Of a stretch of 41,945 bases of DNA, positions 1 through 41,945 are shown piece after piece. Numbering within the stretch: position 1 is the stretch's first letter; every line of letters starts with the position of its first letter. The notes under the pieces are model-generated. The model worked only from the letters and a program-made list of their open reading frames with translations, was not told the origin of the DNA and searched no databases. Origin of the DNA: Gemmatimonas sp. (GTDB lineage: Bacteria > Gemmatimonadota > Gemmatimonadetes > Gemmatimonadales > Gemmatimonadaceae); contig JAABRO010000025.1 of assembly GCA_011390885.1 (NCBI GenBank), positions 1 to 41,945 of the forward strand. Reading direction: 5' to 3'. Position numbers and translations under genes: made by a program.

Positions 1-150
1 GGCTTCGCCGGCGCCGGCGCGACGATGGCCTTCGGCGCGGCCGTGAGCGGCATGGCCTCGAGCGTGTCGCCCCCGAGTTCGAGCAGCTCCGGTGGTGGCA
101 GCAGTTCGAGCGGCGGGAGCAGCGGTGGCGGAGGTGGTGGTGGCTGGTGA
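1..150 (+). CDS. C-terminal fragment of a Gly/Ser-rich protein (DUF2207-like tail)
   Basis: The first reading frame is open from the window edge to a TGA and encodes the last 49 residues of a protein whose start lies outside. It begins with a small-residue hydrophobic stretch (GFAGAGATMAFGAAVSG), then a Ser-rich run, then a poly-Gly run closed by Trp. Predicted membrane proteins of the DUF2207/TPM type often end in exactly this kind of Gly/Ser tail with a terminal aromatic residue, so that is the best guess. The family cannot be proven from the tail alone. The next gene probably starts inside this one in another frame, which suggests translational coupling. Confidence 0.45.
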   Translation, partial: GFAGAGATMAFGAAVSGMASSVSPPSSSSSGGGSSSSGGSSGGGGGGGW

Positions 151-871
151 GGCCATCGCAGGGTCGCCGCCGGCACTCATGCTCGCCGGCGAGCGCTTCG
201 TGCTGCACCCGGAGCGCGCGCTCGAACTCCCCGCGCACCGGACGCTCGTGATCGCCGACGTGCATTGGGGCAAGGCCACGACGCTGCGCGCGCACGGCAT
301 TCCCGTGCCGAGCGGCGGCACGCGCGACGATCTCGCGCGGCTCGACCGGGTGCTCGCGCGAACCGAGGCGTCACATCTGGTCGTGCTCGGGGACCTCGTG
401 CACTCGCGCCACGCGTGGACCGCGTCGGCGCTGGCCCCGCTGCTCGCGTGGCGTGCGCGATGGCCGTCGCTTTCGATCACGCTGGTGCGTGGCAACCACG
501 ACGCGCACGCTGGCGACCCACCGGCCGCGCTGCGCATCGCAGCGGTCGATGCGCCGTTCATGATCGGCGTGCTGCAGGCGCAGCATGAGCCGATCGCGGC
601 GGATGTGGAGCTCGACGACGGCGAGCCGTTCGTGCTCTGCGGCCACCTGCACCCCACGCTGTCGCTGGCGGGTCGCGGCGGCGACCGCGTGCGCCTGCCC
701 TGCTTCGTGCACGGAGCACGACAGCTGATCCTGCCCGCGTTCTCCACGTTCACGGGACGCGGCGCGTGGACACCCGATCCGCAGGAGCGCGTCTTCGCGA
801 TCGTGGAGGACGAGATCATCGACGTGGTACCGCGTTACGGTCGAGTCCGCCTGCAACGCCGTGCGACCTGA
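140..871 (+). CDS. pdeM: PdeM-like metallophosphoesterase (ligase-associated DNA damage response endonuclease family)
   Basis: A calcineurin-like phosphoesterase of about 243 residues. The metal-binding motifs are in order: DVHWGK (D-x-H), GDLVHSR (GD), GNHDAH (GNHD) and GHLHP (GH-x-H). The N-terminal AGERFVLHPERAL followed by RTLVIADVHWGKA is the usual opening of the PdeM family, which in many bacteria sits beside an ATP-dependent DNA ligase, an exonuclease and a helicase and is thought to act in DNA repair. None of those partners is visible here. The start is uncertain: GTG at 140 follows a GGAGG at 130-134 and overlaps the upstream gene. GTG at 92 would be longer and ATG at 179 shorter. 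The family call is secure; the repair role rests on the family, not on this neighbourhood. Confidence 0.85.
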   Translation: MAGEAIAGSPPALMLAGERFVLHPERALELPAHRTLVIADVHWGKATTLRAHGIPVPSGGTRDDLARLDRVLARTEASHLVVLGDLVHSRHAWTASALAPLLAWRARWPSLSITLVRGNHDAHAGDPPAALRIAAVDAPFMIGVLQAQHEPIAADVELDDGEPFVLCGHLHPTLSLAGRGGDRVRLPCFVHGARQLILPAFSTFTGRGAWTPDPQERVFAIVEDEIIDVVPRYGRVRLQRRAT

Positions 872-1110
872 CCATGGTCACGTACGGTCGAGGTCGCTTC
901 GCCGTTCGTTGCGCACCATCACGTGCGAGATGACGGCACACCGCCGACATCGCCGTTCGTGACGTCGCACACGGTGCGTGCGCAGGCTTGCGAGTCTGCA
1001 TCGAGGTGATGAGACTTGAAGCGAATCACACGACGGCGTCTCCGCGTGCGCAACGTCGTGACGGATGCGGCAACACGGCCGCTGCCGAGAGTCACCTCTC
1101 TCGTGCTGAC
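872..1110. other. Intergenic region with an 11-bp direct repeat
   Basis: No gene is supported here. An exact 11-bp direct repeat, TCGCCGTTCGT, lies at 899-909 and 950-960, 51 bp apart (about five helical turns), upstream of the kinase gene. No convincing -35/-10 pair or terminator was found. The region could be regulatory, but in such GC-rich DNA a repeat this short may be chance. Confidence 0.3.
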
Positions 1111-2778
1111 ATGTCGGATCCTAACGCCAGTCACCCCGCTCCTGATTCCAGCGACGCGCGACTGACAGCGCGCGCGCGTGACGCGTCAGCGGCACCGTGG
1201 CCGCGTTCGTTCTCCGCCGACGCGGCGGCGTCCGGCCAGTGGCCGCGCGCGCAGCGTGTGCTGAGCAACGAGACACGCGACGAGTTGCAGCGTGCCGGCT
1301 TCGACCTCGAGGAGCCGGTCGCCGCGGGGGGATTCGGCGTGGTGTACAGCGCCATCGACCGGCAGCTCGGACGGCGCGTCGCGATCAAGGTGATCGACCG
1401 GATCTCGCGGCAGGACCAGCAGCCGGGCGTGCTGCCGCGCGAGATCGAGGCGCTCGCCACCTTCCGCCATCCGCACATCGTCCCGCTCTTCGCTGCGGGC
1501 GAACTCGAGACCGGCCCGCGGTATCTCGTCATGCCCTGGCTCGAGGGCACGTCGCTGCGCAAGCGGCTGCGCAGCCACGGGCCGCTGCCGCTGCGCGAGG
1601 TGCTGCGACTCGGCATCGACCTCGCCGATGCGCTCGCCGCGCTGCACGCGCAGGGGCTGGTGCATCGCGACATCAAGCCCGAGAACGTGATGACCGATGG
1701 CCACCACGCCACGATCATCGACTTCGGCCTGGTGTGCGCGGTGCGTCCCGCCGACGCCGCCGGCGACCGGGACGATTCCGGCGAACATCTGGTCGGCACG
1801 CCAGCGTACATGAGCCCGGAGCAGTGGGAGCAGGGTGGTGCCATCGACGGGCGCGCCGATGTGTACAGCCTCGGCTGCCTGCTCTTCGAGCTGCTCACCG
1901 GTCGCGCGCCCAACGAACCGCCCGCCGTCTCGCCGCTCCTGGTGCGCCCGCGCGACCGCTTCCGGTGGAGCCAGACGCTCCGTTCCACCGACGCGCTCGA
2001 TCCATCGGTCCGCTACACGCCGAGCAGCGTGCCCCGCGTTCGCGATGCCCGCCCCGACGTGCCCGCCGCCCTCGATCGGCTGCTGCGGCGCGCCATGGCC
2101 GCGACGCCGGCGCGTCGCGTGTCCAGCGCCCGGGAGTTCCGCGATGCGCTCACGCGCGTGCAGGTGGGCGTGCTGAGCGGCGAGGAGGGGCGGCGCACCC
2201 GCCGCACGATTCTCGCCGCCGCCGCGGCCATCATCGTGCTCGTGCCGTGGCTGATCGTGGCACAGCTCGACCGGGTGCAGCAGGAGCGTCTGGCGGCGCT
2301 CAGCCCGCAGCGCGTGCTCGTCACCACCGTGCACAACGCCACCGGCGACGCCACGCTCGACCCGCTCGTGGAAACGGTCTCCACCCAGGTCCAGGATGCG
2401 CTCTCGCGCCGGCTCGCGGAAACGGCGGGGGGCATCGTGCGCGAGGTGCTGGTGGTGCGCGGCAATGACGCCTCGATCGCATCGTCGGGGCGCAAGGACC
2501 CGATCGAGGCCGCGCAGCCACTGGCGCTCGCCCGCGGCACAGGCACCGTCGTGTCCATGGAGGTGACCCGCGTGAACGACCAGCTGGCGCTCGGCGGCGT
2601 GGTGATCGACGCTCGCCGCGGCACGTCGCGGGCACGCATCGCGCCCACCGTGGTGCCGGCGGAGGCGACCGACGCGCAGATTGCGCGCATGACCGACTCG
2701 CTCGCCGCCTCCATCGCCCGCTCGTTGCGCGCCGCCGGCCCGCCACCCGGGAACGAGGGGCTCAACGGTCCGCTTTGA
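1111..2778 (+). CDS. Membrane-anchored Ser/Thr protein kinase with TolB/FlgO-like external domain
   Basis: A Hanks-type kinase of 555 residues. The Gly loop is AAGGFGVVY, the ATP lysine is K93 in VAIK, the catalytic loop is HRDIKPEN (Asp187), the Mg-binding motif is DFG (Asp204), and GTPAYMSPEQ closes the activation segment. One hydrophobic segment (about residues 364-386) would place the kinase in the cytosol. The remaining ~165 residues would be periplasmic. That part starts RVLVTTVHNATGDATLDPL, resembling the TolB/FlgO-like domains common behind kinases in this type of bacterium. The Gly loop has Ala in place of the first Gly, which many active kinases tolerate. ATG 1111 was chosen because the 41 codons upstream are low-complexity without kinase similarity. 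The gene ends 5 nt before the ATG chosen for fhs, so the two are probably cotranscribed. The substrate is unknown. Confidence 0.9.
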   Translation: MSDPNASHPAPDSSDARLTARARDASAAPWPRSFSADAAASGQWPRAQRVLSNETRDELQRAGFDLEEPVAAGGFGVVYSAIDRQLGRRVAIKVIDRISRQDQQPGVLPREIEALATFRHPHIVPLFAAGELETGPRYLVMPWLEGTSLRKRLRSHGPLPLREVLRLGIDLADALAALHAQGLVHRDIKPENVMTDGHHATIIDFGLVCAVRPADAAGDRDDSGEHLVGTPAYMSPEQWEQGGAIDGRADVYSLGCLLFELLTGRAPNEPPAVSPLLVRPRDRFRWSQTLRSTDALDPSVRYTPSSVPRVRDARPDVPAALDRLLRRAMAATPARRVSSAREFRDALTRVQVGVLSGEEGRRTRRTILAAAAAIIVLVPWLIVAQLDRVQQERLAALSPQRVLVTTVHNATGDATLDPLVETVSTQVQDALSRRLAETAGGIVREVLVVRGNDASIASSGRKDPIEAAQPLALARGTGTVVSMEVTRVNDQLALGGVVIDARRGTSRARIAPTVVPAEATDAQIARMTDSLAASIARSLRAAGPPPGNEGLNGPL

Positions 2779-2783
2779 CCGAC

Positions 2784-4466
2784 ATGCCCTCCCCAACCGT
2801 CCCGTCCGACATCGAAATCGCGCAGGCCGCGCGCCTGCGCCCCATCGCCGACATCGCCGCCGACCTCGGCCTCGCCCCTGACGCCATCGACCAGTACGGC
2901 CGCCACATGGCCAAGCTGCCGCTCGAGCTGTCGCAGCGGCCGGCCCGCGGGCGGCTCGTGCTCGTTACCGCCATCAGCCCCACCCCCGCCGGCGAAGGCA
3001 AGAGCACGGTGAGCGTGGGGCTCGCCCAGGCGCTGCGCCGCATCGGCACGCATGCCGTGCTGGCGCTGCGCGAACCCAGCCTCGGCCCGGTCTTCGGCGT
3101 CAAGGGAGGGGCGGCAGGCGGCGGGTACAGCCAGGTGCTGCCCATGGAGGAGATCAACCTCCACTTCACCGGCGACTTCCACGCGATCGCCAGCGCGCAC
3201 AACCTGCTCAGCGCGCTCGTGGACAATCACCTCACGCAGGGCAACGCGCTCGACCTCGATCCGCGACGCATCACCTGGCCGCGCACCATCGACATGAATG
3301 ACCGCGCCCTGCGTCACTCCGTGATCGGCCTTGGCGGCGCCACCCACGGCGTGCCCCGCGAAGAGCGGTGGGTGATCGTGCCGGCCAGCGAGGTCATGGC
3401 GATCGTGGCGCTGGCCAGCGACTACGCCGACCTGCAGGCGCGGCTGGCGCGCATCGTGGTGGGCACTACCGCCGGCAAGGAGCGCCGACCGGTCACCGCC
3501 GGCGACCTGGGCGCGGAGCAGGCCATGAGCATCCTGCTCAAGCACGCGCTCCGCCCCAACCTGGTGCAGACGCTCGAAGGCGGCCCGGCCATCGTGCACG
3601 CCGGCCCCTTCGGCAACATCGCCCATGGCTGCAACTCGCTCGTCGCCACCCGTTCGGCGCTTGCGCTGGGTGACGTCGTGGTGACGGAAGCCGGCTTCGG
3701 CTCCGACCTCGGCGCCGAAAAGTTCTTCGACATCGTCTGCCGCACCGGCGGGCTGAATCCGGAGGCGGCCGTGCTCGTCGCCACCATCCGCTCGCTCAAG
3801 ATGCAGGGCGGTGCCCCGAAGTCGGCGCTCGATGTGGAGGACGTTGCCGCGCTCGAGCGCGGCCTGCCGCACCTCGAACACCACGTGCACAACGTGCGGC
3901 AGTTCGGCGTGCCGGTGGTCGTGGCGCTCAACCGTCGCCTGAGCGACTCGCAGGCAGAAATCGACACAGTGATCGGATGGTGCTCCAGCAATGGCGTCGA
4001 AGTGGCCTTTACCGATGTCTGGGCGCGTGGCGGCGAGGGTGGCGAGGAGCTGGCTCACAAAGTGCTTGAACTGCTCGGCCGACCCGGCCACGAGTTCCGC
4101 CCGGTCTACGATCACACCCGGCCGATCCGCGAGAAGGTCGAAACGATCGCGCAGAAGGTCTACGGCGCCGACGGCGTGGACTTCACGCCGGCCGCCGAGC
4201 GCGGCATGGCCTGGCTCGAGGCCAACGGCATGGCCGAGACCCCGGTCTGCATGGCCAAGACGCAGTACTCGCTCACGGACGACCCGGCGCGACTGGGCAA
4301 GCCCGCTGGCTTTCGCCTCACCGTCACGGAGGTGAGCGGCAGTGCTGGTGCTGGCTTCGTGGTGGCGCGATGCGGGGACATCATGACCATGCCCGGGCTC
4401 TCGCCCGCGCCGGCCGCGACCCGCATGACGATGGACCTCGAGGGCCGGGTGAGCGGGCTGTCGTGA
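2784..4466 (+). CDS. fhs: Formate--tetrahydrofolate ligase (10-formyl-THF synthetase)
   Basis: This 560-residue protein joins formate to tetrahydrofolate using ATP, giving 10-formyl-THF for purine synthesis and one-carbon metabolism. It has the ATP-binding PTPAGEGKST (residues 66-75), the family signature around EPSLGPVFGVKGGAAGGGY, DNHLTQGN, and the second signature VATIRSLKMQGG. Length matches the usual ~555-560 residues. ATG 2784 is preferred. A TTG at 2775 overlaps the kinase stop and would add three residues; the GAGGGG at 2755-2760 is rather far from either. The 3' end overlaps the HAD gene by 4 nt (GTGA), so the two should be translationally coupled. It is encoded directly behind a sensor-type kinase, which is not a usual fhs neighbour. 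Confidence 0.96.
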   Translation: MPSPTVPSDIEIAQAARLRPIADIAADLGLAPDAIDQYGRHMAKLPLELSQRPARGRLVLVTAISPTPAGEGKSTVSVGLAQALRRIGTHAVLALREPSLGPVFGVKGGAAGGGYSQVLPMEEINLHFTGDFHAIASAHNLLSALVDNHLTQGNALDLDPRRITWPRTIDMNDRALRHSVIGLGGATHGVPREERWVIVPASEVMAIVALASDYADLQARLARIVVGTTAGKERRPVTAGDLGAEQAMSILLKHALRPNLVQTLEGGPAIVHAGPFGNIAHGCNSLVATRSALALGDVVVTEAGFGSDLGAEKFFDIVCRTGGLNPEAAVLVATIRSLKMQGGAPKSALDVEDVAALERGLPHLEHHVHNVRQFGVPVVVALNRRLSDSQAEIDTVIGWCSSNGVEVAFTDVWARGGEGGEELAHKVLELLGRPGHEFRPVYDHTRPIREKVETIAQKVYGADGVDFTPAAERGMAWLEANGMAETPVCMAKTQYSLTDDPARLGKPAGFRLTVTEVSGSAGAGFVVARCGDIMTMPGLSPAPAATRMTMDLEGRVSGLS

Positions 4467-5161
4467 CCTCCGCCCACCGGGTTGCCCGCCCCGTGCGGGC
4501 CGTGGTGTTCGACATGGACGGGCTGCTGCTCGACACTGAGCGGCTTTCTCGGCGCGCCTGGCTGGCGGGCGGCGCCGATCTCGGCGTGCACCTGCCGATC
4601 GAGGCACTCACCTCCATCATCGGGCGGCGACGGCCGGAGGTGGAGGCCGAGTTCCGGTCGGCGCTCGGCGACGACTTCCCGGTCACCGCGCTGTACACGC
4701 GACACGCCGAGCACTACGGCGCCCAGCTGCGCACCGTCTCGCCCGGTGAGCTGCGGAAGCCAGGCCTGCTCCCCCTGCTCGACTGGCTCGACGCCGCCGG
4801 CCTGCCGCGCGCCATCGCCACCTCCACGCTCGCGGCGGGCGCCGCCGAGAAGCTCGAGCTGGCGGAGCTCACGGCGCGCTTTCCGATCGTGGTGACCGGG
4901 GAGCAGGTGGCGCGCTCCAAGCCGGCGCCGGACATCTTCCTCGAGGCCGCCCGTCGGCTCGCGGTCGATCCTGCGGAGTGCGTGGCTTTCGAGGACAGCG
5001 ACCTCGGCCTCGAGGCCGCGCTGTCCGCCGGCATGCAGGTCATCGCTGTGCCCGACCTCAAGCCGCTCCCGGAAGCCACCCGGTCCCGGACGCTCGCCGT
5101 GGTGCCGTCGCTCGAGCACGCGATTGCCGTGCTTGAAGGGATGCTCGCCCGCACCGACTGA
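4463..5161 (+). CDS. HAD-family phosphatase (beta-phosphoglucomutase-like subfamily)
   Basis: A 232-residue haloacid-dehalogenase hydrolase. Motif I is FDMDGLLLDTE (nucleophile Asp17, acid/base Asp19), motif II is in ATSTL (about T120-S121), motif III is Lys153 in SKPAPD, and motif IV is FEDSDLG (E177, D178). The region between motifs I and II is the size of a small alpha-helical cap (C1), as in beta-phosphoglucomutase-like and sugar-phosphate phosphatases. The GTG start overlaps the fhs stop as GTGA. An upstream in-frame ATG at 4370 lies inside fhs and gives an unrelated extension, so it was rejected. The substrate cannot be read from sequence. The link to fhs suggests, but does not show, a housekeeping or folate-related role. 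Confidence 0.9.
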   Translation: MTSAHRVARPVRAVVFDMDGLLLDTERLSRRAWLAGGADLGVHLPIEALTSIIGRRRPEVEAEFRSALGDDFPVTALYTRHAEHYGAQLRTVSPGELRKPGLLPLLDWLDAAGLPRAIATSTLAAGAAEKLELAELTARFPIVVTGEQVARSKPAPDIFLEAARRLAVDPAECVAFEDSDLGLEAALSAGMQVIAVPDLKPLPEATRSRTLAVVPSLEHAIAVLEGMLARTD

Positions 5162-5212
5162 TCCGGCGCGACGTCGTCGGGTCCGCGCGTGCACGTGCCG
5201 ATATTTCACGGC

Positions 5213-6427
5213 ATGCCGGGCGCCTGCACACACCGCCGTTCCCTTCCGAGTCACCAACACGCGCACCGTGGACGGCTTTGCCATCTGCGTGGCTCCACCC
5301 GCGCGCTCCTGACGGCGTTGGCTCTCGCCGCGTGCGACCCCGCACCGCCCCCGGAGTTTCGTGTCGGGCTGATCGGCGTGTTCGAAGGCGCGGCCGGCCC
5401 GTCGTCGGGCATTCCCGGCCGGCAAGGCGCGCAGATCGCCGTGGACGCCCTCAACGCCGACGGCGGCGTGCGCATCGCGGGTGTGAGACACACGGTCGTG
5501 CTGCTGGACCGCAAGACCGACATGCGCCCGGATGCGGCCGCGACGGTCGCCCGCGCGCTGATCAACCTCGATTCGGTGGACGTGATCGTCGGGCCGCAGC
5601 AGAGCGGACTCGCCCTCGCGGCCGGCGCCGTCGCCGAGGCTTCCGAGGTACCGCTCGTCGCGCCGATGGCATCGAGCCCTTCGGTCACGGCGAACCGCCG
5701 GCTCGTCTCGCGCCTCGCCTTCCTCGACGCCACGCAGGGGCGCGTACTGGCCCAGTTCGCCCGCGACTCCCTCGGCGCCGCCCGCGGCGCCGCGCTCTAC
5801 AACGCCGCCAGCCCGTACGGCCACGAAATCACCACGCTCTTCCGCGAGACCTTCGAGGCGCTCGGCGGCACGATGGTCGGCGAGGCCACCTTCGACGCAG
5901 ATGACCCGGCGTCGCACGCGGACGCGGTCCGGCAGCTGATCGCCACCGATCCGGACGTGCTGCTGCTCCCCAACTTCTCGGTTCGCGACTCCAGCCAGTT
6001 CCAGCTCGCGCGTACGCTCGGCTTCCGCGGCCGGCTGCTCGGCAGCGACGCGTGGGACGCCGTGGCACTCAGTCGCCGCCCCGAACTGCAGGGCGCGATC
6101 ATCGTCGCCAACTGGGATCGACGCAGCGATTTCCCCGCCGGTCGTCGCTTCCGCGACGCCTACGCGCAGCGCCACCCCGACGAGACGGTGCGCGCCACCG
6201 CGGCCGCCACATACGACGCGATCATGCTGCTCGCACGCGCCGCCGAGCGCGCGGGTGTGCGCTCGGGGACCGCGCTCATGGACTCGCTGCACAGCACCGG
6301 CCCGTACGAGGGTGCGTTCGGACGCTATCGCTTCGTGGGCACGGGCGATCCGGAGCGAGGGGCCTCCCTGCTCGAAGTCACCAGTGAGTCCACGCGCGTT
6401 CGCGCGCTGATCGCGCCGCCGCGATGA
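5213..6427 (+). CDS. Substrate-binding lipoprotein, LivK-type (Peripla_BP_6)
   Basis: A periplasmic binding protein of about 404 residues. A lipobox ALAAC puts the lipidated Cys at residue 41, so the protein should be membrane-tethered. The mature part follows the branched-chain amino-acid/amide-binding fold: FRVGLIGVFEGAAGP at the start, VIVGPQQSGLALAAG, a VPLVAPMASSPSVT segment, and ATYDAIMLLARAAE near the end. No permease or ATPase gene is nearby. Instead its stop overlaps the start of a hybrid histidine kinase (ATGA), which argues for a sensory rather than a transport role. The start is uncertain: ATG 5213 gives a long 40-residue leader, GTG 5189 a longer one, and no better start lies closer to the lipobox. 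Confidence 0.85.
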   Translation: MPGACTHRRSLPSHQHAHRGRLCHLRGSTRALLTALALAACDPAPPPEFRVGLIGVFEGAAGPSSGIPGRQGAQIAVDALNADGGVRIAGVRHTVVLLDRKTDMRPDAAATVARALINLDSVDVIVGPQQSGLALAAGAVAEASEVPLVAPMASSPSVTANRRLVSRLAFLDATQGRVLAQFARDSLGAARGAALYNAASPYGHEITTLFRETFEALGGTMVGEATFDADDPASHADAVRQLIATDPDVLLLPNFSVRDSSQFQLARTLGFRGRLLGSDAWDAVALSRRPELQGAIIVANWDRRSDFPAGRRFRDAYAQRHPDETVRATAAATYDAIMLLARAAERAGVRSGTALMDSLHSTGPYEGAFGRYRFVGTGDPERGASLLEVTSESTRVRALIAPPR

Positions 6428-9057
6428 TTCGCGACCGCCTGCGGCGCAGCCTGCCGGCGCGCCTCTTCGCCGCCGTGTTCACGCTCGGAGCCGTGACCGT
6501 GGTCGCCACGGCGACCATGTCCTACGGTGCCGCCGAACTCGCGCTGCGTGACCGCCTGATGGAACAGCTCGAGACCGCGGCGAATGATGACGCGCTGCGA
6601 CTGTCCGCGTGGCTGGCGCGACAGCGCGCCGCGGCCGAGGTGCTGGCTCGTGCGCTGCGCGTCTCGTCGCCGGCCACCGGTGCGATCGACGATCCGCGCC
6701 CGCTCCCCTCCATGCCGCGCGACGTGATCGCCATCGAGGAGATGCACCTCATCGCCGTGCCGGGCGGGCGCGTCGTGCGCGCGTACGACTCGATGCAGGT
6801 GGGTCGCTACGCTGTGGACCAGCTGTACTATCGCGAGGGACAGCGGTCGACGTTCACGCAGGCGATCTATCCCGGCGGTCCCGACGGGCGTCCCCGCCTC
6901 ACGATCGCCGTGCCGGTGCGCGACATGACGGACAGCATCGACGCGGTGCTCGCGGTGCACCTCGACCTCGCGGAAATGGAGCGCACGCTCTCCCGCACCG
7001 GCGGCTCGCTCTCGGTGAATGCGTTCCTCGTGAACCGGTTCGCCGAGTTCGTGTCGGCCGAGCGGTTCGGACGCGCCGGTGTGCGTCGCGGCGTGAACAG
7101 CCTGGCGGTGCGTGAAGCCATCGCGGGTGGCGCGGGCACCGGCGAGTACCGTGACCACCTGGGACGTGCCGTGGTCGGGGCGTGGCGCTGGATCCCGGAG
7201 CTCGAGCTGGCGGTCGTGCGCGAAGTGCCGGCCGACATCGCGTTCGCCCCCGCGCGCACGCTGCTCGTGCGCACGCTCCTGCTCGGGCTCGTCGCCACCG
7301 GGATGCTGGCGCTGGGCGTCCTGCTCATCACGCGCCGCTTCACGCGTCCCGTGTTGCAGGTGGCCGACGCCGCGAGCCGCGTGGCAGGCGGCGACTTCGA
7401 CGCGATCGCCGCCGTGACCAGCGAGGACGAAGTCGGACAGCTCGCGCGCGCCTTCAACGTGATGACTGGACGGCTTCGCCATCTCTATGGGGAGATCGAG
7501 GCGCAGGTCGCGGCGACCACGAGCGCGCTCACCGAGGTGGACGCCAGTCGCGCCCTGCTGCAGGACCTCGTGGACAACACCACGACACTCGTGCTCGTGG
7601 TGGGACTCGACGGTCGCGTGCGCCTCGTGAACGCGCGCATGACGGCACTCACCGGCGTGACGGCCCACGCGGTCGTGGGCCGTGATCTCGACGCGCTGCT
7701 CGGTGAGCGCGCGCAACCGCTCGCGATCGTGCTGGCCGACGCGTGCGCCGCCGGAGCGCTCGTGGAGCGCGAAGTGCAGCTTGACGACTTCGACGCTGCG
7801 CACACGTGGCAGGTCGTGGCCTTTCCGCTGGTGCACCGCGATGGCACCGTGTACGCGACCGGACTCATCGCCACCGACCTGACCGAGCGCGCACGCGCCG
7901 AGTCGGAGCGCCGCGTGCGCGATGCGAGCGTGCAGCAGGCGCAGAAGCTCGAGAGCCTTGGCGTGATGGCCGGCGGCATCGCACACGACTTCAACAACCT
8001 GCTCGGCGCGATTCTCGGCAACGCTGACCTTGCACGTGAAGCACTCGAGCGCGCCGCGGCCGATCGACACGGCATGTCGGAGGCTGGCGATGCCCGCGCT
8101 GCCCTCGACCAGATCGCGGCCGCCGGACGCCGCGCGGCGGAGCTCACGCGCCAGATGCTCGCCTACGCCGGTCGCGCGAGCCTGCGTCGCGACGTGGTGG
8201 ACGCGCGCCGTCTCGTGGACGACATCGTGCCGCTCGTGCGCGCCGCGCAGCCCAAGAAGGTGGAGTTCGTGGTCGCGCCCATGCCCGAGCCGCTCTGGGT
8301 GGAGCTCGATCCGGCGCAGCTTGCCCAGGTGCTGCTCAACCTGCTCACGAATGCCGCCGAGGCGATCGGCGATGCAAACGGCACGGTCACGCTGCGCGCC
8401 CAGCGAGTGCCGGGCGAGGGCGAAGGTGCGGTACAGCTCACCGTCGAAGACACGGGCGTGGGCATGCCCGAGGCCGTGCGCGCGCGCATGTTCGACCCGT
8501 TCTTCTCCACCAAGGGATCGGGGCGAGGACTCGGCTTGAGCGCCGTGCGCGGCATCGTGCAGTCGCTCGGCGGTGAACTCGCCGTCTGCTCGACGCCGGG
8601 TGTGGGCACGCGCTTCGACATCACGCTGTGTGGCGCGCCGGCGCCCGAGACAGGCGTCGCCGTCGAGGCCGCGCCTGACGCCGAGCCGGTGCGCGGCACC
8701 GTGCTGATCATCGACGACGAACCGAGCATGCGCAGCGTGGCGCGCCGCGTGGTGGAACGCCTCGGGCTGTCCGTGCTCGAGGCGGAGGACGGCGCGCAGG
8801 GGCTCGCCCTCTTCGCCGCCCGCGCGCACGAGATCTCGGTGGTGCTGCTCGACCTCACCATGCCCAAGCTCGGCGGCGAGGAGGTGCTCGCGCAGATCCG
8901 CACCACGCACCCCGCGCTGCCGGTGATCGTGGCCAGCGGCTACGATCACGCCGATGCGCTCGCGCGCATGCCGCAGGACGGCTGCACGACGTTCCTGCAG
9001 AAGCCGTTCGGCGTGCAGGCGCTGCGCGAGGCACTGGGCGGCGCGCTGGTGGGGTGA
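6424..9057 (+). CDS. Hybrid sensor histidine kinase / response regulator
   Basis: An 877-residue hybrid kinase. TM1 (about 13-35) and TM2 (about 281-302) bracket a ~245-residue periplasmic sensing region, probably Cache-like. After TM2 come HAMP (303-355), PAS (about 379-495) and a HisKA region with phospho-acceptor His521 in GGIAHDFNNLLG. The HATPase has N box NLLTNAAEAI, DTGVGMP and GLGLSAV. A C-terminal receiver follows, with VLIIDDEPS, phospho-acceptor Asp810 in VVLLDLTMP, and the conserved Lys in FLQKPFG. The AHDFNNLL form of the H box is typical of hybrid kinases of this class. No DNA-binding output domain or separate regulator gene is in reach, so the output must act in trans. The ATGA overlap with the binding-protein gene implies joint expression and probably joint function. 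Confidence 0.95.
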   Translation: MIRDRLRRSLPARLFAAVFTLGAVTVVATATMSYGAAELALRDRLMEQLETAANDDALRLSAWLARQRAAAEVLARALRVSSPATGAIDDPRPLPSMPRDVIAIEEMHLIAVPGGRVVRAYDSMQVGRYAVDQLYYREGQRSTFTQAIYPGGPDGRPRLTIAVPVRDMTDSIDAVLAVHLDLAEMERTLSRTGGSLSVNAFLVNRFAEFVSAERFGRAGVRRGVNSLAVREAIAGGAGTGEYRDHLGRAVVGAWRWIPELELAVVREVPADIAFAPARTLLVRTLLLGLVATGMLALGVLLITRRFTRPVLQVADAASRVAGGDFDAIAAVTSEDEVGQLARAFNVMTGRLRHLYGEIEAQVAATTSALTEVDASRALLQDLVDNTTTLVLVVGLDGRVRLVNARMTALTGVTAHAVVGRDLDALLGERAQPLAIVLADACAAGALVEREVQLDDFDAAHTWQVVAFPLVHRDGTVYATGLIATDLTERARAESERRVRDASVQQAQKLESLGVMAGGIAHDFNNLLGAILGNADLAREALERAAADRHGMSEAGDARAALDQIAAAGRRAAELTRQMLAYAGRASLRRDVVDARRLVDDIVPLVRAAQPKKVEFVVAPMPEPLWVELDPAQLAQVLLNLLTNAAEAIGDANGTVTLRAQRVPGEGEGAVQLTVEDTGVGMPEAVRARMFDPFFSTKGSGRGLGLSAVRGIVQSLGGELAVCSTPGVGTRFDITLCGAPAPETGVAVEAAPDAEPVRGTVLIIDDEPSMRSVARRVVERLGLSVLEAEDGAQGLALFAARAHEISVVLLDLTMPKLGGEEVLAQIRTTHPALPVIVASGYDHADALARMPQDGCTTFLQKPFGVQALREALGGALVG

Positions 9058-9077
9058 ACCGGAAACGCGCGCCGGCC

Positions 9078-10133
9078 CTACGCCGCGGCTCGGCTCTCCC
9101 GCCCCACCAGCGGCATCACCTGCGCCGCGAACCGCTCCATCTCCTCGAGCTGTGGACTGCACTGGAGCAGCAGCAGGTCCACACCCACACGCGACAGCGC
9201 CTCCACCCGCTCGGCCACCTGCTCCGGCGTGCCCACGAGTCCCGTGCGCAGCCCGCGGTTGGACACCGAGTAGTCCTGCACCGTGAGCTGCTGCTCGAGC
9301 TTCGTGTTCGCCAGCCAGTCCTGGAAGTTGCCGTACCCTGGCGAGCCGGGCGTCACGGTCGTGATGCGCGCGAGCTCCTGCTGCACCTCGCGCTCGGTGT
9401 CGCGCACGATGGTGTAGGCCGCCACGCCATACTGCATGGGCGGCAGTCCCGCGCGTTCGCGGCGGGCGCGCAGGTCGGCGATCTTGGGCGCGAGGCGCTC
9501 CGGCGGATCGCCGTGCATCACGTACGCATCGCACTTCGTGCTGATGAGCGACTTGGCCGCCTCCGACTCACCGCCCGCGTACAGCACGGGGCGCGGACGC
9601 GTGAAGCTGCGCACCGGCGGCGGCTGCACCACGAGATCGTCCACCTGGTAGTACTGCCCGTGGAACGTCACACTCGGCTCGGCCCACGCGCGCGAGACGA
9701 TCTCCAGCCACTCGGCGGTGCGCGCGTAGCGGTCGTCGTGCTCGTCGAAGGTGCTACCGTAGCGGCGCGCTTCGTCCTTCCACCAGCTCGACACCACGTT
9801 CAGCGACAGGCGGCCGTTGCTGATGCGGTCGATGTTCGCCGCCTGCTTCGCCAGCCGCGCCGGATGATGAAACGTCGGACGCACCGCCACCATCAGCTCG
9901 AGCGAGTGCGTGACGGCCGCGAGCGCCGCCGCCGTGCTCCACGCGTCGAGCGCCGGCGCGTCCACGCCCTTGATGTCATTCAGGAACAGTTCGGCGATGA
10001 GCGTGAGGTCGTACCCCAGCTCTTCGCTGCGACGCGCCAGGCGCTGCACGTAGGCCCACGAGGGCTCCATGCCCTCGTCCTCCACGTTGCGCAGCCAGCC
10101 GCCGAACACCGGAAGCCAGTAGCCGTAGCGCAT
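9078..10133 (-). CDS. FMN-dependent LLM-class monooxygenase, SfnG (dimethylsulfone monooxygenase)-like
   Basis: A luciferase-like flavin monooxygenase of 351 residues. The opening MRYGYWLPVFGGWLRNVEDE closely resembles SfnG, which uses FMNH2 and O2 to convert dimethyl sulfone to methanesulfinate. Further family segments are ELFLNDIKG, DAWSTAAALAAVT, AANIDRISNGRLSLNVVSSW, and the flavin-binding stretch around RPVLYAGGESEAAKSL. It would need a separate flavin reductase, which is not visible here. The ATG was chosen at the SfnG-like N-terminus; 20 more upstream codons are open but overlap the ATP-grasp gene. The upstream gene's TGA shares one base with this ATG (TGATG), indicating coupling. The partner gene is not a known sulfone gene, so the true substrate may differ from dimethyl sulfone. 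The oxygenase class is secure. Confidence 0.85.
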   Translation of the reverse strand: MRYGYWLPVFGGWLRNVEDEGMEPSWAYVQRLARRSEELGYDLTLIAELFLNDIKGVDAPALDAWSTAAALAAVTHSLELMVAVRPTFHHPARLAKQAANIDRISNGRLSLNVVSSWWKDEARRYGSTFDEHDDRYARTAEWLEIVSRAWAEPSVTFHGQYYQVDDLVVQPPPVRSFTRPRPVLYAGGESEAAKSLISTKCDAYVMHGDPPERLAPKIADLRARRERAGLPPMQYGVAAYTIVRDTEREVQQELARITTVTPGSPGYGNFQDWLANTKLEQQLTVQDYSVSNRGLRTGLVGTPEQVAERVEALSRVGVDLLLLQCSPQLEEMERFAAQVMPLVGRESRAAA

Positions 10134-11104
10134 CAGCGCACGCCCGCCAGCACACCGGCGCGCTGCTCGAGGTAGTCCACGAGGTTGGTCCACGGATCGA
10201 AGCCCACCACGTTGGGCGCGTCGGCCACGAAGTTCGACAGCGCGTTCACGTCGTAGAAGTAGTGCTGCCCGTCGCGGTCATCCACGAGCAGCTCGATGCC
10301 GCCCACGTCGATCTGTGCGGCCTGCGCGATCGCCTCCACCTGCGCGATGATCTCGTCGCTCGGACGCGTGCCCTCCACGCGCATGCCCGTCTTCGGCGCG
10401 TCGATGGCGCACGCGCCGCGCACGAGCTCCACGCCATTCGTGGTCTGGCACGCGTCGGCCGGGCACAGGTCGAACGAACCCACGGCCGGATACACGTTGA
10501 TCGCGTACAGGTACTTCCCGCCGAGCGTCTCCACGCGCGTGATGCGGCCGTCGCGCAGCGGCGCCGACTCCTGCACGAGCGCCGTGCCGTCCACGCCCAG
10601 TTCCACCTCGCCGCGCGCCACCGCACCACGCAGCGCCTCGGGCGAGTCGTAGCGCACGATGCCGGCGCCGCTGCCGCCGATGTTGGCCTTCACGAGCACC
10701 GGATAGCGCAGCCCCTCCGCCGCCTCGGGCGCGAGTACGGGATTGTTGATCACGCGACTCGTCGGGAAGGGCAGACCGAGCCGAGAGAGCAGGCCGAGCT
10801 GCGTGGCCTTGGAGAGTTCGAGCGCGTAGGCGGCACTGCCGTTCACCACCGGCGTGCCCAGGCGCTCGACATGGTGCAGCCAGTGCAGCGTGGAGAAGAT
10901 GCTGTGGCCGTGGCCGCGCAGGTACGCGCTGGGGCTCGCCCGGTTGAACACGAGCGAGTACGGCAGCTCGGGCTCGGACGGATCGAAGGCGTGCGCGGCC
11001 GCATCGAGCCGTTCGTACGGCAGACCGCGGCGCTCGAGCTCGGCGAACAGCGGGCGGAACCAGTCGGGGTGCTCATGGAGCACGGCGATCGGACGCAGGG
11101 ACAT
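10133..11104 (-). CDS. RimK-like ATP-grasp ligase
   Basis: A 323-residue protein with an ATP-grasp fold. The ATP-binding beta-hairpin is YPVLVKANIGGSGAGIV (catalytic-type Lys plus Gly-rich loop), the strand carrying the second acidic site is VGGIELLVDD, and the metal-binding segment is FYDVNALSNF. Family members couple ATP hydrolysis to acyl-phosphate formation and ligation with an amine or other nucleophile, as in RimK. Substrate residues cannot be read here. The N-terminal ~90 residues form the pre-ATP-grasp part. A cysteine-containing stretch, SFDLCPADACQTTNG, sits in the central region. The ATG is preceded by GAGG with about 6 nt spacing. It is first in a two-gene unit with the SfnG-like monooxygenase and has its own promoter and a structured leader. 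Confidence 0.8.
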   Translation of the reverse strand: MSLRPIAVLHEHPDWFRPLFAELERRGLPYERLDAAAHAFDPSEPELPYSLVFNRASPSAYLRGHGHSIFSTLHWLHHVERLGTPVVNGSAAYALELSKATQLGLLSRLGLPFPTSRVINNPVLAPEAAEGLRYPVLVKANIGGSGAGIVRYDSPEALRGAVARGEVELGVDGTALVQESAPLRDGRITRVETLGGKYLYAINVYPAVGSFDLCPADACQTTNGVELVRGACAIDAPKTGMRVEGTRPSDEIIAQVEAIAQAAQIDVGGIELLVDDRDGQHYFYDVNALSNFVADAPNVVGFDPWTNLVDYLEQRAGVLAGVR

Positions 11105-11135
11105 CGGAACCTCGGGCGAAAGGGGTTTCGCCGAC

Positions 11136-11177
11136 CTACACGAAAAAGCCCGGGGGACTTGGGGGCCGCCCGGGCAT
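11136..11177 (-). other. Possible 13-codon leader ORF (MPGRPPSPPGFFV)
   Basis: In the ATP-grasp leader an ATG opens a 13-codon frame with five Pro codons that spans the terminator-like hairpin and stops at TAG before the ligase ribosome-binding site. No clear ribosome-binding site precedes it. A ribosome translating it would melt the hairpin, as in classical attenuation. It may equally be chance, because GC-rich hairpins encode Pro and Gly codons by composition. Confidence 0.2.
11143..11175 (-). terminator. Leader terminator/attenuator candidate upstream of the ATP-grasp gene
   Basis: Read on the minus strand, a 7-bp stem GCCCGGG/CCCGGGC (11175-11169 with 11154-11148, loop 14 nt) is followed at once by TTTTT (11147-11143). 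It lies downstream of the promoter at 11251-11280 and about 40 nt before the ATP-grasp start. It is therefore placed as an attenuator rather than as the end of another gene. Two GCCGCC copies earlier in the leader (11219-11214 and 11209-11204) are complementary to GGCGGC in the loop and 5' arm (11170-11165) and could form a competing structure. Confidence 0.55.
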
Positions 11178-11250
11178 TCGCGTTTTAGCTCGTTGTTTTA
11201 CGTGGCGGCAATAGGCGGCAAAAGACCACGGCTTCGATTGTACCTGAGAT

Positions 11251-11280
11251 ATCTTACCACTGGGATACCGGCGGTGTCAA
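11251..11280 (-). promoter_or_regulatory. Sigma70-type promoter for the ATP-grasp/monooxygenase unit
   Basis: On the minus strand a perfect -35 TTGACA (11280-11275) and a good -10 TAAGAT (11256-11251) are separated by 18 nt. This is the best consensus promoter seen in the window. Transcription would start near 11243-11246 and give a leader of about 140 nt before the ATP-grasp start. Confidence 0.7.
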
Positions 11281-11337
11281 TGGAGGGCGCGCGGCCTTGC
11301 GCGACGGTGCCCCTGATGGACGTTACGGACACCGCCA

Positions 11338-12621
11338 ATGAACTCACTCTTCCGCATCCTCGCCCTGCTGGTCGCCCTCGCGGCGGCCACGCTGGCGTTC
11401 ATCTTCACCGCGTCGCCGCAGTTCGGGTTCGTGCTGCAGGCCGTGCTCGCGCTGGGCATGTTCGTCGCCGTCGGCCTCACGCTCCTGCAGGTGGTGGAAC
11501 GCCGCCGCGACCACGCGCCGAGGCGCACCTGGCGGTGGCTCGCGGGCGCGGCCGTGCTGTACGTGGTGGTCGCCCAGCTGCTCGTGGGCCGTGCCCCCAC
11601 CCGCACGCTCGAGACGGTGCCCGCCGTCCCCGACGCCGCGGAGTGGACGCTCGACGACAGCACGCGGCTCGCCTACGTGAAGGTGGCGGCCACCGCCGAC
11701 AGCGGGCGCACGACGCCGGTCGTGGTGCTGCACGACGGCCCGGGGCTGCCGCTGCTGTCGTTCCTCGCCGACGCCGGCCGCCGACCGTACGACGTGCTCG
11801 CCGGGCAGGGCTTCGACGTGTACTACTACGACCAGCGGGGCGCCGGACTGTCGTCGCGCAACGACCTGCGTCGGCAGCCCGCGTACTCGGTGTCCATGCA
11901 CGTCGCGGATCTCGACGCCGTGCGAGCGCGCATCGGCGCCGAGCGTCTCGTACTCGCGGGCACCGGCTGGGGCGCGTCGCTCGCGCTGCAGTACCTGCTG
12001 GCGCATCCGTCGCGCGTCGAGCGGCTCATCCTCGAATCACCGGGCGCGATGTGGCCCGCGGCGTGGCCGGAACTCATTCCCGCCACCGCGCGCGCGCGCC
12101 TGACCGACGTGCAGGCCTCGGCGCTTGCCGCGCTCCAGCGACCGCCACTGCGACTGGTGCTGGGCCGCATGATGGCCGACATCAGTCGACCGGCCGCCCA
12201 CACGTTCATCGAGGACTGGGAGGCGGACCAGTGGTGGACGCGCCTGTTGACCGAATCGTGGCGATTGGGACAGCCGAACCTCACCTGCCGCGACGACCCC
12301 ATGCAGGGGGTGCCACCGCTGCGTGGCGCCGGCTTCTTCGTCAACAGCTACACCCTCGCCGACGCCGCGCGCCTCCCCGATCCGCGTCCCGCGCTGCGAA
12401 CGCAGCCGGTGGACGCCCTCATCATTCGCGGCAGCTGCGACTACGTGGACGGACGCGTCGCCAGCGAGTATCTCGACGTGCTGCCGGGCGCGCGCCACGT
12501 GGCCATCCCGTCGGCGGGGCACCATGCGTGGCTGGAGCAGCCGGCGCTGTTCGACGCCGCGGTGACGGCGTTCCTGCGTGGCGAGCCGGTGCCGCACGAA
12601 GTACACCATCCGAAGCCGTGA
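11338..12621 (+). CDS. Membrane-anchored alpha/beta hydrolase of the prolyl aminopeptidase type, nucleophile Ser replaced by Gly
   Basis: A 427-residue protein with three N-terminal hydrophobic segments (about 4-23, 28-50 and 62-80) and a C-terminal alpha/beta hydrolase domain. HDGPGLPLLSF and YYYDQRGAGLSS match the oxyanion and DQRG-S regions of peptidase family S33 (proline iminopeptidases). The nucleophile elbow, GGSWGS in that family, reads AGTGWGAS here, so Gly210 takes the place of the catalytic Ser. The acid (Asp368 in RGSCDYVD) and the His (His395 in SAGHHAWLE) are kept. The codon at the site is GGC, read directly. Either the enzyme is inactive and serves as a binding or scaffold protein, or the chemistry has changed. 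The ATG was chosen because the first hydrophobic segment starts immediately after it. It is divergent from the ATP-grasp unit. Confidence 0.8.
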   Translation: MNSLFRILALLVALAAATLAFIFTASPQFGFVLQAVLALGMFVAVGLTLLQVVERRRDHAPRRTWRWLAGAAVLYVVVAQLLVGRAPTRTLETVPAVPDAAEWTLDDSTRLAYVKVAATADSGRTTPVVVLHDGPGLPLLSFLADAGRRPYDVLAGQGFDVYYYDQRGAGLSSRNDLRRQPAYSVSMHVADLDAVRARIGAERLVLAGTGWGASLALQYLLAHPSRVERLILESPGAMWPAAWPELIPATARARLTDVQASALAALQRPPLRLVLGRMMADISRPAAHTFIEDWEADQWWTRLLTESWRLGQPNLTCRDDPMQGVPPLRGAGFFVNSYTLADAARLPDPRPALRTQPVDALIIRGSCDYVDGRVASEYLDVLPGARHVAIPSAGHHAWLEQPALFDAAVTAFLRGEPVPHEVHHPKP

Positions 12622-12689
12622 GCGACACAGCGCGCGACGGTGTGCTCGCGGCCGAACTGGGGTGCGGCGTCCCGTCACGGCAGTAGCTT

Positions 12690-12695
12690 TCGCGC
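12690..12695 (+). promoter_or_regulatory. Spacer after a TAGCTT box: possible leaderless start of the 7-TM gene
   Basis: TAGCTT at 12684-12689 ends 6 nt before the ATG at 12696, so transcription would begin at or next to the start codon. No good -35 is visible 16-18 nt upstream. This is one of several genes here with the same arrangement. Confidence 0.35.
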
Positions 12696-13559
12696 ATGCC
12701 CCAGGATGCCGTCGTCTACAGCCTGAACCTGATCATCGGCGCCATCCTCGCCGGCCTCATGAGCCAGCACTGGCGCCTGTCGGCGGGTGGCGATTCGCTG
12801 CGCTTCTGGATCGCGGCGGCATGGACGCTCACGCTCGCCGACCTGCTGTTCGTGCTCCGCGCCGGCACATCTTCGGGCGTGATGCGCATGCTGCCCACGC
12901 TCACCGTGACGGCTGGTCACGCGATCCTGCTCCTGGCCGCGCAGCGCACGACCGGGCGCCTCGCCAGCGTGCGTCTGGCGGCCGCGATCGTCGGCGTGCA
13001 CGCCGCCCTGCTGGCGGCGTTCGTCGCCTTCCCGGCGGTCACGAGCTGGCGCACGGTCACCAACGGCGTCGTGTGGGGCAGCCTGTCGCTCGCCGCGGCC
13101 GCCGTCCTGTGGCGCGATGCGGAGCGCGCGCGCCGCGCCATGTCCATCCCGATGGTGGTGCTCGCCGCACAGGGCGCCTTTCACGTGGTGCGCACGCTGC
13201 TCGCCACGCGCGTGGTCGTGCGCGCGGACGGGGCCGGCGGTGCGCTCGTGCAGCTGCTCGGCGACCTCGAGGTGAGCCTGTTCATGGTCGCGCTGTTCGT
13301 GAGCGTGCTCGTGGCGTACCTGCGCCAGAGCACCATCGAGCGCGCGGCCGCGCTCGATGACGTGCGCCAGCTGTCGGCCATGCTGCCGATCTGCGCCTGG
13401 TGCAACAACGTGCGCGATGACGATGGCTACTGGACCCGCATCGAGCAGTACCTCGCGGCGCATCGCGTGTCGGTGACGCACAGCATCTGCGAGTCCTGTG
13501 CGGCCCACCACTTCCAGGTGGCCGGAACGCAGCCATCCGGCCCCGCGGCGCGTGACTGA
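12696..13559 (+). CDS. 7-TM membrane protein with C-terminal Cys2-Cys2 (LPICAWC) module
   Basis: A 287-residue protein with about seven hydrophobic segments in its first ~215 residues, followed by a short linker. The tail carries MLPICAWCNNVRDDDGYW, then a second Cys pair, SICESC. The four cysteines (C233, C236, C265, C268) fit a small metal-binding knuckle. This LPIC.WCK-IRDD-GYW module is a familiar C-terminal tail of PAS sensor and response proteins. Here it hangs directly from a polytopic membrane domain without kinase, cyclase or PAS. The protein may be a membrane sensor with the Cys module as its output or partner-docking site, which is inference. It lies between the defective hydrolase and the methylase with short gaps on both sides. 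Confidence 0.65.
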   Translation: MPQDAVVYSLNLIIGAILAGLMSQHWRLSAGGDSLRFWIAAAWTLTLADLLFVLRAGTSSGVMRMLPTLTVTAGHAILLLAAQRTTGRLASVRLAAAIVGVHAALLAAFVAFPAVTSWRTVTNGVVWGSLSLAAAAVLWRDAERARRAMSIPMVVLAAQGAFHVVRTLLATRVVVRADGAGGALVQLLGDLEVSLFMVALFVSVLVAYLRQSTIERAAALDDVRQLSAMLPICAWCNNVRDDDGYWTRIEQYLAAHRVSVTHSICESCAAHHFQVAGTQPSGPAARD

Positions 13560-13598
13560 CGAGCGGGAAGCGGGCTGGCGCCGCTCGCCCTTGCCCGC

Positions 13599-14678
13599 AT
13601 GATCAAGTATCTCGGCTCCAAGCGTCGCCTGCTCGACCACATCGTGGCCATCGCGCGCGCGGTGCCAGGCGCCACCTCGGCGGTGGACCTGTTCTGCGGC
13701 ACGGCGCGTGTGGGACACGCCCTCAAGGCCGCCGGCTTCGCGGTGCACGCCAACGACTATGCGGCCTACGCGCACGTGCTCGCGACATGCTACGTGCAGG
13801 CCGATGCAGAGCGCTGGACGCGCGACGCCGAAGCGCTGCTCGCCGAGCTGGGCGACGTCCCGCCTGCCCCCGGATACGTGACGCGCACCTTCTGCGAGGA
13901 AGCGCGCTACTTCACACCGGACAACGGGGCGCGCATCGACGCCATGCGCGACGCCATTGCCGCGCGCGCGCTGCCGCCCGAGCTCGAGGCCATCGCGCTC
14001 GTCTCCCTGATCGAGGCCGCCGACCGAGTGGACAGCACCACCGGGGTGCAGATGGCGTACCTCAAGCAGTGGGCGCCACGCGCGCACAAGCCGCTCACGT
14101 TGCGGCTGCCGGCGCTTTTGCCGCGTGCGACCGGAGGCGCCGGCACGGCGCATCGTCTCGACGCGATCGACGCGGCGGCCACGCTCACGGGGCACATCGC
14201 CTACCTCGACCCGCCGTACAACCAGCACTCGTACCTGGGCAACTACCATGTCTGGGAAACGATCGTGCGCTGGGATGCCCCCGAGGCCTACGGCGTGGCG
14301 CGCAAGCGACGCGACACGCGCGCCCGCGCGAGCGTCTTCAACAGCCGGCCCCGCCACGGCGACGCGTTCCGGCGCGTCGTGGACACCATCGACGCGCGGG
14401 TGCTGATCGTGAGCTTCAGCAACGAAGGCTGGCTCTCGCGCGACGCGCTGACCGAGATCCTGGCCTCGCGCGGCGAGGTGCTGGTGGTCGACCACGACTA
14501 CCGCCGCTACGTGGGCGCGCAGATCGGCATTCACAACCGGCGCGGTGAGCGCGTGGGCACCGTGAGCCACCTGCGCAACACCGAGTCGATCTACGTGGCC
14601 GGCCCGGCCGAGGCGGTGGACGCGGTGCGGACGGCGCTCGGCAGCGACACCGGTGCGCACGCCCCGCGCGACCGGTAA
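13599..14678 (+). CDS. D12-class adenine-specific DNA methyltransferase (solitary)
   Basis: A 359-residue N6-adenine methyltransferase of the Dam/D12 class. The N-terminus MIKYLGSKRRLL is the usual opening and contributes to AdoMet binding. Motif I is VDLFCGTARVG (about residues 29-39), and the catalytic DPPYN lies at 204-208. A helical target-recognition insert separates them. No restriction endonuclease or specificity subunit is present on either side, so it appears to be a solitary methylase or a member of a family with another role. The target sequence cannot be read from the protein. A 7-bp inverted repeat (CGAGCGG/CCGCTCG, 13560-13566 with 13581-13587) sits just before the start. Confidence 0.88.
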   Translation: MIKYLGSKRRLLDHIVAIARAVPGATSAVDLFCGTARVGHALKAAGFAVHANDYAAYAHVLATCYVQADAERWTRDAEALLAELGDVPPAPGYVTRTFCEEARYFTPDNGARIDAMRDAIAARALPPELEAIALVSLIEAADRVDSTTGVQMAYLKQWAPRAHKPLTLRLPALLPRATGGAGTAHRLDAIDAAATLTGHIAYLDPPYNQHSYLGNYHVWETIVRWDAPEAYGVARKRRDTRARASVFNSRPRHGDAFRRVVDTIDARVLIVSFSNEGWLSRDALTEILASRGEVLVVDHDYRRYVGAQIGIHNRRGERVGTVSHLRNTESIYVAGPAEAVDAVRTALGSDTGAHAPRDR

Positions 14679-14687
14679 GCTTCAGCC

Positions 14688-16394
14688 ATGAAGACCGTCG
14701 GCTCTCACCTCGCGTCCTTCCTGGCGCGCCGCAACTCCGTGCGCCGCGAACTCGCGCCGTTCGTGCGCTTCGTGGCCCTGCTCGGCGCCGTCGTGCTGGT
14801 CTACGCCTGGCTGTTCCACGGCATCATGGAGCGCGAAGGGCAGTCGCACAGCTGGTTCACCGGCGTCTACTGGACGCTCACGGTGATGACCACGCTCGGC
14901 TTCGGCGACATCACGTTCCACAGCGACGTGGGGCGGGTGTTCAGCGTCGTGGTGCTGATCTCCGGCGTGTTCATGCTGCTCATCGTGATGCCGTTCGTGT
15001 TCGTGCGCGCGGTGTACGAGCCGTGGGTGGAGCGCCGCAACCTGCAGCGCCTCAAGGGCATTCGCGCCATTCCGGCCTCGGTACGCGACCACGTGCTCGT
15101 CTGCGCCAACGACCCGATCGCGCTCGCCCTCGTGCGCCGCCTCGAACTGGCCAACGTGCCGGCGTACATCGTCGAACCCGACGCGGAGATCGCCTTTCGG
15201 CTGCGCGAGGCCGGCCTGCCCGTGCTGGCCGGCGACGTGGACGACATCGACACCTACGACGCCGCGCACATCGGGGAGGCGCGCCTCGTCTTCGCGAACA
15301 GCACCGATCCCGAGAACACGAACATCGTGCTCACGGTGCGCGAGCGGAACGCGACGGTGCCGATCGTGTCGCTCGTGGAGTCGGAGGACGCGATCGACAT
15401 CCTGGAGCTCGCGGGCGCCACGCATGTGCTGCCGCTCACGCGCCAGCTCGGCGAGCATCTCGCCAACCGGGTGAGCGCCGGGGTGACGCACGCCAACGTG
15501 ATCGGGCGTTTTCGCGAGCTGATGCTGGCCGAGTTCCCGGTGGCGGACTCGCCGTTCGAGGACCGGGCGATCCGCGACCTGTCCCTGCGCGAGGAGCTGG
15601 GGCTCACGGTGGTGGGCGTGTGGCGCCAGGGGCGTCTCTCGCCGGCGCGCCCCGACTTCGTGCTGTCCGCGCAGTGCGTGCTCGTGGTGATCGGCACGGC
15701 GGAGCAGCTCGACGAGCTGAACGAGGTGCTGGTCATCTACAACACCAACACGAACCCGGTGATCGTGCTGGGCGGCGGCAAGGTGGGCCGCGCTGCGGCG
15801 CGCGCCCTCGCGGATCGCGGCATCCGTGTGCACATGGTGGAGAAGGACCCCGTCTACGCGGAGCGTGGCGAGGGGCTCGTGGACCGCATGATCATCGGGG
15901 ATGCCGCCGACCGGAAGGTGCTCGACGCCGCCGGCATCGCCGAGGCGCCGTCGATCCTGCTCACCACGCACGACGACGCGATGAACATCTACCTCACGGT
16001 GTACTGCCGGCGGCTCAATCCGAAGGCGCGCATCCTCACGCGCGTGACGCACGAACGCAACGTGGAGGCGATCCAGCGCGCGGGAGCCGACTTCGTGCTC
16101 AGCTACGCCTCGCTCGGCGTACACAGCGTGCTGGCCATCGTGCAGCAGCGCGAGCTCGTGGTGCTGGGCGAGGGCGTGGACCTCTTCCACGTGCCGGTGC
16201 CGCCGTCGCTCGCCGGCCGCACGCTGGCCGAGACGGCGATCGGCACGCGCACCGGGCTCAACGTGATCGCGATCCAGGACGGCACCGACACGGTGTCGCT
16301 CCCGGCAGCGGACACGCGCATGACGGCCGGCACCACGCTGATCGCCGTCGGGGGGGCGGACGACCGCGAGCGGTTCCGCGCGGCGTTTCGCTGA
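14688..16394 (+). CDS. Potassium channel protein with two RCK (TrkA-N/TrkA-C) modules
   Basis: A 568-residue K+ channel subunit. Two membrane segments (about 28-48 and 84-106) flank the pore helix and a selectivity filter TTLGFGD (residues 68-74), a variant of TVGYGD. The cytosol carries two tandem RCK units that would form a gating ring. The first begins HVLVCANDPIALALV and lacks the GxGxxG nucleotide loop. The second begins VIVLGGGKVGRAAARAL with the loop intact (362-367). The C-terminus is a TrkA-C domain (VPVPPSLAGRTLAET onward). Tandem-RCK channels are known (BK-like and GsuK-like). Only 9 nt separate it from the methylase gene, so cotranscription is likely, although a TAAGCT box also precedes its ATG. 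Confidence 0.92.
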   Translation: MKTVGSHLASFLARRNSVRRELAPFVRFVALLGAVVLVYAWLFHGIMEREGQSHSWFTGVYWTLTVMTTLGFGDITFHSDVGRVFSVVVLISGVFMLLIVMPFVFVRAVYEPWVERRNLQRLKGIRAIPASVRDHVLVCANDPIALALVRRLELANVPAYIVEPDAEIAFRLREAGLPVLAGDVDDIDTYDAAHIGEARLVFANSTDPENTNIVLTVRERNATVPIVSLVESEDAIDILELAGATHVLPLTRQLGEHLANRVSAGVTHANVIGRFRELMLAEFPVADSPFEDRAIRDLSLREELGLTVVGVWRQGRLSPARPDFVLSAQCVLVVIGTAEQLDELNEVLVIYNTNTNPVIVLGGGKVGRAAARALADRGIRVHMVEKDPVYAERGEGLVDRMIIGDAADRKVLDAAGIAEAPSILLTTHDDAMNIYLTVYCRRLNPKARILTRVTHERNVEAIQRAGADFVLSYASLGVHSVLAIVQQRELVVLGEGVDLFHVPVPPSLAGRTLAETAIGTRTGLNVIAIQDGTDTVSLPAADTRMTAGTTLIAVGGADDRERFRAAFR

Positions 16395-16403
16395 GCGTGC
16401 GGC

Positions 16404-16805
16404 TCAGCGCCGCGCCCGCACCACCACGCGCCAAACCCACCAGAGCAGCAGCGCCTGCAGCGGCAGCCGCACGGTGAGCGCGGCCACCCACCACGTGGGC
16501 GCACCGCTCGCCTGCGCCTCACGCCACATGAACACGTTCGCGGGGAACACCGCGACGAGCAGCGTCAGCAGTCCCCAGCCGGCGGCCCCGCGCGCGGCGG
16601 GCACCAGCACGCCGAGGCCGCCCGCGAGTTCCGCGACCCCGCTCAGGTACACGAGCGCACGCGGCGACGGCATCCAGCCGGGCAGCCATGGCGGCACGAT
16701 GGCCTCGAAGAACGCCGGCACCACGAAGTGCGCGAGGCCTGCTGCGATGAAGAGCCCCGCGATCAGCCGTCGCTGAACGGCGAGCGGGTCGGCGGCAGCG
16801 CTCAC
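16404..16805 (-). CDS. DoxX-family small membrane protein
   Basis: A 133-residue protein with four hydrophobic segments. The openings RRLIAGLFIAAGLAHFV and LVYLSGVAELAGGLGVLVP match the DoxX-like fold (quinol-oxidase-subunit-like proteins, mostly of unknown role). The start is GTG, 10 nt after the stop of the TrhA-like gene, so the two form an operon. It converges with the potassium-channel gene with only 9 nt between stop codons and no room for a terminator. Confidence 0.8.
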   Translation of the reverse strand: MSAAADPLAVQRRLIAGLFIAAGLAHFVVPAFFEAIVPPWLPGWMPSPRALVYLSGVAELAGGLGVLVPAARGAAGWGLLTLLVAVFPANVFMWREAQASGAPTWWVAALTVRLPLQALLLWWVWRVVVRARR

Positions 16806-16815
16806 CAGTGCGCGC

Positions 16816-17484
16816 TCACACCGAGTAGTGCAGCACCGAGAAGAAATGACAGGCGCTGCCGGCCATCACGAAGCCGTGCCAGACGGCGTGCATGTACCGC
16901 GGTGTGCTGCGCACGTAGAAGAGCACACCGGCGGTGTAGCAGAGCCCTCCACCCACCAGCAGCCAGAAGCCGGCGCTGTCCATGGCCAGCGCGAGCGGAC
17001 GGATCACGAGAATGGCCGTCCACCCCATGGCCACGTAGAACGCGGTGGACAGGCGCCGGAAGCGCGTGCGGAACGCCACCTTGAACACGATGCCGAGCGC
17101 CGCGAGCGTCCAGATCGCACCGAGCAGCATCCACCCCCACAGCCCACGCAACACGCCGAGCGCGAAGGGTGTGTACGTGCCCGCGATCAGCAGGTAGATC
17201 GCGACATGATCGACCACCTGCAGCACCTGCTTGGTGCGCGAGGGCGGCACGGCATGGTACAGCGTGCTCGACGCATACACGGCCACGAGCGCCGCGCCGA
17301 ACACGCTCATGCCGGCCACGATCAGCGCGTCGCCGCGCGAGAGGGAACCGAGCACGAGCACCGGCAGCCCCACGAGCGCGAGCACCAGGCCGATGCCGTG
17401 CGTGATCGCGTTCGCGAGTTCTTCGCCGCGCGTGTAGTGCGCAGGGAAGGCGGTGCTCATCGCGGTGCTCATCGCGGTGCTCAT
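16816..17484 (-). CDS. TrhA/hemolysin III family (PAQR-type) membrane protein
   Basis: A seven-TM protein of about 214-222 residues. Family marks are HYTRGEELANAITHGIGL at the start, SSTLYHAVPPS and DHVAIYLLIAGTYTPFAL in the middle, and AVWHGFVMAGSACHFFSVL at the end. The conserved His and Asp residues of these motifs line the metal site of the PAQR fold. The members are membrane hydrolase-like or fatty-acid homeostasis proteins; haemolysin activity is doubtful. The N-terminus holds three copies of a 12-bp unit, each with an ATG (starts at 17484, 17472, 17460), so the true start is ambiguous. ATG 17460 matches the usual family length best. It follows the SMP-30-like gene by 39 nt and is followed by DoxX. 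Confidence 0.88.
   Translation of the reverse strand: MSTAMSTAMSTAFPAHYTRGEELANAITHGIGLVLALVGLPVLVLGSLSRGDALIVAGMSVFGAALVAVYASSTLYHAVPPSRTKQVLQVVDHVAIYLLIAGTYTPFALGVLRGLWGWMLLGAIWTLAALGIVFKVAFRTRFRRLSTAFYVAMGWTAILVIRPLALAMDSAGFWLLVGGGLCYTAGVLFYVRSTPRYMHAVWHGFVMAGSACHFFSVLHYSV
17449..17484 (-). repeat. Three tandem 12-bp units encoding Met-Ser-Thr-Ala repeats at a start codon
   Basis: The sequence ATGAGCACCGCG is repeated three times (last copy ending GCC) and encodes MSTAMSTAMSTA. Each copy offers an in-frame start codon. Gain or loss of a copy would change the number of start codons but not the frame. Confidence 0.85.
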
Positions 17485-17523
17485 GGCCGTCGTCTCATGT
17501 TTCGGATCCCCTGACGAGCGACC

Positions 17524-18468
17524 TCAGTTCACCCGCCAGAACTCCACACGCCCCAGCTCGAACAGCGGCACCGCCACGATCCCCGTCTTCGCATCCACGC
17601 CGATGTCGGCGGGCGCCGGCACGCCGGTGATGAGCGGCTTGAGGCCGCCGTTCGCCAGGACATGCACGGTGCTGTCGGCCCAGCTGCTCACGAGCGTGCG
17701 GCCATCGGCCAGGCGCACGATGCCGTCGAAGCTGCCGGGGCCCGACGCGACCGAATCGGCCGTGGCCGAGCCGGGCGTCCACTCGACGATCGTGCCGGTG
17801 GCGAAGGGCACCACCGTCACGCGTCCCGTGGCTTCGTCGAACATCACACCGTTGGGACCGGGCGCGCCCTCGAAGCGGATCGCCTCGTTCACCGTGCGAC
17901 CGGTGAGCTGGAAGAGGCGGTCCGGGCCGGGGTGGCTCATGCCGTCGGCACCGAAGCGGATGCCCGTGTCGCTGATGTACAGCGTGCCCTGCGCGCCGAG
18001 CGTGATGTCGTTGAGGAACACGGCCCCGTCCACGGGCACGCTGGCCACCGCGGCGCCCGTGGTGAGGTCGAAGGCGCGCACGTTGGTGATGTCGGCCACC
18101 CACAGCGTGTCACCCACGATCGCCATGCCCTTGGGCGCGTCGAGGGCGACGCCGTTGGCGCCGCCCGCGATGAACATCGTGTCCACCGTGGCGAAGTCGG
18201 CGCTCACGCGCGTGATGAAGCCGTTGTTGTCGGCGTCGTTCGGCACGCCGTTGATGTTGGCGATGTACCACACGCCGCGCGCAGCGTCGAAGATCGCGCT
18301 CTCGGGGGTGGACAGGCCACCCACCTCGCCGACCTTCGCCGGGGCGAGTTCGGCGCGCGCCGAGTCGGCGACGTCGGTGGAGGGCTGGTCGGAGCCCGCA
18401 CAGGCGGCGAGCGCGGAAACGGCGGCCACGCCGATCAGGCGGCGGGAGAACTCGGAGGTGCGATGCAT
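17524..18468 (-). CDS. SMP-30/gluconolactonase-like beta-propeller lipoprotein
   Basis: A 314-residue exported protein. The signal MHRTSEFSRRLIGVAAVSAL ends in lipobox LAAC with lipidated Cys23. The rest is a repetitive beta-propeller: STPESAIFDAARGVWYIANI, APKGMAIVGDTLWVADI, FLNDITLGAQGTLYISDTG, GPNGVMFDEATGRV and DGIVRLADGRTLVSSWADS. This pattern is shared by SMP-30 lactonases and NHL-type propellers. Metal ligands of true gluconolactonases cannot be assigned confidently, so the catalytic role is open. Translation is read from ATG 18468; the open frame further upstream covers the divergent plug gene and is not coding. It is divergent from that plug gene and probably cotranscribed with TrhA and DoxX. 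Confidence 0.75.
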   Translation of the reverse strand: MHRTSEFSRRLIGVAAVSALAACAGSDQPSTDVADSARAELAPAKVGEVGGLSTPESAIFDAARGVWYIANINGVPNDADNNGFITRVSADFATVDTMFIAGGANGVALDAPKGMAIVGDTLWVADITNVRAFDLTTGAAVASVPVDGAVFLNDITLGAQGTLYISDTGIRFGADGMSHPGPDRLFQLTGRTVNEAIRFEGAPGPNGVMFDEATGRVTVVPFATGTIVEWTPGSATADSVASGPGSFDGIVRLADGRTLVSSWADSTVHVLANGGLKPLITGVPAPADIGVDAKTGIVAVPLFELGRVEFWRVN

Positions 18469-18589
18469 GATGAACTCGATGACGGACCCGGAACTCGGTG
18501 GCAGGCGATCGCCAGACACGGTATGCTCATGGAAGTCTAACGATTTCGTCCGGCTCTGGATCCCGCCGACGCGTCCCACGCCTGCACGC

Positions 18590-19423
18590 ATGTCATTCGC
18601 CTCCCGCCTCCACGCCGCGCTGCTCGTCGCGGCGATCGTCTCCGTCGGTGCGCTGCTGCCGCGGTCGACGCTGGCGCAGTCCGGTACGGGAGCGCGCGTG
18701 GCCGGCGAGGTGCGCGCCGACTCCACCGGCCGACCGGTCGCCGGCGCCGTCGTCTCGGTGGCGGGGAGCGATCGCACGACACGCACCGACACGCTCGGCG
18801 GCTTCGTGCTTGCCGGCGTGCCACCGGGCACGCCGACCCTCACCGTGCGCGCCATCGGCTTCGCCGCGCGCGAGGTGCCGCTTCGACTGGCCGACGGTGA
18901 CTCCATCGATGTCGCGGTCCGGCTCACCCGCGCATCACCAGAGCTGGCGGCGGTCACGGTCACGGCCTCCACCGAGCGGCGCAGCATCTTCTTCGACGAC
19001 TTCACGGCGCGGCGGCGCACGAGCAACGGCCGGTTCCTCGACCATTCGCAGTTCGCGCAGGACCTGCACCAGCCGCTCTCGACCATCCTGCGCACGCGCA
19101 TGCCAGGGGTGCGCATCGTGCGCTACGGCGGTGGGCGCATGGCGCTCGCCTCCAACCGCGGCGTGGACAGCTTCATGCTGACCCCGCAGGGGGACGCGTA
19201 CGACCGCAACCTGGGCGCGCCCAAGGCCTGCTACGTGCAGGTGATCATCAACAACGCGCTCGTGTATGGCGGCGGCCGCGAGGAGACGCTCTACAACGTG
19301 GACCTGCTGCAGCCGGAGCGCGTCGAAGCGGTCGAGTTCTACACCTCCTCGACGGTGCCGCCGGAGTTCAATCGCGGCAGCACCAGCACCTGCGGCGCGC
19401 TGGTGCTCTGGCTGCGTCCGTGA
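18590..19423 (+). CDS. Short exported protein: carboxypeptidase-regulatory-like domain plus TonB-plug domain
   Basis: A 277-residue protein with a signal peptide (MSFASRLHAALLVAAIVSVG, cut near LAQ), one CarboxypepD_reg-like beta-sandwich (about 36-115: VAGEVRADSTGRPVAGAVVS, DTLGGFVLAGVPPG, LTVRAIGFA) and a plug-like domain (about 120-277). The plug part has the usual LRTRMPGVRIV and VEAVEFYTSSTVPPEF elements. The 22-strand barrel of a TonB receptor is absent; the protein ends LVLWLRP. Cys214 and Cys268 match the last cysteine pair of the three paralogues at 21477-25803. It is most likely periplasmic or surface-attached. The ATG was picked at the signal peptide; the longer open frame upstream overlaps the divergent gene. 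Confidence 0.75.
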   Translation: MSFASRLHAALLVAAIVSVGALLPRSTLAQSGTGARVAGEVRADSTGRPVAGAVVSVAGSDRTTRTDTLGGFVLAGVPPGTPTLTVRAIGFAAREVPLRLADGDSIDVAVRLTRASPELAAVTVTASTERRSIFFDDFTARRRTSNGRFLDHSQFAQDLHQPLSTILRTRMPGVRIVRYGGGRMALASNRGVDSFMLTPQGDAYDRNLGAPKACYVQVIINNALVYGGGREETLYNVDLLQPERVEAVEFYTSSTVPPEFNRGSTSTCGALVLWLRP

Positions 19424-19435
19424 TCTGGGCTCGCA

Positions 19436-19470
19436 GCGTGCGCGGGCGCCTTCTCGGGCGCTGCGCACGC
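19436..19470. terminator. GC-rich hairpin between convergent genes
   Basis: GCGTGCGC (19436-19443) pairs with GCGCACGC (19463-19470), with an inner GCGCC/GGCGC stem and a TTCTC-centred loop. It lies between convergent stop codons. No U-tract follows on either strand, so it is at best a bidirectional or Rho-assisted terminator. Confidence 0.45.
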
Positions 19471-19480
19471 CGCGACACGC

Positions 19481-21286
<1,806 letters not shown>

Positions 21287-21476
21287 TCATGGAACATACA
21301 CCGATCCGGAGGCCCCGGGCGGTTGAACCCACGAGCCTCGAGGCTCGAGGCTTCCCGCTCTGGTCCGGTGCGCCGCGATCCCGGCGGGCTGATTCGCGCT
21401 CAGGCGACCGTCGCGCGGAACGGCGGCAAGGTCGAAGGGGCGAGCTGCGAGCCTCGAGGGTGCAACTCACCCCACC
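21287..21476. other. Intergenic region with a 16-bp palindrome and a partial second copy
   Basis: Between the helicase start and the last plug paralogue. It holds a perfect palindrome CGAGCCTCGAGGCTCG (21332-21347), overlapped by GCCTCGAG-G-CTCGAGGC (21335-21351). A second CGAGCCTCGAGG lies at 21448-21459. It is an operator candidate for the helicase gene, or a terminator remnant for the plug cluster. TATGTT upstream of the helicase ATG (TSS at or near the ATG) lies nearby. No gene is supported. Confidence 0.5.
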
Positions 21477-22901
21477 CTACGGGCGCAGTCCGAACTGCGT
21501 CCAAAAGATCACCAGCGCACAATCGCTCTGCACGAACTCCCCGAAGCGCGCCGGCGCGTACGCCTCCGACCGGTACACCTCCACGGCCGCGAACTGCTCC
21601 GCCGAGATCGCGTGCAGTTCCGCGAGCGTGGCGGGCAGGCCGTCCACGAGCACCGTGGCGCGGCAGGTGGTCACACCGAGGTTGCGGCCGTAGCCATAGA
21701 TCGCGAAGCGCGCCTCGTCGGTCTCGCCGGGCGCGGTGCGAAGCTCGAGCCCCGGCACGGCCGCCAGCGCGGCGCGCAGGGAGCCGGCCTCGCGAATGGC
21801 GGTGGTGTCCACGAACGTGGCGATCCCCTCGGCGCGCCGGGCCTCGAACTCCTCGCGGTCACGGCGAATCACCCGCCGCTCGGTCACCGCGATTCCCTCG
21901 AGGCCGGCGATCGCGAGCCCGCGGTCGAGCGCCACGATCACCTCGGGGGTGCCCTCGAAGAGCACATCCACCTGCTGGGCCATGGCCACGTAGCCGGCCG
22001 CCTGCGCAGCGAGCATGCGCGAGCCCGGGGGCACCTTCGCGATCGTGAAGCGTCCGTCCGCCCCGGCCACCACGGCGCTGTCCACGCCATCGATGGCGAC
22101 CTCGGCGTTGGGCACCGGCTGCTGGTCGGGGCCGATTACCCGCCCCACGATGGTGGGCCAGCGGTCGACCGGGCCATCGGCCGGTGCCAGCACCAGGTCC
22201 ACGCGCCGCAGCGGGCGCTGCTCGAGCGCCACCTGCAGCGCGCCGGACTGCAGCTCGGTGGAGAGGCCGATCATGGCCATGTCGCCCATGGCCGGCACAC
22301 CGCACACGGCGTACCCGCCCGTCGAGTCGGTGACGGCGTCGCGCTCCTCGAGCTGGCGGAGACGGGTGCGCGGCAGGATCTCCTCCCACTGCACGCGAAT
22401 GGCCGCCCCCGCCACGCGCGTCCGGTCGTCGGGCAGCCGCGCCGAGCCCACGAGCACGCCGCGATTCTCGCCGGCGGGCATCTCGGCCCGACAGACCCGT
22501 TCCCAGATGGTGGCCAGCGACGGCGTGGCGGCCACCGCGCTGTCCCACCGCGCCACGCCCTCGGGCCGCGCGACGACCAGCGCGCCCAGCCCGATCTCGT
22601 CGAGCGCGGGGTGATACACGGTGAGGCGCGTGATCGTCGCCTCCCCCACGAGCGTGAAGCGACCCAGCGAGTCGGCGGTCACGGACACGCCCCCGGGCTC
22701 CGCGAAGATGAACGCGTCGGCGAGCGGCGCGTTGGCGAGGCTGTCGAAGACGACGCCGCGCACGGTGTCGGGGGCAGCCGGCGCGATCGACGCTCGCCGC
22801 GAGGCGGCATGAGCGGACGGAGACCACGCGGCCGTGGCACCGGGCAGGAGGGCGGCGAGCGCGATCAGCGCGGCGGCGCGAGAGCCGGAAGGAAGGGACA
22901 T
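21477..22901 (-). CDS. Exported plug-only protein, paralogue C of a tandem triplet
   Basis: A 474-residue protein with a signal peptide (MSLPSGSRAAALIALAALLP). First regulatory-like beta-sandwich: DTVRGVVFDSLANAPLADAF with DSLGRFTLVG. A middle beta-domain holds Cys137 and Cys200. A second regulatory-like domain is about 250-320 (GRVIGPDQQPVPNAEVAIDG, PPGSRMLAAQAAGY). The plug-like C-terminus is about 330-474 (LEGIAVTERR, LRAALAAVPGLELRT, TTCRATVLVDGLPA, CALVIFWTQFGLRP) and holds Cys413 and Cys461. No receptor barrel follows. It is last of three co-directional paralogues, 77 nt after the middle one. No enzyme motif is visible; a periplasmic scaffold or carbohydrate/peptide-binding role is conceivable but unproven. 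ATG 22901 sits at the signal peptide. Confidence 0.8.
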   Translation of the reverse strand: MSLPSGSRAAALIALAALLPGATAAWSPSAHAASRRASIAPAAPDTVRGVVFDSLANAPLADAFIFAEPGGVSVTADSLGRFTLVGEATITRLTVYHPALDEIGLGALVVARPEGVARWDSAVAATPSLATIWERVCRAEMPAGENRGVLVGSARLPDDRTRVAGAAIRVQWEEILPRTRLRQLEERDAVTDSTGGYAVCGVPAMGDMAMIGLSTELQSGALQVALEQRPLRRVDLVLAPADGPVDRWPTIVGRVIGPDQQPVPNAEVAIDGVDSAVVAGADGRFTIAKVPPGSRMLAAQAAGYVAMAQQVDVLFEGTPEVIVALDRGLAIAGLEGIAVTERRVIRRDREEFEARRAEGIATFVDTTAIREAGSLRAALAAVPGLELRTAPGETDEARFAIYGYGRNLGVTTCRATVLVDGLPATLAELHAISAEQFAAVEVYRSEAYAPARFGEFVQSDCALVIFWTQFGLRP

Positions 22902-22978
22902 GCCGGTAAGATTGCCCACTCGCGGGTCGGACGGCACCGCCCGCCCCTCAACCCGGAGCCGGCGGAGGACGACCCGCG

Positions 22979-24424
22979 TCAACGATCGAGCCCCTGCGCC
23001 GTCCAGAGTGCCACCACCGCACAATCGCGCCCGCTCGCGGACTCCGCGAACTGCGGCGGCGCGACAGCGCGCGAGGCGTACGCCTCGGCGCCCGCCACCT
23101 CGTGGAACGGCACCGCGTTGAGCCGGTCGATCGAGGTCGGTCGCCCATCGACAAAGATGTGTACGCGGCAGTTCCCCGCCCCGCGCAGGTCGACCTTCCA
23201 GTCGGTGGGGTCGCCACCAGCCACCGCATTCCCCCCACGCAGGACGTACCGGGCCCGGATCCACGCGAGGCCGCTGAGCCACGGCACGAAGCCGCGGGCC
23301 GCGCGCCACTCGGCCGCGTTCGCAACCAGCGATACGGCCGGATCGACGCTCGCGCGGCGCCGCGCCGCGAACGCCGCCCGCTGGCCGGCCACGCTGTCCG
23401 TCACGCGCAGGGGCACCGCCACGCGCTGGCCATCACGCAGCTGCTCGAGGCGCACGACCCGCGCGAGCGTGATGCTCACGGGTGTCGCCTCGGTGGCCGT
23501 GACGTCGATCGCCTGCGCGACGGGCGTGTGCCCGACGGCCTGTGCCGACAGCATGCGCGAGCCCAGCGGCACGGCGGCGAGGCGGAACTCGCCCCAGCGA
23601 TCGGCGACGGCCGTGGCGGTCGCCACACCCTCCACGCTCACGCGCGCCTCCGCGACGGGGAAGCCCGTTTCATCGACGATGCGACCGCGCACGACACCGC
23701 CGGTGCTGTCGTCCCGGCGTCCGAGCAGCAGGTCGATCCGGCGCACGCGACGCGCGTCGCCCGCCAGGCGCACCACGCCACTCGCCACCTCCAGGCTCGT
23801 GGCCGCAAGGGCGAGTTCGGTGGCCGTGGGCACGTCGCACAGCGCCCAGGTGCCGACAGAATCGGTCACGGTGCGGCGCGTGGCCTCGTCATCGGGGGCG
23901 ACGTCCCGCCACGCGACCTCGACCGTCGCACCGGCCACGAGCACCGGTCCACCCGACGCGGCCGTATCCGGCGTCGCGAGCCGCGCGGATCCGACGAGGA
24001 TGCCGCGGGCCGTCGCGGGCGGCTCGCCGCCACAGGCCACCCGCCAGATCGTGGCGAACGACGGCGTGGCCAGCACGGCGTCGCGCCATGCGCGAGCCGC
24101 GGCCGGCCGCTGCGCCCCGATGCCGTCCAGCCCCATGACGTCGAGCGACGGGTGATGTACCTGGAGCGACTCCACGACCGAATCGCTCACGAGCACGAAG
24201 CGCCCGAGGCTGTCCGCCACGGCGCCCGCCACGTGCGGCCGCGCCACGATGATCGCGCCCGCGAGTGGCTCGCGGGCGAGCGAGTCGAAGACTGCGCCCG
24301 TGACCGTGTCCGGTCGTGACGCGGACGGCGCGGGCGTCTGGGCGCCGGCGGTGGCGATCGCGCCCCACGTGAGCGCGAGGAGCAGCGCGCACACCAGCGC
24401 GCCGCCGCGCCCTGCGACGCTCAC
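22979..24424 (-). CDS. Exported plug-only protein, paralogue B (diverged plug)
   Basis: A 481-residue paralogue with the same order: signal peptide (cut near AGAQ), beta-sandwich (DTVTGAVFDSLAREPLAGAI), middle domain with Cys131 and Cys196, second beta-sandwich (GRIVDETGFPVAEARVSVEG, PLGSRMLSAQAVGH), and plug-like end with Cys419 and Cys468. The plug N-terminus is the most diverged of the three: the LxGVTVT motif is replaced by LEQLRDGQRVAVPL, and a WLSGLAWIRARYVLRGG insert is present. The C-terminus ends LWTAQGLDR instead of GLRP. GTG start overlaps the upstream paralogue's TGA as GTGA, so the two are translationally coupled. Confidence 0.8.
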   Translation of the reverse strand: MSVAGRGGALVCALLLALTWGAIATAGAQTPAPSASRPDTVTGAVFDSLAREPLAGAIIVARPHVAGAVADSLGRFVLVSDSVVESLQVHHPSLDVMGLDGIGAQRPAAARAWRDAVLATPSFATIWRVACGGEPPATARGILVGSARLATPDTAASGGPVLVAGATVEVAWRDVAPDDEATRRTVTDSVGTWALCDVPTATELALAATSLEVASGVVRLAGDARRVRRIDLLLGRRDDSTGGVVRGRIVDETGFPVAEARVSVEGVATATAVADRWGEFRLAAVPLGSRMLSAQAVGHTPVAQAIDVTATEATPVSITLARVVRLEQLRDGQRVAVPLRVTDSVAGQRAAFAARRRASVDPAVSLVANAAEWRAARGFVPWLSGLAWIRARYVLRGGNAVAGGDPTDWKVDLRGAGNCRVHIFVDGRPTSIDRLNAVPFHEVAGAEAYASRAVAPPQFAESASGRDCAVVALWTAQGLDR

Positions 24425-25803
24425 GGCCGCAATCCGTACTTGGTCCAGAAGAGCACCACCGCGCAGTTGTCGCCGAGCGGCTGGTAGCGCGAAGGCGCGA
24501 ACGCCACCGTGGTGTAGAACTCCACCGCCGCGATGTTCTGCAGCGGAATGCGGTTGACCTCCTCGTTGTTCGTGATCGTGCCATCGAGATACACGTACGC
24601 GCGGCAGCCATTGCGGCCAAGAATCACGAAGTCGCTCGTGGGTCGCCTGGCGTCGGACTGCACGATCACGCCGGGCGTTTGCTGAATGGCCGCACGCACG
24701 TTCGGGTAGCTCGCGAGCATGGCCGAGTCCACGACGCGCCCGAAGCCCGCGCGCTTCCGCAGCTCGAACTCCTGCCGATCGAGGCGCAGGCTGGTCCGGG
24801 CGGTTACCGTCACCCCCTCGAGCTGCACCAGCTTGTCGAACGGGATCTCGAGGGGCGGCGCGTCGCCCGTCATCACCTCCACGAGCTGGCCCACCGGCTG
24901 GTAGCCGACGGCGCGCACGTACAGCATGCGCGAGCCCACGGGCACGTTGCTGAAGCGGAAGCGACCATCGGGGCCGGTGGTGATCGGTTCGTCGGCCCCG
25001 TCGAGCGCGAGCTGGATGTCGGCGAGCGGCGTACCCTCCCGGCTGCGCACCACGCCCTGGAGGGAGCCGCGATCCGTTTCGCTCCCGAGCACGAGGTCGA
25101 TGCGGCGGAGCGCGCGCGCATCGGGGGGCACCGTGACGATCCCGGACTGGTACTCGCGCGAGACCGCCGCCAGCGACACGTCGACGAAGTCCTCGATGCC
25201 GCAGATGAGGAAGTTGCCGAGCGAATCGGTGCGCACCTCACGCGAGCGGATGTCGCCGCCGCCGATCGCGTAGTCGGGCTTGGGCCACTGCGCGATCACG
25301 CTCGCACCGGCCACACGCGTGGTGCCATCGGCCAGGCGCGCGGTGCCCGACACGATGACCGTGCGTCCGCCGAGCGGGCGCGGCGAGTCGCACAGCCTGG
25401 GCCAGAGCGTGGCGTGGGACGGCGTGGCGAGGAGCACCTCCGCCCGCCGGCTGCCCGGACGCTCGGCGGTGAGCGCGCCGATGCCGAGCTGGTCGAGCAC
25501 GCCGTGATAGGCCGTGATGCGGGCACCGATGACATCGGTGAGGATCGCGAAGCGACCCGCCGAGTCGGTCACGCCCGTGGCGCCACCGGGCGCGACGATC
25601 ACGAAGGCCCCGGCGAGCGGCTCGCCCGCGAGGCTGTCGAACACCACCCCCCGCACCGTGTCGGCGGCGGAGCGCGCGCGCACCGTGTCGAGCACCGGCG
25701 GATCCTGCGCCCGGACGGCGCGAGGCGAGGCCAGGCAGGCGACGAGGGCGAGCAGCGCGCCGAGGTGCGCACGGGCGCGGGCGCGAACGCGGACGACCGG
25801 CAT
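24421..25803 (-). CDS. Exported plug-only protein, paralogue A (first of the triplet)
   Basis: A 460-residue protein, first of three. It has a signal peptide (about 1-33, ending AVRAQ), beta-sandwich one (DTVRGVVFDSLAGEPLAGAF, DSAGRFAI), a middle domain with Cys138 and Cys201, beta-sandwich two (GVVRSREGTPLADIQLALDG, PVGSRMLYVRAVGY), and a plug domain with the cleanest family signature: LEGVTVTARTSL, IQQTPGVIV, Cys400 in NGCRAYVYLDG, IAAVEFYTTVAFAP and Cys447 in NCAVVLFWTKYGLRP. As in its siblings the barrel is missing. The ATG was chosen at the start of the signal peptide. The upstream open frame into the divergent tgt region is not supported. A 9-bp inverted repeat lies in the divergent promoter region. 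Confidence 0.82.
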   Translation of the reverse strand: MPVVRVRARARAHLGALLALVACLASPRAVRAQDPPVLDTVRARSAADTVRGVVFDSLAGEPLAGAFVIVAPGGATGVTDSAGRFAILTDVIGARITAYHGVLDQLGIGALTAERPGSRRAEVLLATPSHATLWPRLCDSPRPLGGRTVIVSGTARLADGTTRVAGASVIAQWPKPDYAIGGGDIRSREVRTDSLGNFLICGIEDFVDVSLAAVSREYQSGIVTVPPDARALRRIDLVLGSETDRGSLQGVVRSREGTPLADIQLALDGADEPITTGPDGRFRFSNVPVGSRMLYVRAVGYQPVGQLVEVMTGDAPPLEIPFDKLVQLEGVTVTARTSLRLDRQEFELRKRAGFGRVVDSAMLASYPNVRAAIQQTPGVIVQSDARRPTSDFVILGRNGCRAYVYLDGTITNNEEVNRIPLQNIAAVEFYTTVAFAPSRYQPLGDNCAVVLFWTKYGLRP

Positions 25804-25848
25804 GACGGGCAGGAAGCGGAGGTGGGAGGGGACGACGCAACGGCTCCT

Positions 25849-25870
25849 ACTCGTGACGATGGTCACGAGT
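25849..25870. promoter_or_regulatory. Inverted repeat ACTCGTGAC-GATG-GTCACGAGT in the plug/tgt divergent region
   Basis: Two perfect 9-bp arms with a 4-nt spacer lie between the divergent paralogue A and tgt starts, 43 bp before tgt and 46 bp before the plug gene. This symmetry suits a dimeric regulator or a small RNA hairpin. No terminator U-tract follows. The regulator is unknown. Confidence 0.5.
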
Positions 25871-25901
25871 TCCGTCGCTCCCCGCACGATACGGCGCGCG
25901 T

Positions 25902-25907
25902 TACGTT
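25902..25907 (+). promoter_or_regulatory. TACGTT box 5 nt before the tgt start codon
   Basis: TACGTT fits the TANNNT -10 pattern and is followed by GCCGC and the ATG, so transcription would begin at or beside the start codon. No -35 match was found. Confidence 0.35.
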
Positions 25908-25912
25908 GCCGC

Positions 25913-27241
25913 ATGACCGATCCGTTGCCGACCGCATCATCGCCACGCACTACGGCCGCGTTCGCCTTCCGCACCAGCCATCACGACGGCTCGGCGCGGC
26001 TTGGCGTCTTCGACACGCCGCACGGTCCGGTGGAGACGCCCGCCTTCATGCCGGTGGGCACGCACGGCGCGGTGCGCGGCCTCACGGTGCACGATGTGGC
26101 GCGCGCGGGCGGGCGCATGCTGCTGTCCAACGCGTACCACCTCTACCTGCGCCCCGGCGACGAGGCGGTGCGCGCGCTCGGCGGGCTGCACGCGTTCACG
26201 CGCTGGACCGGCCCCATGCTCACCGACTCGGGCGGCTTCCAGGTGTTCTCGCTGGCCAAGCTGCGCGCGGTGCGCGAGGAGGGGGTGGAGTTCCGCAGCC
26301 ACCTCGACGGCTCGCTGCACCAGTACACGCCCGAGGGGGTGATGCGCATCGAGCGCAACCTCGGCGCCGACGTGATCATGCAGCTCGACGAGCTCATCGC
26401 CGGTGGTGCCGACGTGGCCACGTCGCGCGCGGCGATGGAGCGCAGCCTGCGCTGGCTGGAGCGCTGTCGCGTGGAGTTCGAGCGACTCGACCGGGACGGA
26501 CGCGCGCCGGTGTCGGCGCTCGTGCACGCGTCGCTCGCGCCGGGCGCGCCGCACCTCGCCACGCACGACGTGGAGCGCGATCGGGTGGCCCCGCCGCAGG
26601 CGCTCTTCCCGATCGTGCAGGGGGGCACGCACGCGGTGCTGCGCCGCGAGTCCATGCGCGGCATTCGCGAGCGCGGCGACTGGGTGGGCACGGCGGTGGG
26701 CGGGCTGTCGGTGGGCGAGGCGAAGCCGGCCATGTACGACACCGTGGCGGTCTGCGATGCCGACCTGCCGCGCGAGGCGCCGCGCTACCTCATGGGCGTG
26801 GGCTTCCCCGACGACCTCGTGGAGTGCGTGGCGCGCGGCGTCGACCTGTTCGATTGCGTCGCGCCCTCGCGCATGGGGCGCGACGGCACCGCATTCACGC
26901 CCGACGGCAAGGTGCAGGTGCGACTCGGCGCGTTCCGCTTCGATCGCCGCCCGCTCGTGGAGGACTGCCCGTGCGAAGCGTGCACGCACTACGATCGCGC
27001 GTTTCTGCGGCACCTGTTCGTGTCGCACGAACCCCTCGGTCCGCGCCTGCTCGCCCTGCACAACGTGGCGTTCGTGCTCGAGCTCATGCGGCAGGCGCGC
27101 GAACAGCTGCGCGCCGGCACGTTCGCGTCGTGGCGTGCGGCGTGGCTGGCGCGGTATCGGGCGGGGGATCGCACGCCGCGCACCCACGACGACGGGCCGG
27201 TGCTGCACTCCGACGACACCGTTTCCGACTCCGACACCTGA
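25913..27241 (+). CDS. tgt: tRNA-guanine transglycosylase (queuine tRNA-ribosyltransferase)
   Basis: This 442-residue enzyme exchanges the wobble guanine of GUN-anticodon tRNAs for preQ1 in queuosine synthesis. Motifs are LTDSGGFQVFSL (acid/base Asp105), IMQLDEL, FPIVQGG, GGLSVGEAK, YLMGVGFP, and RGVDLFDCVAPSRMGRDG with the probable nucleophile Asp311. The zinc site is C352-x-C354-x2-C357-x25-H383. Bacterial Tgt is usually ~370-380 residues. The excess comes from an Ala/Pro/His-rich insertion at about 192-229, just before FPIVQGG, and a charged C-terminal extension ending in Asp/Ser/Thr repeats. No queA or preQ1 genes are in view. The longer open frame to 25514 covers the divergent plug gene and was rejected. 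Confidence 0.95.
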   Translation: MTDPLPTASSPRTTAAFAFRTSHHDGSARLGVFDTPHGPVETPAFMPVGTHGAVRGLTVHDVARAGGRMLLSNAYHLYLRPGDEAVRALGGLHAFTRWTGPMLTDSGGFQVFSLAKLRAVREEGVEFRSHLDGSLHQYTPEGVMRIERNLGADVIMQLDELIAGGADVATSRAAMERSLRWLERCRVEFERLDRDGRAPVSALVHASLAPGAPHLATHDVERDRVAPPQALFPIVQGGTHAVLRRESMRGIRERGDWVGTAVGGLSVGEAKPAMYDTVAVCDADLPREAPRYLMGVGFPDDLVECVARGVDLFDCVAPSRMGRDGTAFTPDGKVQVRLGAFRFDRRPLVEDCPCEACTHYDRAFLRHLFVSHEPLGPRLLALHNVAFVLELMRQAREQLRAGTFASWRAAWLARYRAGDRTPRTHDDGPVLHSDDTVSDSDT

Positions 27242-27245
27242 ACTC

Positions 27246-27881
27246 ATGACGCAACAGCTCTCGATCGACCTCTACTCCGACGTTGTCTGCCCGTGGTGCT
27301 GGGTGGGCAAGCGCCGGCTCGAACGGGTGCTGCGCGAACTGCCGGAGGTGACGGCCGAGATCCGTTGGCGTCCGTTCCGCTTGCGCCCCGACATGCCGCC
27401 CGCGGGTGAGGACTGGCGCGAGATCATCGAGACGAAGTTCGGCGGTGCCGAGCGTGCCGCGATGATGTTCGCGCGCGTGGCAGAGGCGGGGCGCACCGAG
27501 GGCATCGACTTCGCCTTCGATCGCATCACCCGATCGCCGAACACCATGAACGCGCACCGCCTCTTGCTCTGGGCGGGCGCGTCGGCGTGGCCGCTGGCGG
27601 AGGCGCTGCATGCCGCCTACTTCGTGGAGGGGCGTGACATCGGTGATCGCGACGTGCTCGTGACGGTCGCGGACGAAGCCGGACTCGACGCCGCGGCGGC
27701 GCGCGACATGCTCGACGGCGACGCGCACGCGGCCGAGGTCGTGGCGAGTCAGCGCGAGGCGTCGCGGCTCGGCGTGACGGGCGTGCCGTTCACCGTGCTC
27801 GCTGGGCGGCTGGGCGTGAGTGGTGCGCAGCCGCCGGAGGTGTTTCGCGAGGCGATCCGGCAGGCGCTCGCGAACGGCTGA
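27246..27881 (+). CDS. DsbA-family (FrnE-like) thiol oxidoreductase, CPWC
   Basis: A 211-residue cytoplasmic thioredoxin-fold protein with no signal peptide. The active site is CPWC (Cys15, Cys18) after SIDLYSDVV, and the cis-Pro loop is GVTGVPF. A helical insertion (about 60-160, with RSPNTMNAHRLLLWA) is typical of the FrnE/2-hydroxychromene-isomerase-like branch, whose members act in oxidative stress or polyketide-related redox chemistry. It starts 4 nt after the tgt stop, so the two are cotranscribed; a shared function is not evident. Confidence 0.92.
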   Translation: MTQQLSIDLYSDVVCPWCWVGKRRLERVLRELPEVTAEIRWRPFRLRPDMPPAGEDWREIIETKFGGAERAAMMFARVAEAGRTEGIDFAFDRITRSPNTMNAHRLLLWAGASAWPLAEALHAAYFVEGRDIGDRDVLVTVADEAGLDAAAARDMLDGDAHAAEVVASQREASRLGVTGVPFTVLAGRLGVSGAQPPEVFREAIRQALANG

Positions 27882-27893
27882 CGATCGCACCAC

Positions 27894-27913
27894 GCACACC
27901 GTGCGGGGTGTGC
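27894..27913. terminator. Short hairpin between convergent dsbA-like and patatin genes
   Basis: GCACACC (27894-27900) pairs with GGTGTGC (27907-27913) around a 6-nt loop, in the 83-bp gap between convergent genes. No U-tract follows. It is a weak bidirectional terminator candidate. Confidence 0.35.
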
Positions 27914-27964
27914 TCGGGTGCGGGGTCTGCGCGGTGTGCGACGATCAGGTCACGGGCGCGGCAC

Positions 27965-30094
27965 TCAGAACCACGGGCCGACGCGCAGGAACCACGTGTC
28001 GCCGCCCACCGTGTTGATGCCACGCGCCACCTGCACCGTCAGCACCCCGATGCGCGCGTCCACGCCAACGCGTGCACCGCCCAGCAACTCGCCGAACGGT
28101 GTACCCGCCCGCTTCGCGAGGAACGCGCCGTCGGTGCCGATCGCGCCGGCCCGCAGCTGCACGAGGGCACGCAGCGGGCCGTACGCGCGGCGTGTGAAGT
28201 CGACGCCGAGCATGGCTTCGTGCGCCCCGCGTCGTTCGGTGGTGCGCAGTCCGGGGAAGCCCGCGAATCCGCCGAGCGTGAACTGCTGCTGCAGCGGCGC
28301 GCGGCGTGACCAGCCCACGCGGGCGACCGGCGTGACGTCCACCGAGGCCAAGGTGTAGCTGCGCGTCAGCTCGACGTGCGCACGTTGGAAGCGGGTGTTC
28401 ACGTCGGCCTCGAACACGGCGTGCGGCGGCGAGCCGCGCCGATCCTGCGCCACGTGCACGCGCACTCCGGCAGCGCCCACCTCGGCATCCGCTCCGCGCC
28501 AGGCGCGCACGTACGGCAGGATCGCCACCGCGAATCCACGCTCGAGCGTGCGACCCACGCCGGCGGCGAACTCGAACTCACGCGTCGCGATCGGTGCCAC
28601 TTCTGCGCTGTCGGTGAAGATGCGTACATCCTCCCCGATCGTGCCGACCTGCGCCACCAGCGGCACCGCGCGCGCGAACGCGGGCACGCGGCGCCGCGCG
28701 CTCGCGCGCACCTCCTGCCGGTACTTGCCGAAATCCGCGATGACCGCGCCTTCCACCGCCGAGCCGAGCAGGGCGCGGTTGGCGTAGCCACCCCAGAGCC
28801 GGCCCCCGAGATCGTTGTCGTAGGCACCGCCCGTGAGGAACGCCTCGCGCGCCCCGAACACCGGCGCGATGCGAAACGCCACCGTGGAATCCGCGGCCGG
28901 TGCGCCAGGCGTCCGGGACACTGTCGCACTGCGCTGCGGCGTGAGCCAGATGGCGTGGTAGTCATCCGATTGTCCAATCGCGAGCAGTCGACGGCGCAGC
29001 GAGTCCTCGTGCACGGGGCGCTCCGACGCCAGGCCAAGTGCGACGCGCAAGGTGCGCGCCTCGACCGGGCGTACCCCCGGCACCACAACGTCGGTCACCT
29101 GGTCGGGAAGCGCCGCACGAGCAGTCGCGCGACCTCCGACGCCGCCGCCACGCCGCGTAACCACGCACCCGGCCTCGGCGAACATGGCGCGCGCCACCTC
29201 CATGCCGCCAGCGACGAGCGTGTCGATCGCCGCCGCCGAGAAGTCGAGCGGGTTCGACGTCGAGGTGCGGTTGCGGATGATGACGTCGCCCGGGCGGTAC
29301 TGCGTGGTGTCGTTCAGGAACAGGAAGTCGCTGAGCTGCAGCGCCACCTTGAACGGATCGCCCAGCAGCGCGTCGTCCACGGCCGCGGTGGGCAGCGTGG
29401 ACACGATCACCCGCTCGGCGCCCATCGCGCGCGCCGTGCCGATCGGGATGTTGTCCGACACGCCGCCGTCCATGAGCACCAGGTCGCCCACGCGACCGGG
29501 GCGGAAGATGAGCGGGATCGCGAACGACGCGCGCACCGCCTGCGCGAGGTCGCCCTTGTCGAGCACCACGGGCGAGCGCGTGGACAGCCGCGTGGCGATC
29601 ACGCGCAGCGGAATCGGGAGGCGGTCGAAGTCGCCGCGCGCGAGCAGGTTGCCGCGCAGCATGAGCGCCGACATCAGGGCATTCACCTCGGCCTCGCGCA
29701 CCGAACCCGTCTGCAGTGCCCAGCCGCTGCCGTCCCGTTCCCACACGGCCAGCGCCGGCAACCGACCGATCACGCCGGGCGCCTCCGGACTGTACGCGCG
29801 GATCACGTCGCTGATCGGCAGGGCACGCGCAATGGAATCGATCTCCGAACCCGTGTAGCCGCTGGCGTACATCGCGCCCATGATCGCACCGATCGACGAG
29901 CCCACGATCATGTCGGGCACGATGCCGAGCGAATCGAGCACCTTGAAGACGCCGATGTGCGCGAACCCCTTGGCACCGCCGCCCGAGAGCACGAGGCCGG
30001 TGACCTGCGGGGTGCACGCCTGCGCGCGTGCGGCGCGGGGCGCGGCGAGCAGGGTGAGCGCGAGCAGCGCGTGCAGCACTCGACGAAGCGTCAC
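27965..30094 (-). CDS. Patatin-like phospholipase fused to a BamA-type outer-membrane barrel (type Vd-like)
   Basis: A 709-residue protein. A signal peptide (about 1-25) leads into a patatin domain with oxyanion loop GGGAKG (38-43), nucleophile Ser67 in GSSIG and catalytic Asp209 in DGG, so the Ser-Asp dyad is complete. A POTRA-like linker follows (about 385-440), then a C-terminal barrel of ~270 residues with alternating hydrophobic strands, FGGFAGFPGLRTTERRG-type loop and a terminal Phe in RVGPWF, the usual sorting signal for the BAM complex. This is the arrangement of type Vd autotransporters (PlpD-like), which place a phospholipase A at or outside the outer membrane. The GTG start overlaps the DUF819 stop as GTGA. 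Confidence 0.88.
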   Translation of the reverse strand: MTLRRVLHALLALTLLAAPRAARAQACTPQVTGLVLSGGGAKGFAHIGVFKVLDSLGIVPDMIVGSSIGAIMGAMYASGYTGSEIDSIARALPISDVIRAYSPEAPGVIGRLPALAVWERDGSGWALQTGSVREAEVNALMSALMLRGNLLARGDFDRLPIPLRVIATRLSTRSPVVLDKGDLAQAVRASFAIPLIFRPGRVGDLVLMDGGVSDNIPIGTARAMGAERVIVSTLPTAAVDDALLGDPFKVALQLSDFLFLNDTTQYRPGDVIIRNRTSTSNPLDFSAAAIDTLVAGGMEVARAMFAEAGCVVTRRGGGVGGRATARAALPDQVTDVVVPGVRPVEARTLRVALGLASERPVHEDSLRRRLLAIGQSDDYHAIWLTPQRSATVSRTPGAPAADSTVAFRIAPVFGAREAFLTGGAYDNDLGGRLWGGYANRALLGSAVEGAVIADFGKYRQEVRASARRRVPAFARAVPLVAQVGTIGEDVRIFTDSAEVAPIATREFEFAAGVGRTLERGFAVAILPYVRAWRGADAEVGAAGVRVHVAQDRRGSPPHAVFEADVNTRFQRAHVELTRSYTLASVDVTPVARVGWSRRAPLQQQFTLGGFAGFPGLRTTERRGAHEAMLGVDFTRRAYGPLRALVQLRAGAIGTDGAFLAKRAGTPFGELLGGARVGVDARIGVLTVQVARGINTVGGDTWFLRVGPWF

Positions 30095-31251
30095 TGGGTG
30101 GTCGCTGCCACCCAGAACGCCAGGAAGTTGCCGGCCGCGTTGCCGAGCGACCCGATGAGCACGGCGGGCAGCACGAGATCGGCGCGGCCGAGACTGCGCG
30201 CGAGCGCGAGCGCCGAGGTGCCACCGCCCACGTTGGCCTGCGACGCGACCGCCGCGAGATCGGGTTCGAGGCGCATGAGGCGTGCCGCCACCACGGTGAC
30301 CGTGCCGTGCACGAGCACGACGATGCCGGCGAAGGCGAGCATGGCCACGCCCAGCTGTCCGAGCTCCGCGAGGGCGCGCAGGTCGCAGAAGGCGCCGATC
30401 ACGTTGAGGAACAGGTACACGGCGAACATGCCGAGCACGCGCGTGCCGCGCAGGCGCGCCACGACCGGGAGCTGGGCGAGCAGCAGCGCCACCGTGCTGA
30501 GCACGAGCATGAACGGAACCGCCAGGCCGCGCGCGGCGAGCCACTCGGCCAGCTCCATCGACACGAACACCGACCCGAGCCCGAGGGCGAGCACGAGCCC
30601 GAGATCGATGGGGTGCACCGCCTCGGTGTCCTCCTCGATGCCGAGCAGCGGTCCGTCGGCGCGACCTTCCGCGCGCGTGATGCCACGGAAGAGCGGTGCG
30701 AGCAGCCGCGGCATGAGCAGCGTGGCCGCCATCCACGCGGCCGTGATGATGTTGTCGGCCACGATGCTGCCCACGTACAGCGCACCCTCACGCACCACGC
30801 CGTACTCGAGCGCCACCGCGTTGAAGTTGATGCTGCCGCCGATGTACGTGCCCGTGAACATGCCGGCAATGGCGTGGTGCTGCGCACCGAACACGTCGGC
30901 GCCACCCACCAGGCGCACGGCGAGCAGCGCGCCGGCGGCGGTGCCGAACGCCCCCACGAGGAACAGCAGCACGAGCGGCAGGCCGGCGCGCAGCACGTGG
31001 CGCACGTTCACGCCGAGGATGAGCCAGAAGATCGCGAGCGGCGCGACGTACTCGAAGATGCCGTCGTACACCGGCACGGGCGCGTCCGCCGTGGAGCCGG
31101 CCGGAATCACGCCGAGGTTCGCGAGCACGGCGGTGAGCAGGATGCCGAGCAGGGCCGTGCCGGCGTGACGCGCGATGGTGCGGCGCACGAGCACCTCGGC
31201 GAGCACGACGACAAGCGCGAGGATGCCGAGGATGAAGAGCGGGTGCGTCAT
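30091..31251 (-). CDS. DUF819-family integral membrane protein
   Basis: A 386-residue polytopic protein with about ten to twelve hydrophobic segments. Characteristic motifs are GMFTGTYIGGSINFNAVAL in the first half and VASQANVGGGTSALALA in the second. They form an inverted-repeat-like pair, as seen in DUF819 (YjcL-type) proteins, a distant relative of anion transporters such as GltS. The substrate is unknown. The gene overlaps both neighbours by 4 nt (ATGA with the MscS gene before, GTGA with the patatin gene after), so the three should be expressed as a unit. Confidence 0.82.
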   Translation of the reverse strand: MTHPLFILGILALVVVLAEVLVRRTIARHAGTALLGILLTAVLANLGVIPAGSTADAPVPVYDGIFEYVAPLAIFWLILGVNVRHVLRAGLPLVLLFLVGAFGTAAGALLAVRLVGGADVFGAQHHAIAGMFTGTYIGGSINFNAVALEYGVVREGALYVGSIVADNIITAAWMAATLLMPRLLAPLFRGITRAEGRADGPLLGIEEDTEAVHPIDLGLVLALGLGSVFVSMELAEWLAARGLAVPFMLVLSTVALLLAQLPVVARLRGTRVLGMFAVYLFLNVIGAFCDLRALAELGQLGVAMLAFAGIVVLVHGTVTVVAARLMRLEPDLAAVASQANVGGGTSALALARSLGRADLVLPAVLIGSLGNAAGNFLAFWVAATTQ

Positions 31252-32675
31252 GGCGACCCGGCGGAGCCGGACGGCCGCGCAGTCGTCGGCGAGGCGGGTT
31301 TCGCGACCGTGGTGTCCAGCAGGTCGGCCTCGTCGGCCCGACGCCGATCGGCCTCGATCTGTTCATCGAGGGCGCGATCGACCGACACATCCGAGGCGGC
31401 GCGGGCCGGCGGCTCCCTGCGGGGCTGCTCAACGGGTGCCGAGTGCATCTCGACGAGAAACTCGGGCGACGGCATGGTGAGCCCGGATTGCTCCAGGTGC
31501 ATCTTCACCATGCGAATCGCCTCGCTGCGCACGCGCAGGTACTCGGTGCGATGCTGGTCGAGCCAGCCTGAAAAGCTCATCGTCACGGTGGAGTCGCCGA
31601 GTGCAGTCACCAGCGCCTGCGGAGGCGGTTCACGCAGCACGCCCTCCGTCGCCAGCAACGCGGCCACGCCCACCTCACGCGCACGCACGAGGTCGTCTCC
31701 GGTGCCGATGCCGGCCTCGAACTCGAAGCGGCGCAGCGGATTGCGGGTGAAGTTCACGAGCGGGCTGCGGAAGATCATGGCGTTGGGCAGGCGCACATGA
31801 TTGCCGTCGAGCGTCATGAGGATCGTTTCGCGCGGCGTGAGGCGCACCACCTTGCCCTCGAACGCGTCCACGCGGATCTGGTCGTTCTGCGAGAACGGTT
31901 GGCGCAGCGCGAGCAGCGTGCCGGCGAGATAGTTCTCGGCGATGTCCTTGAACGCGAGGCCCACGGCGAGGCCGGCGAGGCCGGCGGTGCCCACCACCGC
32001 GCCTACGAGGCCGGACGCCCCCAGCAGGTCGAGCGCGAGCACGAGCCCGAGCACCACGAGCAGCGCCTGGAGCGCGCGTCGGATGAGTCCCTGCAGGAAG
32101 GGGTTGCGCGCCTGCAGGAAGGAGGGGCCGCGCCAGCGCGCCAGCAGTGTGCCCGCGGCGACGGCGAGGGCCACGATGATGATGGCCACGACGAGCAGCG
32201 GCAGCTTGGCCACGGTGCCATACGTCAGCTCGCGCAAACGTGCCCAGGTGGGGCGCAGCTGTTCCTCGAGCGACGTGGACTCGCCGATGCGGTTGTCCAC
32301 GAATCGCACCTCGTCCATGGATGCGGCCAGTTCGGCCGCGCGCCGCCGCGCCTCGGGCTCGACGACGACGCCGTCAAGGCGCACCACGCCGGCATCGACC
32401 GCCACCGTGACGCGACTCAGCGACGGGATGCGGTCGAAGAGCGCCTGCAGCTCACTGCGCGTGCGCTCGTCGATGATGGCGCGCTGCGTGCTGACGGGCT
32501 CGGGGGTGTCGATCGGGATGACGGGGGCGACCGCCGGCGCGGTGGTGTCTGGCGCCAGCGTGTCCTGCGCGACGGTGTCGGACTTCGTGGCCGGCGGCTG
32601 CGCCGCCCAGACGCGCGCGGTGCTCGAGCCCGCGGCGAGGATCGCGAGGAAGGCGAGTGTCACGGAGCGTCGCAT
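31248..32675 (-). CDS. MscS-family mechanosensitive channel with N-terminal BON domain
   Basis: A 475-residue channel. A signal peptide (about 1-25) precedes a periplasmic BON domain (about 66-130: TRSELQALFDRIPSLSRVTV, RFVDNRI), then membrane helices and the MscS core: pore helix region GLVGAVVGTAGLAGLAVGLA, FKDIAENYLAG, and the beta-domain with VRLTPRETILMTLDGNHVRL and PNAMIFRSPLVNFTRNPLRR. The C-terminal tail is charged and probably disordered. BON domains bind phospholipid or other ligands, so the fusion may couple envelope sensing with gating (inference). A TACCTT box ends 5 nt before the ATG. The stop overlaps the DUF819 start as ATGA. Confidence 0.92.
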   Translation of the reverse strand: MRRSVTLAFLAILAAGSSTARVWAAQPPATKSDTVAQDTLAPDTTAPAVAPVIPIDTPEPVSTQRAIIDERTRSELQALFDRIPSLSRVTVAVDAGVVRLDGVVVEPEARRRAAELAASMDEVRFVDNRIGESTSLEEQLRPTWARLRELTYGTVAKLPLLVVAIIIVALAVAAGTLLARWRGPSFLQARNPFLQGLIRRALQALLVVLGLVLALDLLGASGLVGAVVGTAGLAGLAVGLAFKDIAENYLAGTLLALRQPFSQNDQIRVDAFEGKVVRLTPRETILMTLDGNHVRLPNAMIFRSPLVNFTRNPLRRFEFEAGIGTGDDLVRAREVGVAALLATEGVLREPPPQALVTALGDSTVTMSFSGWLDQHRTEYLRVRSEAIRMVKMHLEQSGLTMPSPEFLVEMHSAPVEQPRREPPARAASDVSVDRALDEQIEADRRRADEADLLDTTVAKPASPTTARPSGSAGSP

Positions 32676-32680
32676 ACCCG

Positions 32681-32686
32681 AAGGTA
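32681..32686 (-). promoter_or_regulatory. TACCTT box before the MscS gene start
   Basis: On the minus strand TACCTT is followed by 5 nt and the MscS ATG, matching the TANNNT spacing seen at tgt, the helicase gene and the 7-TM gene. It could drive MscS, DUF819 and patatin independently of the upstream GDPD gene. Confidence 0.35.
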
Positions 32687-32714
32687 CCGTCGCATGCGGC
32701 GAGGCGTGAGAGGC

Positions 32715-33836
32715 CTACTGCGGCACCACCCCCCGCACCACATCCGCCTGGTCCGTGAACACGCCATCCACACCCGCCTCGACGAACGCGCGCACCTCCG
32801 CCTGCACATCGCCGCTGAACCGCGGCCCCACGAAGCGCGGCTCGGCGCGAATCGTCCACACGTGCACCTTCAGCCCCGCTGCGTGCGCATCACGCACCAG
32901 CGTGGTCGCGCCATCCGCCTGAGCACCCGGCAACACCAGCCCCTTCTCCGGCCCGATGCCGTGCACGTACGCGGCCAGCGCGCGCAGCCCCGCGGGGGTG
33001 CGCAGCTCGGCGTAGGTGGGAATCGACGCATCGCGCGCGCGATCGGGCGGTGCCCCCTCGGCCATGAGCTGGATGAGCCGCACGCGCGTGCGCGTGGCCA
33101 GCGTGCGCAGGTTGCCCACCTCGAACGACTGGATGAACACCGGCGCGTCGGCACGATTCCACCCCACGCGGTCGAGCGACGCGAGCAGCGGCTCCTCGAG
33201 CGGCAGCCCGATGGCGCGGAAATGCGACGGATGCTTCGTCTCCGGGTACACGCCCACCACGCGACCGCGTGCGCGGCCGAGCGAGTCGGCGAGCGCGAGC
33301 ACCTCGTCGAAGGTGGGCACCAGGAACTGCCCGTCGTACGCCGTGCTCCGCAGCTGCGGCAGCCGCTCGCGCGCGCGCAGGGTGCGCAGCTCGGCGAGCG
33401 TGAAGTCCTCCGTGAACCAGCCGCTCACCGTGTCGCCGTCGATCACCTTCGTGGTGCGCCGCGCGGGAAACTTCACCGCCACGTCGGTGGTGCCCCCGAT
33501 CTCGTTCTCATGGCGCGCCACGAGCACGCCGTCCTTCGTGGACACGAGGTCGGGCTCGATGTAGTCGGCCCCCATCGCCACGGCCAGCGCGTAGCTCTCG
33601 AGCGTGTGCTCGGGGCGGTAGCCGCTGGCGCCACGGTGCGCGATGACGAGGAACGGCGGATCGGCGACGACGACGGGGGAGGTCACGGCAGGCGGGACGG
33701 GGCGGACGCAGGCCGCGAAGAGCACCGGGGCAACCCCGGCGCCCGCCGCGGCGACCAACAACGGGACGAGCCGCGCACGGGGGCGCCGGCCGGTGGCACG
33801 CAACTTCACGATCGTCGGGTGCAACAGTCGGAACAT
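32715..33836 (-). CDS. glpQ: Glycerophosphodiester phosphodiesterase lipoprotein
   Basis: A 373-residue GDPD enzyme that would cut glycerophosphodiesters to glycerol-3-phosphate and an alcohol. Catalytic segments are IAHRGASGYRPEHTLESY (His67, Arg68, Glu76), ADYIEPDLVSTKDGVLVARH (metal ligands Glu94 and Asp96, catalytic His109), and later FIQSFE and KVHVWTI. The C-terminus GVDGVFTDQADVV completes the TIM barrel. A Cys43 in LFAAC after a hydrophobic stretch suggests a lipoprotein, though Phe at -3 is not ideal. ATG 33836 lacks a clear ribosome-binding site; a later GTG (IVKLRATG) is an alternative start. MscS follows after 39 nt, so this gene may head a four-gene envelope unit. Confidence 0.88.
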   Translation of the reverse strand: MFRLLHPTIVKLRATGRRPRARLVPLLVAAAGAGVAPVLFAACVRPVPPAVTSPVVVADPPFLVIAHRGASGYRPEHTLESYALAVAMGADYIEPDLVSTKDGVLVARHENEIGGTTDVAVKFPARRTTKVIDGDTVSGWFTEDFTLAELRTLRARERLPQLRSTAYDGQFLVPTFDEVLALADSLGRARGRVVGVYPETKHPSHFRAIGLPLEEPLLASLDRVGWNRADAPVFIQSFEVGNLRTLATRTRVRLIQLMAEGAPPDRARDASIPTYAELRTPAGLRALAAYVHGIGPEKGLVLPGAQADGATTLVRDAHAAGLKVHVWTIRAEPRFVGPRFSGDVQAEVRAFVEAGVDGVFTDQADVVRGVVPQ

Positions 33837-33861
33837 GAAGGGTGACGCGGAATGGGACGAG

Positions 33862-33929
33862 GGGGAGGCGCCGCGGGCGGGCCTGCCGCCGCGGCGCCGA
33901 GGACGCCTCGCGCACGCTAGCGCCTCCCC
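33862..33929. repeat. Overlapping inverted repeats in the GDPD/kinase divergent region
   Basis: GGCGCCGCGG (33867-33876) pairs perfectly with CCGCGGCGCC (33889-33898). GGGGAGGCGC (33862-33871) pairs perfectly with GCGCCTCCCC (33920-33929). The two 5' arms share five bases, so the full stems exclude each other. They lie in the 223-bp divergent gap, which holds no gene. Extreme GC content makes chance pairing possible. Confidence 0.4.
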
Positions 33930-34059
33930 GGCGCAACCGCCCAGACGCGCCGCCAGTTCGTGACGCCGTTGCGACGCACGGTCCACCCGGCGAACCTTCA
34001 GTGTCCGGTTCGTCCCACCTCCGGCCCGCCCGTCCCTCGCCCGCCTCCGTCCCGGCCCC

Positions 34060-37000
34060 ATGCCTCCTGCCCCCGACGCCCTGCAGTCGCGCCTCGCCGC
34101 CGTCGTGGCGGCGCGGTACGACGTGGAGCGCCCGCTCGGCAGCGGCGGCATGGGGGCCGTCTTCCTCGCCCGGGACGTCACCCTCGACCGCCCCGTCGCG
34201 CTCAAGGTGCTCGCGCCGGAGGTCGTGTGGAGCGCCGAGGCCCGCCGCCGCTTCCTGCTCGAGGCGCGCACCGTCGCGCGGCTGCGCCATCCGCACATCG
34301 TCTCGGTGTATGCGGCCGGCGAGGCCGACGACCTGCTCTGGTTCGCGATGGAGTTCGTGCCTGGCGAGAGCCTGCGCGAGCGACTCGACCGCGAGGGGCC
34401 GATCGCACCCGAGGATGTCGCGGTCATCCTGCACGACCTCGCGCTCGCCCTCGATGCCGCCCACGCCGCCGGCATCATCCACCGCGACGTCAAGCCGGAG
34501 AACATCCTGCTCGACCGCGAGACCGGCCGTGCCATGCTGAGCGACTTCGGCCTCGCACGCGCGCTCGTGGACGGCGACGGACGCACCACGCTCGCCGGCA
34601 TCGTGCTCGGCTCGCCGCAGTACATGAGCCCCGAGCAGGCGGCCGGCGCCGACGACCTCGATGGTCGCAGCGACCTCTACTCGCTCGGCCTCGTGGGGTG
34701 GGAGCTGCTCACCGGTCGTCCGGCGGTGGAGGCGAGCACGCCGCAGGCCATGCTCGCGCAGCACCTCACGACGGAGGTGCCGCCCGTGCGCGACCACGCC
34801 GCCGCCGTGCCGCCCGCGCTCGCCGACGCCATCATGCGCGCGCTCCGCAAGCGCCCCGAGGAGCGCTTCGCGCGTGGCCGCGCCTTCGCGAACGTGCTGG
34901 CCGGCCGCCCCGAGAGCGAGGCCGAGGTGTCCGGCGCGCGGCGCGCGATGACCGCGCCCGCGCGGCCGACGCGCACGACGCGGCGCGCGCTGGCCGTGGC
35001 GGGGCTCGTGGCCACGACGGCGCTTGGCGCGTGGTTCGTGCAGCAGCGCGACGCGAACGCACCGGCGAGCGCCGAGTCGCGCGAGTGGCTCGTCGCGCCC
35101 TTCGAGCTGCAGACCGGCAACACCGCACTCGACTGGCTGCGTGAGGGCGCGGTGAACATGCTCGGCCTCTCGCTCTCGCACTGGGACGACCTGAGCGTGG
35201 TGGACTACGAGCGCACGCTCGACCTGCTGCGCGCCGAGCGGGCGGATCGTGACGACACGCGACGGCTCGCGCTCGAGGAAGCGCGGCAGCTCGCGCGCCG
35301 CGCCGGTGCCGGCTCGCTGATCATGGGGCAGATCACCACGGCCAACGACTCGCTCGTGGTGGTGGCCCGGCGCTACGACGTGGCCACCGGGGCGCGCATC
35401 GACGAGGCCACGGCCGGGGCGCCGCTCGCCGCCGATCCACGCCTCGTGTTCGACGCGATCGCGCGCGAGCTGCTCGACCTCGCCGGCGGGCCCGCGCTCA
35501 CCGTGGCGCTCCGCCAGCAGACGACGGCGTCGGTGGAGTCGTACCGCCACTACCTCGCGGGGCTGCAGGCGCTCAATCGCTGGCAGCTGCCGCGCGCCGA
35601 TTCGCTCTTTGCCATTGCGACCGCGCTCGACTCCACCTTCGCGCTCGCGCACTACAAGCGCAGCGTGGGGCTCGGCTGGCGCAACATCGCTGATTCCACG
35701 TACGCCGAGTCGGCCGAGCGCGCCGTGCAGTACGGCGATCGCCTCCCCACGCGGCTGCGTGAAGTCGTGGCCGGCAACCGCGACCTGGCGCGCGGCTTCA
35801 CGGCGCTGCGTCGCAACGATCGCGAGGCGGCCCGCGCGGCCTGGGCGAGTGCGCAGCAGCGCCTCGCCACGCTGCTCGCGACCGATTCCACGAATGTGGA
35901 CGCGTGGTACATCCTCGCGGACGCCGACTTCCACGCCGCGCTCGGCACCGGCATGCGTTCGGCGGACAGCATCGCGCTCCTGCTCACGCGCAGCATGCGC
36001 GGCTTCGAACGCGCCGTCGCGCTCGACTCGTCGTTCCACCTCGCGTACGAGCACCTCGTCAACCTCCACCGCTTCGGCGCGCAGGAGCAGAGTGGCATCG
36101 TGATCGTGGACGGCGCGGTGCGGCCCCGTCGCGCCTTCACCGACACCACGGAGCTGCCGGAGCTGCGCCGCCGCTCGCAGGAGCGCACCAAGCAGCTCGC
36201 GGCGCACTGGGTGACGCTCGAGCCCGATGGCGCGCAGGCGTGGTCGGCGCTGCTCGACACCTACGGCGTGCTCAAGCAGCACGACTCCGCGCTCGTGCAC
36301 CTCGCGCAGGCGAGCCGCCGGCCGGCCGTGTACTCGCCCGGCATGGCGTACATGCAGGCCAGCTACCGGCTGCGCGCGCAGCGCCCCGACGGCGTGCACG
36401 ACGCCCTGCGCGACGCGATGCGCCGCTTCCCCCCCGACACGCTGCGCGCGCGCCGCGGCACGGGTGCGGTGCAGCTGCCGCTCGTGGGCGCGGCAGTGGC
36501 GGCCTCGACGGGCGCGTTCGCGCTCGCCGATTCGCTGCTCCGGCATGCGGCCATCACCACGCCCACACTGACGTCGGTGCAGATGCCCACGCGCGAGCTG
36601 GCACCGTTCCTGTCGGCCGGCCTGCGCCTCGGGGCGGGCGTGCGTCCCACATCCGAGCTGCTCTCGGCGGTGCGCACCGGCATCGCGCGACTCGAGCGCG
36701 AGAGCGTCACCGCGGGTACGCGCGCGACGTACGCGGGGGTGCCGTATGCGGCCTACCTCGCCTCGCGCGACAGCGCCTTCGCGGTGGTCGCGCGCCGCTG
36801 GCTCGCCGACGATGGCGTGCGCGCGCGTGAGCTCGACGCCATGCTCGCGCTCGACCGAGGCGACACCATGCGCGCGCGCGCGATCGCCGACAGCTTCACC
36901 ACGCCGGAGCGACTTTCGCGCGCGACGCTGTCGTACGCCGGACTGCGCGTGCTCACGCAGGCCGACGTGCGCGCCCGGCTCGGCGACGCGCGTGGCGCCC

Positions 37001-37272
37001 TCGCGGCGTACACCGCGATCTCGCCGGCCAACTTCCAGTTCACGATCAGCGAGCCGGGCGCGCCCGCCTGGACGCGCAGCCACCTCGAACGCGCGCGCCT
37101 CTACGAACAGCTCGGCGTGCGCGACTCGGCACGACTGGCGTACGACACCTTCGCGTCGTGGTGGAACGACGCCGATCCCGCACTGCAGGGCGCCGTGCGC
37201 GCGGCGCGTTCGGCTGCACAGCGACTGCAGGATGCGCCGGGCACGCGCGCCATTCCCACCGCCCGGCGCTGA
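34060..37272 (+). CDS. Ser/Thr protein kinase with large external TolB/TPR-like sensor region
   Basis: A 1070-residue one-pass kinase. Gly loop GSGGMGAVF, ATP lysine Lys49 (VALKVL), catalytic loop HRDVKPEN (Asp143), DFG at 162-164 and GSPQYMSPEQ give a complete active kinase. A single membrane helix (about 309-328) is followed by a ~740-residue extracytoplasmic part. That part opens with a TolB/FlgO-like domain (WLVAPFELQTGNTALDWL) and continues with TPR-like helical repeats, for example ADSLFAIATALDSTFALAHY and RAVALDSSFHLAYEHLVNLH. Such kinases are frequent in Gemmatimonadota-like genomes. Only 56 nt separate it from the ankyrin gene, so the two may be cotranscribed. Substrates are unknown. 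Confidence 0.93.
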   Translation: MPPAPDALQSRLAAVVAARYDVERPLGSGGMGAVFLARDVTLDRPVALKVLAPEVVWSAEARRRFLLEARTVARLRHPHIVSVYAAGEADDLLWFAMEFVPGESLRERLDREGPIAPEDVAVILHDLALALDAAHAAGIIHRDVKPENILLDRETGRAMLSDFGLARALVDGDGRTTLAGIVLGSPQYMSPEQAAGADDLDGRSDLYSLGLVGWELLTGRPAVEASTPQAMLAQHLTTEVPPVRDHAAAVPPALADAIMRALRKRPEERFARGRAFANVLAGRPESEAEVSGARRAMTAPARPTRTTRRALAVAGLVATTALGAWFVQQRDANAPASAESREWLVAPFELQTGNTALDWLREGAVNMLGLSLSHWDDLSVVDYERTLDLLRAERADRDDTRRLALEEARQLARRAGAGSLIMGQITTANDSLVVVARRYDVATGARIDEATAGAPLAADPRLVFDAIARELLDLAGGPALTVALRQQTTASVESYRHYLAGLQALNRWQLPRADSLFAIATALDSTFALAHYKRSVGLGWRNIADSTYAESAERAVQYGDRLPTRLREVVAGNRDLARGFTALRRNDREAARAAWASAQQRLATLLATDSTNVDAWYILADADFHAALGTGMRSADSIALLLTRSMRGFERAVALDSSFHLAYEHLVNLHRFGAQEQSGIVIVDGAVRPRRAFTDTTELPELRRRSQERTKQLAAHWVTLEPDGAQAWSALLDTYGVLKQHDSALVHLAQASRRPAVYSPGMAYMQASYRLRAQRPDGVHDALRDAMRRFPPDTLRARRGTGAVQLPLVGAAVAASTGAFALADSLLRHAAITTPTLTSVQMPTRELAPFLSAGLRLGAGVRPTSELLSAVRTGIARLERESVTAGTRATYAGVPYAAYLASRDSAFAVVARRWLADDGVRARELDAMLALDRGDTMRARAIADSFTTPERLSRATLSYAGLRVLTQADVRARLGDARGALAAYTAISPANFQFTISEPGAPAWTRSHLERARLYEQLGVRDSARLAYDTFASWWNDADPALQGAVRAARSAAQRLQDAPGTRAIPTARR

Positions 37273-37328
37273 CGGCGCGCGGGGCACGCCGTGAAGGAAC
37301 CCAGCGGCGACACATCGAGGCAGAGTCC

Positions 37329-37745
37329 ATGAGTGAGACCGTGCATGACGCCGATGGCTGGACGCCGCTGCACCTGGCCGCCTTTCACGGCGATGCGGAA
37401 ACGGTGACGCTCCTGCTCGCGCAGGGTGCCGACCCGCTCGCGCGCAGCCGCAACGCCATGGCCAACACGCCGCTGCACGCGGCGCTGGCGGGCGTCGAGA
37501 GCGAGCTCGTGGTGCGCGCGCTGCTTGCAGGCGGCGGGTCGGCGGTGCTGGCGGCGGCCAGCGGCGTCACGCCGCTGCACCTCGCCGCGGCGCGCGGCAA
37601 TCGCGCGCTCGCCGAGCTGCTGCTGGCGCACGGCGCCGATGCACGAGCCGCGATGGACGACGGCAAGCGACCGCACGAGATCGCCGCGGAGCGTGGACAC
37701 GCCGATGTCGCAGATTGGCTGGCGGCGCTCACCGACCGCGAGTGA
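37329..37745 (+). CDS. Small ankyrin-repeat protein
   Basis: A 138-residue cytosolic protein made almost wholly of four ankyrin repeats: DGWTPLHLAAFHGDAETVTL, ANTPLHAALAGVESELVVRA, GVTPLHLAAARGNRALAELL and GKRPHEIAAERGHADVADWL. It has no signal peptide. A GAGG 8 nt before the ATG supports the start. Ankyrin proteins bind other proteins; the kinase just upstream is an obvious candidate partner, which is inference only. It converges with the propeller gene across a strong hairpin. Confidence 0.9.
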   Translation: MSETVHDADGWTPLHLAAFHGDAETVTLLLAQGADPLARSRNAMANTPLHAALAGVESELVVRALLAGGGSAVLAAASGVTPLHLAAARGNRALAELLLAHGADARAAMDDGKRPHEIAAERGHADVADWLAALTDRE

Positions 37746-37780
37746 TGCCTCGCGACTGACCCACCGCAGCTGCGCACACA

Positions 37781-37817
37781 CGACGGCCCCGGACCGCATC
37801 GCGATCCGGGGCCGTCG
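37781..37817. terminator. Bidirectional terminator hairpin between ankyrin and propeller genes
   Basis: A perfect 13-bp inverted repeat, CGACGGCCCCGGA (37781-37793) with TCCGGGGCCGTCG (37805-37817), with a further CGC/GCG pair inside the 11-nt loop. It sits between convergent stop codons, 35 nt after the ankyrin stop and 20 nt from the propeller stop. No U-tract, so Rho-independent release would be weak, but position and stability fit a shared terminator. Confidence 0.7.
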
Positions 37818-37837
37818 TCACGGCGACATGAGGCCGA

Positions 37838-40800
37838 TTACTGGTTCGTGCGCAGCCAGCGCGTGAACTGCCGCATCAGCTCGTCCTCGTCCTCCCCGAA
37901 GCCGAAGCCGCCGCCGCTCCCTGCGCTGGCCAGCTTCTCCACGCGCAGCAGCTGCGTCATGGTGCGGCCACCGGCGGTGAGCGTCACGCGATAGTGACCG
38001 CTTTCCACCAGCGGCGCCGCTCCGCCGCCACGGCCACCGCGGCCGCCGCCGCCGAACGGGTTGAAGTCGGGGATCGCCTCGCGCATCGCGGCGAACACCT
38101 GCTGGATGCCACCCGCCGCCTCGGCGGGACCGGCGCCCTGGCCACCACGTCCGCCCGCCCCGGCCGTGGGGAAGCTGGGCGTGGGACGCGTCTCACCCGG
38201 ACGCTCGTTGCGCGCGCCGGCCGCGGCACCACCGCCGAAGCCACCGCCGCCGAACCCGCCACCGCCGCCCATGAGCCCCTGCATGCCGGCCGGCCCCTGT
38301 GCGATCGCGTTCCGCGCCATGGTGATCGTGGCGGCGGGAATGCCGCCGTCCTTCTCGAGCGAATCGAGCACGGCGATGATGCGCTGCGCCTGCCGCGCGC
38401 TGTCACGCGCCTGCGCCGGCGAGAGCGGCGGCGCGGGGAGCGGCTTGCCGCGGAAGTTCCACGACACGCGATGCAGTCCGGGACCGCCCGGGCCGTTCAG
38501 CGTGGCGAGCGTGTCACCGGTCGCATCCTGGATCACGATCGAGGCGCGCCCGGTGCCCTGCGCCACGCGATACCACAGGTCGGCGCCGTACTGCGGGCTG
38601 GGTGCCTGGAACAGCTTGTGACCGTTGCTGCCGCCGTTGATGGGCGGCTCGCCCCACTGGAACGCCGTACGCGGCGCGAAGAGGTGCGCCGAGGCCGTCG
38701 CCACCGAGGACGTGAGCTGCTGCAGCGGCGCGATGTCGGCGATCCAGATGGACCGGCCGTGCGTGCCCGCCACCAACTCGCGGTCACGCGGGTGAATGAT
38801 CAGGTCGTGCACCGGCACCGTCGGGAAGCCCGTCATGAAGCGCTGCCACGACTGGCCGCGGTTCACCGAGGCGTACACGCCAACGTCCGTACCCACGAAG
38901 AGCAGGTTCGGATTGGTGGGGTCCTCGCGGATCACGTGCACGAAGTCGGCGTGCCCGGTGGGCAGGTTGCTCGCGATGCTCGTGAAGCTCTTCCCGAAGT
39001 CGCGCGTCATGTACACGTACGGCGTGTAGTTGTCGCGGCGATGGTCGTCGAAGGTGACGTAGAAGATCGCTTCGTTCTCGTACGACGGCTCGATGCGCGA
39101 CACGTACGCGCCGGCGGGGAGCCCGGGGAAGTTCTTCGTCACCTCCTCCCACGCGCCGCCGTCGTTCTTCGTGAGCCACACGCGCCCGTCGTCGGTGCCC
39201 GCGAAGAGCAGCCCCGCGCGGATCGGCGACTCGTTGAGCGAGACCACCGTGCCGAACGTCTCGGCGCCCGTCACGTCGGGGGTGATGCCACCGGTCGTGC
39301 GGAGCGCGACGCGCAGCTTGGCCGTGTCGGCGTACGAGAGTTCACCCGAGATGAGGAACATGTCGTCGCCGTACTTCACGCTCTTGAGCACCTTGTTGGC
39401 GCCGAAGTACAGCGTGCCCGGATTGTGCTTCGAGATGATGTACGGCGTGTTCCAGTTCCAGCGCAGCTGCAGGTCGAGCGAATCCTGCTTCTGCTGCGCG
39501 CGGAACGCGGCGATGCGGCGGCGCATCTCGGCCGTCTCCGGCTTCGACTCGTCACCACGCACCACGGCGATGGAGTCGTTCCACGCGTTGTAGCCGTCGC
39601 GCCAGTTCGGCTTGCGCAGCGCGCTGCGCTGGCCCGCCGCCCAGTCGTAGCGGCCCATGTTGCCGCCCTGCGACGTGGAGTACAGGATGTTCGGATTCGT
39701 CCAGTCCTGCTGCGTGACGAAGCCGTCACCGCCGCCCACGTTGTGCCACATCGCGTTCGTGATCGCGCCCTGCCGGCGACGGCTCGGGCCGCACCAGGAG
39801 CCGTTGTCCTGCAGGCCACCGCACACGCGGTACGGCACCTGCATGTCCACCGAGATGTTGTAGAACTGCCCGATCGCGAAGGTGTTCGGGAACTCCCACG
39901 TGCCGCCGCCGTCGAGCGTGATGCCGAGGCCGCCGTCGTTGCCCACGATGATGCGCCCGGGATCGTTCGGGTCGAACCACATGGCATGGTGGTCCACGTG
40001 CAGCCCCACGGTGGTGTTGCCGGCCGTCTTGCCGCCATCACGCGAGTACTTCACGGGCGTGGACGACCAGAACACCACGTCGGGGTTGGTGGGGTGCACG
40101 CGCACCTGCGAGTAGTAGAACGGGCGCACGTTCTCGGGATTGCGGTACTCCCAGGTCACGCCGCCGTCCGCGGAGCGGTACAGGCCGCTCGGGCGGCGCT
40201 GCGGACGCGCCCCGCGCTCGGGGCGCGCGTTGGGTGCCGTGTCCGCCTCCACCATGGTGTACATGATGTCGGGGTTGCTGGCCGAGATCGCGATCTCGAT
40301 GCGCCCCTTCATCGTGGCGGGGAAGCCGCCGCCCTTCACCTCGGTCCACGTCGCGCCGGCGTCGGTGCTCTTCCAGAGCGCCGAGCCCGGGCCGCCGGAG
40401 TTCAGGAAGTACGGACCGCGCACGCGCTGGTAGCTGGACGCGAAGATGATGTCCGGGTTCTTCGGATTGATCTGCACATCCACGAAGCCGGTCTTGTCAT
40501 CGATGAACTTGATGAGGTTCCAGGTCGTGCCGCCGTCGGTGCTCTTGTAGAGGCCGCGCTCCTTGTTGGGCCCCCACACGTGGCCGAGCGCCGCCACGTA
40601 CACCACGTTGGCGTTGCGCGGGTCCACCTGGATGCGCGCGATCTGGCGCGTGTCGGCGAGCCCCATGAAGCGCCACGACTTGCCGCCGTCGGTGGTCTTG
40701 TAGAGGCCGCCGCCGGGGGAGATGGAGTTGCGCGAGTTGGGCTCGCCGGTGCCCCAGTACACCACGTTGGTGTCGCTCGGCGCGATGGCGAGGTCACCGC

Positions 40801-41098
40801 CCGACGCGACGCGCGCGGTGTCGAGCACCGGGAAGAACGTGGTGCCGCCGTTGATGGTCTTCCACACGCCGCCGGCGGCGGTGGACACATAGAAAGTGCG
40901 CGACGGCGAGGCGATGCCTTCGACGTCCACGATGCGGCCGGCCATGTTGGCGGGGCCGATTTCGCGCCAGCGCAGGCCGCCTATGACCTGAGCCGCGGCG
41001 GCGTCTTCGGGGGGCGATCCGGCGGGGTCCTGTTGCGCGCCCGCCGGGGCCGCGAGCACGGCCAGCGAGAGGGTCGCGAGGGAGAGGGTGCGTCTCAT
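37838..41098 (-). CDS. Exported BNR/sortilin-type beta-propeller protein (VPS10-like glycosyl-hydrolase-annotated family)
   Basis: A 1086-residue secreted protein with signal peptide MRRTLSLATLSLAVLAAPAG. The body is a run of Asp-box (BNR) repeats, among them KTTDGGKSWRF, KSTDGGTTWNL, KSTDAGATWTEV, RSADGGVTWEY, MTRDFGKSFTS and ASVNRGQSWQRF, forming one or two large propellers as in sortilin/VPS10-like proteins. Automatic annotation often calls this family glycosyl hydrolase, but no sialidase Arg triad or Glu/Tyr pair is evident. Residues about 936-1026 contain a Gly-rich insert (GGGGGFGGGGFGGGAAAG, then GGGGRGGRGGGAA), and the last ~60 residues form a beta-domain (VESGHYRVTLTAGGRT). It is probably a periplasmic or secreted binding or degradative protein; the ligand is unknown. 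Confidence 0.88.
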   Translation of the reverse strand: MRRTLSLATLSLAVLAAPAGAQQDPAGSPPEDAAAAQVIGGLRWREIGPANMAGRIVDVEGIASPSRTFYVSTAAGGVWKTINGGTTFFPVLDTARVASGGDLAIAPSDTNVVYWGTGEPNSRNSISPGGGLYKTTDGGKSWRFMGLADTRQIARIQVDPRNANVVYVAALGHVWGPNKERGLYKSTDGGTTWNLIKFIDDKTGFVDVQINPKNPDIIFASSYQRVRGPYFLNSGGPGSALWKSTDAGATWTEVKGGGFPATMKGRIEIAISASNPDIMYTMVEADTAPNARPERGARPQRRPSGLYRSADGGVTWEYRNPENVRPFYYSQVRVHPTNPDVVFWSSTPVKYSRDGGKTAGNTTVGLHVDHHAMWFDPNDPGRIIVGNDGGLGITLDGGGTWEFPNTFAIGQFYNISVDMQVPYRVCGGLQDNGSWCGPSRRRQGAITNAMWHNVGGGDGFVTQQDWTNPNILYSTSQGGNMGRYDWAAGQRSALRKPNWRDGYNAWNDSIAVVRGDESKPETAEMRRRIAAFRAQQKQDSLDLQLRWNWNTPYIISKHNPGTLYFGANKVLKSVKYGDDMFLISGELSYADTAKLRVALRTTGGITPDVTGAETFGTVVSLNESPIRAGLLFAGTDDGRVWLTKNDGGAWEEVTKNFPGLPAGAYVSRIEPSYENEAIFYVTFDDHRRDNYTPYVYMTRDFGKSFTSIASNLPTGHADFVHVIREDPTNPNLLFVGTDVGVYASVNRGQSWQRFMTGFPTVPVHDLIIHPRDRELVAGTHGRSIWIADIAPLQQLTSSVATASAHLFAPRTAFQWGEPPINGGSNGHKLFQAPSPQYGADLWYRVAQGTGRASIVIQDATGDTLATLNGPGGPGLHRVSWNFRGKPLPAPPLSPAQARDSARQAQRIIAVLDSLEKDGGIPAATITMARNAIAQGPAGMQGLMGGGGGFGGGGFGGGAAAGARNERPGETRPTPSFPTAGAGGRGGQGAGPAEAAGGIQQVFAAMREAIPDFNPFGGGGRGGRGGGAAPLVESGHYRVTLTAGGRTMTQLLRVEKLASAGSGGGFGFGEDEDELMRQFTRWLRTNQ

Positions 41099-41279
41099 GA
41101 GGGCGGAGAAGGGGAAGCGGGGGAAGCGCGGGCCGCCGACAGCGCGGCCGGTCCAATCTGCTCCTACGGCGTGGGCACGGCGAGTGCTGGTCTGCCGGGA
41201 CGACGGGCACGCGGATGATGCCGAGCCGACCGCTCCGCCCCCTGTTCCGCCGTCCGCAGGGAGGCAATACTTCAGGGGT
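41099..41279. other. Divergent region between the propeller and tonB genes
   Basis: It contains no gene. A purine-rich stretch (GAGGGCGGAGAAGGGGAAGCGGGGG) lies just before the propeller gene. CAATAC near 41265 is a possible -10 for the tonB side, but no convincing -35 accompanies it. No known riboswitch core (cobalamin, TPP, FMN, SAM) was recognised. Confidence 0.4.
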
Positions 41280-41305
41280 GGACGGCATCCCCCGCCGTCC
41301 GTTTT
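41280..41305 (+). terminator. Intrinsic-terminator-like hairpin in the tonB leader
   Basis: GGACGGC (41280-41286) pairs with GCCGTCC (41294-41300) around a 7-nt loop, followed by GTTTTT. The only gene on the left is on the other strand, so nothing obvious on the plus strand needs terminating here. The hairpin lies about 15 nt before the tonB start, where it would act as an attenuator or form the end of a short leader RNA. Confidence 0.55.
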
Positions 41306-41320
41306 TCCGCGCGGAGCGCG

Positions 41321-41945
41321 ATGATGCCTCGTCCGCCTGTCAGTCCCGCCCCTCGGCCGGCCGGTCCTCGGCCCGCTCGTTCGCTCACCCTGATCGAGTC
41401 AGGGCGCAGCCTCTCCAGCCGCGCGGCCCTGCACACTGCGCTCGGCATGCTGCTGCACGGCACGGTGGTCGTGGGCACGTTCCTCGCGGTGACCTACCGC
41501 CCCGCCGGCGATGCGCCGCAGACCGCGGACGAGGCGCCCGTGTTCCTCGCGCCGGAGGAAAAGCCCGTCTCGCGGGGCACGCAGGAACGGCTGCAGTACG
41601 TGGGGCTGGCGGCCGGCTCGGTGCCCGTCGAGGCCACCGAGCCCGCGTTCGACGGCGACGCCGGGACCACGGTCACCGTGCCCGGCACCGACTCCGTCGT
41701 GGTCGCCGCCGACGAGGCCGAGGCGTACGAGGAGTTCGTGCTCAGCGAGATCGACGTGGACTCGGCCGTGGTGCCCGACCCCGAGAGCGGCGGCCCGGAG
41801 TACCCGGCGGCGCTGCTCGAGCAGAACATCGAGGGTGTGGTGCTGGCGCGCTTCATCGTCGACTCCACGGGGCGCGTTCAGGCGGGGAGCTTCCTGGCGC
41901 TCGAGGCCACGAACCCGCTGTTCACGCAGGCGGTGCGCGACGCGC
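41321..41945 (+). CDS. tonB: TonB-family energy transducer (5' part; cut by window end)
   Basis: A reading frame open to the window edge encodes at least 208 residues. After a Pro/Arg-rich cytosolic stretch (MMPRPPVSPAPRPAGPRPAR) comes one membrane helix (about 42-58: LLHGTVVVGTFLAV). An acidic, Pro-poor periplasmic spacer follows. The start of a TonB C-terminal domain is seen in YPAALLEQNIEGVVLARFIV followed by DSTGRVQAGS, the usual YP.-A...-G.V...-V-D..G.V pattern. GGAG at 41312-41315 supports ATG 41321 or 41324. TonB passes energy from the inner membrane to plug-bearing outer-membrane receptors; no exbB/exbD or receptor is visible in the window. A terminator-like hairpin precedes it. Confidence 0.85.
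   Translation, partial: MMPRPPVSPAPRPAGPRPARSLTLIESGRSLSSRAALHTALGMLLHGTVVVGTFLAVTYRPAGDAPQTADEAPVFLAPEEKPVSRGTQERLQYVGLAAGSVPVEATEPAFDGDAGTTVTVPGTDSVVVAADEAEAYEEFVLSEIDVDSAVVPDPESGGPEYPAALLEQNIEGVVLARFIVDSTGRVQAGSFLALEATNPLFTQAVRDA

Follow-up and report, generated by a model that had tools for sequence, protein, structure and literature searches.

The window, a stretch of 41,945 nucleotides that forms contig C25 of a 4.07 Mb host genome, carries two tightly packed genes on its minus strand. The upstream gene (10133-11104) encodes a 323-residue ATP-grasp ligase with the RimK/LysX/ArgX fold, and the downstream gene (9078-10133) a 351-residue luciferase-like monooxygenase (LLM) of the FMNH2-dependent, two-component type, which belongs to the SfnG/SsuD superfamily and forms its own subfamily within it; both open with ATG. 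As an earlier note on this DNA had described, the ligase stop codon TGA (10135-10133) and the LLM start codon ATG (10133-10131) have one base in common, and the resulting TGATG (10131-10135, minus strand) suggests translational coupling. The overlap is preserved beyond chance, since among 66 relatives in which both gene ends were readable it spanned one base in 32 and four bases in 15 (47/66).

Read 5′ to 3′ on the minus strand, the unit consists of a promoter, a SAM-II aptamer, a hairpin with a U run, the ligase, and the LLM. The putative promoter, a sigma-70-like TTGACA-18-TAAGAT match with an extended -10 element (TG before the -10) at 11280-11251, agrees with the consensus at 10 of 12 positions and was found once, whereas 50 shuffled versions of the region gave a mean of 0.1. 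A dedicated promoter, previously proposed for the pair, is plausible on the strength of this consensus match; the riboswitch downstream of it had been overlooked. When 4 kb were scanned against 4227 Rfam families, the sole match up to E 1 was to the SAM-II riboswitch (SAM_alpha, RF00521) in the ligase leader (11168-11239, minus strand; 32.0 bits, E 1.4e-4). Its score lies below the Rfam gathering score of 36 for this family; the element aligns over the full length of the model (1-79) with the P1 pairs formed and the conserved core present, and the core is identical across 16 aligned leaders. Directly 3′ of the aptamer, the hairpin GCCCGGG...CCCGGGC and its U run (11143-11175, minus strand) constitute a candidate, terminator-like expression platform. 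The arms are kept with some changes in the 16 aligned leaders and the U run is imperfect in most of them; the predicted fold has a z-score of -2.8, and a shorter terminator-like match at the same place was found once against a shuffle mean of 0.4.

Riboswitches of the SAM-I and SAM-II classes shut down genes for methionine supply once SAM is abundant. The host genome contains two SAM-II sites, one in the ligase leader (E 3.4e-5) and only one other, which precedes metY, the gene for O-acetylhomoserine sulfhydrylase (TIGR01326, 635 bits), and a previous survey indicates that SAM_alpha regulons in Proteobacteria include met genes (PMC4239095). With a SAM-II element in the leader, the earlier view that nothing sulfur-related is present at this locus proves wrong at the RNA level.

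The same element occurs in close relatives. Using the Rfam model at its gathering score, we found SAM-II upstream of the ligase and on the ligase strand in 6 of 20 sources scanned; a seventh SAM_alpha match among these sources (L026) was left out of this count because it lies on the opposite strand, where the divergent riboswitch precedes panB, which is not a sulfur gene. Loci that reached the gathering score upstream of the ligase were L010, L019, L021, L023, L028, L030, L153, and L114. A model built here (R1) recovered SAM-II in 23 of the 30 closest loci compared with 1 of 60 distant loci, and located a SAM-II on the ligase strand in L026 as well. This model was trained on eight elements, seven of which were ligase leaders that are counted again among the 24 found, and 17 of the 24 finds are therefore independent of its training. 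Applied to 83 further loci, it identified SAM-II in L097 and L114. With the Rfam model, the element was found in only one (L153) of 40 more distant Gemmatimonadota leaders. Sub-gathering microRNA matches in those 40 leaders, as well as tRNA and tmRNA matches, were regarded as chance or unrelated.

A gene-neighbourhood search of the kind that had been recommended for this pair revealed its recurrence in many phyla. Of 298 genomes in a Gemmatimonadota sample, 90 contain the ligase (E below 1e-90) and 84 the LLM (E up to 1e-45). All 84 of the LLM-bearing genomes encode an adjacent ligase on the same strand at a distance of at most 370 bp, which rules out a chance neighbourhood (Fisher p 1e-67, kinship ignored). 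Six genomes contain the ligase alone, three of them at a contig edge and three (G269, G234, and G159) with no adjacent LLM and no replacement oxygenase that we could recognise, and another 25 encode only a remote ligase (~30% identity). We also scanned the genome_contigs collection, using an LLM alignment whose first row was the Deinococcus deserti protein, and kept the 80 best-scoring loci out of at least 575. By tblastn, 75 of these 80 have a ligase of the window type (P0001-type) no more than 2.2 kb upstream and in the same orientation, and three have a different ATP-grasp ligase (ligase-2), as do two Deinococcus plasmids; no ligase was found in the other two, L049 and L051, and the contig of the latter starts 225 bp before the LLM. 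Record titles place the best 80 in eight phyla, namely Gemmatimonadota, Acidobacteriota, Pseudomonadota (mainly Sphingomonas), Planctomycetota, Verrucomicrobiota, Bacteroidota, Actinomycetota, and Eisenbacteria, and the phylum of Deinococcus is a ninth in which an LLM accompanies an ATP-grasp ligase. These 80 loci and the 298 genomes are partly the same, so the two counts are not independent. Within the family of Sphingomonas TDK1 the LLM occurs in 15 of 149 genomes, with the ligase directly upstream in 14/14 loci fetched, and within the family of Hymenobacter properus the ligase occurs in 44 of 150 genomes, followed by the LLM in 37/37 loci fetched. On a Spirosoma plasmid, the ligase instead adjoins two permeases and an SsuD-like LLM. 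Judged from gene content and order, the ligase and LLM are a widespread two-gene module that is obligate and usually overlapping.

In the Hymenobacteraceae, the pair is associated with SAM-I, a riboswitch class unrelated to SAM-II. Requiring the gathering score of 44.4 and a position on the same strand no more than 1.5 kb upstream of the ligase, we found SAM-I (RF00162) before 43 of the 45 ligase copies in 44 genomes, where ~0.03 would be expected by chance; the exceptions were the copies in G465 and G600. All 43 elements exceed the cut-off (64.0-82.5 bits) and lie 349-563 bp upstream of the ligase. SAM-I also precedes ligase-2 and the LLM in Deinococcus peraridilitoris and scores 60.6 bits upstream of the ligase in L036; in a Flammeovirgaceae locus, a metY-like neighbour has one in front of it. 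At gathering, no SAM riboswitch was detected in 11 Sphingomonadaceae loci or in the Spirosoma locus, and 15 further sources yielded one only in L114, a Gemmatimonadota locus. The D. deserti stretch had no SAM riboswitch match up to E 1, and a lncRNA match there was dismissed as chance or unrelated. Most loci from Acidobacteriota, Planctomycetota, Verrucomicrobiota, and Actinomycetota have neither a SAM riboswitch nor a conserved third gene, and most from the first three of these phyla provide no independent sulfur clue.

Sulfur-related genes adjoin the pair at several loci. In Sphingomonas TDK1 (L062) the order is cysE-ligase-LLM-metN-metI-metQ in close succession, with cysE overlapping the ligase (cysE and metN were named by family models, metI and metQ by sequence and order). 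Homologues of MetN, MetI, and MetQ also lie beside the pair in L112, and MetNIQ in 4 of 14 Sphingomonadaceae loci (L195, L199, L207, and L208). An SsuE-like FMN reductase is found upstream of the ligase in 5 of the 80 loci (135 bits, below the cut-off of 164). In L057, metH (1979 bits) is divergent from the pair and has a weak SAM-II-like match on its own strand (21.2 bits), and the annotated D. deserti row reads D-cysteine desulfhydrase, racemase, ligase-2, LLM. Of 37 Hymenobacteraceae loci, 12 have a gene for an amino acid permease after the pair. Clustering of ORFs of at least 90 residues from 82 loci revealed no conserved third gene; the commonest neighbour cluster besides the ligase, of ABC-transporter type by sequence, was present in at most 11 of the 82.

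The AF2 model of the ligase (pLDDT 90.9) matches ArgX (3vpb, Z 28.1, 2.4 Å over 277 residues), LysX (3vpd, Z 27.7), and RimK (7qyr, Z 25.9), and the nine best rows, all of them ArgX, LysX, or RimK, are whole-chain matches with Z 28.1 to 25.2 over 268-277 residues, at 16-23% identity. Its best curated model is TIGR00768, the RimK family of alpha-L-glutamate ligases, at 52.3 bits compared with a cut-off of 143.4. The previous designation RimK-like is apt for the fold and the nearest model only. K139, R190, E192, E271, D285, and N287, together with a family-specific motif LCPxxxC, are invariant in 43/43 ligase homologues.

A similar situation holds for the LLM, whose nearest named relatives are from Gemmatimonadota. 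It matches PF00296 (Bac_luciferase) over residues 2-319 with 211.4 bits, well above the Pfam gathering score of 27.9, and among solved structures it matches 3rao (E 4e-121), 8vw6 (9e-108), and the SfnG structure 8t0u (7e-50). The nearest curated models are those of C-S cleaving enzymes. SfnG (TIGR04021) is the closest, so the label SfnG-like stands to that extent, yet the window LLM scores 239.2 bits, far below the cut-off of 382.95; three other LLMs from the pair score 232.7-244.9 and the control SfnG of B. glumae 635.5. The SsuD/MsuD model TIGR03565 gives 179.8 bits compared with a cut-off of 518.2, alkanesulfonate models reach 181 bits, and the RutA model 82 bits. In a tree of 35 rows, the two SfnG rows occupy their own branch (support 100/99) and 26 pair LLMs fall together on the other side; seven ungrouped rows are uncounted and may belong inside the pair side. 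The earlier note had held that its reading would fail if the pair never recurred elsewhere, or if the LLM grouped tightly with true SfnG and relatives lacked the ligase; the pair does recur, the LLMs form a separate clade, and the ligase is present in relatives. The MsuD positions R225 and H227 correspond in our alignment, in which MsuD numbering was set by the R-L-H motif, to Ala and Tyr in the window LLM. In MsuD, Arg225 binds the sulfonate and the R225A variant yields no sulfite (PMC8234197). We therefore rejected both an SfnG identity, given the missed cut-off and separate clade, and an SsuD/MsuD identity, given the missed TIGR03565 cut-off and the replaced Arg225.

The explanation we favour, at a probability of roughly 0.55, is that the pair is a small operon that supplies sulfur, at the level of cysteine or homocysteine, from an organosulfur amino acid when SAM is scarce, by amide capping followed by C-S cleavage. 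The parts of this reading differ in strength. Two SAM riboswitch classes have been recruited to one pair in different phyla and with two ATP-grasp partners, and it is therefore very likely that the pair is regulated by SAM and has a role in sulfur or methionine supply. Amide capping with subsequent C-S cleavage stands at about even odds, and the substrate, order, product, and chemistry that we suggest for it are proposals. Low SAM would open the riboswitch, and the ATP-grasp ligase might then couple an amino acid or a comparable carboxylate to the organosulfur substrate at its amino group; the amide so made would serve as a cap, as acetylation does in the yxe pathway of B. subtilis and in the cmo pathway. 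The LLM, with FMNH2 from a separate reductase, would oxidatively cleave the C-S bond, general peptidases would take off the cap, and the freed thiol could enter methionine synthesis beside metY or metH. A short pathway combining a ligase and an oxygenase had been suggested before, and the version in which it opens a conjugated organosulfur compound is now strongly supported because of the SAM-II and SAM-I riboswitches and the sulfur-gene neighbours; the order of reactions and any conjugate are still supposition. Several results weigh against our reading, namely the absence of SAM riboswitches from most of the more distant loci, the sub-gathering score of the element in the window, the lack of a conserved uncapping enzyme, and the three Gemmatimonadota genomes in which the ligase has no LLM beside it.

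Comparison with characterised systems helps to define what may be new here. As described in PMC9706529, the yxe (scm) pathway of B. subtilis for S-(2-succino)cysteine comprises the acetyltransferase YxeL, the FMN monooxygenase YxeK, the deacetylase YxeP, and an ABC importer. The pair resembles it in combining an amine-modifying enzyme with an FMN monooxygenase (YxeK being likened by description), in the amino-acid importer found at some loci, and in cysteine as presumed product, and differs in having an ATP-grasp ligase in place of the acetyltransferase, no deacetylase, and SAM riboswitch control. The logic set out in PMC9706529 and PMC10863075 for yxe and cmo is to block the amine, oxidise, cleave the C-S bond, and unblock. 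CmoO/CmoJ salvage of S-alkylcysteine (PMC10863075) shares with our proposal this sequence of capping, oxidation, cleavage, and uncapping, the setting in soil bacteria, and a separate flavin reductase, whereas it employs an acetyl cap and two flavoenzymes and no ligase. Across the 82 loci we found no N-acetyltransferase plus deacetylase next to the LLM as in yxe or cmo, and no uncapping peptidase or deacylase conserved beside the pair among ORFs of at least 90 residues.

Familiar enzyme families would here form an undescribed pathway. Titles and the beginnings of abstracts disclosed no publication on the pair that we recognised, and none joining SAM-II or another SAM riboswitch with an ATP-grasp enzyme; the words monooxygenase, luciferase, RimK, and ligase are absent from the main text of PMC4239095. 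Because the pair travels together across many soil and water bacteria, often under RNA sensors of SAM, it is probably a hitherto undescribed way for these bacteria to scavenge sulfur for methionine. A bolder generalisation, for which we would put the odds slightly below even, is that a new sulfur-salvage pathway spans at least nine phyla, in which a peptide-bond cap made by an ATP-grasp enzyme replaces acetylation before flavin-dependent C-S cleavage, two unrelated SAM riboswitch classes and two ATP-grasp families having been recruited independently. Control by a riboswitch is one of the best hints that a genome offers to the pathway of an uncharacterised gene, and here two unrelated SAM sensors converge, in different phyla, on one pair of uncharacterised enzymes. 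If the proposal is correct, many uncultured soil and freshwater bacteria would have an extra supply route for methionine or cysteine, and the ligase is predicted to act on a new substrate and the LLM to catalyse a new reaction, both open to direct test.

Hydroxylation, N-oxidation, and amide cleavage are also catalysed by LLM enzymes, and several alternative scenarios must be considered. One may postulate that the pair makes a small amide product, such as an antimetabolite, a signalling dipeptide, or a sulfur-containing peptide; the ligase would form the amide and the LLM would hydroxylate it, much as BtrJ and BtrO do. BtrJ acts as an ATP-grasp ligase in butirosin synthesis, where the two enzymes belong to an acyl carrier protein pathway within an antibiotic cluster; the likeness to our pair concerns their roles as ligase and LLM hydroxylase, and that pathway context sets them apart from it. 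Pathways of this kind do combine ATP-grasp ligases with LLMs (a figure legend of PMC11354265 names BtrO), and the permease found after the pair in 12 of 37 Hymenobacteraceae loci might also serve export. We nevertheless consider this scenario unlikely: the 82 loci conserve no exporter, self-resistance, or tailoring gene, MetNIQ is an importer, the pair mostly occurs as two genes on their own and does not resemble a biosynthetic cluster, and a product pathway switched on at SAM shortage in three phyla would be hard to explain. Alternatively, the LLM may act on a C-N bond or other sulfur-free site of a conjugate, with SAM control reflecting only a link to carbon or methyl-group metabolism. Amide opening and N-oxidation are familiar from RutA and other LLMs, the RutA model does score 82 bits on our protein, and panB under the divergent SAM-II in L026 would fit. 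This idea is quite improbable, however, as the protein matches the SfnG model (239 bits) and alkanesulfonate models (181 bits) much better than the RutA model (82 bits) and the MetNIQ, cysE, metH, metY, and SsuE-like neighbours point to sulfur.

A protein or peptide might instead be tagged by the ligase in RimK fashion and then oxidised by the LLM. The carrier protein LysW is the substrate of LysX and ArgX, and a ribosomal protein that of RimK; among the structures listed, the ligase shares with all three enzymes (3vpd, 3vpb, and 7qyr) its closest fold over the whole chain and its ATP-grasp residues. It differs from them in its low identity, its own LCPxxxC motif, and a score below the RimK-family cut-off. 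Whichever frame was read, neither the 82 loci nor the window contained a LysW-type C-terminus (EDWGE or near variants), and no conserved small partner gene was noted in clustering that covered ORFs of at least 90 residues, which makes tagging a very doubtful explanation. That the LLM is a true SfnG, converting dimethyl sulfone to methanesulfinate beside an accidental ligase, is scarcely credible even though SfnG is its best-scoring curated model, given the missed cut-off, the much higher score of a real SfnG, the separate clade, the adjacency of the ligase in 84/84 genomes, and the fact that dimethyl sulfone has no group on which a ligase could act.

Sulfur supply through the pair would be distinct from SfnG and SsuD/MsuD, which share the superfamily and, in five loci, the company of an SsuE-like FMN reductase, but differ in the two equivalog cut-offs that the LLM does not reach, in the Ala and Tyr at R225 and H227 of MsuD, and in a partner that is a ligase. 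Annotating the LLM as SfnG or an alkanesulfonate monooxygenase, or the ligase as RimK, would accordingly mislead. The nearest solved relatives of the LLM are the monooxygenases in PDB entries 3rao, presumably from Bacillus cereus, and 8vw6, which are 57% and 47% identical, respectively, to the D. deserti LLM.

The SAM-II riboswitch in the leader of the ATP-grasp ligase persists in one genome (G269, locus L022) despite the absence of an adjacent gene for the luciferase-like monooxygenase (LLM). This genome is one of three in which a retained ligase has no adjoining LLM (loci L233 in G269, L234 in G234, and L235 in G159). At another locus, L026, the ligase is divergent from panB, a gene of pantothenate synthesis, and carries its own SAM-II element on the strand opposite to that of panB; the SAM_alpha (SAM-II) riboswitch in front of panB lies at 1091-1016 on the minus strand and scores 60.6 bits. 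A genome of the Hymenobacter family (G529) encodes the operon in two copies (L216 and L217), each with a separate SAM-I riboswitch.

Homologues of the ligase also occur in other settings. In the sample of 298 Gemmatimonadota genomes, 25 encode only a remote homologue (~30% identity; e.g., G035, G128, and G058), without an LLM of the pair's subfamily. On a Pediococcus plasmid (L037, 2733-4918), a homologue with 34% identity directly follows a dicarboxylate/amino acid symporter gene, and that record contains no LLM match. On a Spirosoma plasmid (L034, 7989-13221), the ligase is accompanied by two permeases for amino acids, and its partner LLM is SsuD-like and belongs to a different subfamily.

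LLM genes likewise appear elsewhere: three occur consecutively on a Variovorax plasmid (L255, 526-5011), followed by a SAM-dependent methyltransferase. Beside the pair-type LLM in Deinococcus and some Actinomycetota, a second ATP-grasp ligase of ~426 aa, weakly related to the first, takes its place (L035, 6596-7876; L036, 6701-7981); at L047, L048, and L056 this second ligase is located 1.7-3.3 kb upstream of the LLM.

Follow-up and report, generated by a model that had tools for sequence, protein, structure and literature searches.

The plug of a TonB-dependent transporter is a gate inside the transporter barrel. What would a plug do in a protein that has no barrel? The question is raised by three adjacent genes, here termed A, B and C, in a contig of Gemmatimonas sp. 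(JAABRO010000025.1, assembly GCA_011390885.1), whose whole stretch of 41,945 nucleotides is referred to as the window. Each gene encodes a signal peptide, beta-sandwiches of the transthyretin-like (TTR-like) type and a plug at the C-terminal end (Table 1). A first-pass annotation, made from the letters of the DNA, described three paralogues of 460, 481 and 474 residues on one strand, which the coordinates and translations reproduce exactly. Its tally of three plug genes was incomplete, since the window also has gene D, located beyond a neighbouring helicase gene and overlapped by a 530-aa antisense frame without a Pfam match.

Table 1. Positions in the window of the four plug genes and of the parts of protein A
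Feature	Position	Strand	Remarks
Gene A	25803-24421	-	460 aa; signal peptide, three TTR-like sandwiches and barrel-less plug; Cys 138/201/400/447
Gene B	24424-22979	-	481 aa; GTG start; Cys 131/196/419/468; plug most diverged of the three
Gene C	22901-21477	-	474 aa; Cys 137/200/413/461
Gene D	18590-19423	+	277 aa (start codon inferred); signal peptide, one sandwich and barrel-less plug; Cys 214/268
A signal peptide, residues 1-32	25708..25803	-	cleavage between AxA and Q; A32/Q33 kept in 87-88% of homologues
A sandwich 1, residues 48-126	25426..25662	-	AlphaFold2 model
A sandwich 2 ('middle domain'), residues ~148-240	25084..25362	-	model and match to 3e8v, Z 10.9
A sandwich 3, residues 245-321	24841..25071	-	resembles NTE domain of SusC; 9hfj Z 12.2, 5aq0 Z 13.3
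A plug, residues 338-460 and stop	24421..24792	-	full-length and plug-alone models, fold matches
A Cys138 codon (middle pair)	25390..25392	-	
A Cys201 codon (middle pair)	25201..25203	-	
A Cys400 codon (plug pair)	24604..24606	-	
A Cys447 codon (plug pair)	24463..24465	-	

A tandem triplet of plugs and sandwiches

The three genes are closely packed. Because the GTG start of B overlaps the stop codon of A by 4 nt and C follows B after 77 bp, A, B and C may form one transcription unit; a scan for promoters and terminators found none. Protein A shares 36-40% identity with B and C. The coding sequence ends 6-7 residues past the last plug strand, followed after 190 bp by a gene for a DEAD-box helicase with a DbpA domain, and a divergent tgt gene lies upstream. 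No barrel gene or barrel fragment adjoins the triplet on either side, in agreement with the earlier description of a triplet without an outer-membrane barrel.

Two other genes of the window encode recognizable proteins. The gene directly after tgt (~27250-27881, + strand), at a distance of ~1.4 kb from the triplet, is a DsbA-family gene with a thioredoxin fold (FrnE-like, CPWC). No signal peptide is seen in its product, which is probably cytoplasmic and likely unrelated to the triplet. At 37838-41098 (- strand), a 1086-aa protein has Sortilin-Vps10/BNR repeats and what looks like a signal peptide.

The domain order proposed in the first-pass annotation is retained for the signal peptide, the sandwiches and the plug end, but its 'middle domain' is a second CarboxypepD_reg/transthyretin-like sandwich, as indicated by Pfam and by a fold match. 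Pfam detects CarboxypepD_reg in A, B and C, and the Plug family in A at 27.0 bits (cut-off 23.9). Protein C scores 23.2, slightly under the cut-off, while the plug of B is too diverged for a Pfam Plug match, yet can be aligned together with both of its cysteines. PF13620 and PF13715 are present in all 43 members scanned, and no peptidase family was found in Pfam scans of the triplet and these members. In A, a lipobox (LVAC) at C23 is a possible alternative to the AxA cleavage site.

A full-length structure was predicted for A alone of the three (AlphaFold2, 43 sequences, mean pLDDT 85.5). In this model, sandwich 3 superposes on the NTE domain of SusC (9hfj) over 80 residues at 1.9 Å, and also matches a domain of carboxypeptidase D (5aq0). 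As the whole-protein fold search was dominated by the repeated sandwiches and uninformative for the plug, residues 327-460 were modelled separately (pLDDT 84.9, pTM 0.79). All significant PDB matches of this plug-alone model are TonB-dependent transporters (6sli_B, E 7.7e-5), the best being 6z9a_B (Z 9.1, 3.2 Å, 106 residues), and the plug fold of A is predicted to be complete. Residues 331-338, ahead of the plug, have low confidence in the model and appear flexible. A lead from a fold match to the BAM complex of F. johnsoniae (9n2d_E; PMC12611786) was dropped, having no tie to plugs.

Among the closest known systems are the SusC/RagA-type TonB-dependent transporters (PF13715, PF07715 and PF00593; TIGR04056), in which an NTE-like sandwich, a TonB-box-like segment and a plug occur in the same order. 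In contrast to these, the family described here lacks a barrel, has three sandwiches where the transporters have one, and carries two cysteine pairs; it scores 26.5 bits with TIGR04056 against a cut-off of 368.25, and in the NTE part only. Since the 22-strand barrel is a defining feature and is absent, the family is not a TonB-dependent transporter. With the transthyretin-like domain of carboxypeptidase D (PF13620) it shares the fold of sandwich 3, but has no peptidase domain; with the plugs of FepA and other siderophore receptors (PF07715) it shares the plug fold, but here a cysteine pair would close it. The domains are already known and their arrangement is a new variation. No family in Pfam, NCBIfam, PHROGs or PADLOC covers the whole protein, and a search of open-access papers found no literature on barrel-less plug proteins. 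A possible parallel is the combination of M56/BlaR1 and a plug in Bacteroidota, for which documentation was not found.

Two cysteine pairs and the domains that carry them

The four cysteines attributed to each mature protein are correct to the residue. The only others are in signal peptides (C23 in A and C12 in B). In the model of A, C138 is at the end of the helix following sandwich 1 and C201 lies within strand 197-204 of sandwich 2, while C400 and C447 are immediately ahead of strand 401-406 and of the last plug strand, 448-454, respectively.

Conservation of these positions is almost complete. Among 61 aligned full-length homologues, the columns of C138 and C201 hold cysteine in 61 of 61 each and those of C400 and C447 in 60 of 61 each; all other mature positions of the same proteins contain 8 cysteines in 26,800 residues. 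The single exception to the plug pair is a tandem copy (L094:118-1389, - strand) that ends short of the plug end, and both plug cysteines are gone. The first-pass annotation had anticipated that barrel-less homologues would keep all four cysteines. Profile searches bear this out, with exceptions patterned by domain: among all barrel-less members read, both middle cysteines are present in 134 of 138 middle domains and both plug cysteines in 136 of 144 plug modules, counting identical matched sequences once and including close relatives.

The exceptions to the middle pair are forms of ~350 aa without sandwich 1, which still have two cysteines ahead of sandwich 3. Those to the plug pair are one plug cut by a contig end and a group of variant plugs, here called type II (L158, L161, L165, L168; also L139 and L140). 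Other size classes behave similarly. Gene D has the plug pair only (C214/C268), and the plug pair is the only pair common to the five short forms of the same genome. Forms of ~565 aa without a plug have no plug pair and two other pairs, and those of ~850 aa have three pairs; a few members of the family carry additional cysteines. The 14 transporter stretches of the same genome contain one cysteine in total, located elsewhere than the family positions, and two transporters found by the plug profile have none at the plug-pair positions. A VKOR-type disulfide oxidase is encoded in the genome.

The alignments show that the cysteine pairs are inherited together with their own domains, and this all-or-none behaviour, domain by domain, is what disulfides predict. 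Co-loss and co-inheritance of the cysteines by domain also support pairing within domains, so that each pair is very likely a domain-internal disulfide formed in the periplasm. The pair 138-201 would staple the helix after sandwich 1 onto sandwich 2, and the pair 400-447 would tie the strand before a 'DG' turn to the last plug strand. The interpretation offered in the first-pass annotation, of one disulfide in the middle domain and one closing the plug of an exported protein, is supported overall, and none of the observations that it had named as contrary was made.

In type II plugs, C400 is kept and its partner is located ~12-16 residues upstream, an apparent switch of disulfide partner judging from the alignment; the last strand reads NGV..IyT and is transporter-like. 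Two groups of longer proteins, L153, L154, L155 and L156 (~850-900 aa) and L149-L152 (~565 aa), are fusions with an N-terminal CarboxypepD_reg domain. The L149-L156 fusions also contain an extra domain of ~230 aa that has no Pfam match and its own cysteine pair.

A family of Gemmatimonadota

The genome that carries the triplet (4.07 Mb) is rich in such genes. A search with A recovers six full-length members, consisting of A, B and C, two in tandem on contig C62 and one on contig C6, in addition to short members on C12, C61 and C33. The plug profile gives 14 matches in this genome, and the family total is about a dozen. Across Gemmatimonadota, the plug profile finds members in 116 of 150 genomes, frequently ten copies or more in one genome and at least 19 matching places in the richest; with few exceptions, a transporter would not fit into the open frames at the places listed. 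The records of relatives name Gemmatimonadaceae and other Gemmatimonadota.

In the two other phyla sampled the family is scarce. Among 118 sampled genomes of Bacteroidota, the phylum of Fibrisoma, barrel-less matches are found in two, and in three further genomes the matching frames are long enough for a transporter. None of 119 sampled genomes of Acidobacteriota, the phylum of a Terriglobia record, appears to have a barrel-less member, and all matches listed there are partial; the one whose frame is short, L175 with 457 aa, continues beyond the plug. The short relatives from Bacteroidota differ from each other, as L170 has both plug cysteines and L171, from another genome, has neither and ends in LGGVILIWTK.

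The plug derives from the plugs of transporters, which would be compatible with decaying remnants of TonB-dependent receptors, that is, pseudogenes. This reading is hardly credible and is refuted by conservation. In 127 non-redundant members the reading frame ends no more than 60 aa after the plug. This uniform stop, the family-specific residues F346, R349, P437 and W453, and cysteines that are invariant phylum-wide point to long purifying selection, shown here by sequence comparison across the phylum at a divergence of ~0.6 changes per site on each terminal branch. In a tree of 60 full-length proteins, A, B and C group together with moderate support (82/70) inside a six-member clade, B and C being joined at 95/95, and local duplication has occurred repeatedly at several loci. 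These proteins almost certainly constitute a large, mainly Gemmatimonadota family with a signal peptide, sandwiches of the SusC-NTE/CarboxypepD_reg type, a complete TonB-receptor plug and no barrel.

Genomic neighbours and candidate functions

A plug that occurs alone throughout a phylum, closed by a conserved cysteine pair, suggests that the plug can exist as a domain in its own right. The isolated plug of FepA behaves as unfolded and binds siderophore weakly, and disulfides within the FepA plug block transport (reviewed in PMC11658791). Both observations fit a plug pair that would stand in for the stabilising role of the surrounding barrel, yielding a stable, soluble and locked plug. Such a plug would be unable to shut a pore, and TonB would be unable to remodel it for transport; not being a gate, it would be left with a role as a binding or adaptor part. 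The family is a natural test of what lets a plug fold without a barrel.

The same considerations bear on split transporters, in which the plug would act in trans with a barrel encoded elsewhere. The complete plug fold would suit this arrangement, which is nevertheless very improbable: a plug-less barrel gene is not seen beside the triplet, the SusC next to one family member (L066) has its own plug, the three N-terminal domains are bulky, and a disulfide-locked plug could not be remodelled, consistent with the block of FepA transport by intraplug disulfides (PMC11658791).

The preferred explanation is that the plug proteins are putative binding or adaptor modules, located either in the periplasm or on the cell surface, which support uptake of the TonB/SusCD type. 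They might hold an imported ligand, or contact TonB or SusC via the parts that they share with transporters, and the many diverged paralogues would provide different specificities. The link to uptake is suggested by SusCD neighbourhoods and by a TonB-box-like segment. Neighbouring genes were called by a conservation-based gene caller. The order SusD-DUF4397-family gene is co-directional in L030 (the genome of the triplet), L066 and L108, SusD-DUF4397 is adjacent to a convergent family gene in L070/L105, and a family gene adjoins SusC-SusD in L091 and L092. Accessory genes of SusCD loci, such as DUF4397, share with the family a place beside SusCD in a few loci, and the likeness is one of position alone.

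Family genes are located beside SusCD genes in two lineages, while about nine tenths of the family loci read have no SusC or SusD neighbour. Because most loci are without a transporter neighbour, an accessory role in outer-membrane uptake is tentative, and on present sequence evidence it is best regarded as a reasonable possibility. A conserved operon partner was considered and rejected, as the gene clusters beside the family are mostly restricted to single lineages; the recurrent neighbours include FMN reductase, luciferase-like, alpha/beta hydrolase, ABC and permease genes.

The absence of transporter neighbours at most loci would equally suit structural or adhesive envelope proteins. In these the sandwiches would act as spacers, like those of S-layer proteins, TIE proteins and pilins, with the locked plug forming a stable cap that binds other envelope proteins and has no role in uptake. 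The best whole-chain fold matches are indeed surface proteins of stacked sandwiches (4oq1, 6fwv, SpaA/SpaD), and an NCBIfam model of an anammox S-layer glycoprotein matches weakly. However, these whole-chain matches reflect the repeated TTR-like domains and superpose poorly (rmsd ~20 Å), beyond the plug there is no signal for sorting or anchoring, and SusCD neighbours do occur in two lineages. Fold matches carry no information on function, and an envelope role of this kind appears rather unlikely.

The TonB-box-like segment lies between sandwich 3 and the plug and keeps the pattern L[DE]xVx[VI]x[AG], resembling the TonB-box region of transporters. In SusC, the TonB box VDEVVV also sits behind the NTE (PMC7782687). 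If the segment were functional, the soluble proteins could compete for TonB or regulate it, by titrating or gating it. Its position between the NTE-like sandwich and the plug, in a stretch that is flexible in the model, and the five TonB_C matches in the genome favour this possibility. However, the family reads LDTV[KR][VI]xA where transporters read Lx[AE]VVV[TS]A, K/R replacing the central V/T of the box in half of the members, and B has lost the segment (LEQLRDGQ). Competition for or regulation of TonB is quite unlikely, and the segment may be a relic.

Taken as a whole, the uptake-supporting binding module is the best explanation of the family and falls a little short of being probable. Rather doubtful is the specific proposal that Gemmatimonadota have made the plug into a covalently locked, soluble module of many paralogues, whose periplasmic binding partners would be TonB or the ligands of transporters, as a barrel-free component of uptake. 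The family suggests that the Gemmatimonadota envelope has a highly duplicated part that is so far undescribed. A full-length relative is encoded in the cultured Gemmatirosa kalamazoonensis (NZ_CP007129.1, 678571-679899, a 1.1-Mb plasmid record), which makes the question testable.
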